Below, piece after piece: positions 1-64,000 of a DNA stretch of 64,000 nt; position 1 is the first letter of the stretch, and each line of letters opens with the position of its first letter. Made by a program: the position numbers and the translations under genes. This DNA is from Methylobacter sp. (GTDB taxonomy: Bacteria > Pseudomonadota > Gammaproteobacteria > Methylococcales > Methylomonadaceae). The stretch is taken from the NCBI GenBank assembly GCA_030679035.1, contig JAUXTH010000189.1:1-64000 (forward strand), read 5' to 3'. A model generated the notes under the pieces. It made no database searches. It was not told the origin of the DNA and was given only the letters and a program-made list of their open reading frames with translations.

Positions 1-7
1 GCCGCAC

Positions 8-40
8 GTCAGCAGAGGGGCAGGAGCCCCTTCTGCTGAC
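8..40. repeat. Strong imperfect hairpin
   Basis: The arms at 8-21 and 26-40 pair along about 14 bp with one bulged T around an AGGA loop. No T-run follows on either side, so this looks more like a palindromic repeat than a classical terminator. It could still end transcription from a gene left of the window. Confidence 0.55.
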
Positions 41-77
41 CCTCGTCAAAAGCGAGGTGCGCAGGAAATAAGCGGCA

Positions 78-157
78 ACCGGGTCGACTTTTCTTTGGTG
101 ACTTTCTTTTGGCGAAGCAAAAGTAAGTAACTCGCCCTCGGGTGCGAGAACCCGATT
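78..157. repeat. Probable dispersed repeat fragment
   Basis: A stretch of the form TTTGGTGACTTTCTTTTGGC followed by AAGCAAAAGTAAGTAACTCG resembles a non-coding repeat I recall from many proteobacterial genomes, often mis-called as a tiny ORF. There is no second copy in this window, so the assignment rests on recall only. Confidence 0.3.
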
Positions 158-459
158 AAAAATAAACCGTCGCAACAGAGACACTTTAATAATAAAAATG
201 TTAATGCAGTATAAATTCGAATAACTGCGTAACATCAGTTACTAAATTACGAAGCTAATAATAACAACTCTTAATTAATTGATTTTTGTTATGATAAATG
301 TAAACTGACAACGCGTAAGGTTTAACCTTTCTACTGACTCAATTTGTATAACGCCTTGTTTTTTACAAAGCTGTGATCAACTTGGCATAATTAACCTTAA
401 TCCGTACAAAATATCCTTATTTCTAGTAATGTTACAGATTTTGTCATTGGGGTGAACAA
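158..459. other. AT-rich intergenic leader upstream of the FapA-like gene
   Basis: About 300 bp of AT-rich sequence without a convincing ORF. It presumably carries the promoter of the gene starting at 460, but I cannot place -35/-10 boxes confidently. Confidence 0.5.
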
Positions 460-2094
460 GTGGACGAAGTAACACCTGACCAAGCAGCACTTACTTTCAC
501 CCTGGACGAAAACAACAAATTACTTGCCGTGTATGAACCGGGCGAAGGCAAGGTTACGCTGGATAGTGCTACGGTCAGGGAAATGTTAAGCCAGCAGAAC
601 CTATCGGATCTGTTTGTGGACGAACAAGCTCTCTCACGCCTGGTGCAGCTATATAACAATACCAATGCTAGTTTTGTGCTGGAAATCGGCGAACTCCGCG
701 ATGGCGAATTTATCATCAAGGTTTCCGACGACAAGATGAGCGCCCGACTCACCATGACCCCTGCATACGGTGGAGCTCCAGTCACCTTCGAACAAATCCG
801 TCAATCTCTGAAAGAAAAAGGCATCGTCAGCGGCCTCATCACCTCCGCTGAGCTCGAAGCCCTGCTCAAGGAAGGTCAAGCCACAGATTATCTCATTGCC
901 CAAGGCAGACCAGCCGTACCTGGCCTTGATGCGCAATTCCATAGCCTAGTACCTGAAATGCAGGAACGACGCCCCCAGATAAATAAATACGGCGTCGCCG
1001 ATTTTCGCGATCTTGGGCAACTTATTCTGGTGAAACAAGGCGATCCGCTGATGCGCCGCACCCTCCCAACCGAAGGAAAAAAAGGAGAAAACATCCTGGG
1101 GCAGGTGCTTACGCCAAAACCCAGTCAGAATATACCTTTCATCTCGGATCTTAAAGGCGCCATGCTTGATCCTGAAGATGGCGAACTACTGCGCGCTACA
1201 ATCATCGGCCAACCACTGTTATTTCCCAATGGGGTTATGGTATCGCCTACCATCACCGTTCCACAGGTGGACATCTCAACTGGAAACTTGAGTTTCGACG
1301 GTACGATTAATATCTTGGGTGATGTTATGGAAGGGATGAAAGTTTACGCATTAGAAGACATATTCATAGGCGGAACCGTTGAAGCCGCTGAAATTGAAGC
1401 CGGCGGGAATATCAGCATCAAAGGCGGCGTAATCGGCAGCAGTATCACCACGAGTAACTCAGCAACGTCAATGGGCGGAAGAATTTCCTGCAAAGGTTCG
1501 GTTAGCGCCCGTTTTGCCAAATATGTCAGTATTGATGCCGGCACCAGCATTATCATTGAAGAATATTCGATGAATAATCACTTGACCGCAATCAATCAAA
1601 TATTAGTCGGAAAACCCGGCGGAAAAACAGGACTGATCAGCGGAGGCACTGCCAGCGCGATGATGCTGGTACAAGCCACCTCAGTCGGCTCTGCCGCTGG
1701 CACCAAAACCTATATTCAGGCAGGCATAAATCCGCATACTCAGGAGCAACTGAACATTATCGAACAGGAGATTGAGGAGAATGAAAAAAAACAGGACGAC
1801 ATCAACAAGATTATCACTTTCGTTGAAAACAATCCTGAAAAAGACAAGAATGGGCTGCTAGAAAAGGCTCGCCGTACCTTGGACAGACTGACAGTCGAAA
1901 TCACCCAACGACAAGCTGACCGGGAAAGCCTGCTGTCCGAAATGTCGTTTGCCGAGTACGCCAAGGTTGTCGTGGATCAAACCATCCATAACGGCGTTGA
2001 AATCCGAATCGGCAACCAGCCCTGGAGAGCCAGAGAGGAACGGGGCAAAACTGCTTTTCGGCTCATTGATGGAAAAATCAGCTTTGGGAGCTAG
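460..2094 (+). CDS. FapA / DUF342 family protein
   Basis: A 544-residue protein of the DUF342 family (flagellar assembly protein A-like; polymer-forming beta-helix). The central part (about residues 280-400) has short Gly/Ile-rich repeats such as IEAGGNISIKGGVIG, typical of the right-handed beta-helix. Residues about 425-510 are charged and heptad-like, suggesting a coiled coil. There is no signal peptide, so it is probably cytoplasmic. The GTG start at 460 follows a GGGGTG stretch at ordinary spacing. No flagellar or motility gene lies nearby, so the role in this strain is unknown. Family assignment is fairly sure; function is not. Confidence 0.8.
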   Translation: MDEVTPDQAALTFTLDENNKLLAVYEPGEGKVTLDSATVREMLSQQNLSDLFVDEQALSRLVQLYNNTNASFVLEIGELRDGEFIIKVSDDKMSARLTMTPAYGGAPVTFEQIRQSLKEKGIVSGLITSAELEALLKEGQATDYLIAQGRPAVPGLDAQFHSLVPEMQERRPQINKYGVADFRDLGQLILVKQGDPLMRRTLPTEGKKGENILGQVLTPKPSQNIPFISDLKGAMLDPEDGELLRATIIGQPLLFPNGVMVSPTITVPQVDISTGNLSFDGTINILGDVMEGMKVYALEDIFIGGTVEAAEIEAGGNISIKGGVIGSSITTSNSATSMGGRISCKGSVSARFAKYVSIDAGTSIIIEEYSMNNHLTAINQILVGKPGGKTGLISGGTASAMMLVQATSVGSAAGTKTYIQAGINPHTQEQLNIIEQEIEENEKKQDDINKIITFVENNPEKDKNGLLEKARRTLDRLTVEITQRQADRESLLSEMSFAEYAKVVVDQTIHNGVEIRIGNQPWRAREERGKTAFRLIDGKISFGS

Positions 2095-2140
2095 TCCGGT
2101 ATCAATTAATCCTCCCCCCTTATTGCGCCCGCTATGCCCT

Positions 2141-2425
2141 TCAGTCTTTTTCAGCAGCATCCGCCAACAATTTCTTTCTGATTAAAAAAGCCGCACCGAT
2201 TGCACATAGCGCCGGTATTTGCACCAGCAAAAAAGTTCCTGTGGGATTTTTAGCAACCATGCCCGATAAAGCGGAAACCACGGTCAACTTAACCGCCCAC
2301 CAGGCGATCCAATAGCCGATCAATCCTGTGATAGCCCAGTTAATCGGTGGCTGCCCCTTTTCCTTTGCCGTCATATAAAACCATACAAGAACTGCAATCG
2401 CAGCAAATCTAGCCAAATGCAACAT
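2141..2425 (-). CDS. Small integral membrane protein, unknown
   Basis: A 94-residue protein with three likely hydrophobic segments (residues about 4-18, 29-52 and 66-84) separated by short charged loops, ending in a Lys/Glu tail. I do not recognise a named family. It is convergent with the FapA-like gene (stop at 2094) and divergent from the asmA-like gene at 2573, whose promoter must share the 150-bp gap. The membrane pattern and the lack of a competing ORF support it being real. Confidence 0.6.
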   Translation of the reverse strand: MLHLARFAAIAVLVWFYMTAKEKGQPPINWAITGLIGYWIAWWAVKLTVVSALSGMVAKNPTGTFLLVQIPALCAIGAAFLIRKKLLADAAEKD

Positions 2426-2572
2426 TATTTACACCTCATTTTTTTAATTATAATAAACAGATAGTGATTTTAGACTCTACCCAATTAGTGTTTAACTGGC
2501 AACAGCTGTTATAAGTAGGCAATCATATTCCATAATTGATCGTCATTACACCTTTTACGCAAGGAGAATAGT

Positions 2573-4711
2573 GTGGGAAAACCGTTTAAAATCATCTTGG
2601 CGACCATTGCTACGATGGCTGTGCTGCTGACCGCCGCCGTCTGCATCCTGCCATTCATTATCGACCCCAATGATTTTAAGCCTGACATTGCCGCTGCGGT
2701 TAAGAACAAAACCGGCCGAGAACTGGTGCTGGATGGAGAGCTAAAACTCTCGCTGTTCCCCTGGATCGGCATTTCTACAGGAAAACTTGCGTTAAGCAAT
2801 GCACCGGGGTTTGAAGACCGACCCTTTGCAACCCTGGAAGAAAGCGATATCAAAGTGCTGTTGCTGCCGCTGTTATCAAAAAAGATAGAAGTCAGCCGCA
2901 TGGTCTTAAAAGGCTTGGCTCTAAACCTTGTCAGGAACAAACAGGGTATCAACAACTGGAGTGATCTGACCGATTCAGAGCGGATACTACCCATCCCTAC
3001 GGTAGACGTCAGCACACAAGACCAACACCCCACCGCCGCACCGATGATTTTTACCATCGGCGGCATTGCCATTGAAAATGCCCGAATTAACTGGAACGAC
3101 CTGCAAGCCGAACAACATATCGAACTAAAAGACCTTAACCTGAATACCGATAAATTCAGCTTTGATCGGCCGGTTGGTATCGCCGCGTCGCTGACGGTGT
3201 TGAATAGCAGCGCCAACACAATCCAGGCCGTCAAACTCAACACCGAACTAACTGTTAATGAACGGCTTGATATTTTCGCGCTACGCCACAGCGATTTGCA
3301 AGTAATTACCTCAGGCGAAACCGTTCCCGGCAAATCGTTAACAACGGCATTAACCGTCGCCGATGTCGCGCTGGATATGAGCCAACAAACGGCCAAAATT
3401 TCCGGATTACAGCTCAAATTGGGCGACGCGACTCTCACCGCCGAAATGACCGGCACTTCCATTAAGGACAAGCCCTCTTTTCAGGGGCCTGTTGCGATTG
3501 CACAATTCAGCCCCGCCAAAGTTATGCAGCAACTGGCTGTCGCCGTGCCTGCGATGCAGGATGCCAGCGCCCTAAGCAAGCTTGCCATCACTTTTGACTT
3601 GGCAGCGACGGCCGATTCGGCCAATCTGCAAAACCTGGCAATATTGCTGGACGACAGCCAAATTAAAGGCGCTATCGACATTGCCTACAGGGATGTAGGT
3701 AAGGGGCGTGAGCTGGGAGCGGTAAGCTTTAAAGACTTTGCCCTGCCTGCTGTCAGTTTCAATCTGGATATTGATGCGCTTGATGTCGATCGTTATTTAC
3801 CGCCTGCCGATAAAGCATCCAAGCCGATAGCCAGCCCTGCGGTTTTTTTGGCTGGCGGTTTTTCGGCTTTGCCTGTTGAGACCTTGAGAAAACTTAATGC
3901 CGAGGGCATGGTATCGCTGGGCAAACTTAAAGCCAACGGTTTGACGATGCAAGACATCCATCTCAACTTGAACAGTAAAAACGGCGTAATCACCACGCAA
4001 CAATCCGCCAAACAGTTTTATCAAGGCAGCTATACCAGCGATCTCAGCATGGATGCGCAAGGCGACAAATCGAAGCTGGCGATTAACGAAAAAGTCGACC
4101 ATGTGCAAATCGAGCCTTTGCTGAAAGACTACAACGGTGCAGCCCGAATGAGCGGCACCGTTGACGCATCCGTACAGCTGCAAGGGCAGGGGCATAAAAC
4201 AGACGAATTGAAAGCGTCGCTGAACGGCCAGCTAAGCTTCCTGTTCAAAGACGGCGTGGTCAAAGGCTTTAATCTGCAAAAAATCATTGATGAAGGCAAG
4301 GCGCTGATCAAAGAACCCGCATTACCCAAAGACTATAAAAATGACCAGACGCTGTTTTCGGAAATGAGCGGCACGGCGACGATCACTAACGGCCTGATCC
4401 AGAATAACGACCTTGTCGCCAAGTCCTCGAAATTGCGTGTCGACGGCAAGGGCAACGTAAACCTGAATTCTGAAGCGTTGGACTATAAAGTCGATGCCAA
4501 ACTGCTTGATAGCGACGCAACCGGACCGGAACAGGTCAAAGGCGCTGTAACCATTAATATTGCCGGGACAATAAGCCAGCCGTCTTATACGATCGACATA
4601 GCGTCATTATTGACCGATAAAAATAAAGCTAAAATTGACAAGCTGATCAATAAACTCGACAAGAAAATAGGCCCTGGCCTGGGCAATTTGTTGAAAGGTC
4701 TTTTGAACTAG
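2573..4711 (+). CDS. AsmA family protein
   Basis: A 712-residue protein with an N-terminal membrane anchor (residues about 4-28) and a long periplasmic part. The start of the mature part ([20 protein letters not shown]) is the typical AsmA N-terminal motif, and the C-terminal 230 residues match the AsmA_2 region. AsmA-like proteins are tied to outer-membrane biogenesis and are now viewed as bridge-like lipid carriers. The GTG start at 2573 is supported by an AAGGAGAA ribosome-binding site about 8 nt upstream. Two nucleotides separate its stop from mutY, a neighbourhood seen in other gammaproteobacteria, so the two are likely co-transcribed. Confidence 0.88.
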
Positions 4712-4713
4712 CT

Positions 4714-5760
4714 ATGAGCCCATCCGCTTTTCAACAAAACATCCTCGCCTGGTTTGATCAATACGGCCGCAAAGACCTGCCCTGGCAAAAAGACTTAACG
4801 CCCTACCGCGTGTGGCTTTCCGAGACCATGTTGCAGCAAACCCAGGTCGCGACCGTTATTCCTTATTTCAATACCTTTATAGAAAAGTTCCCCGATATAG
4901 CAAGTTTGGCAAACGCGCCTGTCGACGAGGTTCTGCATCTTTGGTCGGGACTGGGCTACTACGCCCGCGCCCGCAACCTGCACAAAACCGCACAGCTTGT
5001 TGCCGAACGAGGCCGCTTCCCCGATACGCTGGACGAACTGATCGCATTACCCGGCATAGGCCTGTCAACGGCGGGAGCGATATTGAGCATCGCTTTTAAT
5101 AAAAGCCAGCCGATTCTCGACGGCAACGTCAAAAGAGTATTGACCCGGTTTAGAGCCGTTTCCGGCTGGCCGGGCAACAGCGCCGTCAACAAAGAGCTAT
5201 GGGCCATCAGCGCCAGGTTAACCCCCCTGGATCGTGTCGCGGATTACACCCAGGCCATCATGGACTTGGGTGCAACCCTCTGTACCCGCAGCAAACCTGC
5301 TTGCGGGGACTGCCCGCTTAATGCCCGTTGTTTAGCCCGACTTGCCGATAATGTATCGGCATTCCCGACTCCTAAACCTGCCAAAACCTTGCCGGTCAAA
5401 CAGCTTACCTTGTTATTGCTGAGCGATGCCGATAACCGGATATTGCTGGAAAAAAGACCACCAACCGGCATTTGGGGCGGCTTATGGAGTCTGCCGGAAT
5501 TCGACAGCATTACGGCGGCGCACGATTGGTGCCTGACCAAAAACATTCAAATTACCGGTCAGCAGACTCTGGCAACCCGACGCCACACCTTCTCCCATTA
5601 TCATCTGGATTACACGCCGCTGCTGGTTCAAGCCGATAACCCTATAAATTTTGTGATGGAAGCCGACCAGACTGTCTGGTATAAAGTTGAGCAGCTTAAT
5701 AAGCTTGGCTTAGCCGCTCCGATTAAGCAGCTATTACAATCACACACGAGTATAAAATGA
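4714..5760 (+). CDS. mutY: A/G-specific adenine DNA glycosylase
   Basis: MutY removes adenine mispaired with 8-oxoguanine or guanine in base excision repair. Visible features are catalytic Glu37 in [10 protein letters not shown], a helix-hairpin-helix ([12 protein letters not shown]), the Asp of [10 protein letters not shown], and a [4Fe-4S] ligand set C-X6-C-X2-C-X5-C starting at about residue 190. The C-terminal NUDIX-like domain for 8-oxoG recognition begins near residue 225. Length (348) is normal. The start is 2 nt after the asmA-like stop, and the end overlaps yggX by 4 nt (ATGA). mutY-yggX is a conserved pair linked to oxidative damage and iron-sulfur protection. Confidence 0.95.
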
Positions 5761-6023
5761 CTAGACTGGTTAAATGCGTAAAGTTGGGAATAGAAGCCGA
5801 AGGCCTGGATGCACCGCCATTTCCAGGCCCTAAAGGCCAGGAGATATTTGAAAAAGTATCCAAACAAGCCTGGAAGGAATGGTTAGCCAAGCAAACCATG
5901 CTGATTAATGAAGGGAGATTAGCCAGCTTCGACCCGAAAACCAGGGCGTTTTTAGCTGAGGAAAGAAGCAAGTTTCTGTTTGAAGGGAACAACGACATGC
6001 CGGAAGGCTATGTTCCGCAGTAG
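5757..6023 (+). CDS. yggX: Probable Fe(2+)-trafficking protein YggX
   Basis: An 88-residue cytosolic protein that protects Fe-S clusters from oxidants and may carry iron. Family hallmarks are Cys7 in [11 protein letters not shown], the block [17 protein letters not shown], and the C-terminal FLFEG...EGYVP. It is translationally coupled to mutY. The stop codon TAG at 6021-6023 lies inside the first bases of a palindromic repeat (GTAGGGGC...). Enterobacterial homologues run a few residues past EGYTP, so the repeat may have trimmed the C-terminus. Confidence 0.93.
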
Positions 6024-6105
6024 GGGCAATCCCTTGTGGTTGCCCTAACCCAAATCCCTTGTGGTTGCCCCTAACTCAATGGGCGGGCACAAGACCCGCC
6101 CCTAC
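6020..6105. repeat. Palindromic GTAGGGGC...GCCCCTAC element filling the yggX-rho gap
   Basis: The element starts with GTAGGGGCAATCCCTTGTGG and ends with GACCCGCCCCTAC. The left half (AATCCCTTGTGGTTGCCC) is repeated in tandem. A single-unit 56-bp relative lies inside mpl at 57121-57176. It occupies the whole space between the convergent yggX and rho genes: it contains yggX's TAG, and its last base is the final base of rho's stop. It can fold as a large hairpin and may end transcription from both sides. Confidence 0.85.
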
Positions 6106-7361
6106 TACCGCTTCATCGATTCGAAAAATTCTGCGTTGGTTTTAAAATCCTTTAGCTTGCCGATCAAAAATTCTGAAGCCGCGGTTTCATCCATAGGCTG
6201 AAGAATCTTGCGCAAGATCCAGGTTTTTTGCAAAGTTTCGGGATCAACCAGATACTCTTCTCGACGGGTGCCGGAACGGTTGATGTTGATCGCAGGGTAA
6301 ATCCTTTTCTCGGCAATTTTGCGGTCCAGATGCAGCTCCATGTTGCCGGTACCTTTGAATTCCTCGTAGATCACCTCGTCCATTCTTGAACCGGTATCAA
6401 CCAGAGCAGTGGCTATAATGGTCAAGCTGCCGCCTTCTTCTATGTTCCGCGCCGCACCGAAGAAACGTTTGGGTTTTTCCAGCGCATTCGCATCGACACC
6501 ACCGGTCAATATTTTGCCTGATGACGGCACAACAGTGTTATAAGCTCGGGCCAGGCGGGTAATCGAGTCTAACAAAATGACCACGTCGTGTTTATGTTCG
6601 ACCAGACGACGCGCCTTTTCGATAACCATTTCCGCAACTTGTACGTGCCGGGTTGCCGGTTCATCGAAGGTGCTGGAAATGACTTCGCCGCGGACGCAGC
6701 GCTCCATTTCCGTGACTTCTTCTGGACGTTCATCGATCAACAATACAATCAGATAACACTCGGGATTTTGTTCCGCTATCGCCTGCGCCAGACTTTGCAG
6801 GATCATGGTTTTACCGGCTTTAGGCGGAGATACGATCAGGCCGCGTTGGCCTTTGCCGATCGGGGCGATCAAGTCGATCATGCGCCCGGTTAAATCTTCG
6901 CTGGTGCCGTTGCCCTGTTCCAGGACGAATCTTTGTTTGGCAAATAGCGGAGTCAGGTTTGAGAAGGTAATTTTGTTTTTGGTATTTTCGGGGGGTTCAA
7001 AATTGATCTGGTCAACCTTGAGCATCGCAAAATAACGTTCGTTATCTTTAGGCGGTCTGATCTTGCCGCTGATGGTGTCGCCAGTCTTTAAAGAAAATCG
7101 TCTGATTTGACTGGGTGAAACATAAATATCGTCAGGGCCGGCTAAATAGGAGCAGCCCGGCGTCCGTAAAAAACCAAAACCATCCTGTAAAATTTCCAGG
7201 ACACCATCGCCTGATATATCGTCACCGGCTTTTGCCTGTTTTTTCAAGATGGCGAAAATCAAGTCCTGCTTTCGCGATCTGGCTACGTTTTCAAGCCCCA
7301 GAGACTCCGCGATTTCAATAACTTCACTTATTTGTTTTAGTTTTAACTCAGTTAGATTCAT
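6105..7361 (-). CDS. rho: Transcription termination factor Rho
   Basis: A 418-residue hexameric RNA helicase-translocase, the usual Rho length. It has an N-terminal helical domain (residues 1-48) and an RNA-binding CSD fold with [16 protein letters not shown] (about 51-66). The RecA-like ATPase core has Walker A PPKAGKTM near residues 179-186 and Walker [11 protein letters not shown], followed by the Q/R-loop segments. The order trxA-rho on one strand with rhlB divergent matches E. coli. The 340-bp upstream gap may hold an autoregulatory leader, but I can point to no specific site. Confidence 0.97.
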
Positions 7362-7544
7362 ATAAAAGATAACTCAAGGAAAAGTGCATACGGCATTAAA
7401 CCGCAACTACGAGGACAGGATTACAATTCAGGGGTAGTTTATCGGACGATATGATAGGGTGCGCTTAGATTTCGCACCGCATAAGTGTAACTCAAGTACT
7501 CAGCCCCGTCCAACCTTTTGTGACAGGTCTGAGTCAAGTCTTAG

Positions 7545-7690
7545 TATGAGGCAATGATTGCTCCAGGCAATCATTCTGCATTCCCTCCATAACCCACAGG
7601 GAAGTGGGGAATGCAGATATTGCACGACTGCATGGATGCAGGAGGTAGAACAACGCAGGAGCAGTTGCCGAGGAGCAAATATCTGCCCAT
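7545..7690. repeat. Long dispersed repeat (copy 1) between rho and trxA
   Basis: This 146-bp block contains GCAATGATTGCTCC, CCACAGGGAAGTGGGGAATG, CAGATATTGCA and GGAGCAAATATCTGCC. The same modules recur at 61449-61562 and, partly and in the other orientation, at 21356-21436. The rest of the gap (7362-7544) holds the rho leader and shows no ORF. The repeat lies directly downstream of the trxA stop. Confidence 0.75.
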
Positions 7691-7703
7691 GGAAGTCATC
7701 AGT

Positions 7704-8030
7704 TTAAATGTTGCTGTCAAGAAAAGCAGCTAGCTGTGATTTTGACAATGCACCAACTTTAGTCGCTTCCACTTCGCCGTCTTTAAACAGCATCAATGTC
7801 GGAATACCGCGTACGCCGTAGCGTTGGGGAGTTTCCGGATTTTCATCGATGTTTAATTTTACAACAGTCAGCTTGCCGGAATAGTCTTTGGCAATTTCAT
7901 CCAGAATCGGCGCAATCATTTTGCACGGTCCGCACCATTCAGCCCAATAGTCAACCAGAACGGGACCCGCAGCTTTAATAACAGTTTCGTTAAACTCACT
8001 ATCGCTTACATGAAGGACTGAATCGCTCAC
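7704..8030 (-). CDS. trxA: Thioredoxin 1
   Basis: A 108-residue disulfide oxidoreductase with the active site WCGPC (Cys33/Cys36), the cis-Pro segment RGIPTLMLF and the tail [11 protein letters not shown], very like E. coli TrxA. The reading frame is open further upstream, but I chose the GTG at 8030: it has GGAG about 7 nt upstream and gives the family-typical beginning [10 protein letters not shown]. The longer version would add 20 residues without homology. It is divergent from rhlB with about 100 bp between, as in E. coli. Confidence 0.95.
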
Positions 8031-8127
8031 ACTATTTCTCCAAAAATTAAAACCAAAACTATAGGAGGGATGAAGCTGGTAGTCAATCAATTTCAGCTGA
8101 TTTGATTTTTACGTTATGCTATACCCT

Positions 8128-9483
8128 ATGAACAATACACATTTAACCCAAACCCGCTTCAGCAATCTTGAATTGTCTGATTCCATCTTACGCAGTTTAA
8201 AAGACGCCGGCTTTGATCACTGCACCCCGATCCAAAGACAGGCCTTACCTTTATCGTTAAGGGGCATGGATATTGCGGGACAAGCCCAAACCGGAACCGG
8301 TAAAACCGCCGCTTTTTTGCTGGCCACTTTTCAATATCTGATTAGTGATGCCGAGGACGATGCGGAAGCACCAGCCGACGATGACATTGATGCAGAAAAA
8401 CCGGTAATCAAAGCCGCTGCCAAAAGCAAACCAATCAAATATCCCAGGGCCATTATTCTTGCACCAACCCGCGAGTTAGCCATCCAGATCCACAAGGATG
8501 CGTTGCAACTGGGCAAGCATCTTAATCTTAAAATGGCTCTGATATACGGCGGCACCGACTACCAAAAACAACTGGACAGCATCAAGTCCAATGTCGATAT
8601 TATCATCGGCACACCCGGCCGCATCATCGACTTTTACCGGCAAAATGCGTTCACCCTGGATCATGTGAAAGTCACGGTGATGGACGAAGCCGACCGCATG
8701 TTCGATTTGGGCTTTATTAAAGACATCCGTTATTTGTTGCGGCGCATGCCGCCGCCGGAGCAACGCCTGAATATGCTGTTCTCGGCGACTTTATCCTACA
8801 AAGTGACCGAACTGGCTTACGAACATATGAACAACCCGGTGTTGATCCGCATCGAAACCGAGGAAGTCACTTCCAAAGCCATCCAGCAAAGCGCATTCTG
8901 CCCCTCGAATGAGCAAAAGATTCCTTTATTGGTCGGCATATTGAATCAGCACAAGCCGCAACGCAGCATTATTTTTGTCAACACCAAGCGCTGTGCCGAA
9001 CGTCTCGATGACACCCTGAACGCCAACGGCTACAAGACTGCCGCGCTGAGCGGTGATGTGCCGCAAGATAAACGCCAGCGCCTGCTGGCCGATTTCCAGG
9101 AAAACAAAATCACCCTGCTGATTGCGACCGATGTTGCAGCCCGCGGCCTGCATATTGCCGATGTTTCCCATGTGTTTAATTACGATCTGCCGCAGGATGT
9201 CGAAGATTACGTACACAGGATCGGCCGCACGGCGCGCTTTGGCGCAAGCGGCGTAGCCATCAGCTTTATTTGCGAACAATACGCCTATTCGATGCCTGAT
9301 ATCGAAGAATACATAGGCCAGAAAATTCCGGTTGAAGCCATCACTGCCGATCTTTTGGCCGATATTGTAAAGCCGGAAAGAAGGCCTGAAAAAGTTAAAG
9401 CCGAGTATCAGGGCAAGCGTCCTCATCAAGACAAAAGCTGGAAGCCTAAAGTCCAGCCATCAGCTCCCGAAAATCCTCAATAG
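8128..9483 (+). CDS. rhlB: DEAD-box ATP-dependent RNA helicase RhlB
   Basis: All helicase motifs are present: TPIQ, AQTGTGKT, PTRELAIQ, GTPGR, DEAD, SAT, IIFVNTK, ATDVAARGLH and HRIGRTAR. RhlB unwinds RNA for the degradosome in E. coli. I prefer the Met at 8128 (MNNTHLTQTRFSNL), which matches the family N-terminus; an ATG 12 nt upstream is also in frame. An acidic, Asp/Ala-rich insertion sits between motifs I and Ia (about residues 70-95), longer than in E. coli. The C-terminus is basic. Its 3' end overlaps the convergent yrfG gene by 38 nt. Confidence 0.93.
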   Translation: MNNTHLTQTRFSNLELSDSILRSLKDAGFDHCTPIQRQALPLSLRGMDIAGQAQTGTGKTAAFLLATFQYLISDAEDDAEAPADDDIDAEKPVIKAAAKSKPIKYPRAIILAPTRELAIQIHKDALQLGKHLNLKMALIYGGTDYQKQLDSIKSNVDIIIGTPGRIIDFYRQNAFTLDHVKVTVMDEADRMFDLGFIKDIRYLLRRMPPPEQRLNMLFSATLSYKVTELAYEHMNNPVLIRIETEEVTSKAIQQSAFCPSNEQKIPLLVGILNQHKPQRSIIFVNTKRCAERLDDTLNANGYKTAALSGDVPQDKRQRLLADFQENKITLLIATDVAARGLHIADVSHVFNYDLPQDVEDYVHRIGRTARFGASGVAISFICEQYAYSMPDIEEYIGQKIPVEAITADLLADIVKPERRPEKVKAEYQGKRPHQDKSWKPKVQPSAPENPQ

Positions 9484-10102
9484 CGGGATATGCTGTTATT
9501 TGTTTTTTAGGCTGCCGGGTATCGGGCCTGCTGACCGAAATTAAATGAGCGATACCGAACTGCCTGGCCGAATCCAGCACCGCCAAGCTGTCATCGATCA
9601 ACAGCGCGGTTTGTTTTTCAAACGGTACACGCTGTTGCAGCAACCGCCAAAAATCGGCGTGCTCCTTGGGATAGCCCAAATCATGCGAGCTGATAATGCC
9701 GTCGAAAAATGCCTCCAAACAGGTTTTTTCCATCTTAAGCCCCAGACTGCCCCGATGCGCATTGGTCACTAAATACACCTTCTTCGGCGATTGATGCGCT
9801 TTTTCCAAAAACTCGGTGACATGCGGCAATACGGCAATCAACCCGGAAATCTCCGCTTTCAACCCGGCAATATCCAGCTCTAAAACATCGCTCCAGTAGT
9901 CCAGGCAATACCATTCCAGCTTGCCTTCCATGCTTTTAAAGCGCGGTTCCAGCTGCTGCTTGGCGGCTTCTATCGACAAACCCTGTTTTTCGGCGAATTT
10001 AAGCGGCACAAACTCCTTCCAGAAATGGTTATCAAAATTCAAATCCAGCAGCGTTCCATCCATATCCAGCAAAACAGTATCAACTTTATTCCAATCAATC
10101 AT
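9446..10102 (-). CDS. yrfG: HAD-family GMP/IMP nucleotidase (YrfG-like)
   Basis: A 218-residue HAD-superfamily phosphatase. Motif I is LLDMDGTLLDL (Asp13/Asp15), motif II is VTNAHRGSL and motif IV is LLIDDSLAV. Length and sequence character fit YrfG, which dephosphorylates purine 5'-mononucleotides. It is divergent from nudE, with which it is also clustered in E. coli. The assignment to YrfG rather than another HAD nucleotidase relies on that neighbourhood. Confidence 0.85.
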   Translation of the reverse strand: MIDWNKVDTVLLDMDGTLLDLNFDNHFWKEFVPLKFAEKQGLSIEAAKQQLEPRFKSMEGKLEWYCLDYWSDVLELDIAGLKAEISGLIAVLPHVTEFLEKAHQSPKKVYLVTNAHRGSLGLKMEKTCLEAFFDGIISSHDLGYPKEHADFWRLLQQRVPFEKQTALLIDDSLAVLDSARQFGIAHLISVSRPDTRQPKKQITAYPAIEDFRELMAGL

Positions 10103-10146
10103 CAGAGTGCGTTATATTTGTAAAAAATACTTCTTAAAATAGCACA

Positions 10147-10695
10147 ATGGCTGAAAAACCAATCATCCTTAACAAAACAACCATCGCGACCAGCCGATTA
10201 TTCCGCATTGAATCACTGGATATTGAATTTAGCAATGGCGAACTGCGCAACTACGAACGCCTGGCCCGCGGCCACTCGGGCGGTGCCGTGCTGATTGTAC
10301 CGATGCTGGATGCTGAAACGGTGTTGTTGATCAGGGAATATTCCGCCGGCGTGCACCGCTATGAGCTGGGCCTGCCCAAAGGCAAGACCGATGCCGGAGA
10401 ATCTTTCCTGGATGCCGCAAACCGGGAGCTTAAAGAAGAAGTCGGCTTTGGCGCCAGAAGCCTGCATCACTTAAGCTCTTTTTCGATCGCGCCGTCCTAT
10501 CTGGAACACATGACCGAGATTGTCATTGCCCAGGACTTGTATGAAGAAAAACTGGAAGGCGATGAACCGGAAGAACTGGAAGTCGTTCCGTGGAAATTAA
10601 GCAATATCAATGCATTGTTGGCCACCGGTGAATGTACCGAAGCCCGTTCAATTGCCGCGCTGTTTATGGCTTTGGAATATTTTAAGGCGATGTAG
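10147..10695 (+). CDS. nudE: ADP compounds hydrolase NudE
   Basis: A 182-residue Nudix hydrolase. The Nudix box runs from about residue 79 to 101 (GKTDAGES...ANRELKEEVGFG) with all G/E/R/EE positions present. NudE cleaves ADP-ribose, Ap3A and NADH. The region before the box (VLLIREYSAGVHRYELGLPKG) fits the ADP-sugar branch, and yrfG next door supports NudE. Confidence 0.9.
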   Translation: MAEKPIILNKTTIATSRLFRIESLDIEFSNGELRNYERLARGHSGGAVLIVPMLDAETVLLIREYSAGVHRYELGLPKGKTDAGESFLDAANRELKEEVGFGARSLHHLSSFSIAPSYLEHMTEIVIAQDLYEEKLEGDEPEELEVVPWKLSNINALLATGECTEARSIAALFMALEYFKAM

Positions 10696-10770
10696 GCTGG
10701 GTAGAGCAACGCGAAAACCAGGTTTAATACTTTACGTTAGCTGCACATTGCGCATGGAGCCAGACAAACA

Positions 10771-11532
10771 ATGAAGCTGTACAAATTTACTCCATCCTTA
10801 GAAATTGCCGAAAAGATTTCCGTCGGCATATTTCGATTTTATGAATTAACAAAGTACATAAAAATCGAGGATGAAGTAGGCCGATCTGATCCAGGAGAAT
10901 GCTCGGTTAGCTTTCCACAGAGAGAATACGAGAAGTTTCCAGAAAAACTGCCGACTGGAAGTTTTAGAGGCGTTGAATTTAAATGCATCAGCACCGGTAA
11001 TGATGTGGAATACATAAAGCAGTATTTTGTTTTTTGTATGAGCACCAAAAAGGATGAGAAAGCAATTGGCGACTCTAAATATGCTGTAGAGCTTTATAAG
11101 GATAACTTTGATTTGTTTATGCAGCTCCTAAACGAGCCATTTGAAGACTCTGGAAACCCAGAAGGCCGGCAATTTTTTAGTCATGGCGAAGTTGAGTACT
11201 ACGATATACATAATCACCCCAAGCCGATTGTAGGTAGAATGTGGCGTGTGGCGTATCTCAAGCACGCTGACTTTAAATATCAACGCGAATATCGGGCAGC
11301 ATTTTTTGCTTCAGATCACTTTTTTAATCGAGTTATGGTTAATCCGATGGTCATCGAGAAAAAGATATTCACTAAAGATAAAAAGCCAATGGGTTTTAAC
11401 TTAGAGTTATATGTTCAGTCCGGGGTCGATGATGATGGGTGGCGCTTCCTTGAGATTGATATATCAAAGTTTGCGGCGAATATTAGCCCAGAATCAAGTA
11501 AAATTATCGAAGTTTCTGCGAGTACAGTGTGA
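10771..11532 (+). CDS. Hypothetical protein, distantly DUF2971-like
   Basis: A 253-residue soluble protein I do not firmly recognise. It begins MKLYKFTPSLEIAEKI and has a DPGECSV segment, an FVFCMSTKK strand near residue 90 and a late YQREYRAAF motif. That order (KLYKF, DPxE, CxS, EYR) resembles the DUF2971 group, whose function is unknown. It is richer in Lys/Asp/Phe codons and lower in GC than its neighbours, and lies directly beside a RAYT/REP element, which suggests a transferred cargo-type gene. No signal peptide or membrane segment is visible. Confidence 0.6.
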   Translation: MKLYKFTPSLEIAEKISVGIFRFYELTKYIKIEDEVGRSDPGECSVSFPQREYEKFPEKLPTGSFRGVEFKCISTGNDVEYIKQYFVFCMSTKKDEKAIGDSKYAVELYKDNFDLFMQLLNEPFEDSGNPEGRQFFSHGEVEYYDIHNHPKPIVGRMWRVAYLKHADFKYQREYRAAFFASDHFFNRVMVNPMVIEKKIFTKDKKPMGFNLELYVQSGVDDDGWRFLEIDISKFAANISPESSKIIEVSASTV

Positions 11533-11565
11533 AAGTTCAAGCAGCAGCTAACAAGCGCATGTTGC

Positions 11566-11621
11566 GCTGGTTCCCAAGCTCCAGCTTGGGAACCCAGTCC
11601 TGGAAGCTCCAGCTTCCCGAG
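11566..11621. repeat. REP element, left copy (56 bp)
   Basis: Two adjacent hairpins: TTCCCAAGCTCCAGCTTGGG plus AA, then GGAAGCTCCAGCTTCC. It is an inverted copy of 12002-12057, matching at 52 of 56 positions by my alignment. Together they bracket a decayed RAYT gene. Confidence 0.85.
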
Positions 11622-11625
11622 CAAC

Positions 11626-11975
11626 TCACCACGCCCGAATCACCTCAATCAACCCCTCCTGACCGGCATAATTCCGCGCACTGGAATAGCGCCAATGCTC
11701 CGGCTGATCCACATAGCCGCGCTTGACCGGGTTGTAATGAATGTAATCCAGCTTCTACCGCATAACCGCTTCGGATTCGATGACTTGCGGATGATTGCCT
11801 TCCTCCCAAACCTGATAAGCGGTTTCCTGCTTATGGGCGCGTTTAAAAAATGCCAAGAATCCAGAATAATATCCACTGTTTCCGGGCGGGTAAACAACGG
11901 TAGCCAGTGGTTTACTGTTGCGGTCAGGAAGTGTGGACATGGGTCGGATTGGACGCGGTAACGGCTTCTGGGCAT
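11626..11975 (-). pseudogene. Decayed REP-associated tyrosine transposase (RAYT, Y1_Tnp family)
   Basis: The N-terminal part reads MPRSRYRVQSDPCPHFLTAT and continues HWLPLFTRPETV. After a frame change the C-terminal part reads YQVWEEGNHPQVIES, KLDYIHYNPVKRGYV and HWRYSSARNYAGQEG, which are RAYT signatures. There is at least one frameshift, a CAG-to-TAG stop just before KLDYIHYNPV, and an internal deletion that removes the HUH catalytic segment. RAYTs mobilise REP sequences; this copy cannot be active. It sits between inverted 56-bp REPs, 4 nt from the left copy. Confidence 0.85.
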
Positions 11976-12001
11976 GGTTGTGCTCCTGTGTTGTGAGAGT
12001 A

Positions 12002-12057
12002 CTCGGGAAGCTGGAGCTTCCGACACTGGGTTCCCAAGCAGGAGCTTGGGAACCAGC
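12002..12057. repeat. REP element, right copy (56 bp, inverted)
   Basis: The inverted partner of 11566-11621. It begins CTCGGGAAGCTGGAGCTTCC and ends GGAGCTTGGGAACCAGC, just upstream of the RAYT start. The two copies define a 492-bp REP-RAYT-REP unit. Confidence 0.85.
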
Positions 12058-12092
12058 GAAACGCTGTCAGAGCAAGTTCAGAGTTATACAAA

Positions 12093-13862
12093 TCACAACC
12101 GATACAGCGGCTCCAATTTATCATCGTCCTTAGCCGCTATTTTTTCCCTAGCTTTATTTTCAACAAACGCCTGAAACAACTTTTTGCCCTGCCACTGATC
12201 TGCTGACTTTCCATACAAAACCTGGTTCAAAAGCAGGATTTCATCCCTTAGCCTCGCATCGCTTAGCTCGGCAATTGCGCCTAAACTCGCCACATTCGCC
12301 GCGCCAATTCCCGACTGGCTTGCGGCATATACACCATCCCTGGCGATATACTTTTGTCGTCCCCAGGCCAGCAAAGCATCTTTGGCGGCTGCGGCATTGT
12401 TTTCAGCACAGGCTTTTTTCAGGCTTTTTATGCTGTCTTCCAAACGTATTTCCCGTTCGCTTTTTTCCACAACCGGTTTTTTAGCCGGACGCTTGATCAG
12501 GAAATAAGCCAGTGTCGCCAACCAACCCGACCCCAGAAACACCGACACCCAGAGCCAGATATTTTGCTGTTGCGGCTGACTGATAATCGGCGTGACCGCT
12601 TCACTTTTTTGCGGTTGTTGCACCGAAACCGGAGCTACGGGAACCGCCATGTCCGGCACAGTTCCTGCCGCCTCAAGCGCCGTGATAGTGGTTTCCGGAA
12701 TCTTGGCGATTTCCATTTTCTGGCTTTGGCTGTTGAACCAGGGAATTTCTATCGCCGGCAGTTTGTAGAAGCCCGCTTTTGACGGGATGATGGCTATTTT
12801 TTCTTCCCTGAACGCAATCAGGCCTTCCGGTTTTTTCTGTTCCTGCAACACCGGCTGGTCGGGATAGGTTTTCAGCTGCTCGTCAATCCCTTCGGCACCG
12901 CTCAGGACAGGCTTTCCGGCATTCAACTCAGGCAGCTGGCCGACTGTCGTACCTTTTGCCAACAGCGTCAAGGTACGGGTCAGCGGCTCGCCGACCTTCA
13001 TTTGTTGGTTATCGCCAGACCATTCTTCCTTTAAAACCAGTTGTTCCGCCGAAAGCCAATGCTTCCCGGTAAAAGCGGCAGGAGCGGGTTTTACATCCAG
13101 CGTCACCGATTTAGATAGAATCTTTTTTGTTTTGGTGGTCTGGGAGTTAAAAAAGCCGTTAAAATTCGGGCGGCTGCTAGCCACGACTTCTGCCGTTAAT
13201 GCCAGCGGCTTGATCGTTATGGTGCCGCTTTTTTGCGGGAAAATTGCATACTTGCGCTCAGTGACCAGATAATTCACGCCGTTGATCTGGGTATTGTAAT
13301 TACTGTCATCGCCCAGCTTTTCAATCACGGCATCGCCCAACTCCGGTTCGTTCAAAGCGGCCTGGGCGATTTCGACTCGCCTGTATAAACGCACGGTGTA
13401 GAGAACCTGGGACTGCACATAAGGACTTTGCGGGTTTGCCTCAACCTCCAGAAACAAGTCATCGTCGGTATTGACCGCTTTATTGCCCGTCGCCTGAGTA
13501 ACCAGGATGCTGTTCGGCTGACTGACATCATCACCAAACTTGACCGGAGGAACAGCCAAGCTGCCGGGATGTTTAGCCATCGCGTTAAGCGTCCACTGTA
13601 CGGTCTTGCTCGACTTCCCGTTTATCCATGACGAATTGCTGCTCTGGCTTTGGCCGAGTATCTCGAAATCCTGTTCCAGCGGGCTGAAATCAGGGTCGTT
13701 ATCCGGCGTGTCGTTGGCGGTAAAAATGATCTGGAAAGATTCATCCAGGCTGACCGGATTACGATCGAACGACACGCTGATTTGTGCCGCGAATACAGCG
13801 GCTGGCGCAAGACTCAACATCAGAAGGAAAAATAACTTTTTTATCGTATTCATGCTCATCAT
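12093..13862 (-). CDS. batD: BatD-like protein (oxygen tolerance locus)
   Basis: A 589-residue BatD family protein. It has a signal peptide (residues about 1-25, ending AAVFAA), tandem beta-sandwich domains over about 26-400, and one membrane segment near residues 432-455 (IWLWVSVFLGSGWLATLAYF). The cytoplasmic tail resembles the BatD end (LSDARLRDEILLLNQVLYG, W.G..L). Two repeats sit in frame: a 53-bp hairpin element giving DGVYAASQSGIGAAN in the tail, and a short SGAEG-type repeat near residue 320. Bat proteins are proposed to handle envelope stress or act as chaperone-like complexes with MoxR. The gene lies 5 nt downstream of the sugar kinase, so it is probably in the same operon. Confidence 0.88.
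   Translation of the reverse strand: MMSMNTIKKLFFLLMLSLAPAAVFAAQISVSFDRNPVSLDESFQIIFTANDTPDNDPDFSPLEQDFEILGQSQSSNSSWINGKSSKTVQWTLNAMAKHPGSLAVPPVKFGDDVSQPNSILVTQATGNKAVNTDDDLFLEVEANPQSPYVQSQVLYTVRLYRRVEIAQAALNEPELGDAVIEKLGDDSNYNTQINGVNYLVTERKYAIFPQKSGTITIKPLALTAEVVASSRPNFNGFFNSQTTKTKKILSKSVTLDVKPAPAAFTGKHWLSAEQLVLKEEWSGDNQQMKVGEPLTRTLTLLAKGTTVGQLPELNAGKPVLSGAEGIDEQLKTYPDQPVLQEQKKPEGLIAFREEKIAIIPSKAGFYKLPAIEIPWFNSQSQKMEIAKIPETTITALEAAGTVPDMAVPVAPVSVQQPQKSEAVTPIISQPQQQNIWLWVSVFLGSGWLATLAYFLIKRPAKKPVVEKSEREIRLEDSIKSLKKACAENNAAAAKDALLAWGRQKYIARDGVYAASQSGIGAANVASLGAIAELSDARLRDEILLLNQVLYGKSADQWQGKKLFQAFVENKAREKIAAKDDDKLEPLYRL
12296..12348. repeat. 53-bp hairpin repeat, copy A, in frame in batD
   Basis: Read along the gene: ATCGCCAGGGATGGTGTATA, then TGCCGCAAGCCAGTCGGGAA, then TTGGCGCGGCGA. 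It differs from copy B (14334-14386) at 2 of 53 positions. The core folds as GCCGC-AA-GCCAGT-cggga-ATTGGC-GCGGC with one G.U pair, and is translated IARDGVYAASQSGIGAA. Confidence 0.9.
12888..12911. repeat. Short CCCTTCGG...AGGACAGG repeat in batD
   Basis: A 24-bp motif read along the gene as CCTGTCCTGAGCGGTGCCGA plus AGGG, translated PVLSGAEG. Close relatives are at 56874-56897 (mpl), 21414-21434 (intergenic) and 60819-60842 (asparaginase gene). Confidence 0.75.
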
Positions 13863-13867
13863 TTAGA

Positions 13868-14806
13868 TCAATCAAGGTTCCAGGCGTCTATAAACGGCCG
13901 GTAAAAATTCAACTCCTGAACCGTAGCGCCCCGTTGGGTCACCAAGGCGGATGCGAACGACTGCGCTCGCTCCATGGTCAGCAGCAATGACCAGCCATGC
14001 TGCATGCCCAGCAACAGGACTGCCGCAAATGCATCGCCCGCGCCCACGGTATCGACTACGGCTAAATCAGCCGTCGGCGCAACTTCAATAAATTCCCCGG
14101 CTTGGTTGACTGCCAGCGAGCCCCGGCTGCCGCAAGTCACCACCAGCACCTCCAATTCGTGCTGCGCCAGAAACAAACGCATCGTCTCTTGCAGCGTGTT
14201 TTGCGGCGATGCCAAAAGCATTAACTCCTCATCATTGAGCTTGGCCCAATGCGCCTTATCGAGCCACTGGTTGACCGACTCTTTTTGCCACCAGGGCGCC
14301 CGCAAATTGACATCGATAAAAACCTTGCCCTGATATCGCCAGGGATGGTGTGTATGCCGCAAGCCAGTCGGGAACTGGCGCGGCGAACGCGCGGTCAAGT
14401 CACACAAAGCCTGTTCCGATACCCGGTTACGCAAGGCCAACGTCCCGTGATAAATAACGCTGTACTGCCGGTCGGCGACCGGTTGCTGCCCGGCGATAAA
14501 ATCGTAAGCCTGATCGGCTAAAATTTCATAGCCGGGTTCGCCGTTGTTAATAGTGACCTGCACCGTCCCGGTAGGATGATCGGGATCGGTTTGCAGGTTT
14601 TCAACAGCCATGCCCCAAGCCTGCATGGCCTGCCTGATTTTATCGCCGGTTGCATCGCGGCCCACTCGGCTGATAAAACACGGGCGCTGGTTAAAAGCTT
14701 GCAGATGCCAGGCCACGTTAAAAGGCGCGCCGCCTAATATTTGCTGACCGTCCGGAAACTGATCGATCAGCGCTTCACCGAAAATGGCGATTTGATTATG
14801 GGTCAT
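13868..14806 (-). CDS. PfkB-family carbohydrate kinase (fructokinase-like)
   Basis: A 312-residue ribokinase-fold sugar kinase. The start (NQIAIFGEALIDQFPDG), the sugar site LGGAPFNVAWHL and the C-terminal signature VDTVGAGDAFAA with catalytic Asp are intact. The VFIDVNLRAPWW motif resembles fructokinases. Between DLTAR and GKVFIDVNLR lies a 53-bp hairpin repeat in frame, adding about 18 residues (PRQFPTGLRHTHHPW) probably in a surface loop. The gene sits inside the bat operon between batB/C and batD, an unusual position. Fructose as substrate is a guess. Confidence 0.85.
   Translation of the reverse strand: MTHNQIAIFGEALIDQFPDGQQILGGAPFNVAWHLQAFNQRPCFISRVGRDATGDKIRQAMQAWGMAVENLQTDPDHPTGTVQVTINNGEPGYEILADQAYDFIAGQQPVADRQYSVIYHGTLALRNRVSEQALCDLTARSPRQFPTGLRHTHHPWRYQGKVFIDVNLRAPWWQKESVNQWLDKAHWAKLNDEELMLLASPQNTLQETMRLFLAQHELEVLVVTCGSRGSLAVNQAGEFIEVAPTADLAVVDTVGAGDAFAAVLLLGMQHGWSLLLTMERAQSFASALVTQRGATVQELNFYRPFIDAWNLD
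14334..14386. repeat. 53-bp hairpin repeat, copy B, inside the sugar kinase gene (opposite orientation)
   Basis: On the plus strand: TATCGCCAGGGATGGTGTGT, then ATGCCGCAAGCCAGTCGGGA, then ACTGGCGCGGCGA. The stem GCCAGT-cggga-ACTGGC is perfect. Relative to the host gene it is inverted compared with copies A and C, so a different frame is translated, still without a stop. Confidence 0.9.
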
Positions 14807-14859
14807 GTTTATTTATCTTGTGACATATTAATCGTTCCAGCTTTAAATCATGCAAGACG

Positions 14860-14912
14860 CTGGAGTCCAGAGCTTGCTCTGGCAAGTTCAAAGCAAGCTT
14901 TGAACTCCGGCG
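14860..14912. repeat. Double-hairpin repeat between batB/C and the sugar kinase
   Basis: Two hairpins, CCAGAGCTTGCTCTGG and TTCAAAGCAAGCTTTGAA, flanked by GGAGT and ACTCC. This is the same design as the repeats at 56347-56405 and 59801-59856. Confidence 0.7.
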
Positions 14913-14917
14913 CATGC

Positions 14918-16714
14918 CTACCAACCATCTGTGTCACCAGTTGATTGGCGGCCGCGCTGGCCGTATTGATATTTAAATTTACGTCTTAACAGACCGGCCG
15001 GATCGTCGGGGATTCGTTTGAGCCATTGTTCGTTGGCCTGCTGTTGCTCATCCGTTGGCTCGGCCTTGGCCGACGCTTGCTGTTTGTCTTGTTTATTCGC
15101 GTCGTCTTTGCCCTGCTCGGCTTGCTGAGGCTTTTCCTCTTCCGGCTTTTTTTCCTCGGCTTTATCTTGCTGCTTTTCTTCCGACTGCTGTTTATCCGAT
15201 TGCTTCTGCTCCGGTTTTTGCTCGGGCTTTTCCTCGGATTGCTTTTGTTCGTCAGATTTCTCCGATTGATCTCCATCCTTGTTTTGCTCTGAATCGCCTT
15301 TGGACTTTTGTTTATCGTCCTTTTGCTGGTCCCGTTTCTTTTGCTCTTGCTTTTGTTCTTCCAGTGCTTTTTCTACGACTTCCTTATTGTGTTTGGCATC
15401 GCTATCGTTAGGATTCATAGCCAGCGCTTTTTCGTAGGCTTTGATGGCCTCTTCCAACTGACCGGCTTTCGCCAGCGCATTACCCTGATTGTAAGCGCTG
15501 CTTTCGGACTTGCTGTTTTTCAGGCTTTCCAGCGCCTTGTCGTATTCCCCCGCCTTGTACTGCGCCGCCGCTTTCCAATCCGGGTTTTCAAATTGCTCCG
15601 CCGCCTTAGCAAAATCCTGCTTTTTATAGGACTGTTGAGCCTGCTGGTCTTTGGTCTGCCATAAATCCTGCCAGCCCAACGCGTAACTGTTTTTCGGCAG
15701 CGGCAGGATCAGCAATAAGGCTAAACACAGCAGACCTTTCCTGAACGTCAGTGCGGCCAGCGGCAAGACCAGCAGTAACAACCAGGGGCCTTTGTCCGCC
15801 CACTGGTCCAACAACAAGTTATCGTTTTGCTTGCCCTGCTGCTCGACCGATCTATCCACATTTGCCAGTACAGCTTGAATGTCCGCGTCATTAGCCGTGA
15901 TGGTTTGATAAACGCCGTTGCCCGTCTGCGCCAGTTTTGCGAGCTCGCCGGAATTTAATTTGGGCACCACGATATTGCCTCGCTCATCTTTAAGAAACCC
16001 GCCTTCAGGCAGCGCTATCGGTGCACCGTCATCCGTTCCGACACCCAATATGGATAGCTGATACTTATCCAATGATTTGACTGCGGGCAAAGTTTTATCG
16101 ACATCGACGCCGTCGGTGACCAGCAAGATCTGGCCTTTTTGCAGGCCCGCCTGCTTGAGCAGCTCCGCGGCTTTTTCCAGTGCCGACGCAGTGTCGCTGC
16201 CCTGGCTGGGCATGATGTCTGTGTTTAAGGCCGACAGCTGGCTGTCGATGGTCTCGGTATCATCGGTCAGCGGCGTGACGGTAAAGGCATCGCCGGCATA
16301 AACCAGCAAGGCGGTCTGGCCGTCTTTGCGCTGTTTTAGTATGTCGGCGATTTTGTAACGCGCCATAATCAAACGGCTGGGCTTAATATCGGCGGCATCC
16401 ATCGACCGGGACAAATCCAGCGCAATCACCAGCGCAGAATCGTTCCTGAATACCGGCGAGGGCAGTCGTTCCCAGGTTGGCCCGGCCAGCGCAATAATCA
16501 CCAGCAAGGAGGCTATGGCTCCTGCGGTTATCGGCCAACGGCTTTGGTTAACCGGCTTTTCCTGCAACAGATACGGCAACAATGCGGCATCGCATACCGC
16601 CGACCAGTTGCCTTGAGCCAGCTTGTTTCTGAGTATTAAGGCCAGGATCACAATATAAGGTAAAACCGCCAGCAGCCAGTAGGGCCTGATAAAATGGAAT
16701 TCAGCTAGGTTCAT
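14918..16714 (-). CDS. BatB/BatC fusion: VWA domain plus TPR protein
   Basis: A 598-residue membrane protein. It has N-terminal membrane segments (about 10-28 and 60-78), a VWA domain with MIDAS motif DLSRS near residue 98 and LLVTDGVD, another membrane segment near 305-325, then TPR repeats (about 365-450; YNQGNALAKAGQLEEAIKAY). A Lys/Gln/Glu-rich low-complexity tail of about 110 residues follows, ending WLKRIPDDPAGLLRRKFKYQ. The last motif is typical of BatC-type TPR proteins. BatB and BatC are separate in some species; the fused form is common in gammaproteobacteria. It overlaps batA by 4 nt. Confidence 0.88.
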   Translation of the reverse strand: MNLAEFHFIRPYWLLAVLPYIVILALILRNKLAQGNWSAVCDAALLPYLLQEKPVNQSRWPITAGAIASLLVIIALAGPTWERLPSPVFRNDSALVIALDLSRSMDAADIKPSRLIMARYKIADILKQRKDGQTALLVYAGDAFTVTPLTDDTETIDSQLSALNTDIMPSQGSDTASALEKAAELLKQAGLQKGQILLVTDGVDVDKTLPAVKSLDKYQLSILGVGTDDGAPIALPEGGFLKDERGNIVVPKLNSGELAKLAQTGNGVYQTITANDADIQAVLANVDRSVEQQGKQNDNLLLDQWADKGPWLLLLVLPLAALTFRKGLLCLALLLILPLPKNSYALGWQDLWQTKDQQAQQSYKKQDFAKAAEQFENPDWKAAAQYKAGEYDKALESLKNSKSESSAYNQGNALAKAGQLEEAIKAYEKALAMNPNDSDAKHNKEVVEKALEEQKQEQKKRDQQKDDKQKSKGDSEQNKDGDQSEKSDEQKQSEEKPEQKPEQKQSDKQQSEEKQQDKAEEKKPEEEKPQQAEQGKDDANKQDKQQASAKAEPTDEQQQANEQWLKRIPDDPAGLLRRKFKYQYGQRGRQSTGDTDGW

Positions 16715-17691
16715 GACAACCGTACCTTGGACAACGCAATGAACGCCGCCAGAGCCAATGCCAGCGACAACGGCCAGTAATACAGTTCGCTGCGGGGCCT
16801 GAAATATTGTTTGTCTTTTTCCACCGGCTCCAGCTCATCCAGTCTCATGTAAATATTATTCAGCTCGTCGGTATTTCTGGCCCGGTAATAGTAGCCGCCA
16901 GTGCTTTCGGCAATCTTGATCAAGGTTTTTTCATCCAGGTCAACCGATGGATTAATCTTGCGGTTGCCAAAAAAACTGCGCACGATCATTTCATCCGCGC
17001 CGATGCCGATCGTGTAGATTTTAAGGTGATTGGCTGCGGCCAATTCGGCGGCTTTTAAAGGCGAGACTTCACCGGCGGTATTGGCACCGTCAGTCATCAA
17101 CACCAAAACCCGGCTGTTGGCCTGTTCGTTTTTAAGGCGCTTGACCGCCAGTCCGATGGCATCGCCAATCGCGGTATTGTCGCCGGCAAGTCCGATGACG
17201 GACTCGTTCAACAAGGTCATCACCGTTTTCCGGTCGAAAGTTAACGGCGTTTGCAAATAGGCCTGGGTGCCAAACAGGATCAAACCCACCCTGTCGCCGA
17301 CGCGCCGGTTGATAAAGTCAGTCGCAACCATTTTGGCAGCCGTCAGCCTGTCTACAGCCCGCTTGTTAATAAAAAAATCCTGCTCTTCCATACTGCCGGA
17401 CAAGTCCACGGCCAGCATCAAATCCCTGCCGCTGACCGCCTGCTCAATCGGCTCGCCGAGCCATTGCGGCCGGGTACAGGCGATGACCAGTAACAACCAG
17501 GCAAGCGCCGCCAGCAATAACGGCCATTGCCGGGGTTGGCCTACCGCTCGGGTTTCAACATCGGAAAAGTCGTCCAAGAACGGAACTTTTAATGCCGCCT
17601 GTTCCGCGGGGCTATTGGCCGTAACCAGCCAACGGATTAACAAGGGCAACGGTAAAGCGGCCAGCAGCCAGGGCCATTCAAAGTGAATCAT
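16711..17691 (-). CDS. batA: BatA-like VWA-domain membrane protein
   Basis: About 326 residues. Two N-terminal membrane segments precede a VWA domain with MIDAS DLSGS (AVDLSGSMEEQDF), and a third membrane segment lies near the C-terminus (LYYWPLSLALALAAFIAL). I chose the ATG at 17691 (MIHFEWPWLLAALPLPLL) because it begins with the family membrane segment and follows a GAGAAAGA stretch. The open frame extends 18 codons upstream without similarity. It is predicted to bind metal through the MIDAS site and act with MoxR. Confidence 0.9.
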   Translation of the reverse strand: MIHFEWPWLLAALPLPLLIRWLVTANSPAEQAALKVPFLDDFSDVETRAVGQPRQWPLLLAALAWLLLVIACTRPQWLGEPIEQAVSGRDLMLAVDLSGSMEEQDFFINKRAVDRLTAAKMVATDFINRRVGDRVGLILFGTQAYLQTPLTFDRKTVMTLLNESVIGLAGDNTAIGDAIGLAVKRLKNEQANSRVLVLMTDGANTAGEVSPLKAAELAAANHLKIYTIGIGADEMIVRSFFGNRKINPSVDLDEKTLIKIAESTGGYYYRARNTDELNNIYMRLDELEPVEKDKQYFRPRSELYYWPLSLALALAAFIALSKVRLS

Positions 17692-17719
17692 ATTCTTTCT
17701 CGTTAAGCACATTGACACC

Positions 17720-17802
17720 GTAGGAGCGGGCCGCGCCCGCGACATTTTGGCGGCATTTGCAGAGTTTTAGCGGCTTCATCGCGGGCATGGCCCCGCTCCT
17801 AC
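17720..17802. repeat. GTAGGAGCGGG...CCCGCTCCTAC inverted repeat
   Basis: Arms GTAGGAGCGGG (17720-17730) and CCCGCTCCTAC (17792-17802), with inner arms CGCCCGCGA and TCGCGGGC. The same family is at 54278-54339. It lies between batA and the DUF4381 gene inside the presumed operon. Confidence 0.85.
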
Positions 17803-17861
17803 AGCACTTAACTTATTGGTAGCGACACCGCTCGTAGGGACAAGGTAATCTTTCACATCAA

Positions 17862-18332
17862 TCATCTTTTTCCCTGAGCTTTAAGCCAGCCTTCGCATAG
17901 GCCGATTAATTGGGAAAGCTCCTGATCTGTAACCGGCGTTTTTCGATAGGGCGCGTCAGCCAAAAGTTGGCCGACGCCCTCGCTAAACGGCAACCCTTTT
18001 ACCGAAGTATCGAGGTATGCCAGCCATTGCCGTCCGGTCAATCCGGCGGCCTTTGCCCGCGGCGACACGCTGATCGCAACGCGCCTAACCAGCACCGAAA
18101 GCTCGCATACAACTGAAAGGTTATCGCGCGTTGCATCCTGTTTGATTTGAGCCAATATTTTGTTAGCTGTTTTAAGCGCGGTCTTGCGGGTCAGCCTTTT
18201 ATAAAGCCAGACCAGGAAAATAATCAGCAACGGGATCGCTACCGCCAAGATCCACCAACCGATAGCCGGAGGCCACCAGCCTATGACTTCGGGTTCGTGG
18301 ATGTCTTTTAAATCAAGAAGAGTTGGATTCAT
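17862..18332 (-). CDS. DUF4381 family membrane protein
   Basis: A 156-residue protein with the family start LLDLKDIHEPEVIGWWPPAI, one membrane segment (about 24-44) and a helical cytoplasmic domain containing LTGRQWLAYLD. DUF4381 proteins are regular members of MoxR-DUF58-Bat operons; their function is not known. It is directly adjacent to the DUF58 gene (no gap) and 170 bp from batA. Confidence 0.9.
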   Translation of the reverse strand: MNPTLLDLKDIHEPEVIGWWPPAIGWWILAVAIPLLIIFLVWLYKRLTRKTALKTANKILAQIKQDATRDNLSVVCELSVLVRRVAISVSPRAKAAGLTGRQWLAYLDTSVKGLPFSEGVGQLLADAPYRKTPVTDQELSQLIGLCEGWLKAQGKR

Positions 18333-19328
18333 TTATCTTAAACGTTGTATCGGGTCGTCCGTGGTACTGCATTGAATAAACGCCAGCCCCATCTTTTTGG
18401 TTATCTGCTCCAACTGATGCAGCCGCTTGCTAAAATGCTGTTGATATTTAATTATCCGCTGCCGGTCGCCGGTGTCGACAACCACATCCCGCACATCGTC
18501 GGTCGCCGCGCCTGTTCCCGACAGGCTTGCGGCATACACACCATCCATGGAGATAAAACGATAGCGGCCTTTTTCCGGCAAATGGCTTTCCAGCGAATCG
18601 TAGACAAAAATCAGTACCACCTCGCAATGCCGCGACAGCTTGGCCAGATAGGTTTCAACCTGACCGTTAATACCGCGAAAATCACTGATGATATAAACCA
18701 GGCTGCCGGGTCGGGCATGCTGCATCAGTCTTGCCAGTACCTGTTCCAGCGTAATTGTGGCGGCAGTAGGATGGGCAGCGCTTTTTTGCCCATCTTTTAA
18801 TTCAGTTGTGGAGGCAACTTCACACACAATGGCATTCAAAAACCGCAGCACAGCATGCCTGCCGTTTTGCGGCTTTAATTCGCGGCACACCGTGTCGGTA
18901 AATATCTGCCCGCCGATCCTGTCGCCGTGATGTTGGGCCGCCCAAGCCAACAGACCGGCAAGCTTGGCGGCCAGAACCGATTTAAAAACGCCGCGTGTCG
19001 CAAAGTGCATCGCAAGGCGGTTATCCACGGAAATGAACACCGGCCGTTCACGTTCCTCCCGAAATAGTTTGGTATGGGGTTCGCCGGTACGCGCCGTGAC
19101 CCGCCAATCGATGCTGCGGATGTCATCGCCCGCTTGATAAATCCTGGCTTCTTCAAACTCCATGCCGCGCCCCTTGAACCGGGACACGTAGCCGCCGCTT
19201 TGCCCGGCACGTATGGCTGAATGCTTCAGGTTTAATCCCGCCGCAGGTCTCGCCAAATCGATCAGAGTCTTTAACGACGCGGCAACCAATTCGCTGACTG
19301 AATCAGCTTGTTTAGCGAATAACATCAA
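18333..19328 (-). CDS. DUF58 domain protein (MoxR-associated)
   Basis: A 331-residue cytoplasmic DUF58 protein. The family block GRGMEFEEARIYQAGDDIRS continues IDWRVTARTGEPH near residues 50-85, and a VWA-like fold follows. DUF58 proteins pair with MoxR ATPases. Near residue 258 the frame carries a 53-bp hairpin repeat (SMDGVYAASLSGTGAA) between GRYRF and the VVDTGDRQRI strand; homologues run straight through there. It overlaps moxR by 4 nt. Confidence 0.9.
   Translation of the reverse strand: MMLFAKQADSVSELVAASLKTLIDLARPAAGLNLKHSAIRAGQSGGYVSRFKGRGMEFEEARIYQAGDDIRSIDWRVTARTGEPHTKLFREERERPVFISVDNRLAMHFATRGVFKSVLAAKLAGLLAWAAQHHGDRIGGQIFTDTVCRELKPQNGRHAVLRFLNAIVCEVASTTELKDGQKSAAHPTAATITLEQVLARLMQHARPGSLVYIISDFRGINGQVETYLAKLSRHCEVVLIFVYDSLESHLPEKGRYRFISMDGVYAASLSGTGAATDDVRDVVVDTGDRQRIIKYQQHFSKRLHQLEQITKKMGLAFIQCSTTDDPIQRLR
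18503..18555. repeat. 53-bp hairpin repeat, copy C, in frame in the DUF58 gene
   Basis: Read along the gene: TATCTCCATGGATGGTGTGT, then ATGCCGCAAGCCTGTCGGGA, then ACAGGCGCGGCGA. It differs from copy B at 4 of 53 positions. Two of these are paired in the stem (GCCTGT...ACAGGC instead of GCCAGT...ACTGGC), a compensatory change. Orientation relative to the host gene is the same as copy A. Confidence 0.9.
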
Positions 19329-20317
19329 GGTACGGCGACTCTGGCAATCAGTTCTTTAATGACATGATCGGTAGTGATACCTTCCGCCTCGGCTTCATAA
19401 GACAATATCAGGCGATGCCGCAACACATCAAAAGCCATATCCTGAATATCTTCCGGGCTGACAAAATCGCGTTGCGCCAACCAGGCTTTGGCTCTGGAAC
19501 AGCGATCCAGCGCTATGCTGGCCCTGGGGCTTGCTCCGTATTGCAGCCAAGTTGCCAGATCTTGCCCGTAGGCCGCAGGGTTACGGGTAGCCAGAATAAT
19601 TTGCAGCAAATAGTTTTCAAGACTTTCCGCCATATGCAAATCCAGCACTTCGTTACGCGCGTAAAACAACGTCTTTTGCTCGATCGGCTGAAACTGGTCG
19701 CCGTTTTTTACCAAACCTGAGCGCGCTTCCGCTCTGGCCAAATGCAGAATGCTTTTTTCATGTTCCGCTTCCGGATAGTCGATTTTCACATGCAGTAAGA
19801 AACGATCCAGTTGCGCTTCCGGCAGCGGATAAGTACCTTCCTGCTCAATGGGATTTTGCGTTGCCATGACCATGAATAATTGCGGCAGCGGGTAAGTCGC
19901 CTGGCCTACGGTTATTTGCCGTTCGGCCATGGCTTCCAGCAACGCCGCCTGCACTTTTGCCGGTGACCGGTTGATTTCATCGGCCAGGATCAGGTTATGA
20001 AACAACGGCCCTTTTTGGAATTCAAACGTGCCTTGCTGGGGACGGTAAATTTCAGTGCCGGTCAAATCGGCCGGCAACAAATCGGGAGTGAATTGTACCC
20101 GGTGAAAATCGCCTTGTATGCCTTTGCTTAACACGTTGATCGCACGGGTTTTGGCAAGTCCAGGGGCGCCTTCAACCAGGATGTGGCCGTCAGCCAACAG
20201 GCCGATCAGCATCCGTTCGACCAGCACATCCTGGCCGATGATCTCCCGGTTGATGTGGTTTTTCAAGCGCATTAACGCAGGTTGGGCGGTTTTCTTATGA
20301 GTGTTTTGTTCTGACAT
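19325..20317 (-). CDS. MoxR family AAA+ ATPase
   Basis: A 330-residue ATPase. Walker A is GAPGLAKT (residues 50-57), Walker B ILADEINR, sensor 1 MATQNP, and the lid contains GASPRASIAL. It is the first gene of the moxR-DUF58-DUF4381-batA-batB/C operon and presumably drives assembly or activation of the VWA proteins. Length is normal for the family. Confidence 0.94.
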   Translation of the reverse strand: MSEQNTHKKTAQPALMRLKNHINREIIGQDVLVERMLIGLLADGHILVEGAPGLAKTRAINVLSKGIQGDFHRVQFTPDLLPADLTGTEIYRPQQGTFEFQKGPLFHNLILADEINRSPAKVQAALLEAMAERQITVGQATYPLPQLFMVMATQNPIEQEGTYPLPEAQLDRFLLHVKIDYPEAEHEKSILHLARAEARSGLVKNGDQFQPIEQKTLFYARNEVLDLHMAESLENYLLQIILATRNPAAYGQDLATWLQYGASPRASIALDRCSRAKAWLAQRDFVSPEDIQDMAFDVLRHRLILSYEAEAEGITTDHVIKELIARVAVP

Positions 20318-20499
20318 GATGAAGTAGTTTAATCTTAAATCACAGTGCGAAAGCCTTGCACATTAAGCGCCAAGCAAGTTTTTTTATCTGACGGAGATAT
20401 ATGTCTGCAAATCATTTTTTCAACGAAAGTTAAGCCTATTTTATACGGTTATGGCCCGAGGCAACATAGAGTAAATCTGTTAACAAATTCTTAACAAGC

Positions 20500-20632
20500 T
20501 GTGGATGAGGGTGTGGATAACATCGAAGCTTTAGTTATCCACAATTCACGCACACGATATGGACGACCTTAATCGCACCTTATCATATCAATCAAGATAT
20601 TGATTTTATATTTAAAAACCGGCTTATCAACA
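20500..20632. promoter_or_regulatory. Cluster of DnaA-box-like sequences in an AT-rich gap
   Basis: TTATCCACA occurs at 20535-20543. Its reverse complement TGTGGATAA is at 20512-20520, a near match TGTGGATGA at 20500-20508 and TTATCAACA at 20624-20632. Between and after them lies strongly AT-rich sequence (GATATTGATTTTATATTTAA). The whole 460-bp gap (20318-20777) separates divergent moxR and DUF4124 genes and has no ORF. It could be a DnaA-regulated promoter, a DnaA titration site or a replication origin. No dnaA, dnaN or mnmG gene is nearby. Confidence 0.55.
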
Positions 20633-20777
20633 AGTTTTTAGTTCCCTAATAATAGTAATAAGCTTTAAAATTCATTACCTAATTGTTATTACTACGAACA
20701 AAATATCTGCCCTATAGCCTTTATCACCTATACTTTTCCGAATTGTTGTCGTTTACTCTAGAGTTGCCGAGAAAAAA

Positions 20778-21353
20778 ATGAGAATTACACTGCTGATTTT
20801 AGGAAGCCTTTTTTCTGCCTGTACTTTTGCCGAAATTTACAAATGCACGGATATTAACGGCAAGACAGACTATCAATCCAAGCCTTGCGACCAGGAACAT
20901 AAGACGGTGCAAATCAATGTTAAAACGGGCATCTCTAATGACGGATTGGATCAGGAAAAGCAAAAACAGGCTTTAGCGCAAAAGGAACAAGCTGAAAAAC
21001 TTGAGCGAGAACAGCTACTGAAAAAGCAAAACCAGCATAAACAAGACGCAAAGAGTGCAAGCGCAAAAAACCAGTTCCTTATTAAAAATAACCCCGAAAA
21101 ATTCTCCGCGTTTTCCATTCCGCCTTATGACCCCGATCAATTGCCGGAATTGGTCAAAAATTTCGATGTGAGACTTCCGGATATTGAACGCTTAAGGGGG
21201 CAGGCCGCCGAAAAAGCACTGGCTTCAGGACTATGCAAGCGCGTTGAAGCCTCGGAATTGCATAGCAAAAGCAGCAAGAAATCCTTGGTCTTTTCAGTCG
21301 ATTGCAGCAGCGGGAAAAATTTCCATTTTACCGAACAGGAATTAGCCAAGTAA
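20778..21353 (+). CDS. DUF4124 domain exported protein
   Basis: A 191-residue protein with a signal peptide (residues 1-18, FSACTFA) and a short DUF4124 domain (EIYKCTDINGKTDYQSKPCD) with two Cys, followed by a Gln/Lys/Glu-rich coiled coil (about 55-95) and a C-terminal region with two further Cys. Probably periplasmic. Function unknown. The ATG follows GAGTTGCCGAGAAAA. Confidence 0.82.
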   Translation: MRITLLILGSLFSACTFAEIYKCTDINGKTDYQSKPCDQEHKTVQINVKTGISNDGLDQEKQKQALAQKEQAEKLEREQLLKKQNQHKQDAKSASAKNQFLIKNNPEKFSAFSIPPYDPDQLPELVKNFDVRLPDIERLRGQAAEKALASGLCKRVEASELHSKSSKKSLVFSVDCSSGKNFHFTEQELAK

Positions 21354-21355
21354 TT

Positions 21356-21436
21356 CGACAAAGCTCTCGGCAACCGCTCCCTGCGTTGCTCTACCTCCTG
21401 CATCCATGCAGTCGTCCTGAGCGTAGCCGAAGGGCT
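21356..21436. repeat. Dispersed repeat, partial copy with a GTCCTGAGC...CGAAGGG motif
   Basis: The left part (CTCTCGGCAACCGCTCC, TTGCTCTACCTCCTGCAT) matches the repeats at 7545-7690 (reverse) and 61449-61562. The right part (21414-21434, GTCCTGAGCGTAGCCGAAGG plus G) is the short repeat also found in batD and mpl. Confidence 0.7.
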
Positions 21437-21456
21437 CATAACAAGGAATTGCCTAA

Positions 21457-22287
21457 ATGAATCCATTAAAAACCATATTAATCACCGGCTGCTCTACCGG
21501 CATTGGCTACACCACTGCCGTTGAGTTAAAAAAACGCGGCCATCATGTTATCGCTACGGCAAGAAAGACTGACGATGTATCCCGCTTGCAGCAGGAAGGC
21601 TTTAGCGCAATTCAGTTGGATTTGGCTGACAGCAACAGCATTCATCAGGCGGTCGGTTTGGCGGTTGAATTGACCGGCGGAAAGATTGATGCGCTGTTTA
21701 ACAATGGCGCATTCGGTCAGCCGGGCGCTGTCGAGGATTTAACCCGCGATGTACTCAGGTTTCAGTTTGAAACCAATCTGTTCGGTACCCATGAACTGAC
21801 CAACCTGATCATACCTTTGATGCGCGAACAGGGTCATGGCAGGATTATCTACAACAGTTCAGTATTGGGGCTCGTCGCCATGACTTATCGGGGAGCCTAC
21901 AATGCCAGCAAGTTTGCGCTGGAAGGCTTGGCCGATACCTTGCGCCTGGAGCTTTACGGCACGAATATTCATATTTCACTGATTGAACCGGGGCCGATCC
22001 TAAGCGATTTCAGGAAAAATTCTTTTGCCCTGTATAAGAAAAACATAGACCCCACTCACAGCCACCATAAACTGACCTACCAAACGATGGAAGCCCGTTT
22101 ACAAAAAGAAGGAGCGGCCGCGCCGTTTACCTTGCCCGCTATTGCCGTTACCGAAAAAGTCATTCATGCACTGGAAGCCAGACGGCCTAAAATGCGTTAT
22201 TACGTCACTTTCCCAACCTACTTGTTTGCGTTTCTTAAACGCATACTGCCGATGTCATGGTTGGATGCTTTGCTCAGAAAGGTTTAA
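21457..22287 (+). CDS. Short-chain dehydrogenase/reductase (YbbO-like)
   Basis: A 276-residue classical SDR. The cofactor motif is TGCSTGIG (residues 10-17), then NNGAFG, active Ser in YNSSVLG, and catalytic Tyr148/Lys152 in YNASK. ATARK after beta-2 suggests NADP(H) preference. The overall look is that of the YbbO/SadH-like group acting on lipophilic carbonyls, but the substrate cannot be read from sequence. A CPXCG gene starts 2 nt downstream. Confidence 0.88.
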   Translation: MNPLKTILITGCSTGIGYTTAVELKKRGHHVIATARKTDDVSRLQQEGFSAIQLDLADSNSIHQAVGLAVELTGGKIDALFNNGAFGQPGAVEDLTRDVLRFQFETNLFGTHELTNLIIPLMREQGHGRIIYNSSVLGLVAMTYRGAYNASKFALEGLADTLRLELYGTNIHISLIEPGPILSDFRKNSFALYKKNIDPTHSHHKLTYQTMEARLQKEGAAAPFTLPAIAVTEKVIHALEARRPKMRYYVTFPTYLFAFLKRILPMSWLDALLRKV

Positions 22288-22289
22288 TC

Positions 22290-22481
22290 ATGCACGATTT
22301 GGATGAAATCATTATCGTCTGCCCCTACTGCGGTGAATCCCTGGATGTATTGGTGGATACGAGTTCCGGGCCGCAGCAATATTACGAAGACTGTGCGGTT
22401 TGTTGTGCACCGATTTTATTTGTCATATCCGAAGATGATGCAGGGGAAATGGTTATCGACGTAAAAAGGGATGACGAATAA
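22290..22481 (+). CDS. CPXCG motif-containing cysteine-rich protein
   Basis: A 63-residue protein with CPYCGE (Cys11/Cys14) and CAVCC (Cys35/38/39), a compact zinc-ribbon-like arrangement (PF14255 type). I start it at the ATG at 22290, directly after the SDR stop at 22287; an upstream in-frame ATG lies inside the SDR gene and lacks family similarity. Function unknown; the tight spacing suggests co-transcription with the SDR. Confidence 0.87.
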   Translation: MHDLDEIIIVCPYCGESLDVLVDTSSGPQQYYEDCAVCCAPILFVISEDDAGEMVIDVKRDDE

Positions 22482-22916
22482 TTCCGCGCTCTTTAAATTC
22501 TAGTTCCATCTTATTGGCAAGTCATATGCTTTTGCAAAATCTTACAACCATTGTTTTATAATGGATTTTGATAATTCAAAACTACCGTATTTTCATGCCA
22601 CTTTGAGAAAAGGTGTGGCGACTTATTGCTCGGATTGTAACTTTAAGTAGAGGGATTGCGTGAAAGGCAGCCAATAAATAATGACGCTGATAATTGGTTG
22701 GAAAATTGAGGCATCAGCAATTATCATAAATCTTACTGTGGAGCTTGTAGAGGGTATAGCACGCTGCCACTTACATGGGCATCATTCGGAATGACGACAT
22801 CACTGACTGTCTGCCGACACATTCGCGCAAAATGCTGGGCAACGAAAAATGTTGTTAAACCTACTGAACTATCAGAATTGAAATTGAGTGTGCAGCATTT
22901 ACTAGGTGTAGAAAAC
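22482..22916. other. Intergenic region without recognisable gene
   Basis: About 435 bp of AT-rich sequence. I translated all frames over 22600-22910 and found only short frames with stops and no family signature. It may be a relic, but nothing can be named. Confidence 0.5.
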
Positions 22917-22954
22917 AAAAAAGGGGGGATTGGCTTACCAATCCCCCCTTTTTA
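22917..22954. terminator. Bidirectional rho-independent terminator
   Basis: AAAAAGGGGGGATTGG, loop CTTA, then CCAATCCCCCCTTTTT: a perfect stem with an A-tract on one side and a T-tract on the other. It lies just beyond the stop of the minus-strand gene at 22972 and would end that transcript. Confidence 0.93.
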
Positions 22955-22971
22955 TTAAATCTTAAAGAGCC

Positions 22972-23382
22972 TTAGAAGCTAAGGTATATTTTTTTAAGCT
23001 CTTTAAACTTTTCAACAGCCAAAGTCATTGAGGCTTTTGATGCTGTAAGATCACCTTTGATTAAAGCCCCGCGAGCATCTTTAAGAAAACCGTTTGCTCT
23101 TTCCTTTTCTCTATTAACTGTAGCGCTCTCAATATGATTTAGTGCTTGTTTTGCTTCTTTCATTAGCTCTAAAACAGCATCGTTATTTGCGCCAGGAGTC
23201 AATGCTTGCAAAGCGGCGTCAGCTGCTTCAGCTGCTGCTATTGCTTCATCAAATGCAGCCTTAACACCTTCTGGTGATTGGTTTTCTATTTTGCCTGCTG
23301 GCTTTGCCATCGCAGCAGGAGCGGCAGCAAGAAACGCAGAGCCAATAAATAAAGCGATTACTAATTTTTTCAATAAAGTCAT
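22972..23382 (-). CDS. Small exported helical protein (paralogue 1)
   Basis: A 136-residue protein with a clear signal peptide (residues 1-26, AAAPAAMA). The mature part is Ala/Lys/Glu-rich and predicted to form helical hairpins (VKAAFDEAIAAAEAADAALQ; VLELMKEAKQALNHIES). The last 45 residues (RANGFLKDARGALIKGDLTA) align with the end of the protein encoded at 23711 (KANNVLKSARKLAQEGKVKE). The layout recalls SmbP-type periplasmic four-helix proteins, but it lacks their His repeats. It has its own strong terminator. Confidence 0.85.
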   Translation of the reverse strand: MTLLKKLVIALFIGSAFLAAAPAAMAKPAGKIENQSPEGVKAAFDEAIAAAEAADAALQALTPGANNDAVLELMKEAKQALNHIESATVNREKERANGFLKDARGALIKGDLTASKASMTLAVEKFKELKKIYLSF

Positions 23383-23710
23383 TAAACTTTTTCCTCATGG
23401 AAGTGGTAATTTTGATGTTTATGCGTAATAAACCAGATACACATTGTATCGCATTCTAGCACGGGCCTAGAAAAATTACTTTAATTAACGAAGACATCTA
23501 TGTGCTAAAAAGTTAGATTGAATTATGTTTTCGACACGATTCAATCTGCCTTTTTATTCAACAATTAAACCTTGCTAAAAACACTCTTCCACATCTGGTT
23601 GAATAGTTTCAAAATGTGTTAAAATTATTTCCGGTATCTGGCTATTATCATCCAATAGTTACACAGCCAATTTAATTAAAAAATAACAATGACTTGAGGT
23701 CGAGTGTAAT
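23383..23710. promoter_or_regulatory. Divergent promoter region between the two paralogous exported-protein genes
   Basis: A 328-bp AT-rich gap between start codons facing away from each other; it must hold both promoters. Exact boxes are not assigned. GACTTGAGGTCGAG upstream of 23711 includes a GAGG Shine-Dalgarno sequence. Confidence 0.5.
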
Positions 23711-24097
23711 ATGAAAATCTTAAAAAAAATCTTACTATCTTTATTAATTGCAGCTTCTATGGGCGCTGTTTCAACCTCAGCATTGGCTGAAACAGATAAA
23801 GGTAGAATTACCTATGCGCCTGCTGAAGCAATTGATATGGTAACCGGAAAAATTAAAGTAGCGATTGACGCTGCGGCTACCGGTACACAGGGCGATGCAC
23901 TTGCCGATCTTATCAAAGAAGCATCGGATGGAAGCAAAGAAATCAATGCTAACGATAAAGTTGATATAGCTCGATCAAAAGCTAACAACGTTCTGAAATC
24001 AGCCAGAAAACTTGCTCAAGAAGGCAAGGTAAAAGAAGCAGAAGAAGCATTAAAAGATGCAGCCAAAAAGTTTGAAGCTTTGAAAAGCTTAATCTAA
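23711..24097 (+). CDS. Small exported helical protein (paralogue 2)
   Basis: A 128-residue protein: signal peptide (residues 1-26, STSALA) and a mature Ala/Lys-rich helical domain (AIDMVTGKIKVAIDAAATG; DALADLIKEASDGSKEIN). It is related to the protein encoded at 22972-23382, especially over the last 50 residues. No Cys in the mature part. Function unknown; a small, abundant periplasmic helical protein is plausible. Confidence 0.85.
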   Translation: MKILKKILLSLLIAASMGAVSTSALAETDKGRITYAPAEAIDMVTGKIKVAIDAAATGTQGDALADLIKEASDGSKEINANDKVDIARSKANNVLKSARKLAQEGKVKEAEEALKDAAKKFEALKSLI

Positions 24098-24107
24098 GAC
24101 TGACCCG

Positions 24108-24144
24108 ACCCTATCAGAATGCCGTCCGGTTTTGGTAGGGTTTT
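24108..24144 (+). terminator. Possible weak terminator
   Basis: The stem ACCCTA/TAGGGT with a 25-nt loop is followed by TTTT, 10 nt after the stop of the gene ending at 24097. The loop is long, so confidence is limited. Confidence 0.4.
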
Positions 24145-24289
24145 AACTCTCCCGCCTTTGCACGCTCTCCATCGCTATTCCCCCACACGTACACGAAAAA
24201 GCCGGCTCAAAAAGCTAAAGCTATGCGACTTACATCCCTAACCTGAAGCTTGTAAATCAGCATCGTTTTCCCGACCTGTACGCTACGTC

Positions 24290-24616
24290 CTAGCCGCAGT
24301 ATTGCTCCGATGCCACCAAAAAAGCGGCCAGCCGCTTGTCGGTATTGAGGATGTGATTGATTATTGCTTCATGCCATTCCTGTAGCAACGGCAACCCAAA
24401 TTGTCTAACGGCGTCAATTTTCGTCCGTTTTTTTATTTTACCCCTTTCTTCCGTGTTTCGATCCGACGCGACTGAATCATCAAATTGCCGTTCAACCAAC
24501 TTGTCGGCTGCCTTTGTGCGGCCGTTTTTGAAATTATTAAAGGCTGCTACTTTGTCCAGGCAACACCATCCTGTATTATGTAAGCTGTTTAATTTGTGCA
24601 TATCCATATAAAACAC
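24290..24616 (-). CDS. Doubtful small ORF, unknown
   Basis: A 108-codon open frame in the 567-bp gap before gmk (LNSLHNTGWCCLDKVAAFNN; LLQEWHEAIINHILNTDKRL). There is no recognised family, no clear ribosome-binding site and no signal peptide. The sequence is not low-complexity and no other gene covers it, so it could be a real or decayed gene. Confidence 0.3.
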   Translation of the reverse strand: MFYMDMHKLNSLHNTGWCCLDKVAAFNNFKNGRTKAADKLVERQFDDSVASDRNTEERGKIKKRTKIDAVRQFGLPLLQEWHEAIINHILNTDKRLAAFLVASEQYCG

Positions 24617-24664
24617 ATATCAATTCAGATGTGAGCCTTTCACCTTGAGCCTTTCACCTTACCC

Positions 24665-25279
24665 ATGAATATCGGCAAACTGTATATCATATCCGCTCCC
24701 TCTGGCGCAGGTAAAACCAGCCTAGTTAAACAACTGGTTGCCGATTTGGATGACCTGACCGTTTCAGTCTCCCATACCACCCGCCAGATGCGACCCGGCG
24801 AAACCCATGGTCAGGATTATTACTTTGTCAGTATCGCAGATTTTCAAGCCATGCAGGAAAATGAGGGGTTTCTTGAGCATGCCCAGGTTTTTGATAATTT
24901 TTACGGCACCGCGCAACAGACCGTGGAAGAAAACCTGAAACAAGGACTGGATGTGATTCTTGAGATCGACTGGCAGGGTGCGGAACAAATCAAAAAACTG
25001 CTGCCCGACAGTCTTTCCATTTTTATCCTGCCGCCATCGACGGAAATCCTGTTGCAGCGGCTCAGAAACCGGGGCCAGGATGATGAACAAATCATCGCCC
25101 GCCGGATGCGCGATGCGGTGACCGAAATCCGCCACCATGACGAATTCGATTATCTGGTGGTTAATGACGATTTTGCACTGGCGCTGACTGAATTAAAAAG
25201 CATCATCATCGCCAACCGGTTAACCCGGCAGCGTCAGCAGCATAATCTACAGCCTTTGCTGGCTTCGTTGCTTTCGTAA
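24665..25279 (+). CDS. gmk: Guanylate kinase
   Basis: A 204-residue enzyme converting GMP to GDP. The P-loop is SAPSGAGKTS (residues 10-19). GMP-binding elements are SVSHTTRQMRPGE and the DYYFVS segment, and the lid contains RLRNRGQDDEQIIARRM. Length is typical. The rpoZ-spoT genes that often follow gmk are absent here. Confidence 0.96.
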   Translation: MNIGKLYIISAPSGAGKTSLVKQLVADLDDLTVSVSHTTRQMRPGETHGQDYYFVSIADFQAMQENEGFLEHAQVFDNFYGTAQQTVEENLKQGLDVILEIDWQGAEQIKKLLPDSLSIFILPPSTEILLQRLRNRGQDDEQIIARRMRDAVTEIRHHDEFDYLVVNDDFALALTELKSIIIANRLTRQRQQHNLQPLLASLLS

Positions 25280-25480
25280 AAAACACCACGAAGACTGGGC
25301 ATATACAGGGGATAAAATAATGCAAAAGAGTTTTACCGAGACACAAAGTATTTAGCGTAGGGCGTACCGTATGCGCCAAAGGTGTAAAATTAAGCTCAAT
25401 TTAATCCACGCTTCGAAGAAGGCGCGCGGCACGTCCTAGTAGCTGACCGGTTGCTCGGACTTGGATGTCCAAACAAACTT

Positions 25481-25702
25481 TCACAAAAATAGTAGCTCCG
25501 TGCGTCTCGATTCATGCTCATTTATTTTGAAGTTAACGAACGCTTCCGCAGCAGCCTTACTAGAAAAGCTATTTAGCCACATTCCATCAGGGCTGTAGAC
25601 TCCAAACCATGCACAGACAGGAATCTTATCAGCATTCAACTCCTCGGTGAACATGATTGAGTACCCTTCGCTACTGTCAACAATTTTTCTCATGTGTGTC
25701 AT
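25481..25702 (-). CDS. Hypothetical small protein
   Basis: 73 residues (MTHMRKIVDSSEGYSIMFTE...), soluble and without a recognised family. A purine-rich AGGGTGG lies about 10 nt upstream of the start. The gaps on either side contain repeat remnants. The balanced composition (WFGVYSPDGMWLNSF) makes it plausible as a gene. Confidence 0.5.
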   Translation of the reverse strand: MTHMRKIVDSSEGYSIMFTEELNADKIPVCAWFGVYSPDGMWLNSFSSKAAAEAFVNFKINEHESRRTELLFL

Positions 25703-25876
25703 GACATTGCCACCCTATCGTTAAAAATTTAACTCTAACACACTGATATGTAAGCATGTCCTTACATTAAAGAAATTATGACAGAACGGTAGTTCGCTAA
25801 TTATTTGCTGCTTTCGTAGGAAACGATAAATGCACCAGCGTTATTTGGCGTGCCGTGCGCGCCTTCTCTGAGGTTT

Positions 25877-25922
25877 GGCATAAATAAAGCATACGCCTCT
25901 GGCGTGCACGATACGCCCTACT
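25877..25922. repeat. Imperfect palindromic repeat remnant
   Basis: GCATACGCCTCTGGCGTGCA followed by CGATACGCCCTAC; related words (GTAGGGCGTACC, TATGCGCC) occur at 25358-25378. This looks like a degenerate GTAGGGCGTA...TACGCCCTAC repeat, split or rearranged around the small gene at 25481. Confidence 0.4.
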
Positions 25923-25947
25923 CGGCTTTTCGTTATAAAAAAATTAC

Positions 25948-26253
25948 TCAAATAACCCCATTCTCAACCACCGGCAGCACCCAATACCTAATCCCCGAAC
26001 CGGAAAATTCCGCTCTCAGTTGGTCCAATAATGCAGCCAATCTCTGCTCCGGCACGTACATCTGAAAGCGGATTTTTTCCTGCCGCCCGCTGACCTGCTC
26101 GGCTAGCGACAAGCCTTCGTTTTTATGGTCATGGGAGTTGACCGGAAAACTGCTGAAACCGTGCTCCGATTCCAGCGTCAACAGACAATCGACTATCGCT
26201 TCTTCAAGGCTGAGCGGCACGTTGAGTGTGACTAAATATTCCTTGGAATTCAT
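25948..26253 (-). CDS. DUF3240 family protein, RND-efflux associated
   Basis: A 101-residue protein with DUF3240 features (LVTLNVPLSLEEAIVDCLL; HGFSSFPVNSHDH; QMYVPEQRLAALLDQLRAEF). The fold is expected to be PII-like. DUF3240 genes regularly end heavy-metal RND operons; here it overlaps the RND gene by 4 nt. A metal-responsive modulator role is an inference from context; the His residues of SHDHK could bind metal. Confidence 0.85.
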   Translation of the reverse strand: MNSKEYLVTLNVPLSLEEAIVDCLLTLESEHGFSSFPVNSHDHKNEGLSLAEQVSGRQEKIRFQMYVPEQRLAALLDQLRAEFSGSGIRYWVLPVVENGVI

Positions 26254-29200
26254 TGCTTAACCTCCGGCGGCAGTCCAAATAATTTAAACAAAATCGGCAA
26301 TAAAAATAAGGTCAAAAAGGTCGATGACACCAAACCGCCGATCACCACGATAGCCAGGGGCCGCTGAATTTCAGACCCCGGCCCGGTTGCAAACAACAAC
26401 GGAATCAAGCCGAATGCAGCAATGTTGGCAGTCATCAGCACCGGACGCAGACGCCTGGATGAACCAACCAGCACTACTTTAACCAAGTCCATGCCGGTTG
26501 CGATCAGCTGATTAAAATAACTGACCATGACCACCCCGTTCAACACCGCAATCCCCAGCAGCGCGATAAAGCCGACCGATGCAGGGACGGATAGATACTC
26601 GCCGGATACCCATAAGGCAAATACGCCACCAACCATCGCCAATGGGATGTTGGATAACACCAATACCGCCTGACGAACCGAGCCGAAGGTTGTAAACAAT
26701 AATAAAAAGATCAGCCCTAACGAAACCGGAACGACCACTGACAGTGTCGCCGCAGCGCGTTGCTGGTTTTCGAATTGACCGCCAAATTCAACGGTGTAGC
26801 CGATCGGCAACTCAACTTTTTCCGCAACCGTTTTACGAGCCTCATCGACAAAACTGACCAAGTCCCGGTTCAGCACGTTGCTGGTAATAACCACAAAGCG
26901 TTGGCCGTGTTCTCGGCCTACCGACACCACGCCTTCCACTTTTTCTATTTTGGCAACCGCCGTGACCGGCACATGCCCGCCATCCGGCAGGGCGATTTGC
27001 AGGTTGTCGAAATTGGCGACATTGCTGTCGCCGCGCAAAATCAGCGGTGTGCGCTTAATGCCTTCCTGAACCACGCCCAGCTTTAAGCCTTCAATCTGCC
27101 CTCGCAGCAGCGTTTCTATGCTGTCGCTATCCAGACCTAATCGCCCTGCGGCCGATTTATCGATGGTCAGTTGCAAAAACTGCATCCCGGCATTTTGCTT
27201 GGCGAACACATCGCTGGAACCGTTTATGTGTCTCAACACTTCGGCTATTTGCTGGGCTTTTTCATTTAACACGGCAAGATCGGTGCCGAATAATTTAACC
27301 GCCACATCGCCGCGCGTTCCGGTCAGCATTTCCGAGACGCGCATCTCAATCGGCTGGGTAAACTGGAAGGCAATGCCCGGCGTTTGCGCCATAACCGTCC
27401 GAATCTCATCCAGCAATTGTTCCTTGCTGTCCATGCGCCATTGCTTTTTAGGCTTGAGTATCAAAAAGGTATCGGTATCGTTCAAGCTCATCGGATCAAG
27501 CCCCAACTCGTCAGAACCGACTCGGGCGACTATATCGACGATTTCCGGGATATTTTTACGCAGATTTTTTTGCACCTGCATATCCAGCGCCACGGATTGA
27601 TCCAGGGTAATCGACGGCAATTTTTCCAGCTGCACGATGATGTCGCCTTCGTCCATGGTCGGCATAAAAGTGCTGCCGATCTGGGTAAATACCAACACGG
27701 TCAAGACCAATAGCGAGCCTGCTGCAATGAATACCTTTTTGCTGTTTTCAAGACACCACACTAAAGCGGGCTGATAAAGTTTTTGCAACTGTCTGGGCAG
27801 CCAGGGTTCTTCGTGCGACACCTCTTTCAACAGATAAGAGGCAATCACCGGAATCACCGTCAGCGACAACACCAGCGAACCGCTGAGCGCAAATACAATG
27901 GTTAAGGCCACCGGCGTAAATAATTTTCCTTCCAGCCCCTGCAAGGTCAACAGCGGTAAAAACACGATAATAATGATCAAGATACCGGAAACCACAGGGG
28001 CTGCAACTTCGCGGGTGGCCCGGTAAATCACATGCAATCGCGGCAGGCGCTGGGCTTTTTCGACATGCGCCAGATGGGTGATCAGGTTTTCAACCACCAC
28101 CACGGCGGCATCGACCAGCATACCGATCGCAATCGCAAGGCCGCCCAAACTCATCAGGTTTGCCGACATGCCCATATAGTTCATCAAAATAAAGGTGAAC
28201 AACGCGGCCAGCGGCAAGGCCAAAGCCACAACCAATGCGGCGCGCAAATTACCCAGAAATAAAATCAACAGGATCACAACCAGCACGATGGCTTCGAGCA
28301 GGGCGTGCAAGACCGTGTCCACCGCCTTGTCCACCAGATTTCCGCGATTGTAAAAAACCTTGGCTTCAACGCCTTTAGGAAAACCTGGGCTGATCTCCGC
28401 CAGTTTTTTCTCTATACCGGCAATGGTTTGTCTGGCGTTAGCGCCGCGTAAACTCAGCACCAATCCGGTGACGGCTTCCCCTTCGCCGTTTTTACTGACC
28501 GCGCCGTAACGGGTCAACGCGCCGATTTTGATGGTGGCGACATCGCCGACGGTAATAGGTGTGCCGTTTTTGTTATCCACCACGATGATGCCGACATCAT
28601 CCAGGGTTTTGATACGGCCTTCGGCGCGGACGATCAAGGCTTCTTCGCCATCGGTTATCCGACCTGCGCCGTCATTACGGTTATTGCTTTGTAATGCGGC
28701 CATCAGTTGATCCGTGCTGATGCCTCTGGCCGATAGTCGGACATTATCGGGTACGACCTCAAAACTCCTGACCATGCCGCCCAGTGAGTTGACATCGGCA
28801 ACGCCGGATACCGTGCGCAATGCGGGACGGATCACCCAGTCCAATAAGCTGCGTCGCTCCATTAAGCTTAAACCGCCGCCTTCCACGGTGAACATGAACA
28901 TCTCGCCTAAAGGCGTAGTCATCGGCGCAATGCCGCCTTCGACACCCGCAGGCAAACTCCCCCACATCGTATTCAAGCGTTCGGCAATCTGCTGACGCGC
29001 CCAGTAAATATCGGTGCCTTCTTTAAAATCGACGGTAATGTCGGTCAGCGCGTACTTGGCGATCGAGCGCAACATGGTTTGGTGCGGAATGCCCAGCAGC
29101 TCGACCTCGATAGGCGCGGTGATTCTGGCCTCAACCTCTTCAGGCGTCATGCCGGGCGCCTTGACGATCACCTTGACCTGAGTCGGCGACACTTCGGGAA

Positions 29201-29312
29201 AGGCGTCAATCGGAATATTTTTAAACGCCCAATAACCGCCGCCAGACAGCAATACGACCAGCAACATCATCAGCAGCCGCTGACCCAGCGCAAAGCGAAT
29301 CAGGTTTGCCAT
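26250..29312 (-). CDS. Heavy-metal efflux RND transporter (CzcA/CusA family), system 1
   Basis: A 1020-residue inner-membrane proton-driven pump with the RND layout: TM1, a large periplasmic loop, TM2-6, a second loop and TM8-12. The start (GGGYWAFKNIPIDAFPEVSP) and GMTPEEVEARITAPIE are standard. In TM4 it reads IAIGMLVDAAVVVVEN: the first Asp of the Czc-type relay (DFGxIVDG) is Ala, as in CusA-like pumps. The periplasmic QPIEMRVSEMLTGTRGDVAV segment is CzcA-like. The metal therefore cannot be assigned from sequence. Operon: CzcI-like, TolC, adaptor, pump, DUF3240; it overlaps both neighbours by 1-4 nt. Confidence 0.92.
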   Translation of the reverse strand: MANLIRFALGQRLLMMLLVVLLSGGGYWAFKNIPIDAFPEVSPTQVKVIVKAPGMTPEEVEARITAPIEVELLGIPHQTMLRSIAKYALTDITVDFKEGTDIYWARQQIAERLNTMWGSLPAGVEGGIAPMTTPLGEMFMFTVEGGGLSLMERRSLLDWVIRPALRTVSGVADVNSLGGMVRSFEVVPDNVRLSARGISTDQLMAALQSNNRNDGAGRITDGEEALIVRAEGRIKTLDDVGIIVVDNKNGTPITVGDVATIKIGALTRYGAVSKNGEGEAVTGLVLSLRGANARQTIAGIEKKLAEISPGFPKGVEAKVFYNRGNLVDKAVDTVLHALLEAIVLVVILLILFLGNLRAALVVALALPLAALFTFILMNYMGMSANLMSLGGLAIAIGMLVDAAVVVVENLITHLAHVEKAQRLPRLHVIYRATREVAAPVVSGILIIIIVFLPLLTLQGLEGKLFTPVALTIVFALSGSLVLSLTVIPVIASYLLKEVSHEEPWLPRQLQKLYQPALVWCLENSKKVFIAAGSLLVLTVLVFTQIGSTFMPTMDEGDIIVQLEKLPSITLDQSVALDMQVQKNLRKNIPEIVDIVARVGSDELGLDPMSLNDTDTFLILKPKKQWRMDSKEQLLDEIRTVMAQTPGIAFQFTQPIEMRVSEMLTGTRGDVAVKLFGTDLAVLNEKAQQIAEVLRHINGSSDVFAKQNAGMQFLQLTIDKSAAGRLGLDSDSIETLLRGQIEGLKLGVVQEGIKRTPLILRGDSNVANFDNLQIALPDGGHVPVTAVAKIEKVEGVVSVGREHGQRFVVITSNVLNRDLVSFVDEARKTVAEKVELPIGYTVEFGGQFENQQRAAATLSVVVPVSLGLIFLLLFTTFGSVRQAVLVLSNIPLAMVGGVFALWVSGEYLSVPASVGFIALLGIAVLNGVVMVSYFNQLIATGMDLVKVVLVGSSRRLRPVLMTANIAAFGLIPLLFATGPGSEIQRPLAIVVIGGLVSSTFLTLFLLPILFKLFGLPPEVKQ

Positions 29313-30427
29313 TATTCATCACTCCCCAGCCCCAATCCCAGCCAGTTGGCTTTGAGCGCAACCGCACCTTTGACGGCAATTTCTTCGTTGCCGGTAAGCT
29401 CGCCGCTGATAATCGATTCATTATCCTGTTTACCGGCTACGCTGATCTGGGTCACCGAAAAGCCCTGTTGATTGCGGATAAAAATAAAGGCTTTGCCTTC
29501 GTTCTGCGCGATAGCTGTATTGGGGATTTTAAACGTCGCCTTGTCGCTGGCCTGAATAATCCGGGTATTGAGCCGTTGTCCCGCACGCAGCGATGCTGTG
29601 TCTTTCGTCGCGACCACCGCTCTTGCCAGGATGGTTTGATTTTCCGGGTTAACGCTTTGCCCCAGCAAGGTGATTTTTGCGCTGGCTTCCGAGTTTTCAA
29701 CCGCCACCCGGTCGCCGATTTTAATGCTGCCTATGCGTTCCTGAGGGATGGCAATTTCCAGCCAAAGCTCATCCAGGTTGGCGATGCGGTAAAGCGGCGC
29801 CATCATATCGACATGCGTTCCCGAAACGGCTAATCGCTCGATTACCACCCCGGCAATCGGCGCACGTACATTGAGTTGACGGGTTAGCCGGTGTTTTTTG
29901 CCGAGCTGTTCCAGCTCACCGGCGGTCATACCGGAAATTTCCAGCAATTGTTTTTGTCCATCCGCCTCGGAAACGGCGGAATGATACTGGCTGCTGGTTT
30001 CCTGCCAGCGTCGATCGGAAATCACGCCTTCTGCCAGCAGCTTTTTGTCCCGCTGATAAATTGCCGAAACCAATTGCAGTGTGTTACCGGCTTTAAGATA
30101 AGCCTGCTGTAACGTCAACAGATCCGGGCTGTTCAGCTGGGCTAAAACCTGTCCTTTGGTAACTTTATCGCCTATCGCCGCATCCAGTTTTTCAATGAAT
30201 CCGGCCTGCGTCGCACTGACAATATATTCCTGCGCCGGTGGAACCACTACTTTAGCCGGGGCGGATAACACCGGAAATTGCGTAACGGGTTCGAGTTTGC
30301 CCAGTTTTACACCGAGGTTATCAATATTTTCCTGTGAAATTTGAATCATATTTTCAGTTGCATGGCTGCCGAAACCGGCCAGACTCAATAACAACAACAT
30401 TGCAGGGCGGGCAAAAAATAGTCTCAT
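29312..30427 (-). CDS. RND efflux periplasmic adaptor subunit, system 1
   Basis: A 371-residue membrane-fusion protein. It has a signal peptide (residues 1-23), a lipoyl-like half motif (SATQAGFIEKLDAAIGDKVT, GQVLAQL), a helical hairpin (about 105-165), a second lipoyl half (VRAPIAGVVIERLAVSGTHV) and beta-barrel domains. It bridges the pump at 26250 with the outer-membrane channel at 30424. It has no metal-binding N-terminal His/Met extension, unlike some CusB/CzcB proteins. Confidence 0.9.
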   Translation of the reverse strand: MRLFFARPAMLLLLSLAGFGSHATENMIQISQENIDNLGVKLGKLEPVTQFPVLSAPAKVVVPPAQEYIVSATQAGFIEKLDAAIGDKVTKGQVLAQLNSPDLLTLQQAYLKAGNTLQLVSAIYQRDKKLLAEGVISDRRWQETSSQYHSAVSEADGQKQLLEISGMTAGELEQLGKKHRLTRQLNVRAPIAGVVIERLAVSGTHVDMMAPLYRIANLDELWLEIAIPQERIGSIKIGDRVAVENSEASAKITLLGQSVNPENQTILARAVVATKDTASLRAGQRLNTRIIQASDKATFKIPNTAIAQNEGKAFIFIRNQQGFSVTQISVAGKQDNESIISGELTGNEEIAVKGAVALKANWLGLGLGSDE

Positions 30428-31698
30428 GGCATAACTCCTACTGCCTGGTTATAAAGTGCTATATCACGCTGTAGCATGACCGCCCGTTGTTTGGCATTTA
30501 ACACCGCTTGCTGGGTTCTGGACTGTATTCTTAACAAATCCATCAGGTTAATTTCCCCCACCGCAAAGCTTGAGTTAGTCATTTTTAAATGTTCTTCGGC
30601 AACCTGCTTTAATTCATCGGCAATACCCAGTTCAACCCGATTGACTTCCAGATTATGCTCGGCCTCGTGATGCGCCTGTTCCAAATCGCGGTTCATTTGT
30701 TCGCGTTCCGCAATCAGTTTGTTTAATTCGACATTAGCCGCCGCAACCTTTGGCGCTAAATGCGCGCTGCCGCCGAAAGGAACGGTAACGCCGATGTTGA
30801 AACTTGCCGTTTTATTGCTTCGTTCATCATTGGTGAACTGATCGCTGTTAACGCCGACGTCAACGTTGGTCTGGCCGGAACCCACCAACTTAACCGCATT
30901 GAGTTCGGCCTGCTTGCGTTCTATCTGGCTGTTAATCGCCACTAAGGCGGGGTGGCTTTGCTGAATCTCAGTTAACCCAACCAGTTTTTCCTGATAATCT
31001 TTGGGGATTTTTGTCATTTGCGTGATACTGGAATAACGTTTACGGGCATGCATTAATTCCGCTTCGGCTTGCGTTACCACGGAGCGTTTTTGCAGCGACT
31101 CGGTTTGCGCTAACAAGAAATCGGCTCTGGGCAAGTCGCCCAGCTCAACGCGCCGCTGCACTTTGGTCAATAATTGATCGGTAACCGTAAGCTCGATTTT
31201 CGCCTGTTCATAACTTAAGTTTGCCAGTGCAATATTCCATAAGGCGTTTCTGACCAGCCCAGCGACCCGCAACTTAACCGCATCCGTTTGCGACATTGCG
31301 TTGCTTTCCGCCAGCTTTGCGAGCGCCTGTTCCGCATCGCGCTGGCCTAAATTCCATAACGGCACTTGCACCGTGCCGTCAATATAATGCAAGGTGCCGC
31401 TGGTCGCTTCCTGAAAACGAAGCCCAGCTTGCGACGCGCCAGCTGTCCAGCTGTCGCCGCGCTGCCCTATCGCTGTCGCTTCTTCTTCCAGCGATTTAAG
31501 CCAGGTTACATCAGGGTATTTCTCCAGCGTTAAATCAACGACCTTTGATAAACTCAAAGTCGCATCACTTTCAATCGGGTCATGATGTTCGACAACATAG
31601 GTCGAATCAGCAAAACTAAGCGCTATCGTCATTAAAAAAACAACACTCCCAAGCAGAAACTTGGGTATGAGCCTTTTAAAAAGGTTCAAAAAAAACAT
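30424..31698 (-). CDS. Outer-membrane efflux channel (TolC family), system 1
   Basis: A 424-residue OEP family protein with a signal peptide (ends SFADS, about residue 30), two long helical repeats and the conserved late motif VGEINLMDLLRIQSRTQQAV. It forms the exit duct for the RND pump. It overlaps the adaptor gene by 4 nt. Its start at 31698 is 107 bp downstream of the CzcI-like gene. Confidence 0.9.
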   Translation of the reverse strand: MFFLNLFKRLIPKFLLGSVVFLMTIALSFADSTYVVEHHDPIESDATLSLSKVVDLTLEKYPDVTWLKSLEEEATAIGQRGDSWTAGASQAGLRFQEATSGTLHYIDGTVQVPLWNLGQRDAEQALAKLAESNAMSQTDAVKLRVAGLVRNALWNIALANLSYEQAKIELTVTDQLLTKVQRRVELGDLPRADFLLAQTESLQKRSVVTQAEAELMHARKRYSSITQMTKIPKDYQEKLVGLTEIQQSHPALVAINSQIERKQAELNAVKLVGSGQTNVDVGVNSDQFTNDERSNKTASFNIGVTVPFGGSAHLAPKVAAANVELNKLIAEREQMNRDLEQAHHEAEHNLEVNRVELGIADELKQVAEEHLKMTNSSFAVGEINLMDLLRIQSRTQQAVLNAKQRAVMLQRDIALYNQAVGVMP

Positions 31699-31805
31699 AA
31701 ATCAAACTCGATGCGGTGTTAACCGCTTTATAAAGTTCTATGAAAAACTGAATGGAGCAATTGCCGAGAAACATTGTTTTGCAACATTTCTACAAAAAGT
31801 GGGGA

Positions 31806-32243
31806 TTATTGAGCAGGAGGCGCGCGCGGGGATAGCGATGGAATTAACAATCGACCAACAAACAGCTGCGATTGCGGGGAAACATTAATCTCAAAAGGCG
31901 ATATTGCGGTTTTAAATATTGCCGTCTGTTGACGCAGATAGTGACTGTGATCTAAGTCTACACCCGCATTGGACTGTCTATCTTTAATACCTGTATCGAT
32001 GCCGATAAGCATTCCATCGAAACTGGAATCATGCGCAGAGACGCTGCAATGCAACATTTCTACCTGGGGTATCAATGCATCACGATCAACAAGATACTTT
32101 TCAAGGCCCGGAACATGCAACGTTCCAAAGCCGGGATTTGGCAATAAACCGATTTTTTCGCCGACATGCGCATGCACCAACGGTGCAAATAATTGCAGTA
32201 TCGCCAGAAAAATAACGGTGAATTTGCGTAGTGCTGTAAACAT
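31806..32243 (-). CDS. CzcI/DUF2946-like small exported protein
   Basis: 145 residues: a signal peptide (1-25, APLVHAHV), several His (LDHSHYLRQQ; VSAHDSS), and a C-terminal SPRAPPAQ motif that recurs in CzcI/CopL/DUF2946-type proteins at the head of metal-resistance operons. It is probably periplasmic and may sense or bind the metal. The family assignment rests on the ending and the context, not on strong similarity. It is the first gene of system 1 and diverges from system 2. Confidence 0.65.
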   Translation of the reverse strand: MFTALRKFTVIFLAILQLFAPLVHAHVGEKIGLLPNPGFGTLHVPGLEKYLVDRDALIPQVEMLHCSVSAHDSSFDGMLIGIDTGIKDRQSNAGVDLDHSHYLRQQTAIFKTAISPFEINVSPQSQLFVGRLLIPSLSPRAPPAQ

Positions 32244-32397
32244 AAGGACAATGCTATGCTATTAAAAAAATAATTGCTATAGTTTTCAGCATTACTTGTT
32301 CAATGACGTTATCGCTCCGTTTATCGGTATTTTTATACCAAGCATGGCGAATTAAATTCAGAATGTCAGTCAATCGCCAATGCCACCTTAATTAATA
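32244..32397. promoter_or_regulatory. Divergent promoter region of the two RND operons
   Basis: A 154-bp AT-rich gap between oppositely transcribed efflux operons; it must drive both. No MerR-like dyad with 19-20 bp spacing was identified. No regulator gene is adjacent, so control is probably by a distant factor. Confidence 0.5.
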
Positions 32398-33834
32398 ATG
32401 CGTAAAATCATTAATTCCAGACGTAAATTGACAGGGTTATTTGCCTTAGCTTTTTTAAATGCATGCAGCGTACAAGAATACAAACCTGCGCCATTACCGA
32501 TTTATACACAGGAAGATAAATTACCTGCTGTAAAACCTTTTCTTGAACAAAAGCCGGCTTTGCCTGATAACAAACAAGCGTTGCCGGAAAAACCAATCCC
32601 AAAACTTAAAAGCCAGTCTCAAGAATTTAATTTAAATCAGGCCATTCAGACTGCGCTCAAAGCCGATCCGGTCATTTTGGCCGCCTTTGAAGGTATTAAT
32701 CAGGCAGAAGCGGATTTAATTACTGCCGGATTGATTCCAAATCCTGACTTTTCTGCCGGAGGCTCGTTAATACCCCTGGATAAACGGTTTACCGTTGACC
32801 GGCAAGGCGGCCCGCCGCAAATTGATGTCGGGATTGCGATGCCTATTGACTGGTTTTTATTCGGCAAGCGCACCGCAGCGATAGTTTCAGGCCGACTTGG
32901 GGTGGATGTTGCTTCCGCCGATTTTTCCAATACTATCCGCCTTAGAATAGCCGGGACAATCGCTGCGTTTTATACGGTTCTTGAAGCCCAGTCTATGCTG
33001 GAACTGGCCCAGGAAAACCAGGACAATCTGACCAAGATGGAGCAGATTATTCTTAATCGGGTTGCGCTTGGCGGCGTGGGCACTATTGAGGCGGATCGGA
33101 TTCGCCTGTCCATTTTCAGCAGCCACCGTGACGTTCATGCACGGGAACTTGAATTAACGGCCGCATTAAATCAATTACGCTCTTTATTAGGTATTGTGGA
33201 GGATATTCCAGTTAAGGTTAAAGGAACATTGGAGGTTGAATCGCCGGTTAAACCGCTAACAATTGATGCGGCTTTTAAATGGGCTGAAGAAAACCGGCCC
33301 GATCTTGTTTCCATGCAAAGGCAATTAGATAAAGCCGGTGCCGATATAGCGCTGGAGGAAAGCAAAGCCTACCCGCAAGTTACCCCAAAAGTTGGTCTTA
33401 CCCGACAATTTCAACAACAAGCAATTGGTTTTCCTGATGCAAATTCCTGGGGCGCCGGTGTTGATATTTCCGTGCCTATTTTCGATCGGAACCAGGGCAA
33501 TATTGCCAAAGCAAAATCCGTTTTAACTCAGTCACAATTCAATCTTCAAGCGCAGTTAGTCAATCTACGCAGTGAAATCGATCAGGCGGTAAATACTTTT
33601 GCCTCAGCCTATCAGATTTTAGTCAATGATGATCCGGGGCAATTGGAAGCCGCTAAAAATGTCCGCGACAAAATCAACCAGGCCTATGCTCTGGGCGGTA
33701 AGACATTGATAGAGGTGTTGGACGCGCAACGAGTTTATCTTGAAACCTATCGTATGCACATCAGCGGCCGTTCCAATTACTGGCATTCTTTGTATCAACT
33801 CAACGCCGTTATCGGTAAAGAAATATTGCGATAA
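32398..33834 (+). CDS. Outer-membrane efflux lipoprotein (TolC/CzcC-like), system 2
   Basis: A 478-residue OEP protein. The lipobox FLNACS near residue 23 predicts a lipoprotein. Two OEP repeats follow, with IPNPDFSAGGSLIPLDKRF typical of CzcC-like channels. The end reads GGKTLIEVLDAQRVYLETY. It is the first gene of system 2, 3 nt before the adaptor gene. Confidence 0.9.
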   Translation: MRKIINSRRKLTGLFALAFLNACSVQEYKPAPLPIYTQEDKLPAVKPFLEQKPALPDNKQALPEKPIPKLKSQSQEFNLNQAIQTALKADPVILAAFEGINQAEADLITAGLIPNPDFSAGGSLIPLDKRFTVDRQGGPPQIDVGIAMPIDWFLFGKRTAAIVSGRLGVDVASADFSNTIRLRIAGTIAAFYTVLEAQSMLELAQENQDNLTKMEQIILNRVALGGVGTIEADRIRLSIFSSHRDVHARELELTAALNQLRSLLGIVEDIPVKVKGTLEVESPVKPLTIDAAFKWAEENRPDLVSMQRQLDKAGADIALEESKAYPQVTPKVGLTRQFQQQAIGFPDANSWGAGVDISVPIFDRNQGNIAKAKSVLTQSQFNLQAQLVNLRSEIDQAVNTFASAYQILVNDDPGQLEAAKNVRDKINQAYALGGKTLIEVLDAQRVYLETYRMHISGRSNYWHSLYQLNAVIGKEILR

Positions 33835-33837
33835 ATT

Positions 33838-35028
33838 ATGAGTTCTTTATTCCGTCTTAAAATCAATCTGCCGGGCAGTTTCTTTCAACCGAAAATCCGC
33901 TTAATCGCTTTGTTATCTATCGCTCTATTATCCATTGCCCTGCTGGTGTTTGGATTATGGCAATCGAATAAAACGGAGCAAAAGCCGGTCGATAATTCGG
34001 CTGTCGTAAAACTTGTGGGGCCTCGGACGATTGCTGTGCAGCCAGGAAGCCTGTTGGAACAGAAATTTAATATTTCGGACGTAAAAAAGGAGCAGATAAC
34101 CACACCGTTGCTTCTGGTTACCGGTGCCGTAGTCGCACGTTTGCCGGCCGGTTCCAATCCTATGGAAGACCGTTGGCAATTTAACAGCATTGAGCTTTCC
34201 GGTGTTTATGCGGACTGGCAACGGGCTCGCGCTGAAAAGGAATTCAACACCAAGCGCTTGGTGAAAATCCGCGAACTCACTGCGGCGCAATACAATTCGC
34301 AAAAACTGGCGGTTGAGCGACTGCGAAAACTCGTGGCTACCGGGACCGAAGCGATCAGGGATTTAACTGCCGCCGAAGCCAATTTGCTGCAAGTGCAATT
34401 GGAAGGCCAAAAATCCGTGTATGAGGCGGAAACGGCGCTAACAATGTCGACTCGCAGTCGCGCCGCGCTGGAAAGAACATTATTGCAGGAAGGCGTCGAT
34501 CCGCTGTTATTGGAAAATGCCGCTCCAGGCACTTCGTTAATCATGGCCGATGTGCCGGAATTAAGAATTAGCTGGGTATCCGTAGGACAAGCCTGTGTTG
34601 CCAAATTTTACGGACTGCCCGATCAGTCTTTTATCGGTAAAGTAAAAAGCCTTGCGCCGACTTTATCGGCTCAGCGCCATACCTTGCGGGCATTTTTTGA
34701 ATTACAGGATGCAAACAATCAATTTAAGCCGGGTATGTATGCGGAAATCGGCTTGGGCACCGATCCGCGCGCTACGATATTGGTGCCTACCGATGGCGTT
34801 CTGCACAGTGAAAATACGGATTTCGTCTTCATTGCCGCCGGTGCTGGCCTATGGCAGATAACAGAAGTACAGGTGGGTGAAAGCATTGGCGACCGTGTTG
34901 AAATTCTCAAGGGCTTACAAGGCGGAGAAAGAATTATCGGCAATGGCGCAATATTGTTAAAACCGATGCTGGTGCAGGCCCTGCTCAATGCCAATAAAGA
35001 AATGAAGCCCGAGAGCGTTAAGCCATGA
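33838..35028 (+). CDS. RND efflux periplasmic adaptor subunit, system 2
   Basis: A 396-residue CzcB/CusB-like adaptor with an N-terminal membrane anchor (about 20-42, IALLSIALLSIALLVFGLWQ) and periplasmic domains. A coiled hairpin lies near 120-200, and the C-terminal barrel contains PGMYAEIGLG and ILVPTDGVLHSENTDFVF. It overlaps the pump gene by 4 nt. The first lipoyl half is less clear than in system 1. Confidence 0.88.
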   Translation: MSSLFRLKINLPGSFFQPKIRLIALLSIALLSIALLVFGLWQSNKTEQKPVDNSAVVKLVGPRTIAVQPGSLLEQKFNISDVKKEQITTPLLLVTGAVVARLPAGSNPMEDRWQFNSIELSGVYADWQRARAEKEFNTKRLVKIRELTAAQYNSQKLAVERLRKLVATGTEAIRDLTAAEANLLQVQLEGQKSVYEAETALTMSTRSRAALERTLLQEGVDPLLLENAAPGTSLIMADVPELRISWVSVGQACVAKFYGLPDQSFIGKVKSLAPTLSAQRHTLRAFFELQDANNQFKPGMYAEIGLGTDPRATILVPTDGVLHSENTDFVFIAAGAGLWQITEVQVGESIGDRVEILKGLQGGERIIGNGAILLKPMLVQALLNANKEMKPESVKP

Positions 35029-38000
35029 TTCCACAATTGCTCAACAAAGCAATGCGTTATCGCCTGACGGTTTTAGGCGCTACGGTTGCGATTATTATTG
35101 TGGGCTTATGGTCTTTTTCCCGGATGCAAATCGACGCTTATCCGGATATTTCCTCGCAGATGGTGCAGGTGATCACCGTTTATCCGGGACGAGCTCCCGA
35201 AGAGGTGGAACGCCAGGTCACGGTACCGATAGAAATTCAGATGCGCAATGTACCGAGGGTGAGTACCATCCGCTCGCGCACCATTTTCGGTTTATCTGTT
35301 GTTCAACTGATCTTTGAGGAAGGCGTTGACGCCTACTGGGCTAGGCAACGCATACAAGAAAAATTAACCGGCCTGGATTTACCCACAGGAGCCTCGGCGG
35401 AATTAGGCCCCTTGGCAACGGCTTATGGCGAAATCCTACGCTATGAATTAGTCTCGGACGGCCGCTACGATCTTACCGAACTTCGCTCAATCCATGACTG
35501 GATAGCAATTCCGCATTTATTACGAGCTTCAGGAGTCGCCGATGTAACTAACTTCGGCGGTTTTGAAAAGCAGTACGCTGTGCTGATGAATCCGGCGCAA
35601 TTGCAACGCTTTGGGCTGTCTCTAACCGATGTAGTCGATGCCATTCAGACCAATAACGAAAGCGCCGGCGGCAGCGTATTATCAAGGGGCAGTATGTCCT
35701 TTGTGATCCGTGGTCGGGGGGCGCTGCAAAACGTTTCGGAAATCGGCGACATCTTTATCAAGTCTTTCGGCGGAACGCCGATCTATGTCCATGATGTTGC
35801 CGATGTTGAAATTGACGCTAAAGTCCCTTCCGGAATTTTAAGCAAGGACCGCAATAACGAAACTATCGAAGGCATCGTATTGATGCGCCGAGGTGAAAAC
35901 ACCTCCGATGTGCTGGATAATGTTAAAGTCGTTATCAAGGAATTAAATGAGGTTGACCTGCCTCAAGGGGTCAGCATCGTCCCTTTTTATGATCGGTCGA
36001 TGCTGGTTGAAAATACGCTGCATACCGTAGGCCACAGCGTCTTGCTGGGCATTTCGCTGGTCACCTTGGTGTTGCTGTTTTTTTTAGGCCGTCCCTCTTT
36101 GGCTCTGTTAGTGGCGCTAACAATTCCTTTTTCGCTGTTATTTGCGTTGGTCTTGATGAACGCCTTCGGCATTCCGATCGGGTTATTGTCTATCGGCGCT
36201 ATCGATTTCGGCATTATCGTCGATGGCTCCGTGATCATGGCGGAAAACATTGCCCATCGATTACATCATGAAGCGAGCCATAATAAGAATCCTGGCAGAA
36301 TTGCCAATACCGTATTGGCCGCTTCGTTGGAAGTGGAGCGCCCGGTATTTTTTTCAATCCTGATGATAGTCGGGGCCTTCTTACCCTTACTAACGCTCAC
36401 CCATATTGAAGGCTTGCTGTTTCGCCCGATGGCGTTAACGATTTTGTTTGCGTTGTTCGGCGCGATGTTATTTGCTATTTTTGTAGTGCCCGCTTTAGCC
36501 AGTTTATTATTTAAGAACGGCTACCGGGACTGGGAAAATCCACTGTTAACTTGGCTGTATCCCCGTTACTCCGCTTTGCTGGTAATTCTTCTGCGCTTCC
36601 GCTGGCGCACTGTCGCCATAGCCGTCGCGATCCTGGCAGGCAGCCTGACAATTATTTTACCCCGACTGGGCACGGAGTTTTTGCCCTATATGGACGAAGG
36701 CGTTGTTTGGGTGCGCGCCAATTTCCCCGAAGGAACGGCGTTGCAGCAAACATCCAAATTCGGCCAACGTTTACGTGAAATTGCGCTGGAATTTCCTGAT
36801 GTCGATTTTATCGTCGTCCAGGCGGGCCGAAGCGACAGCGGCACCGATCCTTATCCGCCCAGCCGGATAGAAATGTTAATTGGCCCCAAGTCAAAGGATC
36901 AGTGGGTGCAGTTCACCCGTAAACAGGAATTGGTTGCCGCTTTAGGGGCTCGATTCCGTACCGAGTTTCCAACTACCCGCTTTAATTTTACCCAACCGAT
37001 TATCGATAGTGTCACCGAAGATGCCAACGGCACCTCGGCTAATCTCGCCGTTGAGTTTTCCGGCGCCGATTCCACGGTTTTACTGGGCTTGGCGCGAAAA
37101 ACCCTGGATTTATTGAAAAAGGTGCCCGGCTCTATGGATGTCAGCATTGAGCAGGAAGGGCCGCAACCGCAATTAGTGATAAAACCGGATCGTTCCCTTT
37201 GCGCCCGCTACAACATCAGCGTGGAAGATGTCACACGACTCATCGATACTGCGATCGGGGGGTCGCCTATCGGCAACCTGTTCGAAGGCGAACGCCGCAT
37301 CGATATTGCTGCGCGCTTTGCCCAGGAATACTTGCGCTCACCTGCCGCAATCGGCCGATTGCCCGTCTATAACTCCGAGGGCATTCCTATTCCGTTGGCG
37401 CAGGTTGCCCATATCGATATTATCGATGGTCAGACATTGATTGCGCGGGATGACGGACGACGACGGTTAACTGTTCGCACCGACATTGTCGGTCGTGACC
37501 AGGGCAGTTTTGTAGCAGAGGCGCAAAGCCTTTTTAAGCAGGACATTGAAGTGCCTAGCGGCTATCGAGTGGCATGGCTTGGAATGTTTGAAAACCTGGA
37601 GCGCGCCGGACAACATTTTAAAGTCTTGGTGCCTGCCAGTATCGGGGTGATTTTTTTGCTGTTGTTGGTTACTTTCGGTTCATTACGCTCCTCACTAATT
37701 TTGCTGCTGGCCATTCCGTTTGCCTTTGTCGGCGGGGCGGCTGCCCTGTATTTTCGGGATATGAATCTCAATGTTTCTTCCGGCGTGGGTTTTGCGGCAG
37801 TTTTTGGTGTTTCCATTATGAATGGTGTGCTGATGGTGCGTACCATCACCGATTTACGCCTGACCGGGACAGCAATGGATACGGCCATTGTCCAAGGCTC
37901 CGTCCGCTGCATACGGCCGATTTTAATCGCTTCGTTGGTCGCTATTCTAGGCCTGGTTCCTGCATCGTTGGCTACCGGGCTGGGTTCGGACGTACAGCGG

Positions 38001-38123
38001 CCCTTGGCGACAGTCATTGTTTGGGGCTTATTTAGCGCGACCGTGATGACTATATTATTAGTGCCGGTTCTTTATCGGCTGTTTAACCCGCCTATAAAAT
38101 TATCCAGGCGGCTGTCAGACTAA
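35025..38123 (+). CDS. Heavy-metal efflux RND transporter (CzcA family), system 2
   Basis: A 1032-residue RND pump. TM4 reads GAIDFGIIVDGSVIMAENIA and so keeps the full Czc-type relay (Asp, Asp, Glu), unlike system 1. PGRAPEEVERQVTVPIEIQM and TEFLPYMDEGVVWVRANFPE are family blocks. It is predicted to export divalent cations such as Co, Zn, Cd or Ni; which one is not readable. Last gene of its operon. Confidence 0.92.
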   Translation: MIPQLLNKAMRYRLTVLGATVAIIIVGLWSFSRMQIDAYPDISSQMVQVITVYPGRAPEEVERQVTVPIEIQMRNVPRVSTIRSRTIFGLSVVQLIFEEGVDAYWARQRIQEKLTGLDLPTGASAELGPLATAYGEILRYELVSDGRYDLTELRSIHDWIAIPHLLRASGVADVTNFGGFEKQYAVLMNPAQLQRFGLSLTDVVDAIQTNNESAGGSVLSRGSMSFVIRGRGALQNVSEIGDIFIKSFGGTPIYVHDVADVEIDAKVPSGILSKDRNNETIEGIVLMRRGENTSDVLDNVKVVIKELNEVDLPQGVSIVPFYDRSMLVENTLHTVGHSVLLGISLVTLVLLFFLGRPSLALLVALTIPFSLLFALVLMNAFGIPIGLLSIGAIDFGIIVDGSVIMAENIAHRLHHEASHNKNPGRIANTVLAASLEVERPVFFSILMIVGAFLPLLTLTHIEGLLFRPMALTILFALFGAMLFAIFVVPALASLLFKNGYRDWENPLLTWLYPRYSALLVILLRFRWRTVAIAVAILAGSLTIILPRLGTEFLPYMDEGVVWVRANFPEGTALQQTSKFGQRLREIALEFPDVDFIVVQAGRSDSGTDPYPPSRIEMLIGPKSKDQWVQFTRKQELVAALGARFRTEFPTTRFNFTQPIIDSVTEDANGTSANLAVEFSGADSTVLLGLARKTLDLLKKVPGSMDVSIEQEGPQPQLVIKPDRSLCARYNISVEDVTRLIDTAIGGSPIGNLFEGERRIDIAARFAQEYLRSPAAIGRLPVYNSEGIPIPLAQVAHIDIIDGQTLIARDDGRRRLTVRTDIVGRDQGSFVAEAQSLFKQDIEVPSGYRVAWLGMFENLERAGQHFKVLVPASIGVIFLLLLVTFGSLRSSLILLLAIPFAFVGGAAALYFRDMNLNVSSGVGFAAVFGVSIMNGVLMVRTITDLRLTGTAMDTAIVQGSVRCIRPILIASLVAILGLVPASLATGLGSDVQRPLATVIVWGLFSATVMTILLVPVLYRLFNPPIKLSRRLSD

Positions 38124-38316
38124 AGACGATGGGGGGATGATTTCTACAAAATTTTCTATACGGATTTGGTGGCTTGTAGAGGCGTAGCATTGAAAACGGC
38201 TCAAAATTCAACTTTGCGTAGCACTGAAAATGCTATGCTATTAAAGTCGAATTGGCTTGTGGTTTAATTATTCGCCCCAATTATGTATGAACCTTAACTT
38301 ATAACTTTGTGAGTGT

Positions 38317-39267
38317 ATGAACAAAACTACCGGAATTATTGCTGCTTTATTAATGGGTCTTTCCTTAACTTTAGGCGGGATGTCCGATGCTGATGCCAAG
38401 CGCTTCGGCGGCGGCAGCTCTTTTGGCAGCAGACCCTCCTACAGTGCGCCGTATCAACGCTCGGCAACGCCAGCGCCACATCCTGCCAACCAGCAACAAG
38501 CGCCTGCGCCAAACCCGGCGGCCAAACCGGGCTGGGCCAACCGTCCGGGTTTAATGGGCATGTTAGGCGGTCTGGCATTGGGCGGATTATTGGGCTCGAT
38601 GTTTGGCGGCGGTTTTCACGGCATTAACTTTATGGACATCCTTGTTTTCGGCGGGATTGCCTTTTTGCTTTATAAATTGTTTGCCGCTAAAAAAGCGGGG
38701 GCTACGCAACGGCCTGTTTATAACCGGACAGCCGATAACAGCTATCAGGATACGGCTTCAAGCTATCACGAGCCTCAAGCTAATCCGGCAGGTTTCGATA
38801 CGGATATCCTGTTCAAAAAAGATAAAAACAGCACAGCCGCATCTGAGTCTTACGCTCAACCGGCATCCATACAGTCGACCGCTGTTACCATCCCCAAAGA
38901 CTTCGACCAACAGGCTTTCCTTAGCGGCGCAAAGATAGCTTTTGCCAATCTGCAAAAAGCCTGGGATGAGCGCGATCTCGCCGAAATCAGGGGTTTGACC
39001 ACGGATAAAGTCTTTGCCGAAATCCAGGATCAGCTGAAAGCATCCGATACTACAAACCATACCGAAATCCTGAAACTGGAAGTGGAGTTGCTGGAAGTCA
39101 GGGAAGTCGGTTCGGAACTTGAAGCGGTGGTGCTTTTTGATACGATCATGCGTGAAGAAAGCAATGCCCAGGCCGAGCAGGTCAGGGAAGTCTGGCACTT
39201 TATCAAGCCGAAAGTCAGCATCCAGCCCAAATGGTATCTGGATGGTATTCAGCAATTGGCAGATTAA
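38317..39267 (+). CDS. Tim44-like domain membrane protein
   Basis: A 316-residue protein: signal or anchor (1-27), a Pro/Ala/Gln-rich linker (about 40-75), a Gly-rich double membrane segment (about 80-125; MLGGLALGGLLGSMFGGG), and a C-terminal Tim44-like domain (about 190-316) starting near FDQQAFLSGAKIAFANLQKA. Such bacterial proteins are widespread; a role in membrane protein handling is only suggested by the mitochondrial Tim44 similarity. The gene stands alone. Confidence 0.85.
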   Translation: MNKTTGIIAALLMGLSLTLGGMSDADAKRFGGGSSFGSRPSYSAPYQRSATPAPHPANQQQAPAPNPAAKPGWANRPGLMGMLGGLALGGLLGSMFGGGFHGINFMDILVFGGIAFLLYKLFAAKKAGATQRPVYNRTADNSYQDTASSYHEPQANPAGFDTDILFKKDKNSTAASESYAQPASIQSTAVTIPKDFDQQAFLSGAKIAFANLQKAWDERDLAEIRGLTTDKVFAEIQDQLKASDTTNHTEILKLEVELLEVREVGSELEAVVLFDTIMREESNAQAEQVREVWHFIKPKVSIQPKWYLDGIQQLAD

Positions 39268-39400
39268 TTCAATTTTTACAAATAGGAATGAGCCTCCTAA
39301 CAGGGTGCTCGACTGAAGCGCGTAAAATGCGGTTTATTTACCTGCTTTCCGTGCCGTGCCCGGTTAACCTTACATTAGGCAACAACAGGTAACTTTTCTC

Positions 39401-39622
39401 ATGATTAACGATGCACTCATTTCGCAAGTAAAGACGCTCAGTGTCGCCGAGCGCATTGAGCTAATCGGGGCTGTTTGGGAAACCTTATCTCCTGATGACG
39501 TACCTATGTCAGAAGAAGAAAAGGTTTTGCTGGATACTCGTTTGGCGGATATGGAACTAAATCCCCGTGATCAAAGTCTCTGGTCTGAGGCTCAGGAGCG
39601 TCTTAAGCGGTTTGTGCCTTGA
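39401..39622 (+). CDS. Antitoxin, putative addiction-module component family
   Basis: A 73-residue protein of the short RelB-like group (PF09720/TIGR02574 type): LSVAERIELIGAVWETLSPD, then LDTRLADMELNP. It pairs with the toxin gene that overlaps its stop by 4 nt. It would neutralise the toxin and repress the operon. Confidence 0.88.
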   Translation: MINDALISQVKTLSVAERIELIGAVWETLSPDDVPMSEEEKVLLDTRLADMELNPRDQSLWSEAQERLKRFVP

Positions 39623-39918
39623 GTTTTACTGTCTATATTCGCCGGGCTGCTGAGCTTGATGTAGCAGAGGCTCAAGTATGGTACGAGAAGCAGCAAATCG
39701 GCTTGGCCGCCAAATTCCACCACGAGTTAAGTAGTGTTTTGGCTCAGCTCGCCGAAACACCGCTCATCTATCCAATTGTGTACCGCAACGTCCGGCGTGC
39801 GGTATTGCATTGCTTCCCGTTCTTAGTCTGGTATCGCGTGGAAGATTCAGTTGTTACTGTTTTGGCTTGCACTCACGGTAAAGCGAACCCAAGTAAAATC
39901 CGGCGTCGACTGCGCTAA
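39619..39918 (+). CDS. RelE/ParE family toxin
   Basis: 99 residues with the ParE/RelE fold pattern: VYIRRAAELDVAEAQVWYEK, then YPIVYRNVRRAVLHCFPFLV, then VTVLACTHGKANPSKIRRR. The start is TTG at 39619, inside the antitoxin stop (TTGA), which couples translation. The target (ribosome-bound mRNA or gyrase) cannot be decided by sequence alone. Confidence 0.88.
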   Translation: MSFTVYIRRAAELDVAEAQVWYEKQQIGLAAKFHHELSSVLAQLAETPLIYPIVYRNVRRAVLHCFPFLVWYRVEDSVVTVLACTHGKANPSKIRRRLR

Positions 39919-40004
39919 GCACAGCATCCAGGCCAAATGGTATCCTGAATGGCATTCATATCATCTTTCGCTGAGTGCTGTGGTAAATAATTTTTTAGCC
40001 TAAT

Positions 40005-41012
40005 TCAAGCCGCCTGTTTCCTCCGGTAACGAATCGACGAAATCACCGATAACGCTATCAGTACAGCCCCCGTCAAGCCCGTTACAACTTCTGGAATATG
40101 GTGGACAATGCTAACCAGCATAATCCCCGCCAGCACCCCAATCGCATAATGAGCGCCATGCTCCAGAAACACATATTCATCCAGCGTGCCTTTCCGCACC
40201 AGATAAACCGTCAGGCTCCGTACAAACATCGCGCCGATAGCCAGACCCAGCATGATAATGACCACATCCTGAGTAATCGCAAACGCGCCGATCACGCCAT
40301 CGAATGAAAATGATGCATCCAGCACTTCAAGATAAATAAAGCTCATCATGCCGCTTTTTTTCAGCGTCGCAACAACCTGCTCGCCTTCTTCCTCATGCTC
40401 AAAAAGAGCCGCAAAACTATCGACGATAACGAACAGGATAACCCCGGTGACCCCGGAAACCATGACATCCAAGCGGATTCCATCGGGCAAGTAGTTTTGG
40501 ATGATTAACAGCGGTCCCAAGGCCATGATAATTTCTATCGCTTCAAGCTTTCCGAACGAGGACATTTTTTCTTCGATGTAGCCCAGCCAATGCAATTCCT
40601 TGTTTTTATCGAAGATGAACGAATAAAACACCATCAGCAGAAACATGCCGCCGAATGCCGCAATTTGCACATGGGATGCTTCCAGATGTCTGGCATAAAT
40701 CTCGGGGGCTTTTAACGCCATCTCGGTCACGCCCGCAAAGTCGATACCGGTGGCCGCCGAAACAATCACGATTGGGAACAGCAGACGCATGCCGAAAACG
40801 GCAATCAAAATCCCCCAGGTTAAAAAGTACCTCTGCCAGCGATCATTCATCCGCTTTAAAATAGATGCGTTAACAACCGCGTTATCGAATGATAAACTGA
40901 TTTCAAGAACCCCCAGAATAACGGCGATAAAAGCGCCCATTATTCCAGCCCAATAATATGCCGCCGCCAGGCAAATTGCGGTGACGATAAAAGAAAGACG
41001 AAAATGCTGCAT
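40005..41012 (-). CDS. DUF475 family integral membrane protein (TerC-like)
   Basis: A 335-residue protein with about nine membrane segments and the TerC-superfamily signatures EISLSFDNAVVNASILKRM and DASFSFDGVIGAFAITQDVV, each with a conserved Asp in the membrane. TerC relatives are linked to metal-ion homeostasis (Mn, Ca) and tellurite resistance. The closeness to the metal efflux operons may be coincidence. Confidence 0.88.
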   Translation of the reverse strand: MQHFRLSFIVTAICLAAAYYWAGIMGAFIAVILGVLEISLSFDNAVVNASILKRMNDRWQRYFLTWGILIAVFGMRLLFPIVIVSAATGIDFAGVTEMALKAPEIYARHLEASHVQIAAFGGMFLLMVFYSFIFDKNKELHWLGYIEEKMSSFGKLEAIEIIMALGPLLIIQNYLPDGIRLDVMVSGVTGVILFVIVDSFAALFEHEEEGEQVVATLKKSGMMSFIYLEVLDASFSFDGVIGAFAITQDVVIIMLGLAIGAMFVRSLTVYLVRKGTLDEYVFLEHGAHYAIGVLAGIMLVSIVHHIPEVVTGLTGAVLIALSVISSIRYRRKQAA

Positions 41013-41218
41013 GTAATACTCTTTAAAGTGAATGATTAGTGTTTTTTGTTGCGCAACTATAAGTGCATTTAATTTAAAATCAACATTTATAAAAATCTAA
41101 TCAACGCTATACTTTTCCAAATTCCAAGGCTTAGCCTTTTTGTAAAAGAAAAAATCGTAAGCGCTAAATTACAGGCGTATCCTATCAAAATGCTAGAATT
41201 ACAAATTTTCACACACTG

Positions 41219-44200
41219 ATGCTTATGCCCTTGTTCCGGCTGGCTACTTTATTGTGCCTGGCACTCTGTTCATCACATTTATTGGCGGAACCCGTCGAAA
41301 AAGTCTCCCTACAGCTCAAGTGGTTACATTCTTTTCAGTTTGCCGGCTACTATGCGGCAAAAGAAAAAGGCTTTTACGCTGAAGAAAAGCTCGATGTCAC
41401 TATCCGTGAGCGTATCCCCAGAATCAATAACATTGAGCAAGTTCTAAAAGATGAGTCTCAATACGGCGTAGCCGATACCGGCCTGTTGGAACAGCGGCTG
41501 GGCGGCAAGCCGGTCGTGGTTTTGGCTTCCATTTTCCAGCATAGCCCGTTGGTTTACCTGACCTTAAAAAATTCCGGCATAGTCAGCCCCTACGAGCTTA
41601 AGGGCAAACGGATAATGGAGGACAGTTATGACAATGCGCCGCTGCTGGCCATGCTGTACGAAGCGGGCATTTCCACTAATGACTTTACCCATTTGGGTAA
41701 TACCTTCAATCCCGATGATTTGATCAACGGCAAAACCGATGCCATGGTGAGTTATCTGACCGATCAGATTGATTACTTTAAAAAGAAAGACATCGAAATC
41801 AACATCATTAATCCTCGCAACTACGGCGTGGATTTCTTGAGCGATAACCTGTTCACCACGGAACAGGAAATAAACCGACATCCGGAAAGAGTTCAACGAT
41901 TCCTTCGCGCCTCGCTCAAAGGCTGGGATTATGCGCTCAAACATCAGGATGAACTGATCCAGATCATTCTCAATAAATATAATCCAAACAACCGGCTTTC
42001 TGCCGATCACCTGAGTTTTGAGGCAAAGGAAACGGTAAAGATGATTTTACCTGAGACTGTTCCCATCGGTCACACCGATATCAAACGCTTTCAACGCATC
42101 GCCGACACTTATCGGCAACTGGGCCTGATAAGTTCAATAGATCATCTGGAAGGCTTTGTTTACAAGCAGACGACGCCTTCCAAACTTATTTTCACTTCAG
42201 CAGAAAAATCCTGGCTACTAGCACATCCGGTTATTCGCGTAGGCATAGACCGGGATTTTGCACCTTACGAATGGCTCGACGCCAAAGGCAATTATGTTGG
42301 CCTGAGTGCGGATTATATTGCTTTAGTCGAACAACGGCTGGGTGTGAAATTTGAAATTATCAAAGATAAGTCCTGGGCTGAAATTTTAGAAATGGCGCAA
42401 CGGGGTGAGTTGGATATGATTTCCAATGCCAATAAAACGCCCGACCGCGAACGCTATTTGATTTTTACCGATGCCTATCTAAATACTCCAGCCATCATTA
42501 TCAGCGATAACAATAACGGTTTTATCGGCACATTGGATCGTCTTGCCGGCAAGCAGGTGACGTTGGAAGAAAGCTACTTCATGCAGGAACTGTTAAGGCA
42601 TGATCATCCGGAAATAAAACAGGTTTCTGCCGAAAATATACAAGATGCATTAAACATGGTCAGCAGCGGCAAGGCGGACGCCTATATAGGCGATGCCGCT
42701 TCGGCAAACTACGCAATTAAACGGGAAGGGATGCTTAATCTCGGGTTCTCTGGAGACACCAATTACAAAAGCCACCACCGAATGGCAGCCACCAAGGCAA
42801 ATCCTGAATTGGCAACTTTACTTGCCAAGGCGCTCGCCGACATCCCCGAGGCTGAAAAAGAAACCATCCAGAATCGTTGGATGAGTTTGAAATATGAACC
42901 CGGTGTAAAAACCCAAACCCTTCTGCTCTATACGGCCGCGGCACTGTTGTTGCTTGTTATTATTGTCGGCTGGAATATGCGGCTACGGCGTGAAATCAGC
43001 AAACGCAAACAAGTTGAAGAAGGCCAGCGCATGGCCGCCAGTGTTTTTGCCAGCACTCAGGAAGGCATCCTGATTACCGATGCAGAACGCTACATTATTG
43101 ATTCGAATCCGGCGTTCACTACCATAACGGGCTATTCACGAGACGAGATTCTGGGTCATAAACCAAGCCTGCTCAAATCAGGACTTCACGATGCCCGCTT
43201 CTATGATGCTATGTGGCAAGCCATCGACCAGCAGGGTTACTGGCGCGGCGAAGTTTGGAACCGCAAGAAAGGAGGTGAAATATTTGCCGAATGGCTCACT
43301 ATTTCTGCGGTTGCCGATCAGCAGGGTCAAATAACGCATTACATCGGTACTTCTTCGGACATTACCCAGCTTAAGGAGCAAGAACGGAAGCTGCAACTTA
43401 TTGCCCACTACGACCCCCTCACCGGCGTGCCAAACCGGATACTATTGGCGGATCGTATGCATTTGGCATTTGCCCAAACCAAGCGTGATAACTGTTTAAT
43501 GGCAGTGGGTTACCTGGATCTGGACGGCTTTAAACCGGTCAACGACAGACTGGGTCATGAAGCCGGCGACCAGCTGCTGATCGAAGTCGCCCTGCGCATT
43601 AAAAATGCTCTGCGCGAAGGCGACACCATCGCCCGTTTAGGCGGCGATGAGTTTGTATTTTTGTTGCTGGGACTGGATGAGGTTGAAGACTGTGAAATCA
43701 CTTTGCATCGGCTTCTGGACGTCATCAGTGAACCTGTTGCATTGAGAAATCAGACCGTCTCTGTATCAGCCAGTATCGGCATCAGTATTTATCCTGAAGA
43801 TAACACCGACCCGGATACCCTGTTACGGCATGCCGATCAGGCCATGTATCAGGCCAAACAACAGGGGAAAAACTGTTTTCATATCTATAACCTGGAGCTG
43901 GACCGTCAACTCCATGCACATCGCGAGGCTGTAAACCGCGTTGACCAAGCGCTTGAAAACGATGAGTTCGAGCTTTTTTTCCAACCCAAAGTCGATATGC
44001 AGCAAGGCGTTGTGTTCGGCGCAGAAGCATTGATACGCTGGCGGCATCCTGAACGCGGCTTGATCATGCCGGGCGATTTTCTACCGCTGCTTGAAAATCA
44101 TGATGTTGCAACCCGGCTTGATACCTGGGTTATCGACAAGGCGTTGCAACATATGGATAGCTGGCAAAGCCAGGGTCTGCAACTCCAAATCAGTGTCAAT

Positions 44201-44728
44201 GTCACCGCCAGATCTCTACAAACAGACGATTTTGTCCTGCAACTCTACTACGCATTCGAACGCTATCCGGCCACCCATCCAACTAACTTTGAATTGGAGA
44301 TACTGGAAACCCAAGCGTTATCCGATTTATCGCTGACCTCCCAGGTTATCAAAGACTGTCAGGCGTTAGGCGTACAGTTTGCGCTGGATGATTTCGGCAC
44401 CGGCTATTCCTCACTCAGTTACCTCAGGCATCTATCGGCGGAAACACTAAAGATTGACCAGACTTTCGTGCGAGATATGCTGGAAGACGAGGATGATTTG
44501 GCTATCGTGCAAGGCGTTATCGGTTTGGCCGAATCGTTCCGGCGGCAAGTCATCGCCGAAGGCGTGGAATCGATCGAACACGGAATCGCTCTGTTGCATA
44601 TGGGCTGCTACCATGCGCAAGGATACGGCATTGCCAAACCGATGCCGGCCTCTGATCTTGCGGCTTGGGTGCAAGCATGGCAAGCGCCGAAGGAATGGAA
44701 AATACCTCATCCGTCCGCGCCGGTTTAA
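41219..44728 (+). CDS. Dual periplasmic-binding-domain PAS-GGDEF-EAL signalling protein
   Basis: A 1169-residue cyclic-di-GMP enzyme. Domains in order: signal peptide (1-23); an NMT1/SsuA-like binding domain (about 27-310, VSLQLKWLHSFQFAGYYAAK); an SBP_bac_3 domain (about 330-555, RVGIDRDFAPYEWLDAKGNY); a membrane segment (about 564-583); PAS (about 605-715); GGDEF (motif RLGGDEF at 808-812); and EAL (EALIRW at 936). Both catalytic signatures are intact, so it may make or degrade c-di-GMP. The two sensor folds imply sensing of small nutrients, perhaps thiamine-precursor-like or amino-acid ligands. It is a single-gene unit. Confidence 0.92.
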   Translation: MLMPLFRLATLLCLALCSSHLLAEPVEKVSLQLKWLHSFQFAGYYAAKEKGFYAEEKLDVTIRERIPRINNIEQVLKDESQYGVADTGLLEQRLGGKPVVVLASIFQHSPLVYLTLKNSGIVSPYELKGKRIMEDSYDNAPLLAMLYEAGISTNDFTHLGNTFNPDDLINGKTDAMVSYLTDQIDYFKKKDIEINIINPRNYGVDFLSDNLFTTEQEINRHPERVQRFLRASLKGWDYALKHQDELIQIILNKYNPNNRLSADHLSFEAKETVKMILPETVPIGHTDIKRFQRIADTYRQLGLISSIDHLEGFVYKQTTPSKLIFTSAEKSWLLAHPVIRVGIDRDFAPYEWLDAKGNYVGLSADYIALVEQRLGVKFEIIKDKSWAEILEMAQRGELDMISNANKTPDRERYLIFTDAYLNTPAIIISDNNNGFIGTLDRLAGKQVTLEESYFMQELLRHDHPEIKQVSAENIQDALNMVSSGKADAYIGDAASANYAIKREGMLNLGFSGDTNYKSHHRMAATKANPELATLLAKALADIPEAEKETIQNRWMSLKYEPGVKTQTLLLYTAAALLLLVIIVGWNMRLRREISKRKQVEEGQRMAASVFASTQEGILITDAERYIIDSNPAFTTITGYSRDEILGHKPSLLKSGLHDARFYDAMWQAIDQQGYWRGEVWNRKKGGEIFAEWLTISAVADQQGQITHYIGTSSDITQLKEQERKLQLIAHYDPLTGVPNRILLADRMHLAFAQTKRDNCLMAVGYLDLDGFKPVNDRLGHEAGDQLLIEVALRIKNALREGDTIARLGGDEFVFLLLGLDEVEDCEITLHRLLDVISEPVALRNQTVSVSASIGISIYPEDNTDPDTLLRHADQAMYQAKQQGKNCFHIYNLELDRQLHAHREAVNRVDQALENDEFELFFQPKVDMQQGVVFGAEALIRWRHPERGLIMPGDFLPLLENHDVATRLDTWVIDKALQHMDSWQSQGLQLQISVNVTARSLQTDDFVLQLYYAFERYPATHPTNFELEILETQALSDLSLTSQVIKDCQALGVQFALDDFGTGYSSLSYLRHLSAETLKIDQTFVRDMLEDEDDLAIVQGVIGLAESFRRQVIAEGVESIEHGIALLHMGCYHAQGYGIAKPMPASDLAAWVQAWQAPKEWKIPHPSAPV

Positions 44729-44749
44729 AACATAAAACTCAGCATTTAA

Positions 44750-44810
44750 AAATAGAACGCGTTGGCATCTGTGTTCTATGCCGGACGGGGTTTGCAACCC
44801 CGTTCGTAAC
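44750..44810. repeat. Compound repeat upstream of mtnB
   Basis: The left part, AATAGAACGC...CATCTGTGTTCTAT, is a short relative of the terminal repeats at 56271-56480. The right part, GGACGGGGTTTGCAACCCCG plus TTC, is a hairpin. It fills the gap between the GGDEF/EAL gene and mtnB. Confidence 0.6.
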
Positions 44811-44837
44811 GTTTCACTATTACGATCATTTACCGAC

Positions 44838-45458
44838 ATGACCTATAACGAAGACTTTTACAGGCTGGCCAAACAGCTGATTGATGCCGGACGCTTCATC
44901 GACAGCAAAGGCTGGGTTCCTGCAACCAGCGGCAATTTTTCCGCACGGCTGCCTGACGGCAACATCGCCATCACTGTTTCCGGCAAGCACAAAGGCCAAT
45001 TGCAGCTGGACGATATTATGCTGATCGATAGCGATGCCAACTCTTTGGACGGTAAAAAACCGTCGGCGGAAACAGTGCTGCATACCTCGCTGTATAAACG
45101 TTTTCCGGCGGTTCAATCGGTACTGCACCCGCATTCGATCAACGCTACGCTGTGTTCACGGCTTTTTAAATCCGAAATCGCGCTGGAAGATTATGAGCTG
45201 TTAAAAGCCTTGGCCGGCATCGACACTCACGAAAGCCGGGTTGTGATACCGATTTTTGCCAACGACCAGAATATCCCTCGCCTGGCCGGGCAAGTGGAGC
45301 AATACATGGACAAACACGGCGCCATCTATGCCTACATCATTGCCGGACACGGACTTTATACCTGGGGCGGTTCGGTGCAAGAAACTTTGCGCCATCTTGA
45401 AGCGCTGGAATTTTTATTTGATTGTGAAATTCGACTGCATGGAGTCAAAAGACTATGA
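44838..45458 (+). CDS. mtnB: Methylthioribulose-1-phosphate dehydratase
   Basis: A class II aldolase-fold enzyme of the methionine salvage pathway, 206 residues from the ATG at 44838. Zinc ligands appear in LHPHS (His97/His99) and IIAGHGLYTWG, and the front block GWVPATSGNFSARLPDG is typical. I chose 44838 over an in-frame ATG 60 nt upstream because that extra part is repeat DNA. First gene of mtnB-mtnD-mtnC, overlapping mtnD by 4 nt. Confidence 0.93.
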   Translation: MTYNEDFYRLAKQLIDAGRFIDSKGWVPATSGNFSARLPDGNIAITVSGKHKGQLQLDDIMLIDSDANSLDGKKPSAETVLHTSLYKRFPAVQSVLHPHSINATLCSRLFKSEIALEDYELLKALAGIDTHESRVVIPIFANDQNIPRLAGQVEQYMDKHGAIYAYIIAGHGLYTWGGSVQETLRHLEALEFLFDCEIRLHGVKRL

Positions 45459-46015
45459 GCGCATTAACCGTTTACCCCGATAACCAACCTAATTTAGGTG
45501 AAACATTCATCGAGTTTACCGCCATACAAAACCAGCTGAATGCGATAGGCGTGCAGTTTGAACGTTGGACGGCTAACTGCGAACTAGCTGCCGATGCCGA
45601 TCAGGATACCGTGCTGGCCGCCTACAGCGATTCCATCGACCGCCTGAAACAGCAGTACAGTTTCCAATCCGTTGACGTGATCAGCTTAAACCCGGATCAT
45701 CCCGACAAAGCCGCGTTCCGGCAGAAGTTTCTGGCTGAGCACACCCATGCCGATTTTGAAGTGCGCTTTTTTATCGAAGGCCGCGGCCTGTTTTACCTGC
45801 ATGTCGAAGGTAAAGTGTATGCCGTCCTGTGCGAGCAAGGCGATTTGATCAGCGTGCCGGCAAACACCACGCACTGGTTCGATATGGGCGAGAATCCCAA
45901 GTTTAAATGCATACGCCTGTTTACCACGCCGGACGGCTGGGTCGCTGACTTTACCGGCAGCGACATTGCCAAATCTTTTCCAACCCTTGATCAATACGTT
46001 GCCGAACTGTCATGA
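45455..46015 (+). CDS. mtnD: Acireductone dioxygenase
   Basis: A 186-residue cupin with metal ligands His96, His98 and Glu102 (EHTHADFEVRFF) and His140 (NTTHWFDMG), the same positions as in the well-studied Klebsiella enzyme. With Fe it yields the methionine precursor KMTB; with Ni it gives an off-pathway CO-releasing reaction. It overlaps mtnB and mtnC by 4 nt each. Confidence 0.95.
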   Translation: MSALTVYPDNQPNLGETFIEFTAIQNQLNAIGVQFERWTANCELAADADQDTVLAAYSDSIDRLKQQYSFQSVDVISLNPDHPDKAAFRQKFLAEHTHADFEVRFFIEGRGLFYLHVEGKVYAVLCEQGDLISVPANTTHWFDMGENPKFKCIRLFTTPDGWVADFTGSDIAKSFPTLDQYVAELS

Positions 46016-46701
46016 TTAAAGCCATCGTCACCGATATCGAGGGCACGACTTCATCGATTTTATTTGTTAAGGATGTGCTGTTTCCCTATGCGCGGGCAAA
46101 CTTGGCCGACTATGTCCGGAGCCATTCAGACGACCCGCAAGTTAAGCCGTTGCTGGAAGATGTCTGCAAGGAAGTCGGCTCGGAACTATCTACTGAACAA
46201 ATCATCACCCAGCTTATCCAGTGGATAGACGAAGATAAAAAAGTCACGCCGTTAAAGTCCTTGCAAGGCATGATCTGGGAAGCCGGTTACCGGCAGGGCG
46301 ATTTCAAGGGCCATCTGTATCCCGATGCCGCTGCAAACCTCAAAGCCTGGAAAGCTGAAGGCATGGACTTATACGTCTATTCTTCCGGCTCGGTTTACGC
46401 GCAAAAACTGCTGTTCGCGCATACCGAATACGGCGACTTGACGCCGCTATTTTCCGGCTACTTCGACACCCATGTCGGCGGCAAGAAAGAAAAGGGATCG
46501 TACGACAACATAGCCGCACAGCTTGCCATACCGGCAAATCAGCTGCTGTTTTTATCGGATATTAAAGAAGAACTGGATGCCGCCAAAGCGGCGGGTTTTG
46601 AAACTATCTGGCTGATCCGGGACGGCGTGCCTGAACCGCAAGCCGAACACCGGCAGGTGAATAGTTTTGATCAAATATTATTGCCGGAATCCAGTACATA
46701 G
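46012..46701 (+). CDS. mtnC: Enolase-phosphatase E1
   Basis: A 229-residue HAD enzyme that performs both enolisation and dephosphorylation of diketo-methylthiopentyl-1-phosphate. The HAD motif I is VTDIEGTTSS (Asp8, Glu10, as in E1 enzymes), with YSSGSVYAQKLLF and FLSDIKEELDAA downstream. It completes the mtnB-mtnD-mtnC block; mtnA and the MTA-processing genes are not in the window. Confidence 0.94.
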   Translation: MIKAIVTDIEGTTSSILFVKDVLFPYARANLADYVRSHSDDPQVKPLLEDVCKEVGSELSTEQIITQLIQWIDEDKKVTPLKSLQGMIWEAGYRQGDFKGHLYPDAAANLKAWKAEGMDLYVYSSGSVYAQKLLFAHTEYGDLTPLFSGYFDTHVGGKKEKGSYDNIAAQLAIPANQLLFLSDIKEELDAAKAAGFETIWLIRDGVPEPQAEHRQVNSFDQILLPESST

Positions 46702-46747
46702 AGATGTGAGCAATAGTTCAAAAATGGTATCTACTTTAAAACCATAA

Positions 46748-46833
46748 GCGGAGCTGCGACTTTAGTCGCGCATGAGCGTTCATGCATAAGCAGTGTGATA
46801 TGCCACCACCGCGACTGAAGTCGCGGCTCCAAG
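46748..46833. repeat. Two inverted copies of a CGCGACTnnAGTCGCG hairpin
   Basis: GAGCTGCGACTTTAGTCGCG and CCGCGACTGAAGTCGCGGCT face each other in the 200-bp gap between convergent mtnC and murI. Each is a hairpin by itself and together they form a larger stem. This is probably a dispersed palindromic repeat that also separates the two transcripts. Confidence 0.75.
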
Positions 46834-46902
46834 TGCCCTGAAATTTAATGCCGAAACATAAAATGTCCGCACAATTTTGTATTGTTATCGATAGCTTATA
46901 GG

Positions 46903-47694
46903 CTATGGCAGACTACTTACCTCGACATCCGCCTTCCATAATTGAGTAACCAGCGCCTGCGCTTTATCCGGCGCACCGCTGGTCCAAAAGCATTCCGTAC
47001 CAACCCTGTCCCCATCTGCCAACAAATCGCCCACTTCCAGCCGTCGGCGAAGTTGCCGCGCAACGGCGGCGGCGGAATCTATCACGGCCACCCCAGCCCC
47101 CGCTATCTCCTGAATCAGCGGCGCCAAGAACGGATAATGCGTACAACCCAATACTAACGTGTCAGCGCCTCGCTCCAGCAATGGCAAGACATATTGCTCA
47201 AGCAATAGCCGGGTTTTGTCGCCCGACAGATCGCCTGCTTCCACCTGCTCAACCAGACCGGGACACGCCTGACCCAATATCTCAACATCCTCGCCGTATC
47301 GCGCAAACAACTTCACAAAATTATCGCTGGCCAAAGTCCGGCTGGTCGCCATAACGCCGATGACTCCTGATTGGGTATTCTCTGCCGCCGGTTTAACGGC
47401 AGGCTCCATCGCGATAATCGGCATCGAGAATCTTGACCGCAATGCCGTCACCGCCGCGCCGGTCGCGGTGTTGCAGGCGACGACAATGGCCTTGGCCTGA
47501 CGATTCACTAAAAACTCGGTAATCGCAATCGACCGGGCTTCGATAAATTGCTGGGATTTATCGCCGTACGGTGCATGGCCAGAATCCGCCACGTACAGCA
47601 GGTCTTCGCCCGGCAACGCCCTGCGAATCTCATGTAGGACAGATAGGCCGCCAACACCTGAATCGAACACACCAATCGGATTTGCGGCATTCAT
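46903..47694 (-). CDS. murI: Glutamate racemase
   Basis: A 263-residue cofactor-independent racemase supplying D-glutamate for peptidoglycan. The start MNAANPIGVFDSGVGGLSVL, catalytic Cys74 in VVACNTATG and second Cys in LVLGCTHYPFLAP are all present. The reading frame is open 34 codons further upstream, but only the ATG at 47694 gives the family N-terminus and length. Confidence 0.94.
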   Translation of the reverse strand: MNAANPIGVFDSGVGGLSVLHEIRRALPGEDLLYVADSGHAPYGDKSQQFIEARSIAITEFLVNRQAKAIVVACNTATGAAVTALRSRFSMPIIAMEPAVKPAAENTQSGVIGVMATSRTLASDNFVKLFARYGEDVEILGQACPGLVEQVEAGDLSGDKTRLLLEQYVLPLLERGADTLVLGCTHYPFLAPLIQEIAGAGVAVIDSAAAVARQLRRRLEVGDLLADGDRVGTECFWTSGAPDKAQALVTQLWKADVEVSSLP

Positions 47695-48109
47695 AATTTG
47701 CGACTTTACCAGGCAATGAGGGAGGCTTTTACATTGGCAGTATAGGAAGCCAAAGCCGGCAATTCCAAGCCGGACATCAGAAAAATAAATCTCCACAGTC
47801 CGGCCGCTTTTGCCGCCTTATTTAAATTCAAAGCGTTATGGTTACAGTGGTTAAGCCGTCCTATCATCGGTTTGTCCAATATTTCAGGTTCAAGTAGCTT
47901 TTGGCATTTTTTAATGGGTTTTTCATAACATGGCATTATACATTCATGCGGATGGATTTTCCTGCCTTGCTGCTAGCGGCTGGAAAGGGCTTTGGGCCGC
48001 CTCTGCGAAACTCCATTCATTCGCTGATAAGATTTAAACGATTGCCGGACTCATTTTTTCCGTTAGAATGCGGCGCTCTTTCAGGCGCATGTTGTCTTTG
48101 GAAGAGACC
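47695..48109. other. Intergenic region without recognisable gene
   Basis: 415 bp upstream of murI. It holds short open frames on both strands (for example 47930-48037, 35 codons) but none with a family signature. It is probably the murI promoter plus decayed sequence flanking the phosphatase fragment. Confidence 0.5.
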
Positions 48110-48289
48110 ACTATGGGCGTTGGCGATCAGGACGCCACCGTTGTTGATGAAGGGCGCATCGGACGATCCGACGATTTGACTGTAGCAGTAGTTTTCTTCA
48201 ACAACGATGACGACGCGTTCATAGCTTGGCGCTGCAATTGATGCTGAAGCCGCCAACATCAGCGGGAATGTTAACGCAATATTTTTTCT
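48110..48289 (-). pseudogene. N-terminal fragment of an acid phosphatase/phosphoesterase (AcpA-like)
   Basis: The frame reads KNIALTFPLMLAASASIAAP (signal peptide) followed by YERVVIVVEENYCYSQIVGS and SDAPFINNGGVLIANAHS. This matches the start of the phosphoesterase family, which begins with a VVIVxEENHSYxQIIG block. Similarity ends after about 60 residues, the usual downstream catalytic domain is missing and no proper start codon remains. It is a truncated remnant. Confidence 0.7.
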
Positions 48290-48360
48290 GTCACGTTCTT
48301 GGGCGTAATAATAGGGAACAGCCCCAGTTTTGATTTTCTGCCATAAGTAACATCGCATAA

Positions 48361-48399
48361 CCGTCATGGAATTGGGGCGTAGTCGCTATTCCATGACGG
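48361..48399. repeat. Perfect 12-bp inverted repeat with 15-nt spacer
   Basis: CCGTCATGGAAT (48361-48372) and ATTCCATGACGG (48388-48399) pair perfectly. It overlaps the stop of the protease pseudogene and lies just upstream of the phosphatase fragment. No T-run follows; it could be a terminator stem, a binding site or the mark of a rearrangement. Confidence 0.7.
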
Positions 48400-49173
48400 T
48401 GCTGCGCTATTGACATTAAATTTAAGCGTAATATTGGCGGTATCCCAGCTTGAACCTGTGCCGGGTAAAGGGAATAAAGCTCCCATATTATTTACCATCA
48501 TCAGATCAAGTCCGGTATCGATGAGCAGGGATACCGGCGTCGATTTCAATAATGTTGCATCATCGTTAGCTACAGTAATTGCACCCTGTGGCGTATTCCA
48601 GTTCCAGTCTTGGTAAAAGTTCCCGACCTGCCCTCGGTCTGATTTGTGAGCGTTTGGAATACGAATGAGTTTGATGGACTGAGGCCAAGCTCCACTGTCT
48701 GGTGGTCTAGATAATAAGAGGGATAGAGCGGCGTAGAATTGTTGTTGGCGGTAGTCAGGTTGGCCAAGAATGCATTATCGGCAATCAAGGGGCGATCACC
48801 AGCGGATTTCCTTGGCCATCGTCGCCTATGCCCAGTTCGGCGATGTGATAATAGAAACCAATTATAGAATCGCCGGATGGCTGATACACAATAGTCGCAG
48901 GTTCGTATTTCGTGGTAACGCCCGGAAGTAGGGCATCAGCGCAAGCTGGGTAGCGCTTGATGTGGCGGATATTGCTGCCGTGGAGTCATTCTTCTGATAT
49001 AGGGCTGCGGCTGGTATGACTATGCCGCACGACCCCGTATCGATCTGAACTTGAAGCTCAACCTCATAGCTATAAGTGCTGCTTGTTTGATTTGCAACTC
49101 CTATTTTGATCATGAATTTTCCAGGGACACTCGTGTCATGGGGTATGATAATCGGCGAAGCGTAGTTGGTCAT
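48364..49173 (-). pseudogene. Frameshifted pepsin-like aspartic protease with two DTG motifs
   Basis: The start MTNYASPIIIPHDTSVPGKF has AGGTG at good spacing upstream. The first active-site motif is VQIDTGSCGIVIPAAALY (Asp45). After a frame change comes YQPSGDSIIGFYYHIAELGI, after another LIADNAFLANLTTANNN and YYLDHQTVELGLSPSNSF, and after a third PVSLLIDTGLDLMMVNNMGA. The two DTG codons are 522 nt apart (about 174 residues), close to the pepsin spacing. At least three frameshifts break it, or the assembly has indels. The C-terminus ends at 48364. Single-chain, two-DTG proteases are rare in bacteria. Confidence 0.7.
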
Positions 49174-49318
49174 TTTTATACACCTGGTTATCTAAAAAAA
49201 GCCTGCACACGGTGAAAGCTCAACCTGTGCAAACGCGCTTTGAAGAGCGGATCAGCTATGCCGGCAACAGCAGAGCAATCCGAGTCTCTCAGTAAAATGT
49301 TAATCGTTGAACCACATA

Positions 49319-49380
49319 GGCCATCGGCGATGGCCTAAAATCGACTATATCCAATCAAAAAAAGAAAGCCTACAGAAAGT
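49319..49380. repeat. Direct repeat flanking the lipase gene, copy 1
   Basis: GGCCATCGGCGATGGCC (a small palindrome), then TAAAATCGACTATATCCAAT and CAAAAAAAGAAAGCCTACAG. A close copy in the same orientation is at 51133-51200. It sits in the 375-bp gap between the lipase and protease genes, which holds nothing else I recognise. Confidence 0.8.
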
Positions 49381-49548
49381 CGCCAACCTACAGGGCTTGC
49401 CTGCAAGCACAATCACCAAAAGTAGGCGCTTACGACTGCATGGACAAAAAATGATCCAGTAGAGATAAGCGTAGCGTTTGGGAACAAGAAAATCATGCCG
49501 TTATCTTGGGGCATCGAAATGTTGGGCATAAACAGCATGCCCAATCGA

Positions 49549-50856
49549 CTATGGATTTTGTGCTCCAGCAGCTGGCTCAATAGCTGTAAGTGCAACGCCA
49601 ACCGCTTTCCCCAAGGCGTCGAGATGGATGTCGATACTGGAAAGATGCGAGGGTTCAAGCGGCTTTATAATCTGCTCCATTTGGTCGGAAAACACAGACA
49701 AGCCCAGCATGGTAGTGTAGGCCGTCGTGTGCTGATACCCCATCTGCGCCAAGAATCTTACCAAGTTGGTAAGGTCGGGTTGGTAAGTCGATAGCGCGGA
49801 GGCGTCGACAGCCGATAATAGATCGCCAAGTCCTGTAAATCTGTTAGTCATCTTGGTATCGGTTTCGATATCGAAAGCGCTGCCGTTAATACTGGTCCAA
49901 GGCTGAACTTGCGTATAAGAAATAGGGAGATGGGTTGTTGAATTCAACTTATTTATAAAAGCGCCCAGAACCAAGCTTCCTAGAGTGGTGTCGGTAGGGA
50001 TGTTTGAGCTGTAGAAGCCTGGAATATTAACTAAAGTGGACGTTTGCCAAGCCTGTGGAATGACATCTAAGGGGTTGTATTTACTGGTATATTGCAATTG
50101 GAGCGACGATGTTGTGTTCCCTGCAACATAGCCGTAATACAGGGCAAAACCCTCGTTGCCTGGAGTCGGACCCGCCGTAGGCCATGCATGAATAGTATCA
50201 ATCTTATTGTCGCTGTTCCAATTGATGCTGCTTACGATGTCATGCATATACAAGGCCAAAACCGGACTTAACGCGCCGCCCAAACTATGGCCTGCCACAG
50301 CGATTGTGGCGTTGGATGTTGTAGTGGCTTGGGAAAGCCAGTTGCCAAGCTCCGTAAGCATCGTGTTGTTGTCGTGGGTGGTATCTTCCATACCCAACAA
50401 GATTTGCAGGCCGTTGTTGGTACCGACAGAGATGGCAGGAGTAACTATCCGATCTATATCTGGAATTTTTGCGTCCGGCACTACCGTGGTCCAGTCTACA
50501 ACGGTGTTTACCTGGAAGTCTTCCTGGAACCAACCGTACATGGAGTCGATATTCGTGCCGGCGATGGCTATTACATAGGCGTTCTGCGACTGGCTATACA
50601 GCAACATCATCACATTGTCGGCAACAACTGTTACCGAATTAGGATTATTGGAATGAACACACGGCCCCCAAATCAACTGCCAGTCACTGCCGATACAGGA
50701 TTGGATCGTGGTATCTTGCAAACAGGCCTTGACCGCTGTGGTAACATATGTTTGCAAAGCGCCAGAGCTGAGGAAAGGTACTCCGAATGCAACGTTGGAC
50801 AGGAGGGATAGGCTATGGATTTGGTTTTCGAGTGTATAGGAACCTGGTGTAGACAT
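49549..50856 (-). CDS. Lipase class 3 family protein
   Basis: A 435-residue alpha/beta hydrolase. The nucleophile elbow is IAVAGHSLGGALSP (Ser191), with IAIAGTN as the likely oxyanion strand near residue 97; the acid may be the Asp of YNPLDVIPQ. It has no signal peptide, unusual for a secreted lipase, so it is cytosolic or exported by another route. The ATG at 50856 has GCGGAGAA about 9 nt upstream, better than a start 41 codons earlier. The protein is rich in Thr/Asn/Ser, unlike its neighbours. It is bracketed by direct repeats at 49319 and 51133. Confidence 0.85.
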   Translation of the reverse strand: MSTPGSYTLENQIHSLSLLSNVAFGVPFLSSGALQTYVTTAVKACLQDTTIQSCIGSDWQLIWGPCVHSNNPNSVTVVADNVMMLLYSQSQNAYVIAIAGTNIDSMYGWFQEDFQVNTVVDWTTVVPDAKIPDIDRIVTPAISVGTNNGLQILLGMEDTTHDNNTMLTELGNWLSQATTTSNATIAVAGHSLGGALSPVLALYMHDIVSSINWNSDNKIDTIHAWPTAGPTPGNEGFALYYGYVAGNTTSSLQLQYTSKYNPLDVIPQAWQTSTLVNIPGFYSSNIPTDTTLGSLVLGAFINKLNSTTHLPISYTQVQPWTSINGSAFDIETDTKMTNRFTGLGDLLSAVDASALSTYQPDLTNLVRFLAQMGYQHTTAYTTMLGLSVFSDQMEQIIKPLEPSHLSSIDIHLDALGKAVGVALTAIEPAAGAQNP

Positions 50857-51132
50857 GGTTGTTTTCTCCGCAAAGCTGTTGAGTTTTATAATAACTAAAG
50901 AAACGTTGATTAATTCAAAATCCGCGTTCGAGTCGGGGTACTGGATTTCGCCCGTCACCTCACCCAAGCCATCGGACATGCGGTTTTCCGCATCTGACGG
51001 TTGAACCCAGCGACTTAAAATCCGAGGCTAACTATTAAGCCCCGTCGCCACAGCCGGACATTGTTTAATACCGTTTGCAGCATGGGACTGTACGCGTTGC
51101 GCCAAGCGCCTGTTTCATTAATGTTTGAACTA

Positions 51133-51200
51133 GGCCATAGGGGATGGCCTAAAGTCGACTATAGCCAATCAAAAAAAAGAAAACCTACAAAAGCCTACAG
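51133..51200. repeat. Direct repeat flanking the lipase gene, copy 2
   Basis: GGCCATAGGGGATGGCC, then TAAAGTCGACTATAGCCAAT and CAAAAAAAAGAAAACCTACA, nearly identical to 49319-49375. The 417-bp gap 50857-51273 otherwise contains no convincing gene. Confidence 0.8.
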
Positions 51201-51273
51201 AAAACCGGGTTTGCCGCAGCAATTGTTATTGTCGAGGATAAGGCGCTGCTACGGTGAGATACATTCCCATGCG

Positions 51274-51963
51274 TTACGCCACAGTCACTTTGATACACAA
51301 CTGATAACCTTGCCCGCGCACAGCCTTAATGGGTTGATCGGCGGCGCCCGCTTGCATGAGCTTTTTGCGCAAACGGACGATCTGGACTTCCAGTGTGCGT
51401 TTATTGAAATCCTCCTCCGCTTTGCCGGACAATTCGATCAATTGCCAGGATTCCAGCCTGTGGCCCGGTGCGCGGGCTAAGACTGACAGCATCGCGGCTT
51501 CATGCGCGGAAAGGCTGACGCCGTCCTGGGGGCCTTGCAAAAATAAGGTGCCAAGATTCAGCAGAAAATCGGGCCGTGCCTGTTCGTGACGCTTCATCCG
51601 TCTTGCGAGGGCTTGTACGGCGGCGCCAAGCTCTTCCACCGAGGTCGGTTTGGTCAGGTAAAGATCGGCGCCGCTTTCATAGCCGGACAGTTTTTCGTTG
51701 ATCTGGTTGCGTGCGGTCACCATGATGATGCCGATCCCTGGTTGTGCTGCACGGAGGCGGCGCGCGAGGCTGATGCCGTCTTCGCCCGGCAGGTTGAGGT
51801 CGATCACCAACAGGTCAATGGCGAATGCGCCGATTTCGTCAGCCAGGGCTTCTGCGCAATCTACGCCAACCGCGTGATGTCCCATGCTACATAATGCTTC
51901 GACGGTGACTTCGCGTAGGGCATCGTGGTCTTCCACCACGACGATGTTCAGAGCGGTATCCAT
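51274..51963 (-). CDS. OmpR/PhoB-type response regulator
   Basis: 229 residues. The receiver domain has acidic Glu11/Asp12, phospho-acceptor Asp55 (LLVIDLNLPGEDG) and Lys105 (YLTKP). The C-terminal winged helix has KRTLEVQIVRLRKKL and IKAVRGQGYQL. It is encoded downstream of its kinase and overlaps it by 16 nt. The target genes are unknown; the accessory lipase and protease genes lie next to it. Confidence 0.93.
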   Translation of the reverse strand: MDTALNIVVVEDHDALREVTVEALCSMGHHAVGVDCAEALADEIGAFAIDLLVIDLNLPGEDGISLARRLRAAQPGIGIIMVTARNQINEKLSGYESGADLYLTKPTSVEELGAAVQALARRMKRHEQARPDFLLNLGTLFLQGPQDGVSLSAHEAAMLSVLARAPGHRLESWQLIELSGKAEEDFNKRTLEVQIVRLRKKLMQAGAADQPIKAVRGQGYQLCIKVTVA

Positions 51964-53789
51964 AGCTCGAATCTTACTTCGTTTTCAGACGTGCAATAGC
52001 GGATCCAGCCGCCAAGCAGTTCGGTCACGCTGCGCACCAGATACAGGCCAAGCCCGGAACCGGTCTTGCCTTGGGTGCCGGGACCGCGGTAATACTTGTC
52101 GAACACGCGCTGCGGGTCGGGCATGTCGGCCGTGCCCGACGCATTGGCAATGCTGTTGAGAATGCCTAATCGCCCTTGGTGTTCAAACAGGCTGACGTTG
52201 ATATACACGGCGCTTTGCGGTTCGGCGTATTTGAGCGCGTTATCGATCAGGTTACCCAAGGCAATGCGCAGCAGCTGAGGGTCGGTATCGACTGTCGGCA
52301 GTACTCCGAACTGAATCACCAGTCGTTGCGGCGTTGCGCTGGCTGTACGCAGTTCGGCGAGCATCGTGTCTACTCGGCAAGATTGCCGTCCCGGGACAAG
52401 CTGCCGTTGCTCCAGTTGATCCGCTTGCAGGCAGCGCTCGATAACGGCATCTACATCCTGCACGGACTGCTGGGCGTGTTTCTTGACGGTGGCGCTGACT
52501 TCTTTCATTCCCAAAGTCATGCGGATGACCGACAACGGCATTTTGAGTTCATGATTGAGCATGGACATGAAGCGGTTTTGCGCTTCGCGCTGAGTTTGTT
52601 CTATTTCAAGCTGCTGCCGGATTAATACCAGTTTCAGCACAGCCTGTTCGCCATCGCGCAGCAACTGGCGGGAGCGAAGATGCAGCAGCGCGAACATCAG
52701 GCAGGCAGCGATGAAACCGTTCACCGACATGGTGTACAGGTTCCACTCAATGGCTTTGACCCAGCCCAACAGAGGTAGCAGGCCTATGAGCAGCGAAACG
52801 GCCAGCAAACTGTATATCGTACGCAGTATGCGGCGACCGGGAGCGGCTTCCTGCCGGGCACTAAAGACCAGAACAACAATCAGGGGAATGCTCAGCGTAA
52901 TCATCAGTGCGGTGATCTGCAACGCAAGGCGTGTGTGCCCGGAAGCCATGATCGCCAATGCGGCCAAAATCACCAGAATTATGGCATCGACTCCTCGCAT
53001 AGCGAGACGCAGAGGCGCAAAAGGAGTGAGCAGTGTTCGATGGAATATCGCAGCGACTAAAGAGTTCGCACATACGATGATGCTGGTCAGTTTATCAACA
53101 AGACCTGAAGAGTCGGACGCGAGCAGCGGTGCGAGCCCGCCCATCAGTGCGAAGTTGTGGCAAAGATGGATAATCTGGTGAAGGATAAACCAGGCTACCA
53201 CCGGTTGACGGCTGGAAACATAGTTGTTGATGGCCCAGACCAGCAGCGATAACATGAACCCCAGATAGCCAATCTGATACATGCCGAGCCACATATCCTT
53301 GATCTGGGCTTGATGCGGTTCAAGCGCTTCCACATTGAGCATTGATGAGCTGGTGGTTTTGAGCCGCAAGTAATAGACGCTTTCCTGCTTGACCGGTTTG
53401 ATCGCAAAACCCAATACCGGCGATGCCCTTTCACGTGCCAAGTAGGGTGTGCGGTCACCCGTGACGCGGGTTTTCCATCCGTCCGGAACAGCGGGTTCAG
53501 GTTCGTAAAGTTTTATTTCATCGAGAAAGGCGGGACGGATACGCAACACCAGTTCGCCGCCATCAGCGCATGGACGCACTACAATGCGTAGCCAGTGGAC
53601 TGAATCGGTATATCCTTTGGATAAAATGGCGTCAGCCGGTAGAAACTTTGCCTGAGCGACTTCCTCTATGGACAATGTACCGGTACGATCTTCGAGAACG
53701 GCGCGCGAAACAATGCAATCGCCGCCCCAAGCCGCGGATGAGAGACTCCAACTCAAGGCCAAGAACAAAAGAAAGGGAAATGAATGCAT
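51948..53789 (-). CDS. 7TMR-DISM sensor histidine kinase
   Basis: 613 residues: a signal peptide (1-22), a 7TMR-DISM extracellular domain (about 28-170, with VHWLRIVVRP), seven membrane helices (about 178-385) and a HisKA domain with phospho-His near 412 (MSMLNHELKMPLSVIRM). The HATPase domain has an N box LGNLIDNALKYA and a G box GSGLGLYLVRSV. DISM sensors are thought to bind carbohydrates or other small ligands. It is paired with the response regulator at 51274. Confidence 0.92.
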   Translation of the reverse strand: MHSFPFLLFLALSWSLSSAAWGGDCIVSRAVLEDRTGTLSIEEVAQAKFLPADAILSKGYTDSVHWLRIVVRPCADGGELVLRIRPAFLDEIKLYEPEPAVPDGWKTRVTGDRTPYLARERASPVLGFAIKPVKQESVYYLRLKTTSSSMLNVEALEPHQAQIKDMWLGMYQIGYLGFMLSLLVWAINNYVSSRQPVVAWFILHQIIHLCHNFALMGGLAPLLASDSSGLVDKLTSIIVCANSLVAAIFHRTLLTPFAPLRLAMRGVDAIILVILAALAIMASGHTRLALQITALMITLSIPLIVVLVFSARQEAAPGRRILRTIYSLLAVSLLIGLLPLLGWVKAIEWNLYTMSVNGFIAACLMFALLHLRSRQLLRDGEQAVLKLVLIRQQLEIEQTQREAQNRFMSMLNHELKMPLSVIRMTLGMKEVSATVKKHAQQSVQDVDAVIERCLQADQLEQRQLVPGRQSCRVDTMLAELRTASATPQRLVIQFGVLPTVDTDPQLLRIALGNLIDNALKYAEPQSAVYINVSLFEHQGRLGILNSIANASGTADMPDPQRVFDKYYRGPGTQGKTGSGLGLYLVRSVTELLGGWIRYCTSENEVRFELWIPL

Positions 53790-53949
53790 AATTCAATGAT
53801 CGGTGATCAGCCTAAAAGTTACCTGATTAGCAAGAGTGCGATTAAAAAATGATGCAAGCTTATCGAACGGGTTAAATTTTCGATGGCTCCCAAACTCTAT
53901 CTTTAGAACTCAGCCACCTAAAGCTCTGGCTTTCCGTCTACCCTCACAC

Positions 53950-54236
53950 AACGGCATGCAACCCTTTGACCACACTTTCTAACCGCAATGGTAAACCACT
54001 AGCTGTCGTTGTTTACCCGCCCGGAAACCATGGGTTGGATATCGTGCTAAACTCTTGGCGTTTTTTACAACAGGACTCGGGCTTTCAGCTATACGGTTAT
54101 GTCATCCTTGAAAACCCTCTGCATCTTATCGTTGCTTCGAAAAATTTAAGCCACGCTATACAGCGATTTAAATCCTTCAAGGCAAAGTAAATCATCGCGC
54201 ATCTGGAACAATGCCGCTCGGTAAAACTATTTATCT
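53950..54236 (+). pseudogene. Second decayed RAYT transposase copy
   Basis: HFLTAMVNH, then a stop, LSLFTRPETMGW, a frame change, then LNSWRFLQQDSGFQLYGYVI, LENPLHLIVASKNLSHAIQR and IIAHLEQCRSVKLF. This is the N-terminal half of the same RAYT family as at 11626. The catalytic HUH motif is altered (ENPLHL, first His lost) and the C-terminal half is missing. A degenerate REP-like sequence precedes it (53883-53940: CTCCCAAACTC, AAAGCTCTGGCTTTCC, CCCTCACACAAC), aligning with the upstream flank of the first RAYT. Confidence 0.75.
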
Positions 54237-54237
54237 G

Positions 54238-54389
54238 CGTTCCCACGCGCTACGTCACTACCATTAAGTTAAGCGTTGTAGGAGCGGGCCATGCCCGCGA
54301 TGAAGGCGCTACAACTTTGCAATCGCGGCCCGCTCCTACGGTGCCATTGTGCTTACCTTAATGGCAGTGGCGCGCTACGTGGGAACAAG
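54238..54389. repeat. Nested palindrome with GTAGGAGCGGG core
   Basis: The outer arms at 54239-54275 (GTTCCCACGCGCTACGTCAC...) and 54351-54389 (...GGCGCGCTACGTGGGAAC) are imperfect inverted repeats of about 36 bp. The inner arms GTAGGAGCGGG (54278-54288) and CCCGCTCCTAC (54329-54339) match the family at 17720-17802. It follows directly on the RAYT remnant. Confidence 0.8.
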
Positions 54390-54407
54390 GTAATCCAGAA
54401 GCCCACC

Positions 54408-55208
54408 TTACAAACCAAACAACTCCCGCATCTTCTGCCCAGGGCTTTCAGCCCGCATAAACACTTCGCCGACCAGGAAGGTGTATATGCCGTTGTCCAG
54501 CATCAACTGCACGTCTTCATGGGTATGAATGCCGCTTTCGGTGATGATCAAACGGTCTGCGGGAATATCGGCTTTTAAATCCAGCGTGGTCTGCAACGAC
54601 GTTTCAAAGGTGCGCAGGTTGCGGTTGTTGATGCCGATCAGTTTGGTGTCCAGCGTTAAGGCTCTTTGCAGTTCTTCCGCATTGTGGACTTCCACCAATA
54701 CATCCATGCCCAGTTTGGTTGCGGTGTCTGACAGCTCGTGCATTTGGCCGTCTTCCAGCGCGGCGACGATCAGCAATATGCAGTCGGCTCCCAAGGCGCG
54801 GGCTTCGTAGATTTGATAAGGGTCTATCATGAAGTCTTTTCTTAGCACCGGCAGCGGACAGCGTTCCCTGACCATTTGCAGGTAGACTTCCGAGCCTTGG
54901 AAAAAGTCCTTGTCGGTCAATACCGACAGGCAGGCCGCGCCGTGCATCGCGTAATCCTGGCCGATAGCGATGGGCTGGAAATCTTCCCTGATCACGCCTT
55001 TGCTGGGCGAGGCTTTTTTGATTTCCGCAATAATGGCCGGTTGTTTTGCCAAGACTTTGCTTTGCAGCGCGTTATAAAATCCGCGCGGGCCTTCTACGGT
55101 TCCGGCAATTTCTTCCAGATTGGAGATGGTCATGCCCAATCTGCGTCGGGCGACTTCTTCGGCTTTTTTATCGAGGATTTTTTTTAAGATATCTGGGGTA
55201 TCGGTCAT
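54408..55208 (-). CDS. trpC: Indole-3-glycerol phosphate synthase
   Basis: A 266-residue TIM-barrel enzyme of tryptophan biosynthesis. Catalytic blocks are [42 protein letters not shown] and ITESGI. It starts 14 nt after trpD and is co-transcribed. It is the stand-alone TrpC form, not fused to TrpF. Confidence 0.96.
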
Positions 55209-55222
55209 GGCTTCTAGTTGTT

Positions 55223-56239
55223 TTATAAGGTTTTTGAATAAGCGATCAACGCATCGAATTTGGCCTTTGCCGCACCGCTGGCGATAAGCTGCCCAGCCTT
55301 TTCTATGCCCGCGCTTAAGGAGTCGGTGATATTGGCCGCGTAAATTGCCGCCCCTGCATTGAGCGCGACTATGTCCCGAGCCGCTCCAGCTTTATTGTCC
55401 AGCACTGATTTTACCATCACCAAGCTGGTGGCTGCACCATCAACGGCCAATTCGGCCAGACTGGCACGGTTAAAACCGAATTGCTCCGGCGTAATCGTAT
55501 AGCTGGTGACGTTACCGTCTTTAAGTTCGGCAATGGTTGATGACGATGCAATGCTGATTTCATCGAGTCCGTCGTCGGCATTAACGACCAGCACATGCTT
55601 GCTGCCGAGTTTTTTTAATACCTGCGCCAGCGGCTCTACCCACTGTTTAGCAAAGACACCGATCAACTGGTTGGGCGCTCCAGCGGGGTTGGATAACGGG
55701 CCCAACAGGTTGAACAGGGTTCTTACGCCCATTTCTTTACGGGCATTGCTGGTATGCTTCATTGCGCCGTGATGTTTGGGCGCAAATAAAAACCCGACGC
55801 CGATTTCATTGACGCAGTGCGCGACTTGCTCGGCGGTTAAATCCAGATTTACCCCGGCCGCTTCCAGCAGATCGGCGCTTCCGCAACTGCTCGACACGGA
55901 ACGGTTGCCGTGTTTGGCGACTTGCCCGCCCGCTGCGGCCACGACAAAGGCGCAGGTGGTGGAGATGTTAAAGGTATTGGCGCCATCGCCGCCGGTGCCG
56001 CAGGTGTCGATGACATGGTCGCCTTTTACAGCCACTTTGGAGGCCAGTTCGCGCATCACTTCGGCGGCTGCGGCGATTTCATCAATGGTTTCGCCTTTGC
56101 AGCGCAGGGCGATCAAGAAGCCGCCGATTTGCGCGTCGGTGGCTTTGCCGCTCATGATTTGCCGCATCACGTCGCGCATTTCATCGGAACTGAGATCTTG
56201 TTTGTTCAGCAGGGCTTGCAGGGCTTGTTGTATGTGCAT
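55223..56239 (-). CDS. trpD: Anthranilate phosphoribosyltransferase
   Basis: 338 residues. The PRPP site is [18 protein letters not shown], with [20 protein letters not shown] and the anthranilate site [11 protein letters not shown] downstream. Single-domain TrpD without a fused TrpG. The trpE/trpG genes are not upstream: a repeat element and then mpl lie there. Confidence 0.96.
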
Positions 56240-56270
56240 TCGGATTTATGTTTTGTATTTGAAAATTGTA

Positions 56271-56480
56271 AATAGAACGCTGATGACGCGGATAATTATG
56301 ATGACCCAAAAAATGTAAGTACTCACCAAAAGCCGATTCTGAGTATCCAAAGCCAGCTTTGGACTCCAGAAAGTGTGCTATCGGAGTTCAAAGCTGGCTT
56401 TGAACATTATGATCAGATTACGCTGAGTAATTACAAAAGTCTTATTTAATCATAATTATCCGTGTCATCTGCGTTCTATT
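56271..56480. mobile_element. MITE-like element with 32-bp terminal inverted repeats
   Basis: The left end AATAGAACGCTGATGACGCG plus GATAATTATGAT and the right end ATCATAATTATCCGTGTCAT plus CTGCGTTCTATT match at 30 of 32 positions when inverted. The 210-bp unit has no ORF and carries in its middle a nested double hairpin (56347-56405, CCAAAGCCAGCTTTGGACTC...). It fills almost the whole gap between trpD and mpl. No target duplication could be defined. Confidence 0.75.
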
Positions 56481-56486
56481 ATAAAA

Positions 56487-57908
56487 TCAGCCGTTCAATT
56501 CATCCTGCAAGCGCTGATAAATGCCGCCGAAGCTGCCGTTGCTCATCAACACGAAATGCCCGCCATAACGCGCTTCAAATTTGAGCTTAGCGATGATTTC
56601 ATCCAGCGATGAACAGATCTCGATATTACCGGCGTATTTTTTCAACTCGCCCAAATCCCAGCCCATTCCTTCCGGTTGGTAGATGATGGCCAGATCAGCA
56701 TTGCCCAGAGATTCCGCCAGCGTTTTGGTATGTACGCCAAGGCGCATTGTGTTCGAGCGAGGTTCGACGATGGCAATGATACGCTCCTGCCCCACCTGTT
56801 TGCGCAAGCCGTCCAGCGTCGTTTGTATCGCGGTCGGGTGATGGGCAAAATCGTCGTATAAGGTCACGCCATTCCCTTCGGCTCCGCTCGGGGCAGGAAT
56901 GTTGGCTATCACTTCCATGCGGCGCTTGACGTTTTTAAACTGCGCCAGCGCGGCTATCGCATCCTTAGGCAGGATACCGACGTGTTTTGCGGCGGCTATC
57001 GCCGACAGCGCGTTGTAGACATTATGCTCGCCGGTCAGCGACCACTCGACACAGCCTTGCACTTGATTGTCCATCAGTACATCGAATTGGCTACCGTCTG
57101 CTTTAATCAATTGTGCAATCGTAGGGGCAATCCCTTGTGGTTGCCCTGATTGGGCGGGCACAAGACCCGCCCCTACCGAAATCACTGTCTTGGCAACCGG
57201 CGTCCAACAGCCCATCGCCAGAACGTCATTGATATTGGCGTCGCATTCGGGGCTGATAATCAGGCCTTCGCCGGGCACCGTCCTGACCAGATGATGGAAT
57301 TGTTTTTTGATCGCATCCAGGTCCGGGAAAATATCGGCATGGTCGTATTCCAGGTTATTGAGGATCGCGGTGCGGGGCCGGTAATGGACAAACTTGGAGC
57401 GCTTGTCGAAAAACGCGGAATCGTATTCATCGGCCTCGATCACAAAAAAATCGGACTCGCCCAGCCGCGCCGAAATACCGAAATTTAACGGAATGCCGCC
57501 GATCAAAAATCCCGGATTAAAACCCTGATGCTCCAGTATCCAGCTGAGCATGCTGGTCGTGGTGGTTTTGCCGTGGGTTCCGGCAACGCCCAGTACCCAT
57601 TTGTCCTGCAACACGTGCTCTGCCAGCCATTGCGGGCCAGATACGTATCTCAGCCCCCTGTTCAGCACCGCCTCGACTTCCGGGTTTCCGCGCGACAAGG
57701 CATTGCCGATAATCACCAGATCGGGTTTGCTATCCAGGTTCTCGGCCCGATAGCCTTCCATCAACACGATCCCTTGCTGTTCAAGCTGTGTGCTCATCGG
57801 CGGATAAACATTTTGATCGGAACCACTGACCTGATGCCCAAGCTGCCGCGCAATCACGGCAAGCCCGCCCATAAATGTTCCGCAAATACCTAAGATGTGA
57901 ATATGCAA
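56487..57908 (-). CDS. mpl: UDP-N-acetylmuramate:L-Ala-gamma-D-Glu-meso-DAP ligase
   Basis: A 473-residue murein-peptide recycling ligase. The N-terminal motif is HILGICGTFMGGLAVIARQL, the ATP site GVAGTHGKTTTTSML and the later blocks EYDHADIF and LYDDFAHHPTAI. It is about 15 residues longer than E. coli Mpl because of two in-frame repeats. A 56-bp palindrome gives [18 protein letters not shown] near residues 245-263, and a short repeat gives APSGAEG before VTLYDDFAHHP. Both lie in likely surface loops and leave the motifs intact. The product recycles tripeptides into cell-wall synthesis. Confidence 0.93.
   Translation of the reverse strand: MHIHILGICGTFMGGLAVIARQLGHQVSGSDQNVYPPMSTQLEQQGIVLMEGYRAENLDSKPDLVIIGNALSRGNPEVEAVLNRGLRYVSGPQWLAEHVLQDKWVLGVAGTHGKTTTTSMLSWILEHQGFNPGFLIGGIPLNFGISARLGESDFFVIEADEYDSAFFDKRSKFVHYRPRTAILNNLEYDHADIFPDLDAIKKQFHHLVRTVPGEGLIISPECDANINDVLAMGCWTPVAKTVISVGAGLVPAQSGQPQGIAPTIAQLIKADGSQFDVLMDNQVQGCVEWSLTGEHNVYNALSAIAAAKHVGILPKDAIAALAQFKNVKRRMEVIANIPAPSGAEGNGVTLYDDFAHHPTAIQTTLDGLRKQVGQERIIAIVEPRSNTMRLGVHTKTLAESLGNADLAIIYQPEGMGWDLGELKKYAGNIEICSSLDEIIAKLKFEARYGGHFVLMSNGSFGGIYQRLQDELNG
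56874..56897. repeat. Short CCCTTCGG...GGGCAGG repeat in mpl
   Basis: CCCTTCGGCTCCGCTCGGGG plus CAGG, translated PAPSGAEG on the gene strand. It is the same family as 12888-12911 in batD. It interrupts the conserved approach to the YDDFAHHPTA motif. Confidence 0.75.
57121..57176. repeat. 56-bp GTAGGGGC...GCCCCTAC palindrome in frame inside mpl
   Basis: It begins GTAGGGGCAATCCCTTGTGG and ends GCACAAGACCCGCCCCTAC. The two halves are GGGCAA..TTGCCC and GGGCGGG..CCCGCCC hairpins. It is the single-unit version of the element at 6020-6105. On the mpl strand it is open and adds about 18 residues absent from E. coli Mpl. Confidence 0.88.
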
Positions 57909-57937
57909 TGTTTTTTCCTTATTGGTAAGTGGCCAGT

Positions 57938-58477
57938 TTATTTTTTGACCGGCGGTTTTGCACCGGGGGGTGCTGCCGGTGGTTTGCCGCCTGCGCCATC
58001 TTTGGCTGTCGAGTCTTCTATCGGCACGTCCGCCTCTTCTTTTGCCCCGGCTTTTTCCAGAATTTTAATGATTTTGTCATGGGCGGTTTTCTTGGCCCTG
58101 CCCATGACGGTCACACTTTGTTTATCCAGCGCATTGACATCGGCTCCGGCCGCGATCAGCAACTTGACGATGTCTTCATCGCCAAAAACCAGCGCATCCA
58201 TTAACGCGGTCGTTCCCAAATTATCGGCCACATTAACATCGGCACCGTAACCTAACAGGGCCTTAACAATCTTTACATTGCCGTTAAAACTTGCGGCCAT
58301 CAGCGCGGTGCGACCGCCGGCTGTTTTGCTGTTAACGTCTATCCCTTGCGCCAGCAAAGCCTCTGTTCTGTCAACCTTGCCAGCCATGGCCGCCGCAAAT
58401 AAATCTTGTCCATCTTCAGCATAAGTCGCTTGGGACAAGGCTAATAACAGGAATAAAAAGCAGTCTTTATATTTCAT
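57938..58477 (-). CDS. Exported ankyrin-repeat protein
   Basis: 179 residues: a signal peptide (1-20, SQATYA), four ankyrin repeats (about 25-150; VNSKTAGGRTALMAASFNGN, VNVADNLGTTALMDALVFGD), and a Pro/Lys/Ala-rich tail (GGKPPAAPPGAKPPVKK). A periplasmic protein-binding role is likely; the partner is unknown. It lies 29 bp upstream of mpl and could share its transcript. Confidence 0.88.
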   Translation of the reverse strand: MKYKDCFLFLLLALSQATYAEDGQDLFAAAMAGKVDRTEALLAQGIDVNSKTAGGRTALMAASFNGNVKIVKALLGYGADVNVADNLGTTALMDALVFGDEDIVKLLIAAGADVNALDKQSVTVMGRAKKTAHDKIIKILEKAGAKEEADVPIEDSTAKDGAGGKPPAAPPGAKPPVKK

Positions 58478-58548
58478 ACTGAATAGTTGCTTGCGTTTAA
58501 TGAAAAGTTACGATGAAATAATCAACATATTACCTATATGATCCAATA

Positions 58549-58926
58549 ATGAACGAAAAAAACAAAATAATAGTTGAAGCCACGCCCCATTTCATAGAAG
58601 CGCAATCTTCTCCGGATGAGGATCGCTATGTCTTCGCCTACACCATCACTATCACCAATGTCGGCGAAATACCGGCAAAGCTGCTCCAGCGCCATTGGCT
58701 GATTACCGATTCCAACGGCAATATCCAGGAAGTCAGAGGCGACGGCGTCATCGGCGAACATCCCTATCTTAAACCCGGCGAATCTTTTCGTTACACCAGC
58801 GGCGCGATGATAGCGACGCCCGTCGGCGTCATGCAGGGCGACTATACAATGCATTCGGATGATGGCGATAAATTCCACGCAGATGTTCCGAGATTTACCT
58901 TGTCCATCCCTAGAACTCTGCATTAA
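58549..58926 (+). CDS. apaG: ApaG protein (DUF525)
   Basis: A 125-residue fibronectin-III-like protein: RYVFAYTITITNVGE, LLQRHWLITDSNG, GVIGEHPYLKPGESFRYTSG. ApaG is usually linked to apaH. Its biochemical role is uncertain; the fold also occurs in F-box proteins. It lies 2 nt before apaH. Confidence 0.94.
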   Translation: MNEKNKIIVEATPHFIEAQSSPDEDRYVFAYTITITNVGEIPAKLLQRHWLITDSNGNIQEVRGDGVIGEHPYLKPGESFRYTSGAMIATPVGVMQGDYTMHSDDGDKFHADVPRFTLSIPRTLH

Positions 58927-58928
58927 TA

Positions 58929-59774
58929 ATGTCTATCTATGCTATTGGTGATATCCAAGGCTGTTTTGATGAGTTATTAAGACTCCTTGATACCCTCTCT
59001 TTTAATGAACATACCGATCAACTGTGGTTTGCCGGCGATCTGGTTAATCGCGGCCCCAAGTCGTTAGAAACGCTCCGCTTTGTCAAATCGCTGGGCGACG
59101 CTGCGATCACTGTGCTTGGCAACCATGACCTGCATTTATTGGCCGCGTCCTGTGCGCCCAAAATAGCCCATAAAAAAGACTCGCTGCTGCCGATCCTTGA
59201 AGCGCCGGACAGCGATGAGTTAATCGATTGGCTAAGGCATCGGCCGTTGTTTCATTTTAACGATGATTTCTGTCTGGTTCACGCCGGCATTCCGCCGCAA
59301 TGGGATTTTAAAAGAACCCAAAAAATGGCCATGCTGGCGGAGCAGGCCCTAAGAGGCTCCAATTATCAGGCGTTTTTAAAACAAATGTACGGCAACAAGC
59401 CCAATATTTGGTCATCCAACTTGAAAGGGGTCGAGCGCTTACGTTTTATCGTCAACTGCTTTACCCGAATGCGCTATTGCGATGCTGATGGCCGACTGGA
59501 TTTTATCCATAGCGGGCCTCTAGGTTCTCAACCTAAAGGCTTGGTTCCGTGGTTTGATGCACCCAAGCGTAAAAACACCGACATGCGTATTATCTTCGGC
59601 CATTGGTCCTCCTTGGGCTATTACGAAGGGCCGAACTGTTACGCGATTGATACCGGCTGTCTTTGGGGCGGCCAGCTAACCGCATTAAGATTGGGGGAGC
59701 AAGTGCAGCGTTTCAGCATCGATTGCCCCGAAGCTAAAAAACCCCGTAAAAATAATCTGGCTGTGGCGGGTTAA
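58929..59774 (+). CDS. apaH: Symmetrical bis(5'-nucleosyl)-tetraphosphatase
   Basis: A 281-residue metallophosphoesterase hydrolysing Ap4A to two ADP. Motifs GDIQGCFDEL, FAGDLVNRGP and VLGNHDLHLL carry the metal ligands; the late FGHWSSLGYYEG and AIDTGCLWGGQLTALRL complete the site. The apaG-apaH order with folA nearby matches E. coli. Confidence 0.95.
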   Translation: MSIYAIGDIQGCFDELLRLLDTLSFNEHTDQLWFAGDLVNRGPKSLETLRFVKSLGDAAITVLGNHDLHLLAASCAPKIAHKKDSLLPILEAPDSDELIDWLRHRPLFHFNDDFCLVHAGIPPQWDFKRTQKMAMLAEQALRGSNYQAFLKQMYGNKPNIWSSNLKGVERLRFIVNCFTRMRYCDADGRLDFIHSGPLGSQPKGLVPWFDAPKRKNTDMRIIFGHWSSLGYYEGPNCYAIDTGCLWGGQLTALRLGEQVQRFSIDCPEAKKPRKNNLAVAG

Positions 59775-59800
59775 CCAAAAAACCAGCTCGTAAGGATATT

Positions 59801-59856
59801 GGAGTCCAAAGCTGGCTTTGGAGAACCACAAAACATCCAAAGCCAGCTTTGGACTC
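59801..59856. repeat. Perfect 21-bp-arm palindrome between apaH and folA
   Basis: GGAGTCCAAAGCTGGCTTTG plus G at 59801-59821 pairs perfectly with 59836-59856 across a 14-nt spacer. Each arm is itself a small hairpin. Related repeats are at 14860 and 56347. It sits between convergent genes and can act as a bidirectional terminator. Confidence 0.88.
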
Positions 59857-59859
59857 CTG

Positions 59860-60348
59860 CTATTTCCGTTTTTCCAACTTCAAAAAACTGTAGCTGAATG
59901 CGACATCTGGATCATCCTGAATATCTTCCCGCTCCACCTCTATCCACTGCTCGGCATCAATCTCAGGAAAAAACGTATCGCCGGGGAATTCCTGATGTAT
60001 CAACGTCAAATAAAGCGTATCGGCAACCGGCAGCATCGCCTGATAAAAATCAGAGCCGCCGATAACAAACACCTCTTTGGCGTCAGCGCAACTTGCCAGC
60101 GCCTGGTCAATATCGTTAAAAACCAGACAGCCCGGTTGGCTGTATGAAGGATTCCTGCTGATAATGATATTGGTGCGCCCCGGCAGCGGCCTGCCTATCG
60201 ACTCATAGGTTTTTCGCCCCATCAGAATCGGTGCGCCCATGGTTATTTTTTTGAATTTTTTAAGGTCGGCGGATAAATGCCAGGGCATTTGATTATTAAG
60301 GCCGATGGCCCGGTTGCTCGCCATCGCGACGATAAGTGATATTTTCAT
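59860..60348 (-). CDS. folA: Dihydrofolate reductase
   Basis: A 162-residue enzyme reducing dihydrofolate with NADPH: ISLIVAMASNRAIGLNNQMPWHL (in two parts: ISLIVAMASNRAIG, LNNQMPWHL), GRKTYESIGRPLPGRTN and FVIGGSDFYQAML. I use the ATG at 60348 because MKISLIVAMA is the normal start; the open frame extends 8 codons upstream. Together with thyA at 62261 it supports thymidylate synthesis and folate recycling. Confidence 0.94.
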   Translation of the reverse strand: MKISLIVAMASNRAIGLNNQMPWHLSADLKKFKKITMGAPILMGRKTYESIGRPLPGRTNIIISRNPSYSQPGCLVFNDIDQALASCADAKEVFVIGGSDFYQAMLPVADTLYLTLIHQEFPGDTFFPEIDAEQWIEVEREDIQDDPDVAFSYSFLKLEKRK

Positions 60349-60397
60349 TTTAATGCAGTATTCTTTAAGCAATTAATTTCTCCCCCAGCATCATACT

Positions 60398-61438
60398 ATG
60401 AAAAATATACTGGTTGTATTTACCGGCGGCACAATCGGCTCTGTTGCAACTGACGGCACCATCAATACCTCCGACACCACATCGTTCAAATTAATCCAGC
60501 TGTTTCAACAGCATTACGAGTGTCACCGTCAAATCCATTTCGACACCATCCAGCCGCTACAAATTTTAAGCGAAAACCTTGCGCCCCCGGCCTGGAAAAC
60601 CCTTATTGCCGCAATAGAAGCCGCCCGGCCCGAGCAGTATGACGGCATCATCATTACTCACGGCACAGACACCTTGGCTTATACCGCTTGCGCGTTGAGC
60701 TTTTATTTTAATGCCGCCAGAATTCCGATTCTGCTGGTTTCCAGCGATTATCCACTGGATCATCCCAAAGCCAACGGCGTTGAAAACTTTATCTGCGCTG
60801 TTGAGTTTATCCTGCAAACCTGCCCTGAGCCTTATCGAAGGGTAAACCGTGCCGGAGTTTTTGTACCCTATCGTAACCAACAGCAAATAACCCAACTGCA
60901 TCAAGGCACTCGTCTAGCTTGTTCGTTACAGTTAAGCGGCGATTTTTTCAGCGTTCAGGGCAAGAGTTACATGCAATATGAAAACCGGCGGTTTTCGCTA
61001 TTGAATCCGGCTGCACAACAGACATCGACTAAGACCATCCCACTAAAAGCCGATTTTTCCGACCGCATCCTGATGATAAAGCCCTATCCAGGCTTGAATT
61101 ACTCCCGGTTTAACCTGGACAATATCGATGCGGTTTTGCATGATTTGTATCACTCCGGCACCGCGTGTGCATCGTTGCAATGGGGCGAAAACTATTCGTT
61201 GATTGAATTCATAAACCGATGCAAAAACCTAGGCATCGCCGTTTATCTGGCTCCGGCGATTAAATCGACCGATGCCTACCAAAGCACCCAGGCATTAATC
61301 GAGCAAGGCGCTGAAATAATCTGGAATATGTCAATTGAAGCCGCCTATGTAAAACTGCTGTTGGCTTACGGCAATTTTAACGACAAACAGGAAATATTAG
61401 ATTTCATTGCTGCGGATATTGCCGGGGAACACATTTAG
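60398..61438 (+). CDS. Type I-like L-asparaginase
   Basis: A 346-residue asparaginase/glutaminase-fold protein. The first nucleophile motif is FTGGTIGS (residues about 8-15), the second IITHGTDTLAY (about 87-97). There is no signal peptide, so it is cytosolic. Near residue 145 a segment TCPEPYRRVNRAG coincides with a short dispersed repeat (60819-60842) and may be an insertion before the conserved GVFVPYRN strand. Substrate preference is assumed from the family. Confidence 0.88.
   Translation: MKNILVVFTGGTIGSVATDGTINTSDTTSFKLIQLFQQHYECHRQIHFDTIQPLQILSENLAPPAWKTLIAAIEAARPEQYDGIIITHGTDTLAYTACALSFYFNAARIPILLVSSDYPLDHPKANGVENFICAVEFILQTCPEPYRRVNRAGVFVPYRNQQQITQLHQGTRLACSLQLSGDFFSVQGKSYMQYENRRFSLLNPAAQQTSTKTIPLKADFSDRILMIKPYPGLNYSRFNLDNIDAVLHDLYHSGTACASLQWGENYSLIEFINRCKNLGIAVYLAPAIKSTDAYQSTQALIEQGAEIIWNMSIEAAYVKLLLAYGNFNDKQEILDFIAADIAGEHI
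60819..60842. repeat. Short CCTGCCCTGAGC...CGAAGGG repeat in the asparaginase gene
   Basis: CCTGCCCTGAGCCTTATCGA plus AGGG resembles the repeat at 12888, 21414 and 56874 with a different middle. It is in frame and translated TCPEPYRR. Confidence 0.55.
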
Positions 61439-61448
61439 TAAAGCGGCA

Positions 61449-61562
61449 AATGCGCCATGCAGTCGTCGGCAATTGCTCCATGCATTGCTCTACCTCCTGC
61501 ATAATCCACAGGGATGTGGTGAATGCAGATATTGCAGGAGCAAATATCTGCCTATGCAGTCG
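61449..61562. repeat. Long dispersed repeat (copy 2) between the asparaginase and ppa genes
   Basis: Modules GGCAATTGCTCC, TTGCTCTACCTCCTGCAT, CCACAGGGATGTGGTGAATG and GGAGCAAATATCTGCC match those at 7545-7690. It fills the gap between two convergent genes. Confidence 0.75.
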
Positions 61563-62177
61563 TCATTCTGCAATAAACCGGCTTTGATAATCCTCCATAG
61601 CCCGTCTAATCACTTCATGCGCTTCTTCCCGCCCGTACACATTGGTTATTTCGCAGGAATTCTTTTCGCTCGGCAGTTGTTTATAAGTCAGAAAATAATG
61701 TTTCAGGCGGTTGATATAAGACTCGGGGCAGTCTGATACGTCACTCCATTGCCGGTAAAACTCATCGCCTTTCATGACTGCAATAATCTTGTCGTCAGCT
61801 TCGCCGCCATCCAGCAAGCGAAAGCCGCCGATCGGTATCGCTTGTAACAGAATATCGCCATGCGTCACGCTACGCTCGCTCAACACGCAAATATCCAGCG
61901 GGTCGCCATCGCCTTTGACAACTGTTCGGCCCGATTTTAATTCGGCATATTCGGCAACCCTGTCCGCGCAATAGGTTTGCGGAATAAAGCCGTAAAGCGT
62001 AGGAACGGTATTGGAAAACTTTTGCGGGCGGTCGATTTTAAGATATCCGGTTTCTTTGTCGATTTCGTATTTAACGGTATCCGATGGGACTATCTCGATG
62101 AAGGCCGTGACAACATCCGGTGTATGGTCGCCAGGGCTGATGCCATGCCAGGGATGCGCTTTGTATTGTATATTCAT
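61563..62177 (-). CDS. ppa: Inorganic pyrophosphatase, family I
   Basis: A 204-residue enzyme hydrolysing diphosphate. The family I signature GDGDPLDICVLS is present, with VPTLYGFIPQTYCADRVAEY and EADDKIIAVMKGD as further metal and substrate blocks. It starts HPWHGISPGD, unlike E. coli Ppa, and belongs to the somewhat divergent group found in some proteobacteria. Confidence 0.9.
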   Translation of the reverse strand: MNIQYKAHPWHGISPGDHTPDVVTAFIEIVPSDTVKYEIDKETGYLKIDRPQKFSNTVPTLYGFIPQTYCADRVAEYAELKSGRTVVKGDGDPLDICVLSERSVTHGDILLQAIPIGGFRLLDGGEADDKIIAVMKGDEFYRQWSDVSDCPESYINRLKHYFLTYKQLPSEKNSCEITNVYGREEAHEVIRRAMEDYQSRFIAE

Positions 62178-62231
62178 GAATAATGGTTAATTTGTTAAAA
62201 AATGGGAACTGCCTGTTCCTGTCTTGATGCC

Positions 62232-62251
62232 GGGCGACCGGCCGGTCGCCC
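62232..62251. repeat. Perfect 20-bp palindrome
   Basis: GGGCGACCGGCCGGTCGCCC, just beyond the thyA stop and upstream of ppa. It may form a strong hairpin or be a repeat core; other copies were not seen in the window. Confidence 0.8.
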
Positions 62252-62260
62252 CTTACATCG

Positions 62261-63094
62261 CTAAACAGAAATCGGCGCCTTGATATGTTCATGCGCTTGG
62301 TAATCGACGACTTCAAAATCTTCATATTGATAATCGAATATCGATTCCGGCCTGCGCTTTATTTTTAATGTCGGCAGAGCGTAGGGCTTGCGGGTCAATT
62401 GCAAGTCAGCCTGCTGCTGATGGTTCAGGTACAGATGCACGTCGCCGCCGGTCCAGATAAAATCGCCGACATCCAAATCGCACTGCTGGGCGACCATATG
62501 GGTCAATAATGCATAACTGGCTATATTGAACGGCAAGCCTAAAAACGTGTCGCAACTGCGCTGATAGAGCTGACAAGACAGCTTGCCATCGGCCACGTAG
62601 AACTGAAAAAACGCATGACAAGGTGCCAGCGCCATTTTGCCTTGCCCCACATTCTGCTGTGGGCTGATGCTTTCATCCGGCAAATCCGCGACATTCCAGG
62701 CGGAAACGATAATCCGGCGGCTGTTCGGCGTTGCTTTAAGTTGTTCGATAACTTGCTGGATCTGGTCGATATGCCGACCGTCGGGTGTCGGCCATGAACG
62801 CCATTGATGGCCATACACGGGGCCTAGCTCGCCGGTTTGATCCGCCCACTCATTCCAGATATTGACATTATGCTGATGTAAAAAGCTTAAATTAGTCTCG
62901 CCTTTTAAAAACCAAAGCAATTCATAAATAATCGATTTTAAATGTATTTTCTTGGTTGTAACCAATGGAAAGCCTTCCGCCAGCGGAAAGCGCATTTGAT
63001 GACCGAAAATGGACAGCGTGCCGCTTCCGGTTCTGTCGCCTTTCTGGCTGCCTTCGGTGATGATTTTATCGAGTAATTCTAAATATTGCTTCAT
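62261..63094 (-). CDS. thyA: Thymidylate synthase
   Basis: 277 residues; makes dTMP from dUMP. Motifs: [19 protein letters not shown], the [13 protein letters not shown] helix, catalytic Cys in [34 protein letters not shown] and the dUMP site DVHLYLNH. It is 13 residues longer than E. coli ThyA because of a segment ([15 protein letters not shown]) before MALAPCH. I recall this insertion from other gammaproteobacterial enzymes, so it is not necessarily a repeat. Confidence 0.95.
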
Positions 63095-63149
63095 GCGTTA
63101 TTTAACTATCGTTTTTTTAACAAAATTTACGGACATTTTGAAACTATGG

Positions 63150-63212
63150 CGTGCGGGAATGCAGGCTTCGCCTGCGCTGGCAAGCAGAGCTTGCACCCCA
63201 GCGACATGATAA
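63150..63212. repeat. Tandem hairpins downstream of the partial gene
   Basis: GCAGGCTTCGCCTGC and GCAAGCAGAGCTTGC lie next to each other between thyA and the gene at 63284. Same general double-hairpin style as other repeats in the window. Confidence 0.6.
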
Positions 63213-63283
63213 CGACATAGCCTTTTAATTTTAAATTGAAAACGCTATGTGTCGACTCATTTAATTTAATTAGTTTTGGATTT

Positions 63284-64000
63284 TTACGTAGGGTTGCCAA
63301 CTCCATCCAGAAGTTTAATGAAATTCCGCTTGGGTTTAAAGCGGACGCGCAACTCGGCCAAATAATCGCCAAACTCACGATTACGCTTTTGAGCGTTCAT
63401 TATCCCCCCAACCTTACGAATTAGCTTTACGGCATCTGCGTAAGCCGCATTGTTGGTTTGATCGACGATGGACGGGATCGTTCGCTTATAAAGGATGAGA
63501 GCATCGTTCGGATGTGTCGGCTCCAATTTACCGGCCAATGCAAGTAGCAGCCCCTGATTGCATTGGCCTGCATGTGCCGCCGTCCAAGCGGCATCAAGAT
63601 CATTCTCCCACAAAGCGATTTCAAGCCGCAAAGAATAATCAGGTATTGAAGGTTTCGGTTTCCAGTGTGTTGTCAAAGCGGCTTGATTGGCAATGACTTC
63701 GGCAACCCGCGCCAAAGCGCGCTCGCGCTGTTCGGGCCAAACGCCGAGTTGTTCGGCAACGGCGTGAAGTTTTTTGTATTGCTCCAGCGACGCCCGCTCC
63801 TCAAACTGCACCCAAGTCAATTGCAAGGCTTCATCGTTGCGCTTGCGTTGCAGATAGGCCGCCACCAGAAAATCCCGCAGCCGGTTATCCGTCGCTTTGG
63901 GGAAAGCTTGCAACCCGCGTTCCGCCCAGTCCAGCGCCTTGTCGTCCTGCCCGGCCTTGACCCATATTTCGGCGATTGCCAGATAATGGTAAGGCAACGA
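63284..64000 (-). CDS. C-terminal part of a large SWIM-zinc-finger-like protein (partial)
   Basis: The gene enters from the right edge; about 238 C-terminal residues are visible. It is alpha-helical with TPR-like units (YHYLAIAEIWVKAGQDDKAL, AERGLQAFPKATDNRLRDFL) and ends YLAELRVRFKPKRNFIKLLD, which I associate with long proteins carrying an N-terminal SWIM zinc finger. The N-terminus, including any SWIM motif, is outside the window, so the family call is tentative. Confidence 0.65.
   Translation of the reverse strand, partial: SLPYHYLAIAEIWVKAGQDDKALDWAERGLQAFPKATDNRLRDFLVAAYLQRKRNDEALQLTWVQFEERASLEQYKKLHAVAEQLGVWPEQRERALARVAEVIANQAALTTHWKPKPSIPDYSLRLEIALWENDLDAAWTAAHAGQCNQGLLLALAGKLEPTHPNDALILYKRTIPSIVDQTNNAAYADAVKLIRKVGGIMNAQKRNREFGDYLAELRVRFKPKRNFIKLLDGVGNPT

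Follow-up and report, generated by a model that had tools for sequence, protein, structure and literature searches.

REPs are named "extragenic", and their conversion to protein sequence, as well as the reason why cells bear it, has been documented in few organisms. In Pseudomonas, REPINs consist of two inverted REPs with a linker and are tied to a REP-associated tyrosine transposase (RAYT); they are discussed chiefly as extragenic elements. An element of the same build was located within the open reading frame of mpl in a 64,000-nucleotide stretch of DNA from Methylobacter sp. (contig JAUXTH010000189.1, positions 1 to 64,000; hereafter the window, and its source genome G000).

Structure of the element in mpl

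The open reading frame at 56487-57908 was identified as Mpl by a match to TIGR01081 of 675.5 bits (cut-off 388.7) that covers residues 2-471. The features of the gene and of the element are as follows.

56487-57908, minus strand: mpl, UDP-N-acetylmuramate:L-alanyl-gamma-D-glutamyl-meso-diaminopimelate ligase, 473 aa, TTG start (open reading frame, TIGR01081 and three Mur ligase domains)
57121-57176, no strand assigned: REPIN, inverted GTAG REP doublet in mpl (codons 245-263)
57121-57146, plus strand: REP half, AATCCC type, GTAG foot at 57121
57147-57151, no strand assigned: linker between the REP halves, 5 nt
57152-57176, minus strand: REP half, GGGTCTTGTGCCC type, GTAG foot at 57176

The element, which is in frame in mpl, is a REPIN: two GTAG-type REPs in inverted orientation form a doublet. 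As the preliminary description had correctly delimited it, it occupies exactly 56 bp (GTAGGGGC...GCCCCTAC); it reads in full GTAGGGGCAATCCCTTGTGGTTGCCC-TGATT-GGGCGGGCACAAGACCCGCCCCTAC, with each inverted half starting GTAGGGGC on its own strand. GTAG stands at the foot of both hairpins, at 57121 on the plus strand and at 57176 on the minus strand, and the hairpin-forming palindromes are paired in inverted orientation about the 5-nt linker. Folded as single-stranded DNA, the plus strand of the doublet had an energy of -18.6 kcal/mol (z -5.3; 0 of 200 shuffles equally stable), and the minus strand had a z of -4.1. The REP starts at nucleotide 733 of the coding sequence in codon phase 0, is stop-free in three of six frames, and reads as 19 residues. 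In the window the exact 8-mer GTAGGGGC has 6 occurrences where 1.03 would be expected, a number reached in 0 of 100 shuffles; with one mismatch allowed, no excess was seen (26 vs 34).

The insertion site in the Mpl protein

The preliminary description placed the insert in the essential-fold region of the enzyme, and this was not borne out: the site is a variable loop and no essential-fold segment. Mpl was aligned using the query and 39 of the 80 loci found (L034 and L035, with a stop in the translation, were left out). Among these 39 other proteobacterial proteins, length varied most in the gap at residues 242-262, over a range of 18 residues. The best solved relatives by sequence and fold were 3hn7 and 3eag, and by sequence alignment 3hn7 carries a longer natural loop at the insertion site. 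The structure prediction that had been proposed for the loop was made using AlphaFold2 (mean pLDDT 89.3) and placed the insert between two beta-strands, at 238-244 and 263-267, with low confidence within the loop itself (mean pLDDT 60 for residues 251-260). The strand that follows the insert, described earlier as LLDG-like, reads AQLIKADGSQF.

Outside the insert, mpl of G000 and of a second carrier, G002, gave a dN of 0.016, a dS of 0.368 and a dN/dS of 0.045, and purifying selection acts on the insert-bearing gene. It looks to be still functional. The earlier suggestion that the enzyme may tolerate the insert is supported, because dN/dS is low on the rest of the gene and a confident model places the insert in a loop.

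The mpl loop across the genus

Twenty-three genomes of the genus, including G000, were searched by protein. Orthologs of mpl were found in 22; G016, which is 72% complete, gave weaker Mur-ligase matches only. The GTAG doublet was present in two of the 22 orthologs (G000 and G002), so that strains with and without the insert both exist, as had been anticipated. The insert junctions of the two carriers are identical but for one base nearby, and the simplest reading of these common junctions is one insertion before the two split. In G011 the same loop holds an unrelated in-frame insert of 93 bp, and the remaining 19 orthologs have neither. The 93-bp sequence is itself a dispersed repeat, with at least 42 to 52 matches per genome in all eight genomes tested, 40 candidates per genome having been scored, which limits the counts.

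The empty site reads KTSI-NSDAQWN-AQLI. The filled site shows a net gain of 14 residues (net +42 bp) and not the addition of 18 residues first proposed; the old loop has therefore lost about 14 bp. Conservation of the peptide in Mpl from genomes that lack the DNA repeat, which would have spoken for a native part of the enzyme, was looked for and was not seen: the peptide was absent from the 20 genus orthologs without the repeat and from the 39 other Mpl proteins.

A further short repeat lies in the same gene.

56875-56897, minus strand: second short repeat in mpl, unrelated to the REPIN, in frame (residues about 338-345)

Of the 21 genus orthologs in which this site is covered, 7 have the repeat; a pattern made for it matched 11 times in G000, and its reversed control 0 times. 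The corresponding gap at 337-346 had a length range of 5 among the 39 other Mpl proteins, and in the AlphaFold2 model lies between strands 332-337 and 348-353. The encoded peptide is IPAPSGAEGNG, and G004 has a longer, apparently nested version at this site.

The REP family in the genome and the genus

Copies were sought using the pattern GTAGGGGC-N9-14-GCCC, which degenerate copies escape. In G000 it gave 88 matches against 3 for the reversed control, in 59 clusters; the 56-bp repeat in mpl was correctly described as a palindromic and dispersed one. Counts in the 23 genomes ranged from 1 to 122, with 118 in G002, and those of the reversed controls from 0 to 19; low genome counts are therefore not above background. 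The preliminary description also noted a relative between yggX and rho, both assigned here by NCBIfam, and this was confirmed.

6020-6105, no strand assigned: related element between yggX (5757-6023) and rho (6105-7361), 86 bp long, one additional half-unit lying inside it

The yggX frame ends on the TAG of a GTAG of this element, which also overlaps the stop codon of rho by one base.

The term intergenic, used earlier for the repeat, fits part of the family but is too narrow. A cluster was scored as intragenic when an open frame had at least 60 residues on each side of the REP, spanning frames with a shorter side being uncounted; 14 of the 59 clusters in G000 lay inside such long frames, as did 14 of 69 in the G002 stretches that were fetched. 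Twelve of the 14 in G000 fall in 11 genes that could be assigned to a family: mpl, a cobJ-cobK type fusion, an ATP-grasp protein, recC, cmoB, bioH, a fadB-like gene (two clusters; under the model's cut-off), recD, a PBP1A-type gene, hypF and a RAYT (under the cut-off). The other two lie in L210, which had no family match, and in an mshL-type gene (L227), where the pattern match may be native sequence fitting by chance. The peptide of the mpl insert occurs also in unrelated proteins, for example RecD.

The resident transposase

Twelve Y1-transposase matches were found in the genome. One of these, at C143 (L209), adjoins the same REP and also contains it.

L209 574-1152, minus strand: C143 RAYT
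L209 492-561: REP doublet beside the C143 RAYT, 12 bp beyond the 3' end of the gene
L209 809-834: REP in frame inside the C143 RAYT

The C143 RAYT is thereby the candidate cognate transposase of the GTAG REPs. On its other side no REP was present within the stretch read. Against NF047646 (REP-associated tyrosine transposase) it scored 69.8 bits, below the cut-off of 80, the REP dividing the match into two stretches; C117, a different RAYT of G000, scored 150.8 bits. In the G002 counterpart of the C143 gene this position is held by a full doublet. The motifs NHFH, LWQRNYYEH and YIQNNP fit the subclass 2.4 motifs NH[IFV]H, WQ and YIxNNP (PMC6006769), and by these motifs and its in-frame REP the C143 RAYT appears to match the published picture of that subclass.

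Seven genes of the PNH[FIV]HGI type were read (two in G000 and one each in G002, G007, G010, G013 and G015). All seven, the C143 gene included, have a REP-like palindromic sequence between HuH and Tyr, as in subclass 2.4, the palindrome types differing among them, whereas six PDH-type and two PNHVH[IV]L-type genes have only 9-11 residues there. The RAYTs of L357 (G015) and L358 (G013) have a different GTAG palindrome, of the GTAGAGACGCGATTTATCGCGTCTC type, in frame in the corresponding position behind the HuH motif.

A full-length RAYT of the C143 type was found in four of the five genomes with more than 60 REP matches (G000, G002, G007, G010 and G012) and in 2 of the 18 others (p 0.0078), with the threshold of 60 chosen after the counts had been seen. 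The two others are G013, counted for its full-length gene of 202 aa, and G015, and the palindrome of both is uncounted by the pattern. Five plasmid records held RAYT relatives, all with less than 60% identity.

Other loops shared by different repeats

The fadB-like gene was matched in 15 of the 23 genomes and has two sites. At site A, G000 and G002 have a GTAG doublet, whereas G020, G010 and G021 have another palindrome, CCTTCGAC...GCTCAGG, as does G013 in degenerate form; the site is empty in 9 of the 15. In G020 and G010 this palindrome appears nested, with one copy within the loop of another. Site B has the GTAG doublet in G000 and G002 and, at the same codon, a GTGG-footed doublet with another stem in G020, G011 and G007 (split over two contigs in G007); it is empty in 10 of the 15. 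Close orthologs of recD were found in 17 genomes, with the GTAG doublet in G000 and G004 and the CCTTCGAC type in G021; no recognisable repeat was present in the other 14, G002 included.

Across mpl, the fadB-like gene and recD, more than one repeat type has used four of the five sites, the genes having been picked for their REPs in G000. A concatenated tree, weakly supported at several nodes, was used solely to check that the users of a site were not all one clade.

Conservation of the intragenic copies

The mpl doublet is identical between G000 and G002 over all 56 bp. Elsewhere in mpl the two genomes differ at 7.9% of positions, and at 29% of synonymous sites (91 of 313.2). Such identity is not explained by a plain neutral passenger. 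A comparison was made, post hoc, for the 27 of the 59 clusters that could be paired clearly within the G002 sequence fetched, the other 32 being left out. Six shared sites are intragenic (CobJ-K, CmoB, BioH, fadB-like A, fadB-like B and Mpl); sites had been picked by the exact pattern in both genomes, and pattern-fixed bases were therefore removed. Identity was seen at 148 of 151 free positions and, in flanks of 150 bp, at 1626 of 1800 (p 2.7e-4). For the other 21 shared clusters no excess conservation was seen (590 of 642 vs 5674 of 6254; p 0.18), and mpl alone gave p 0.07 for its free positions at the gene-wide rate. The excess in the six intragenic REPs is an unexplained hint and no proof of maintenance at the DNA level.

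Origin and maintenance of the insert

We consider it quite probable (roughly 0.85) that a non-autonomous REPIN was inserted into mpl in the ancestor of G000 and G002, was moved by a RAYT of the C143 type, and has been tolerated in a loop. The doublet of inverted GTAG REPs would have entered the gene in that common ancestor by way of a single-stranded hairpin intermediate made by the transposase, swapping out about 14 bp of a tolerant loop and keeping the frame open. Its persistence would be favoured by its three stop-free frames and by an encoded peptide that fits in the loop; the peptide itself probably does nothing. We infer translation and mobility from the open frame, the REP family and the resident transposase. 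This account is supported by the empty and filled sites, the excess of pattern matches over the reversed control, the C143 RAYT with its REPs, the position and variability of the loop, the low dN/dS and the 11 other clusters with in-frame REPs in recognised gene families; the loss of 14 bp, by which the insertion is not clean, counts against it, as do the sub-threshold NF047646 score of the C143 gene and the unchanged doublet in G000 and G002.

The neutral part of this account is where the conservation data bear. A possible but doubtful alternative is that the segment is kept as DNA, through hairpin-based repair, RAYT-linked replacement, conversion by other copies or a role of the DNA or RNA hairpin, and is translated incidentally. 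In its favour the six shared intragenic REPs exceed their flanks, with about 10 synonymous differences expected in free positions and 3 of any kind seen; these are only six sites, chosen by exact pattern, the 21 other clusters lack the excess, and mpl taken alone gives p 0.07. Identity of the peptide in two genomes whose mpl genes have otherwise diverged might also suggest that it was adopted for the function or stability of Mpl and is conserved as protein. This is improbable: constraint on the protein leaves synonymous change free, yet none was seen, 20 of 22 genus orthologs do without the peptide, its loop is modelled at low confidence, and it recurs in proteins as unrelated as RecD.

The assemblies are fragmented and MAG-like (216 contigs), so a decaying pseudogene or an assembly artefact was considered as well; it is very improbable, as the frame is open throughout, insert and junctions are repeated in a second assembly, and the gene combines its low dN/dS with a full-length TIGR01081 match. 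Nothing favoured a peptide native to Mpl from early on, with DNA that is like the repeat by chance; this is refuted by the absence of the peptide from the 20 genus and 39 other proteins and by the same DNA at many other places. A broader reading is offered tentatively, and with more doubt than belief: a few tolerant loops may be shared landing pads for unrelated palindromic families, and a REPIN once landed may be kept as DNA, synonymous positions included, better than the surrounding gene. If so, nature would have run an insertion-scanning experiment in this genus, and translation would be no bar to maintenance as DNA.

Relation to described elements

REPs inside subclass 2.4 RAYTs and intragenic GTAG REPs are already described. 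The available text of Di Nocera et al. 2013 (PMC3733652) surveys intragenic GTAG REPs, often doublets, that add 20-30 residues in frame to unrelated genes including recBCD, and describes a single instance in which recB of two Xanthomonas carries different REPs at roughly one position; as far as its main text goes, no "Methylo" organism is named. The present elements share with these the GTAG foot, the palindromes and the in-frame doublets in unrelated genes. They differ, on the same text, in that one genus shows sites that are empty, filled or filled by another repeat, the loops being shared with other repeat families. The sections available of Quentin et al. 2018 (PMC6006769) describe subclass 2.4 REPtrons of TnpA-REP (RAYT) genes, with double-foot REPs and a REP inserted between HuH and Y. 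The C143 system resembles them in NHFH, WQ and YIQNNP, in GTAG and CTAC at opposite ends, and in the in-frame REP of the transposase; unlike the insertion in the transposase treated there, the same element is here also in mpl and other genes. REP cleavage is known biochemically for other RAYTs, according to the part available of PMC8266576.

Rickettsia palindromic elements (RPEs) are short palindromes found repeatedly in frame in unrelated genes, as the accessible text of PMC10969869 has it, and the mpl REPIN is like them in its in-frame insertion in protein genes. In the portions available, PMC10969869 gives RPEs a length of about 150 bp and PMC3733652 gives RPE-4 and RPE-6 a CGTC tag; their genus is obligate intracellular. 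The mpl element is GTAG-tagged and 56 bp long. Lacking both the CGTC tag and the length of about 150 bp, it works like an RPE but is not a true one. Searches of the literature joining REPIN, RAYT and "Methylo" found no paper in the collection covered, and those on repetitive extragenic palindromic and methanotroph gave nothing relevant by title. Judged by the available text of PMC3733652, PMC6006769, PMC10969869 and PMC8266576, the present comparison goes further in resolving empty and filled sites across a genus and in the reuse of loops by unrelated repeats. Close relatives with an empty, filled or differently filled loop make the tolerance of an enzyme for peptides from mobile DNA testable. 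For annotators, peptides of the kind of VGAGLVPA or VGAIPCGCP can signal a DNA repeat and no protein family.

Additional repeats

In G002, L347 2868-4475 is one long open frame with two in-frame REPs 133 bp apart. In hypF (L225 588-3002) a REP stands in frame, and by eye the stretch DCMDAGGRAM is like the 93-bp repeat of G011 mpl. A partial copy of the 93-bp repeat lies at 7622-7676 of the window, between rho and the next minus-strand gene. Between trpD and mpl, 56271-56480 contains an inverted repeat of 32 nt, its arms 94% complementary and separated by 146 nt, with a second inverted repeat of 20 nt inside, and looks like a larger MITE-like element.
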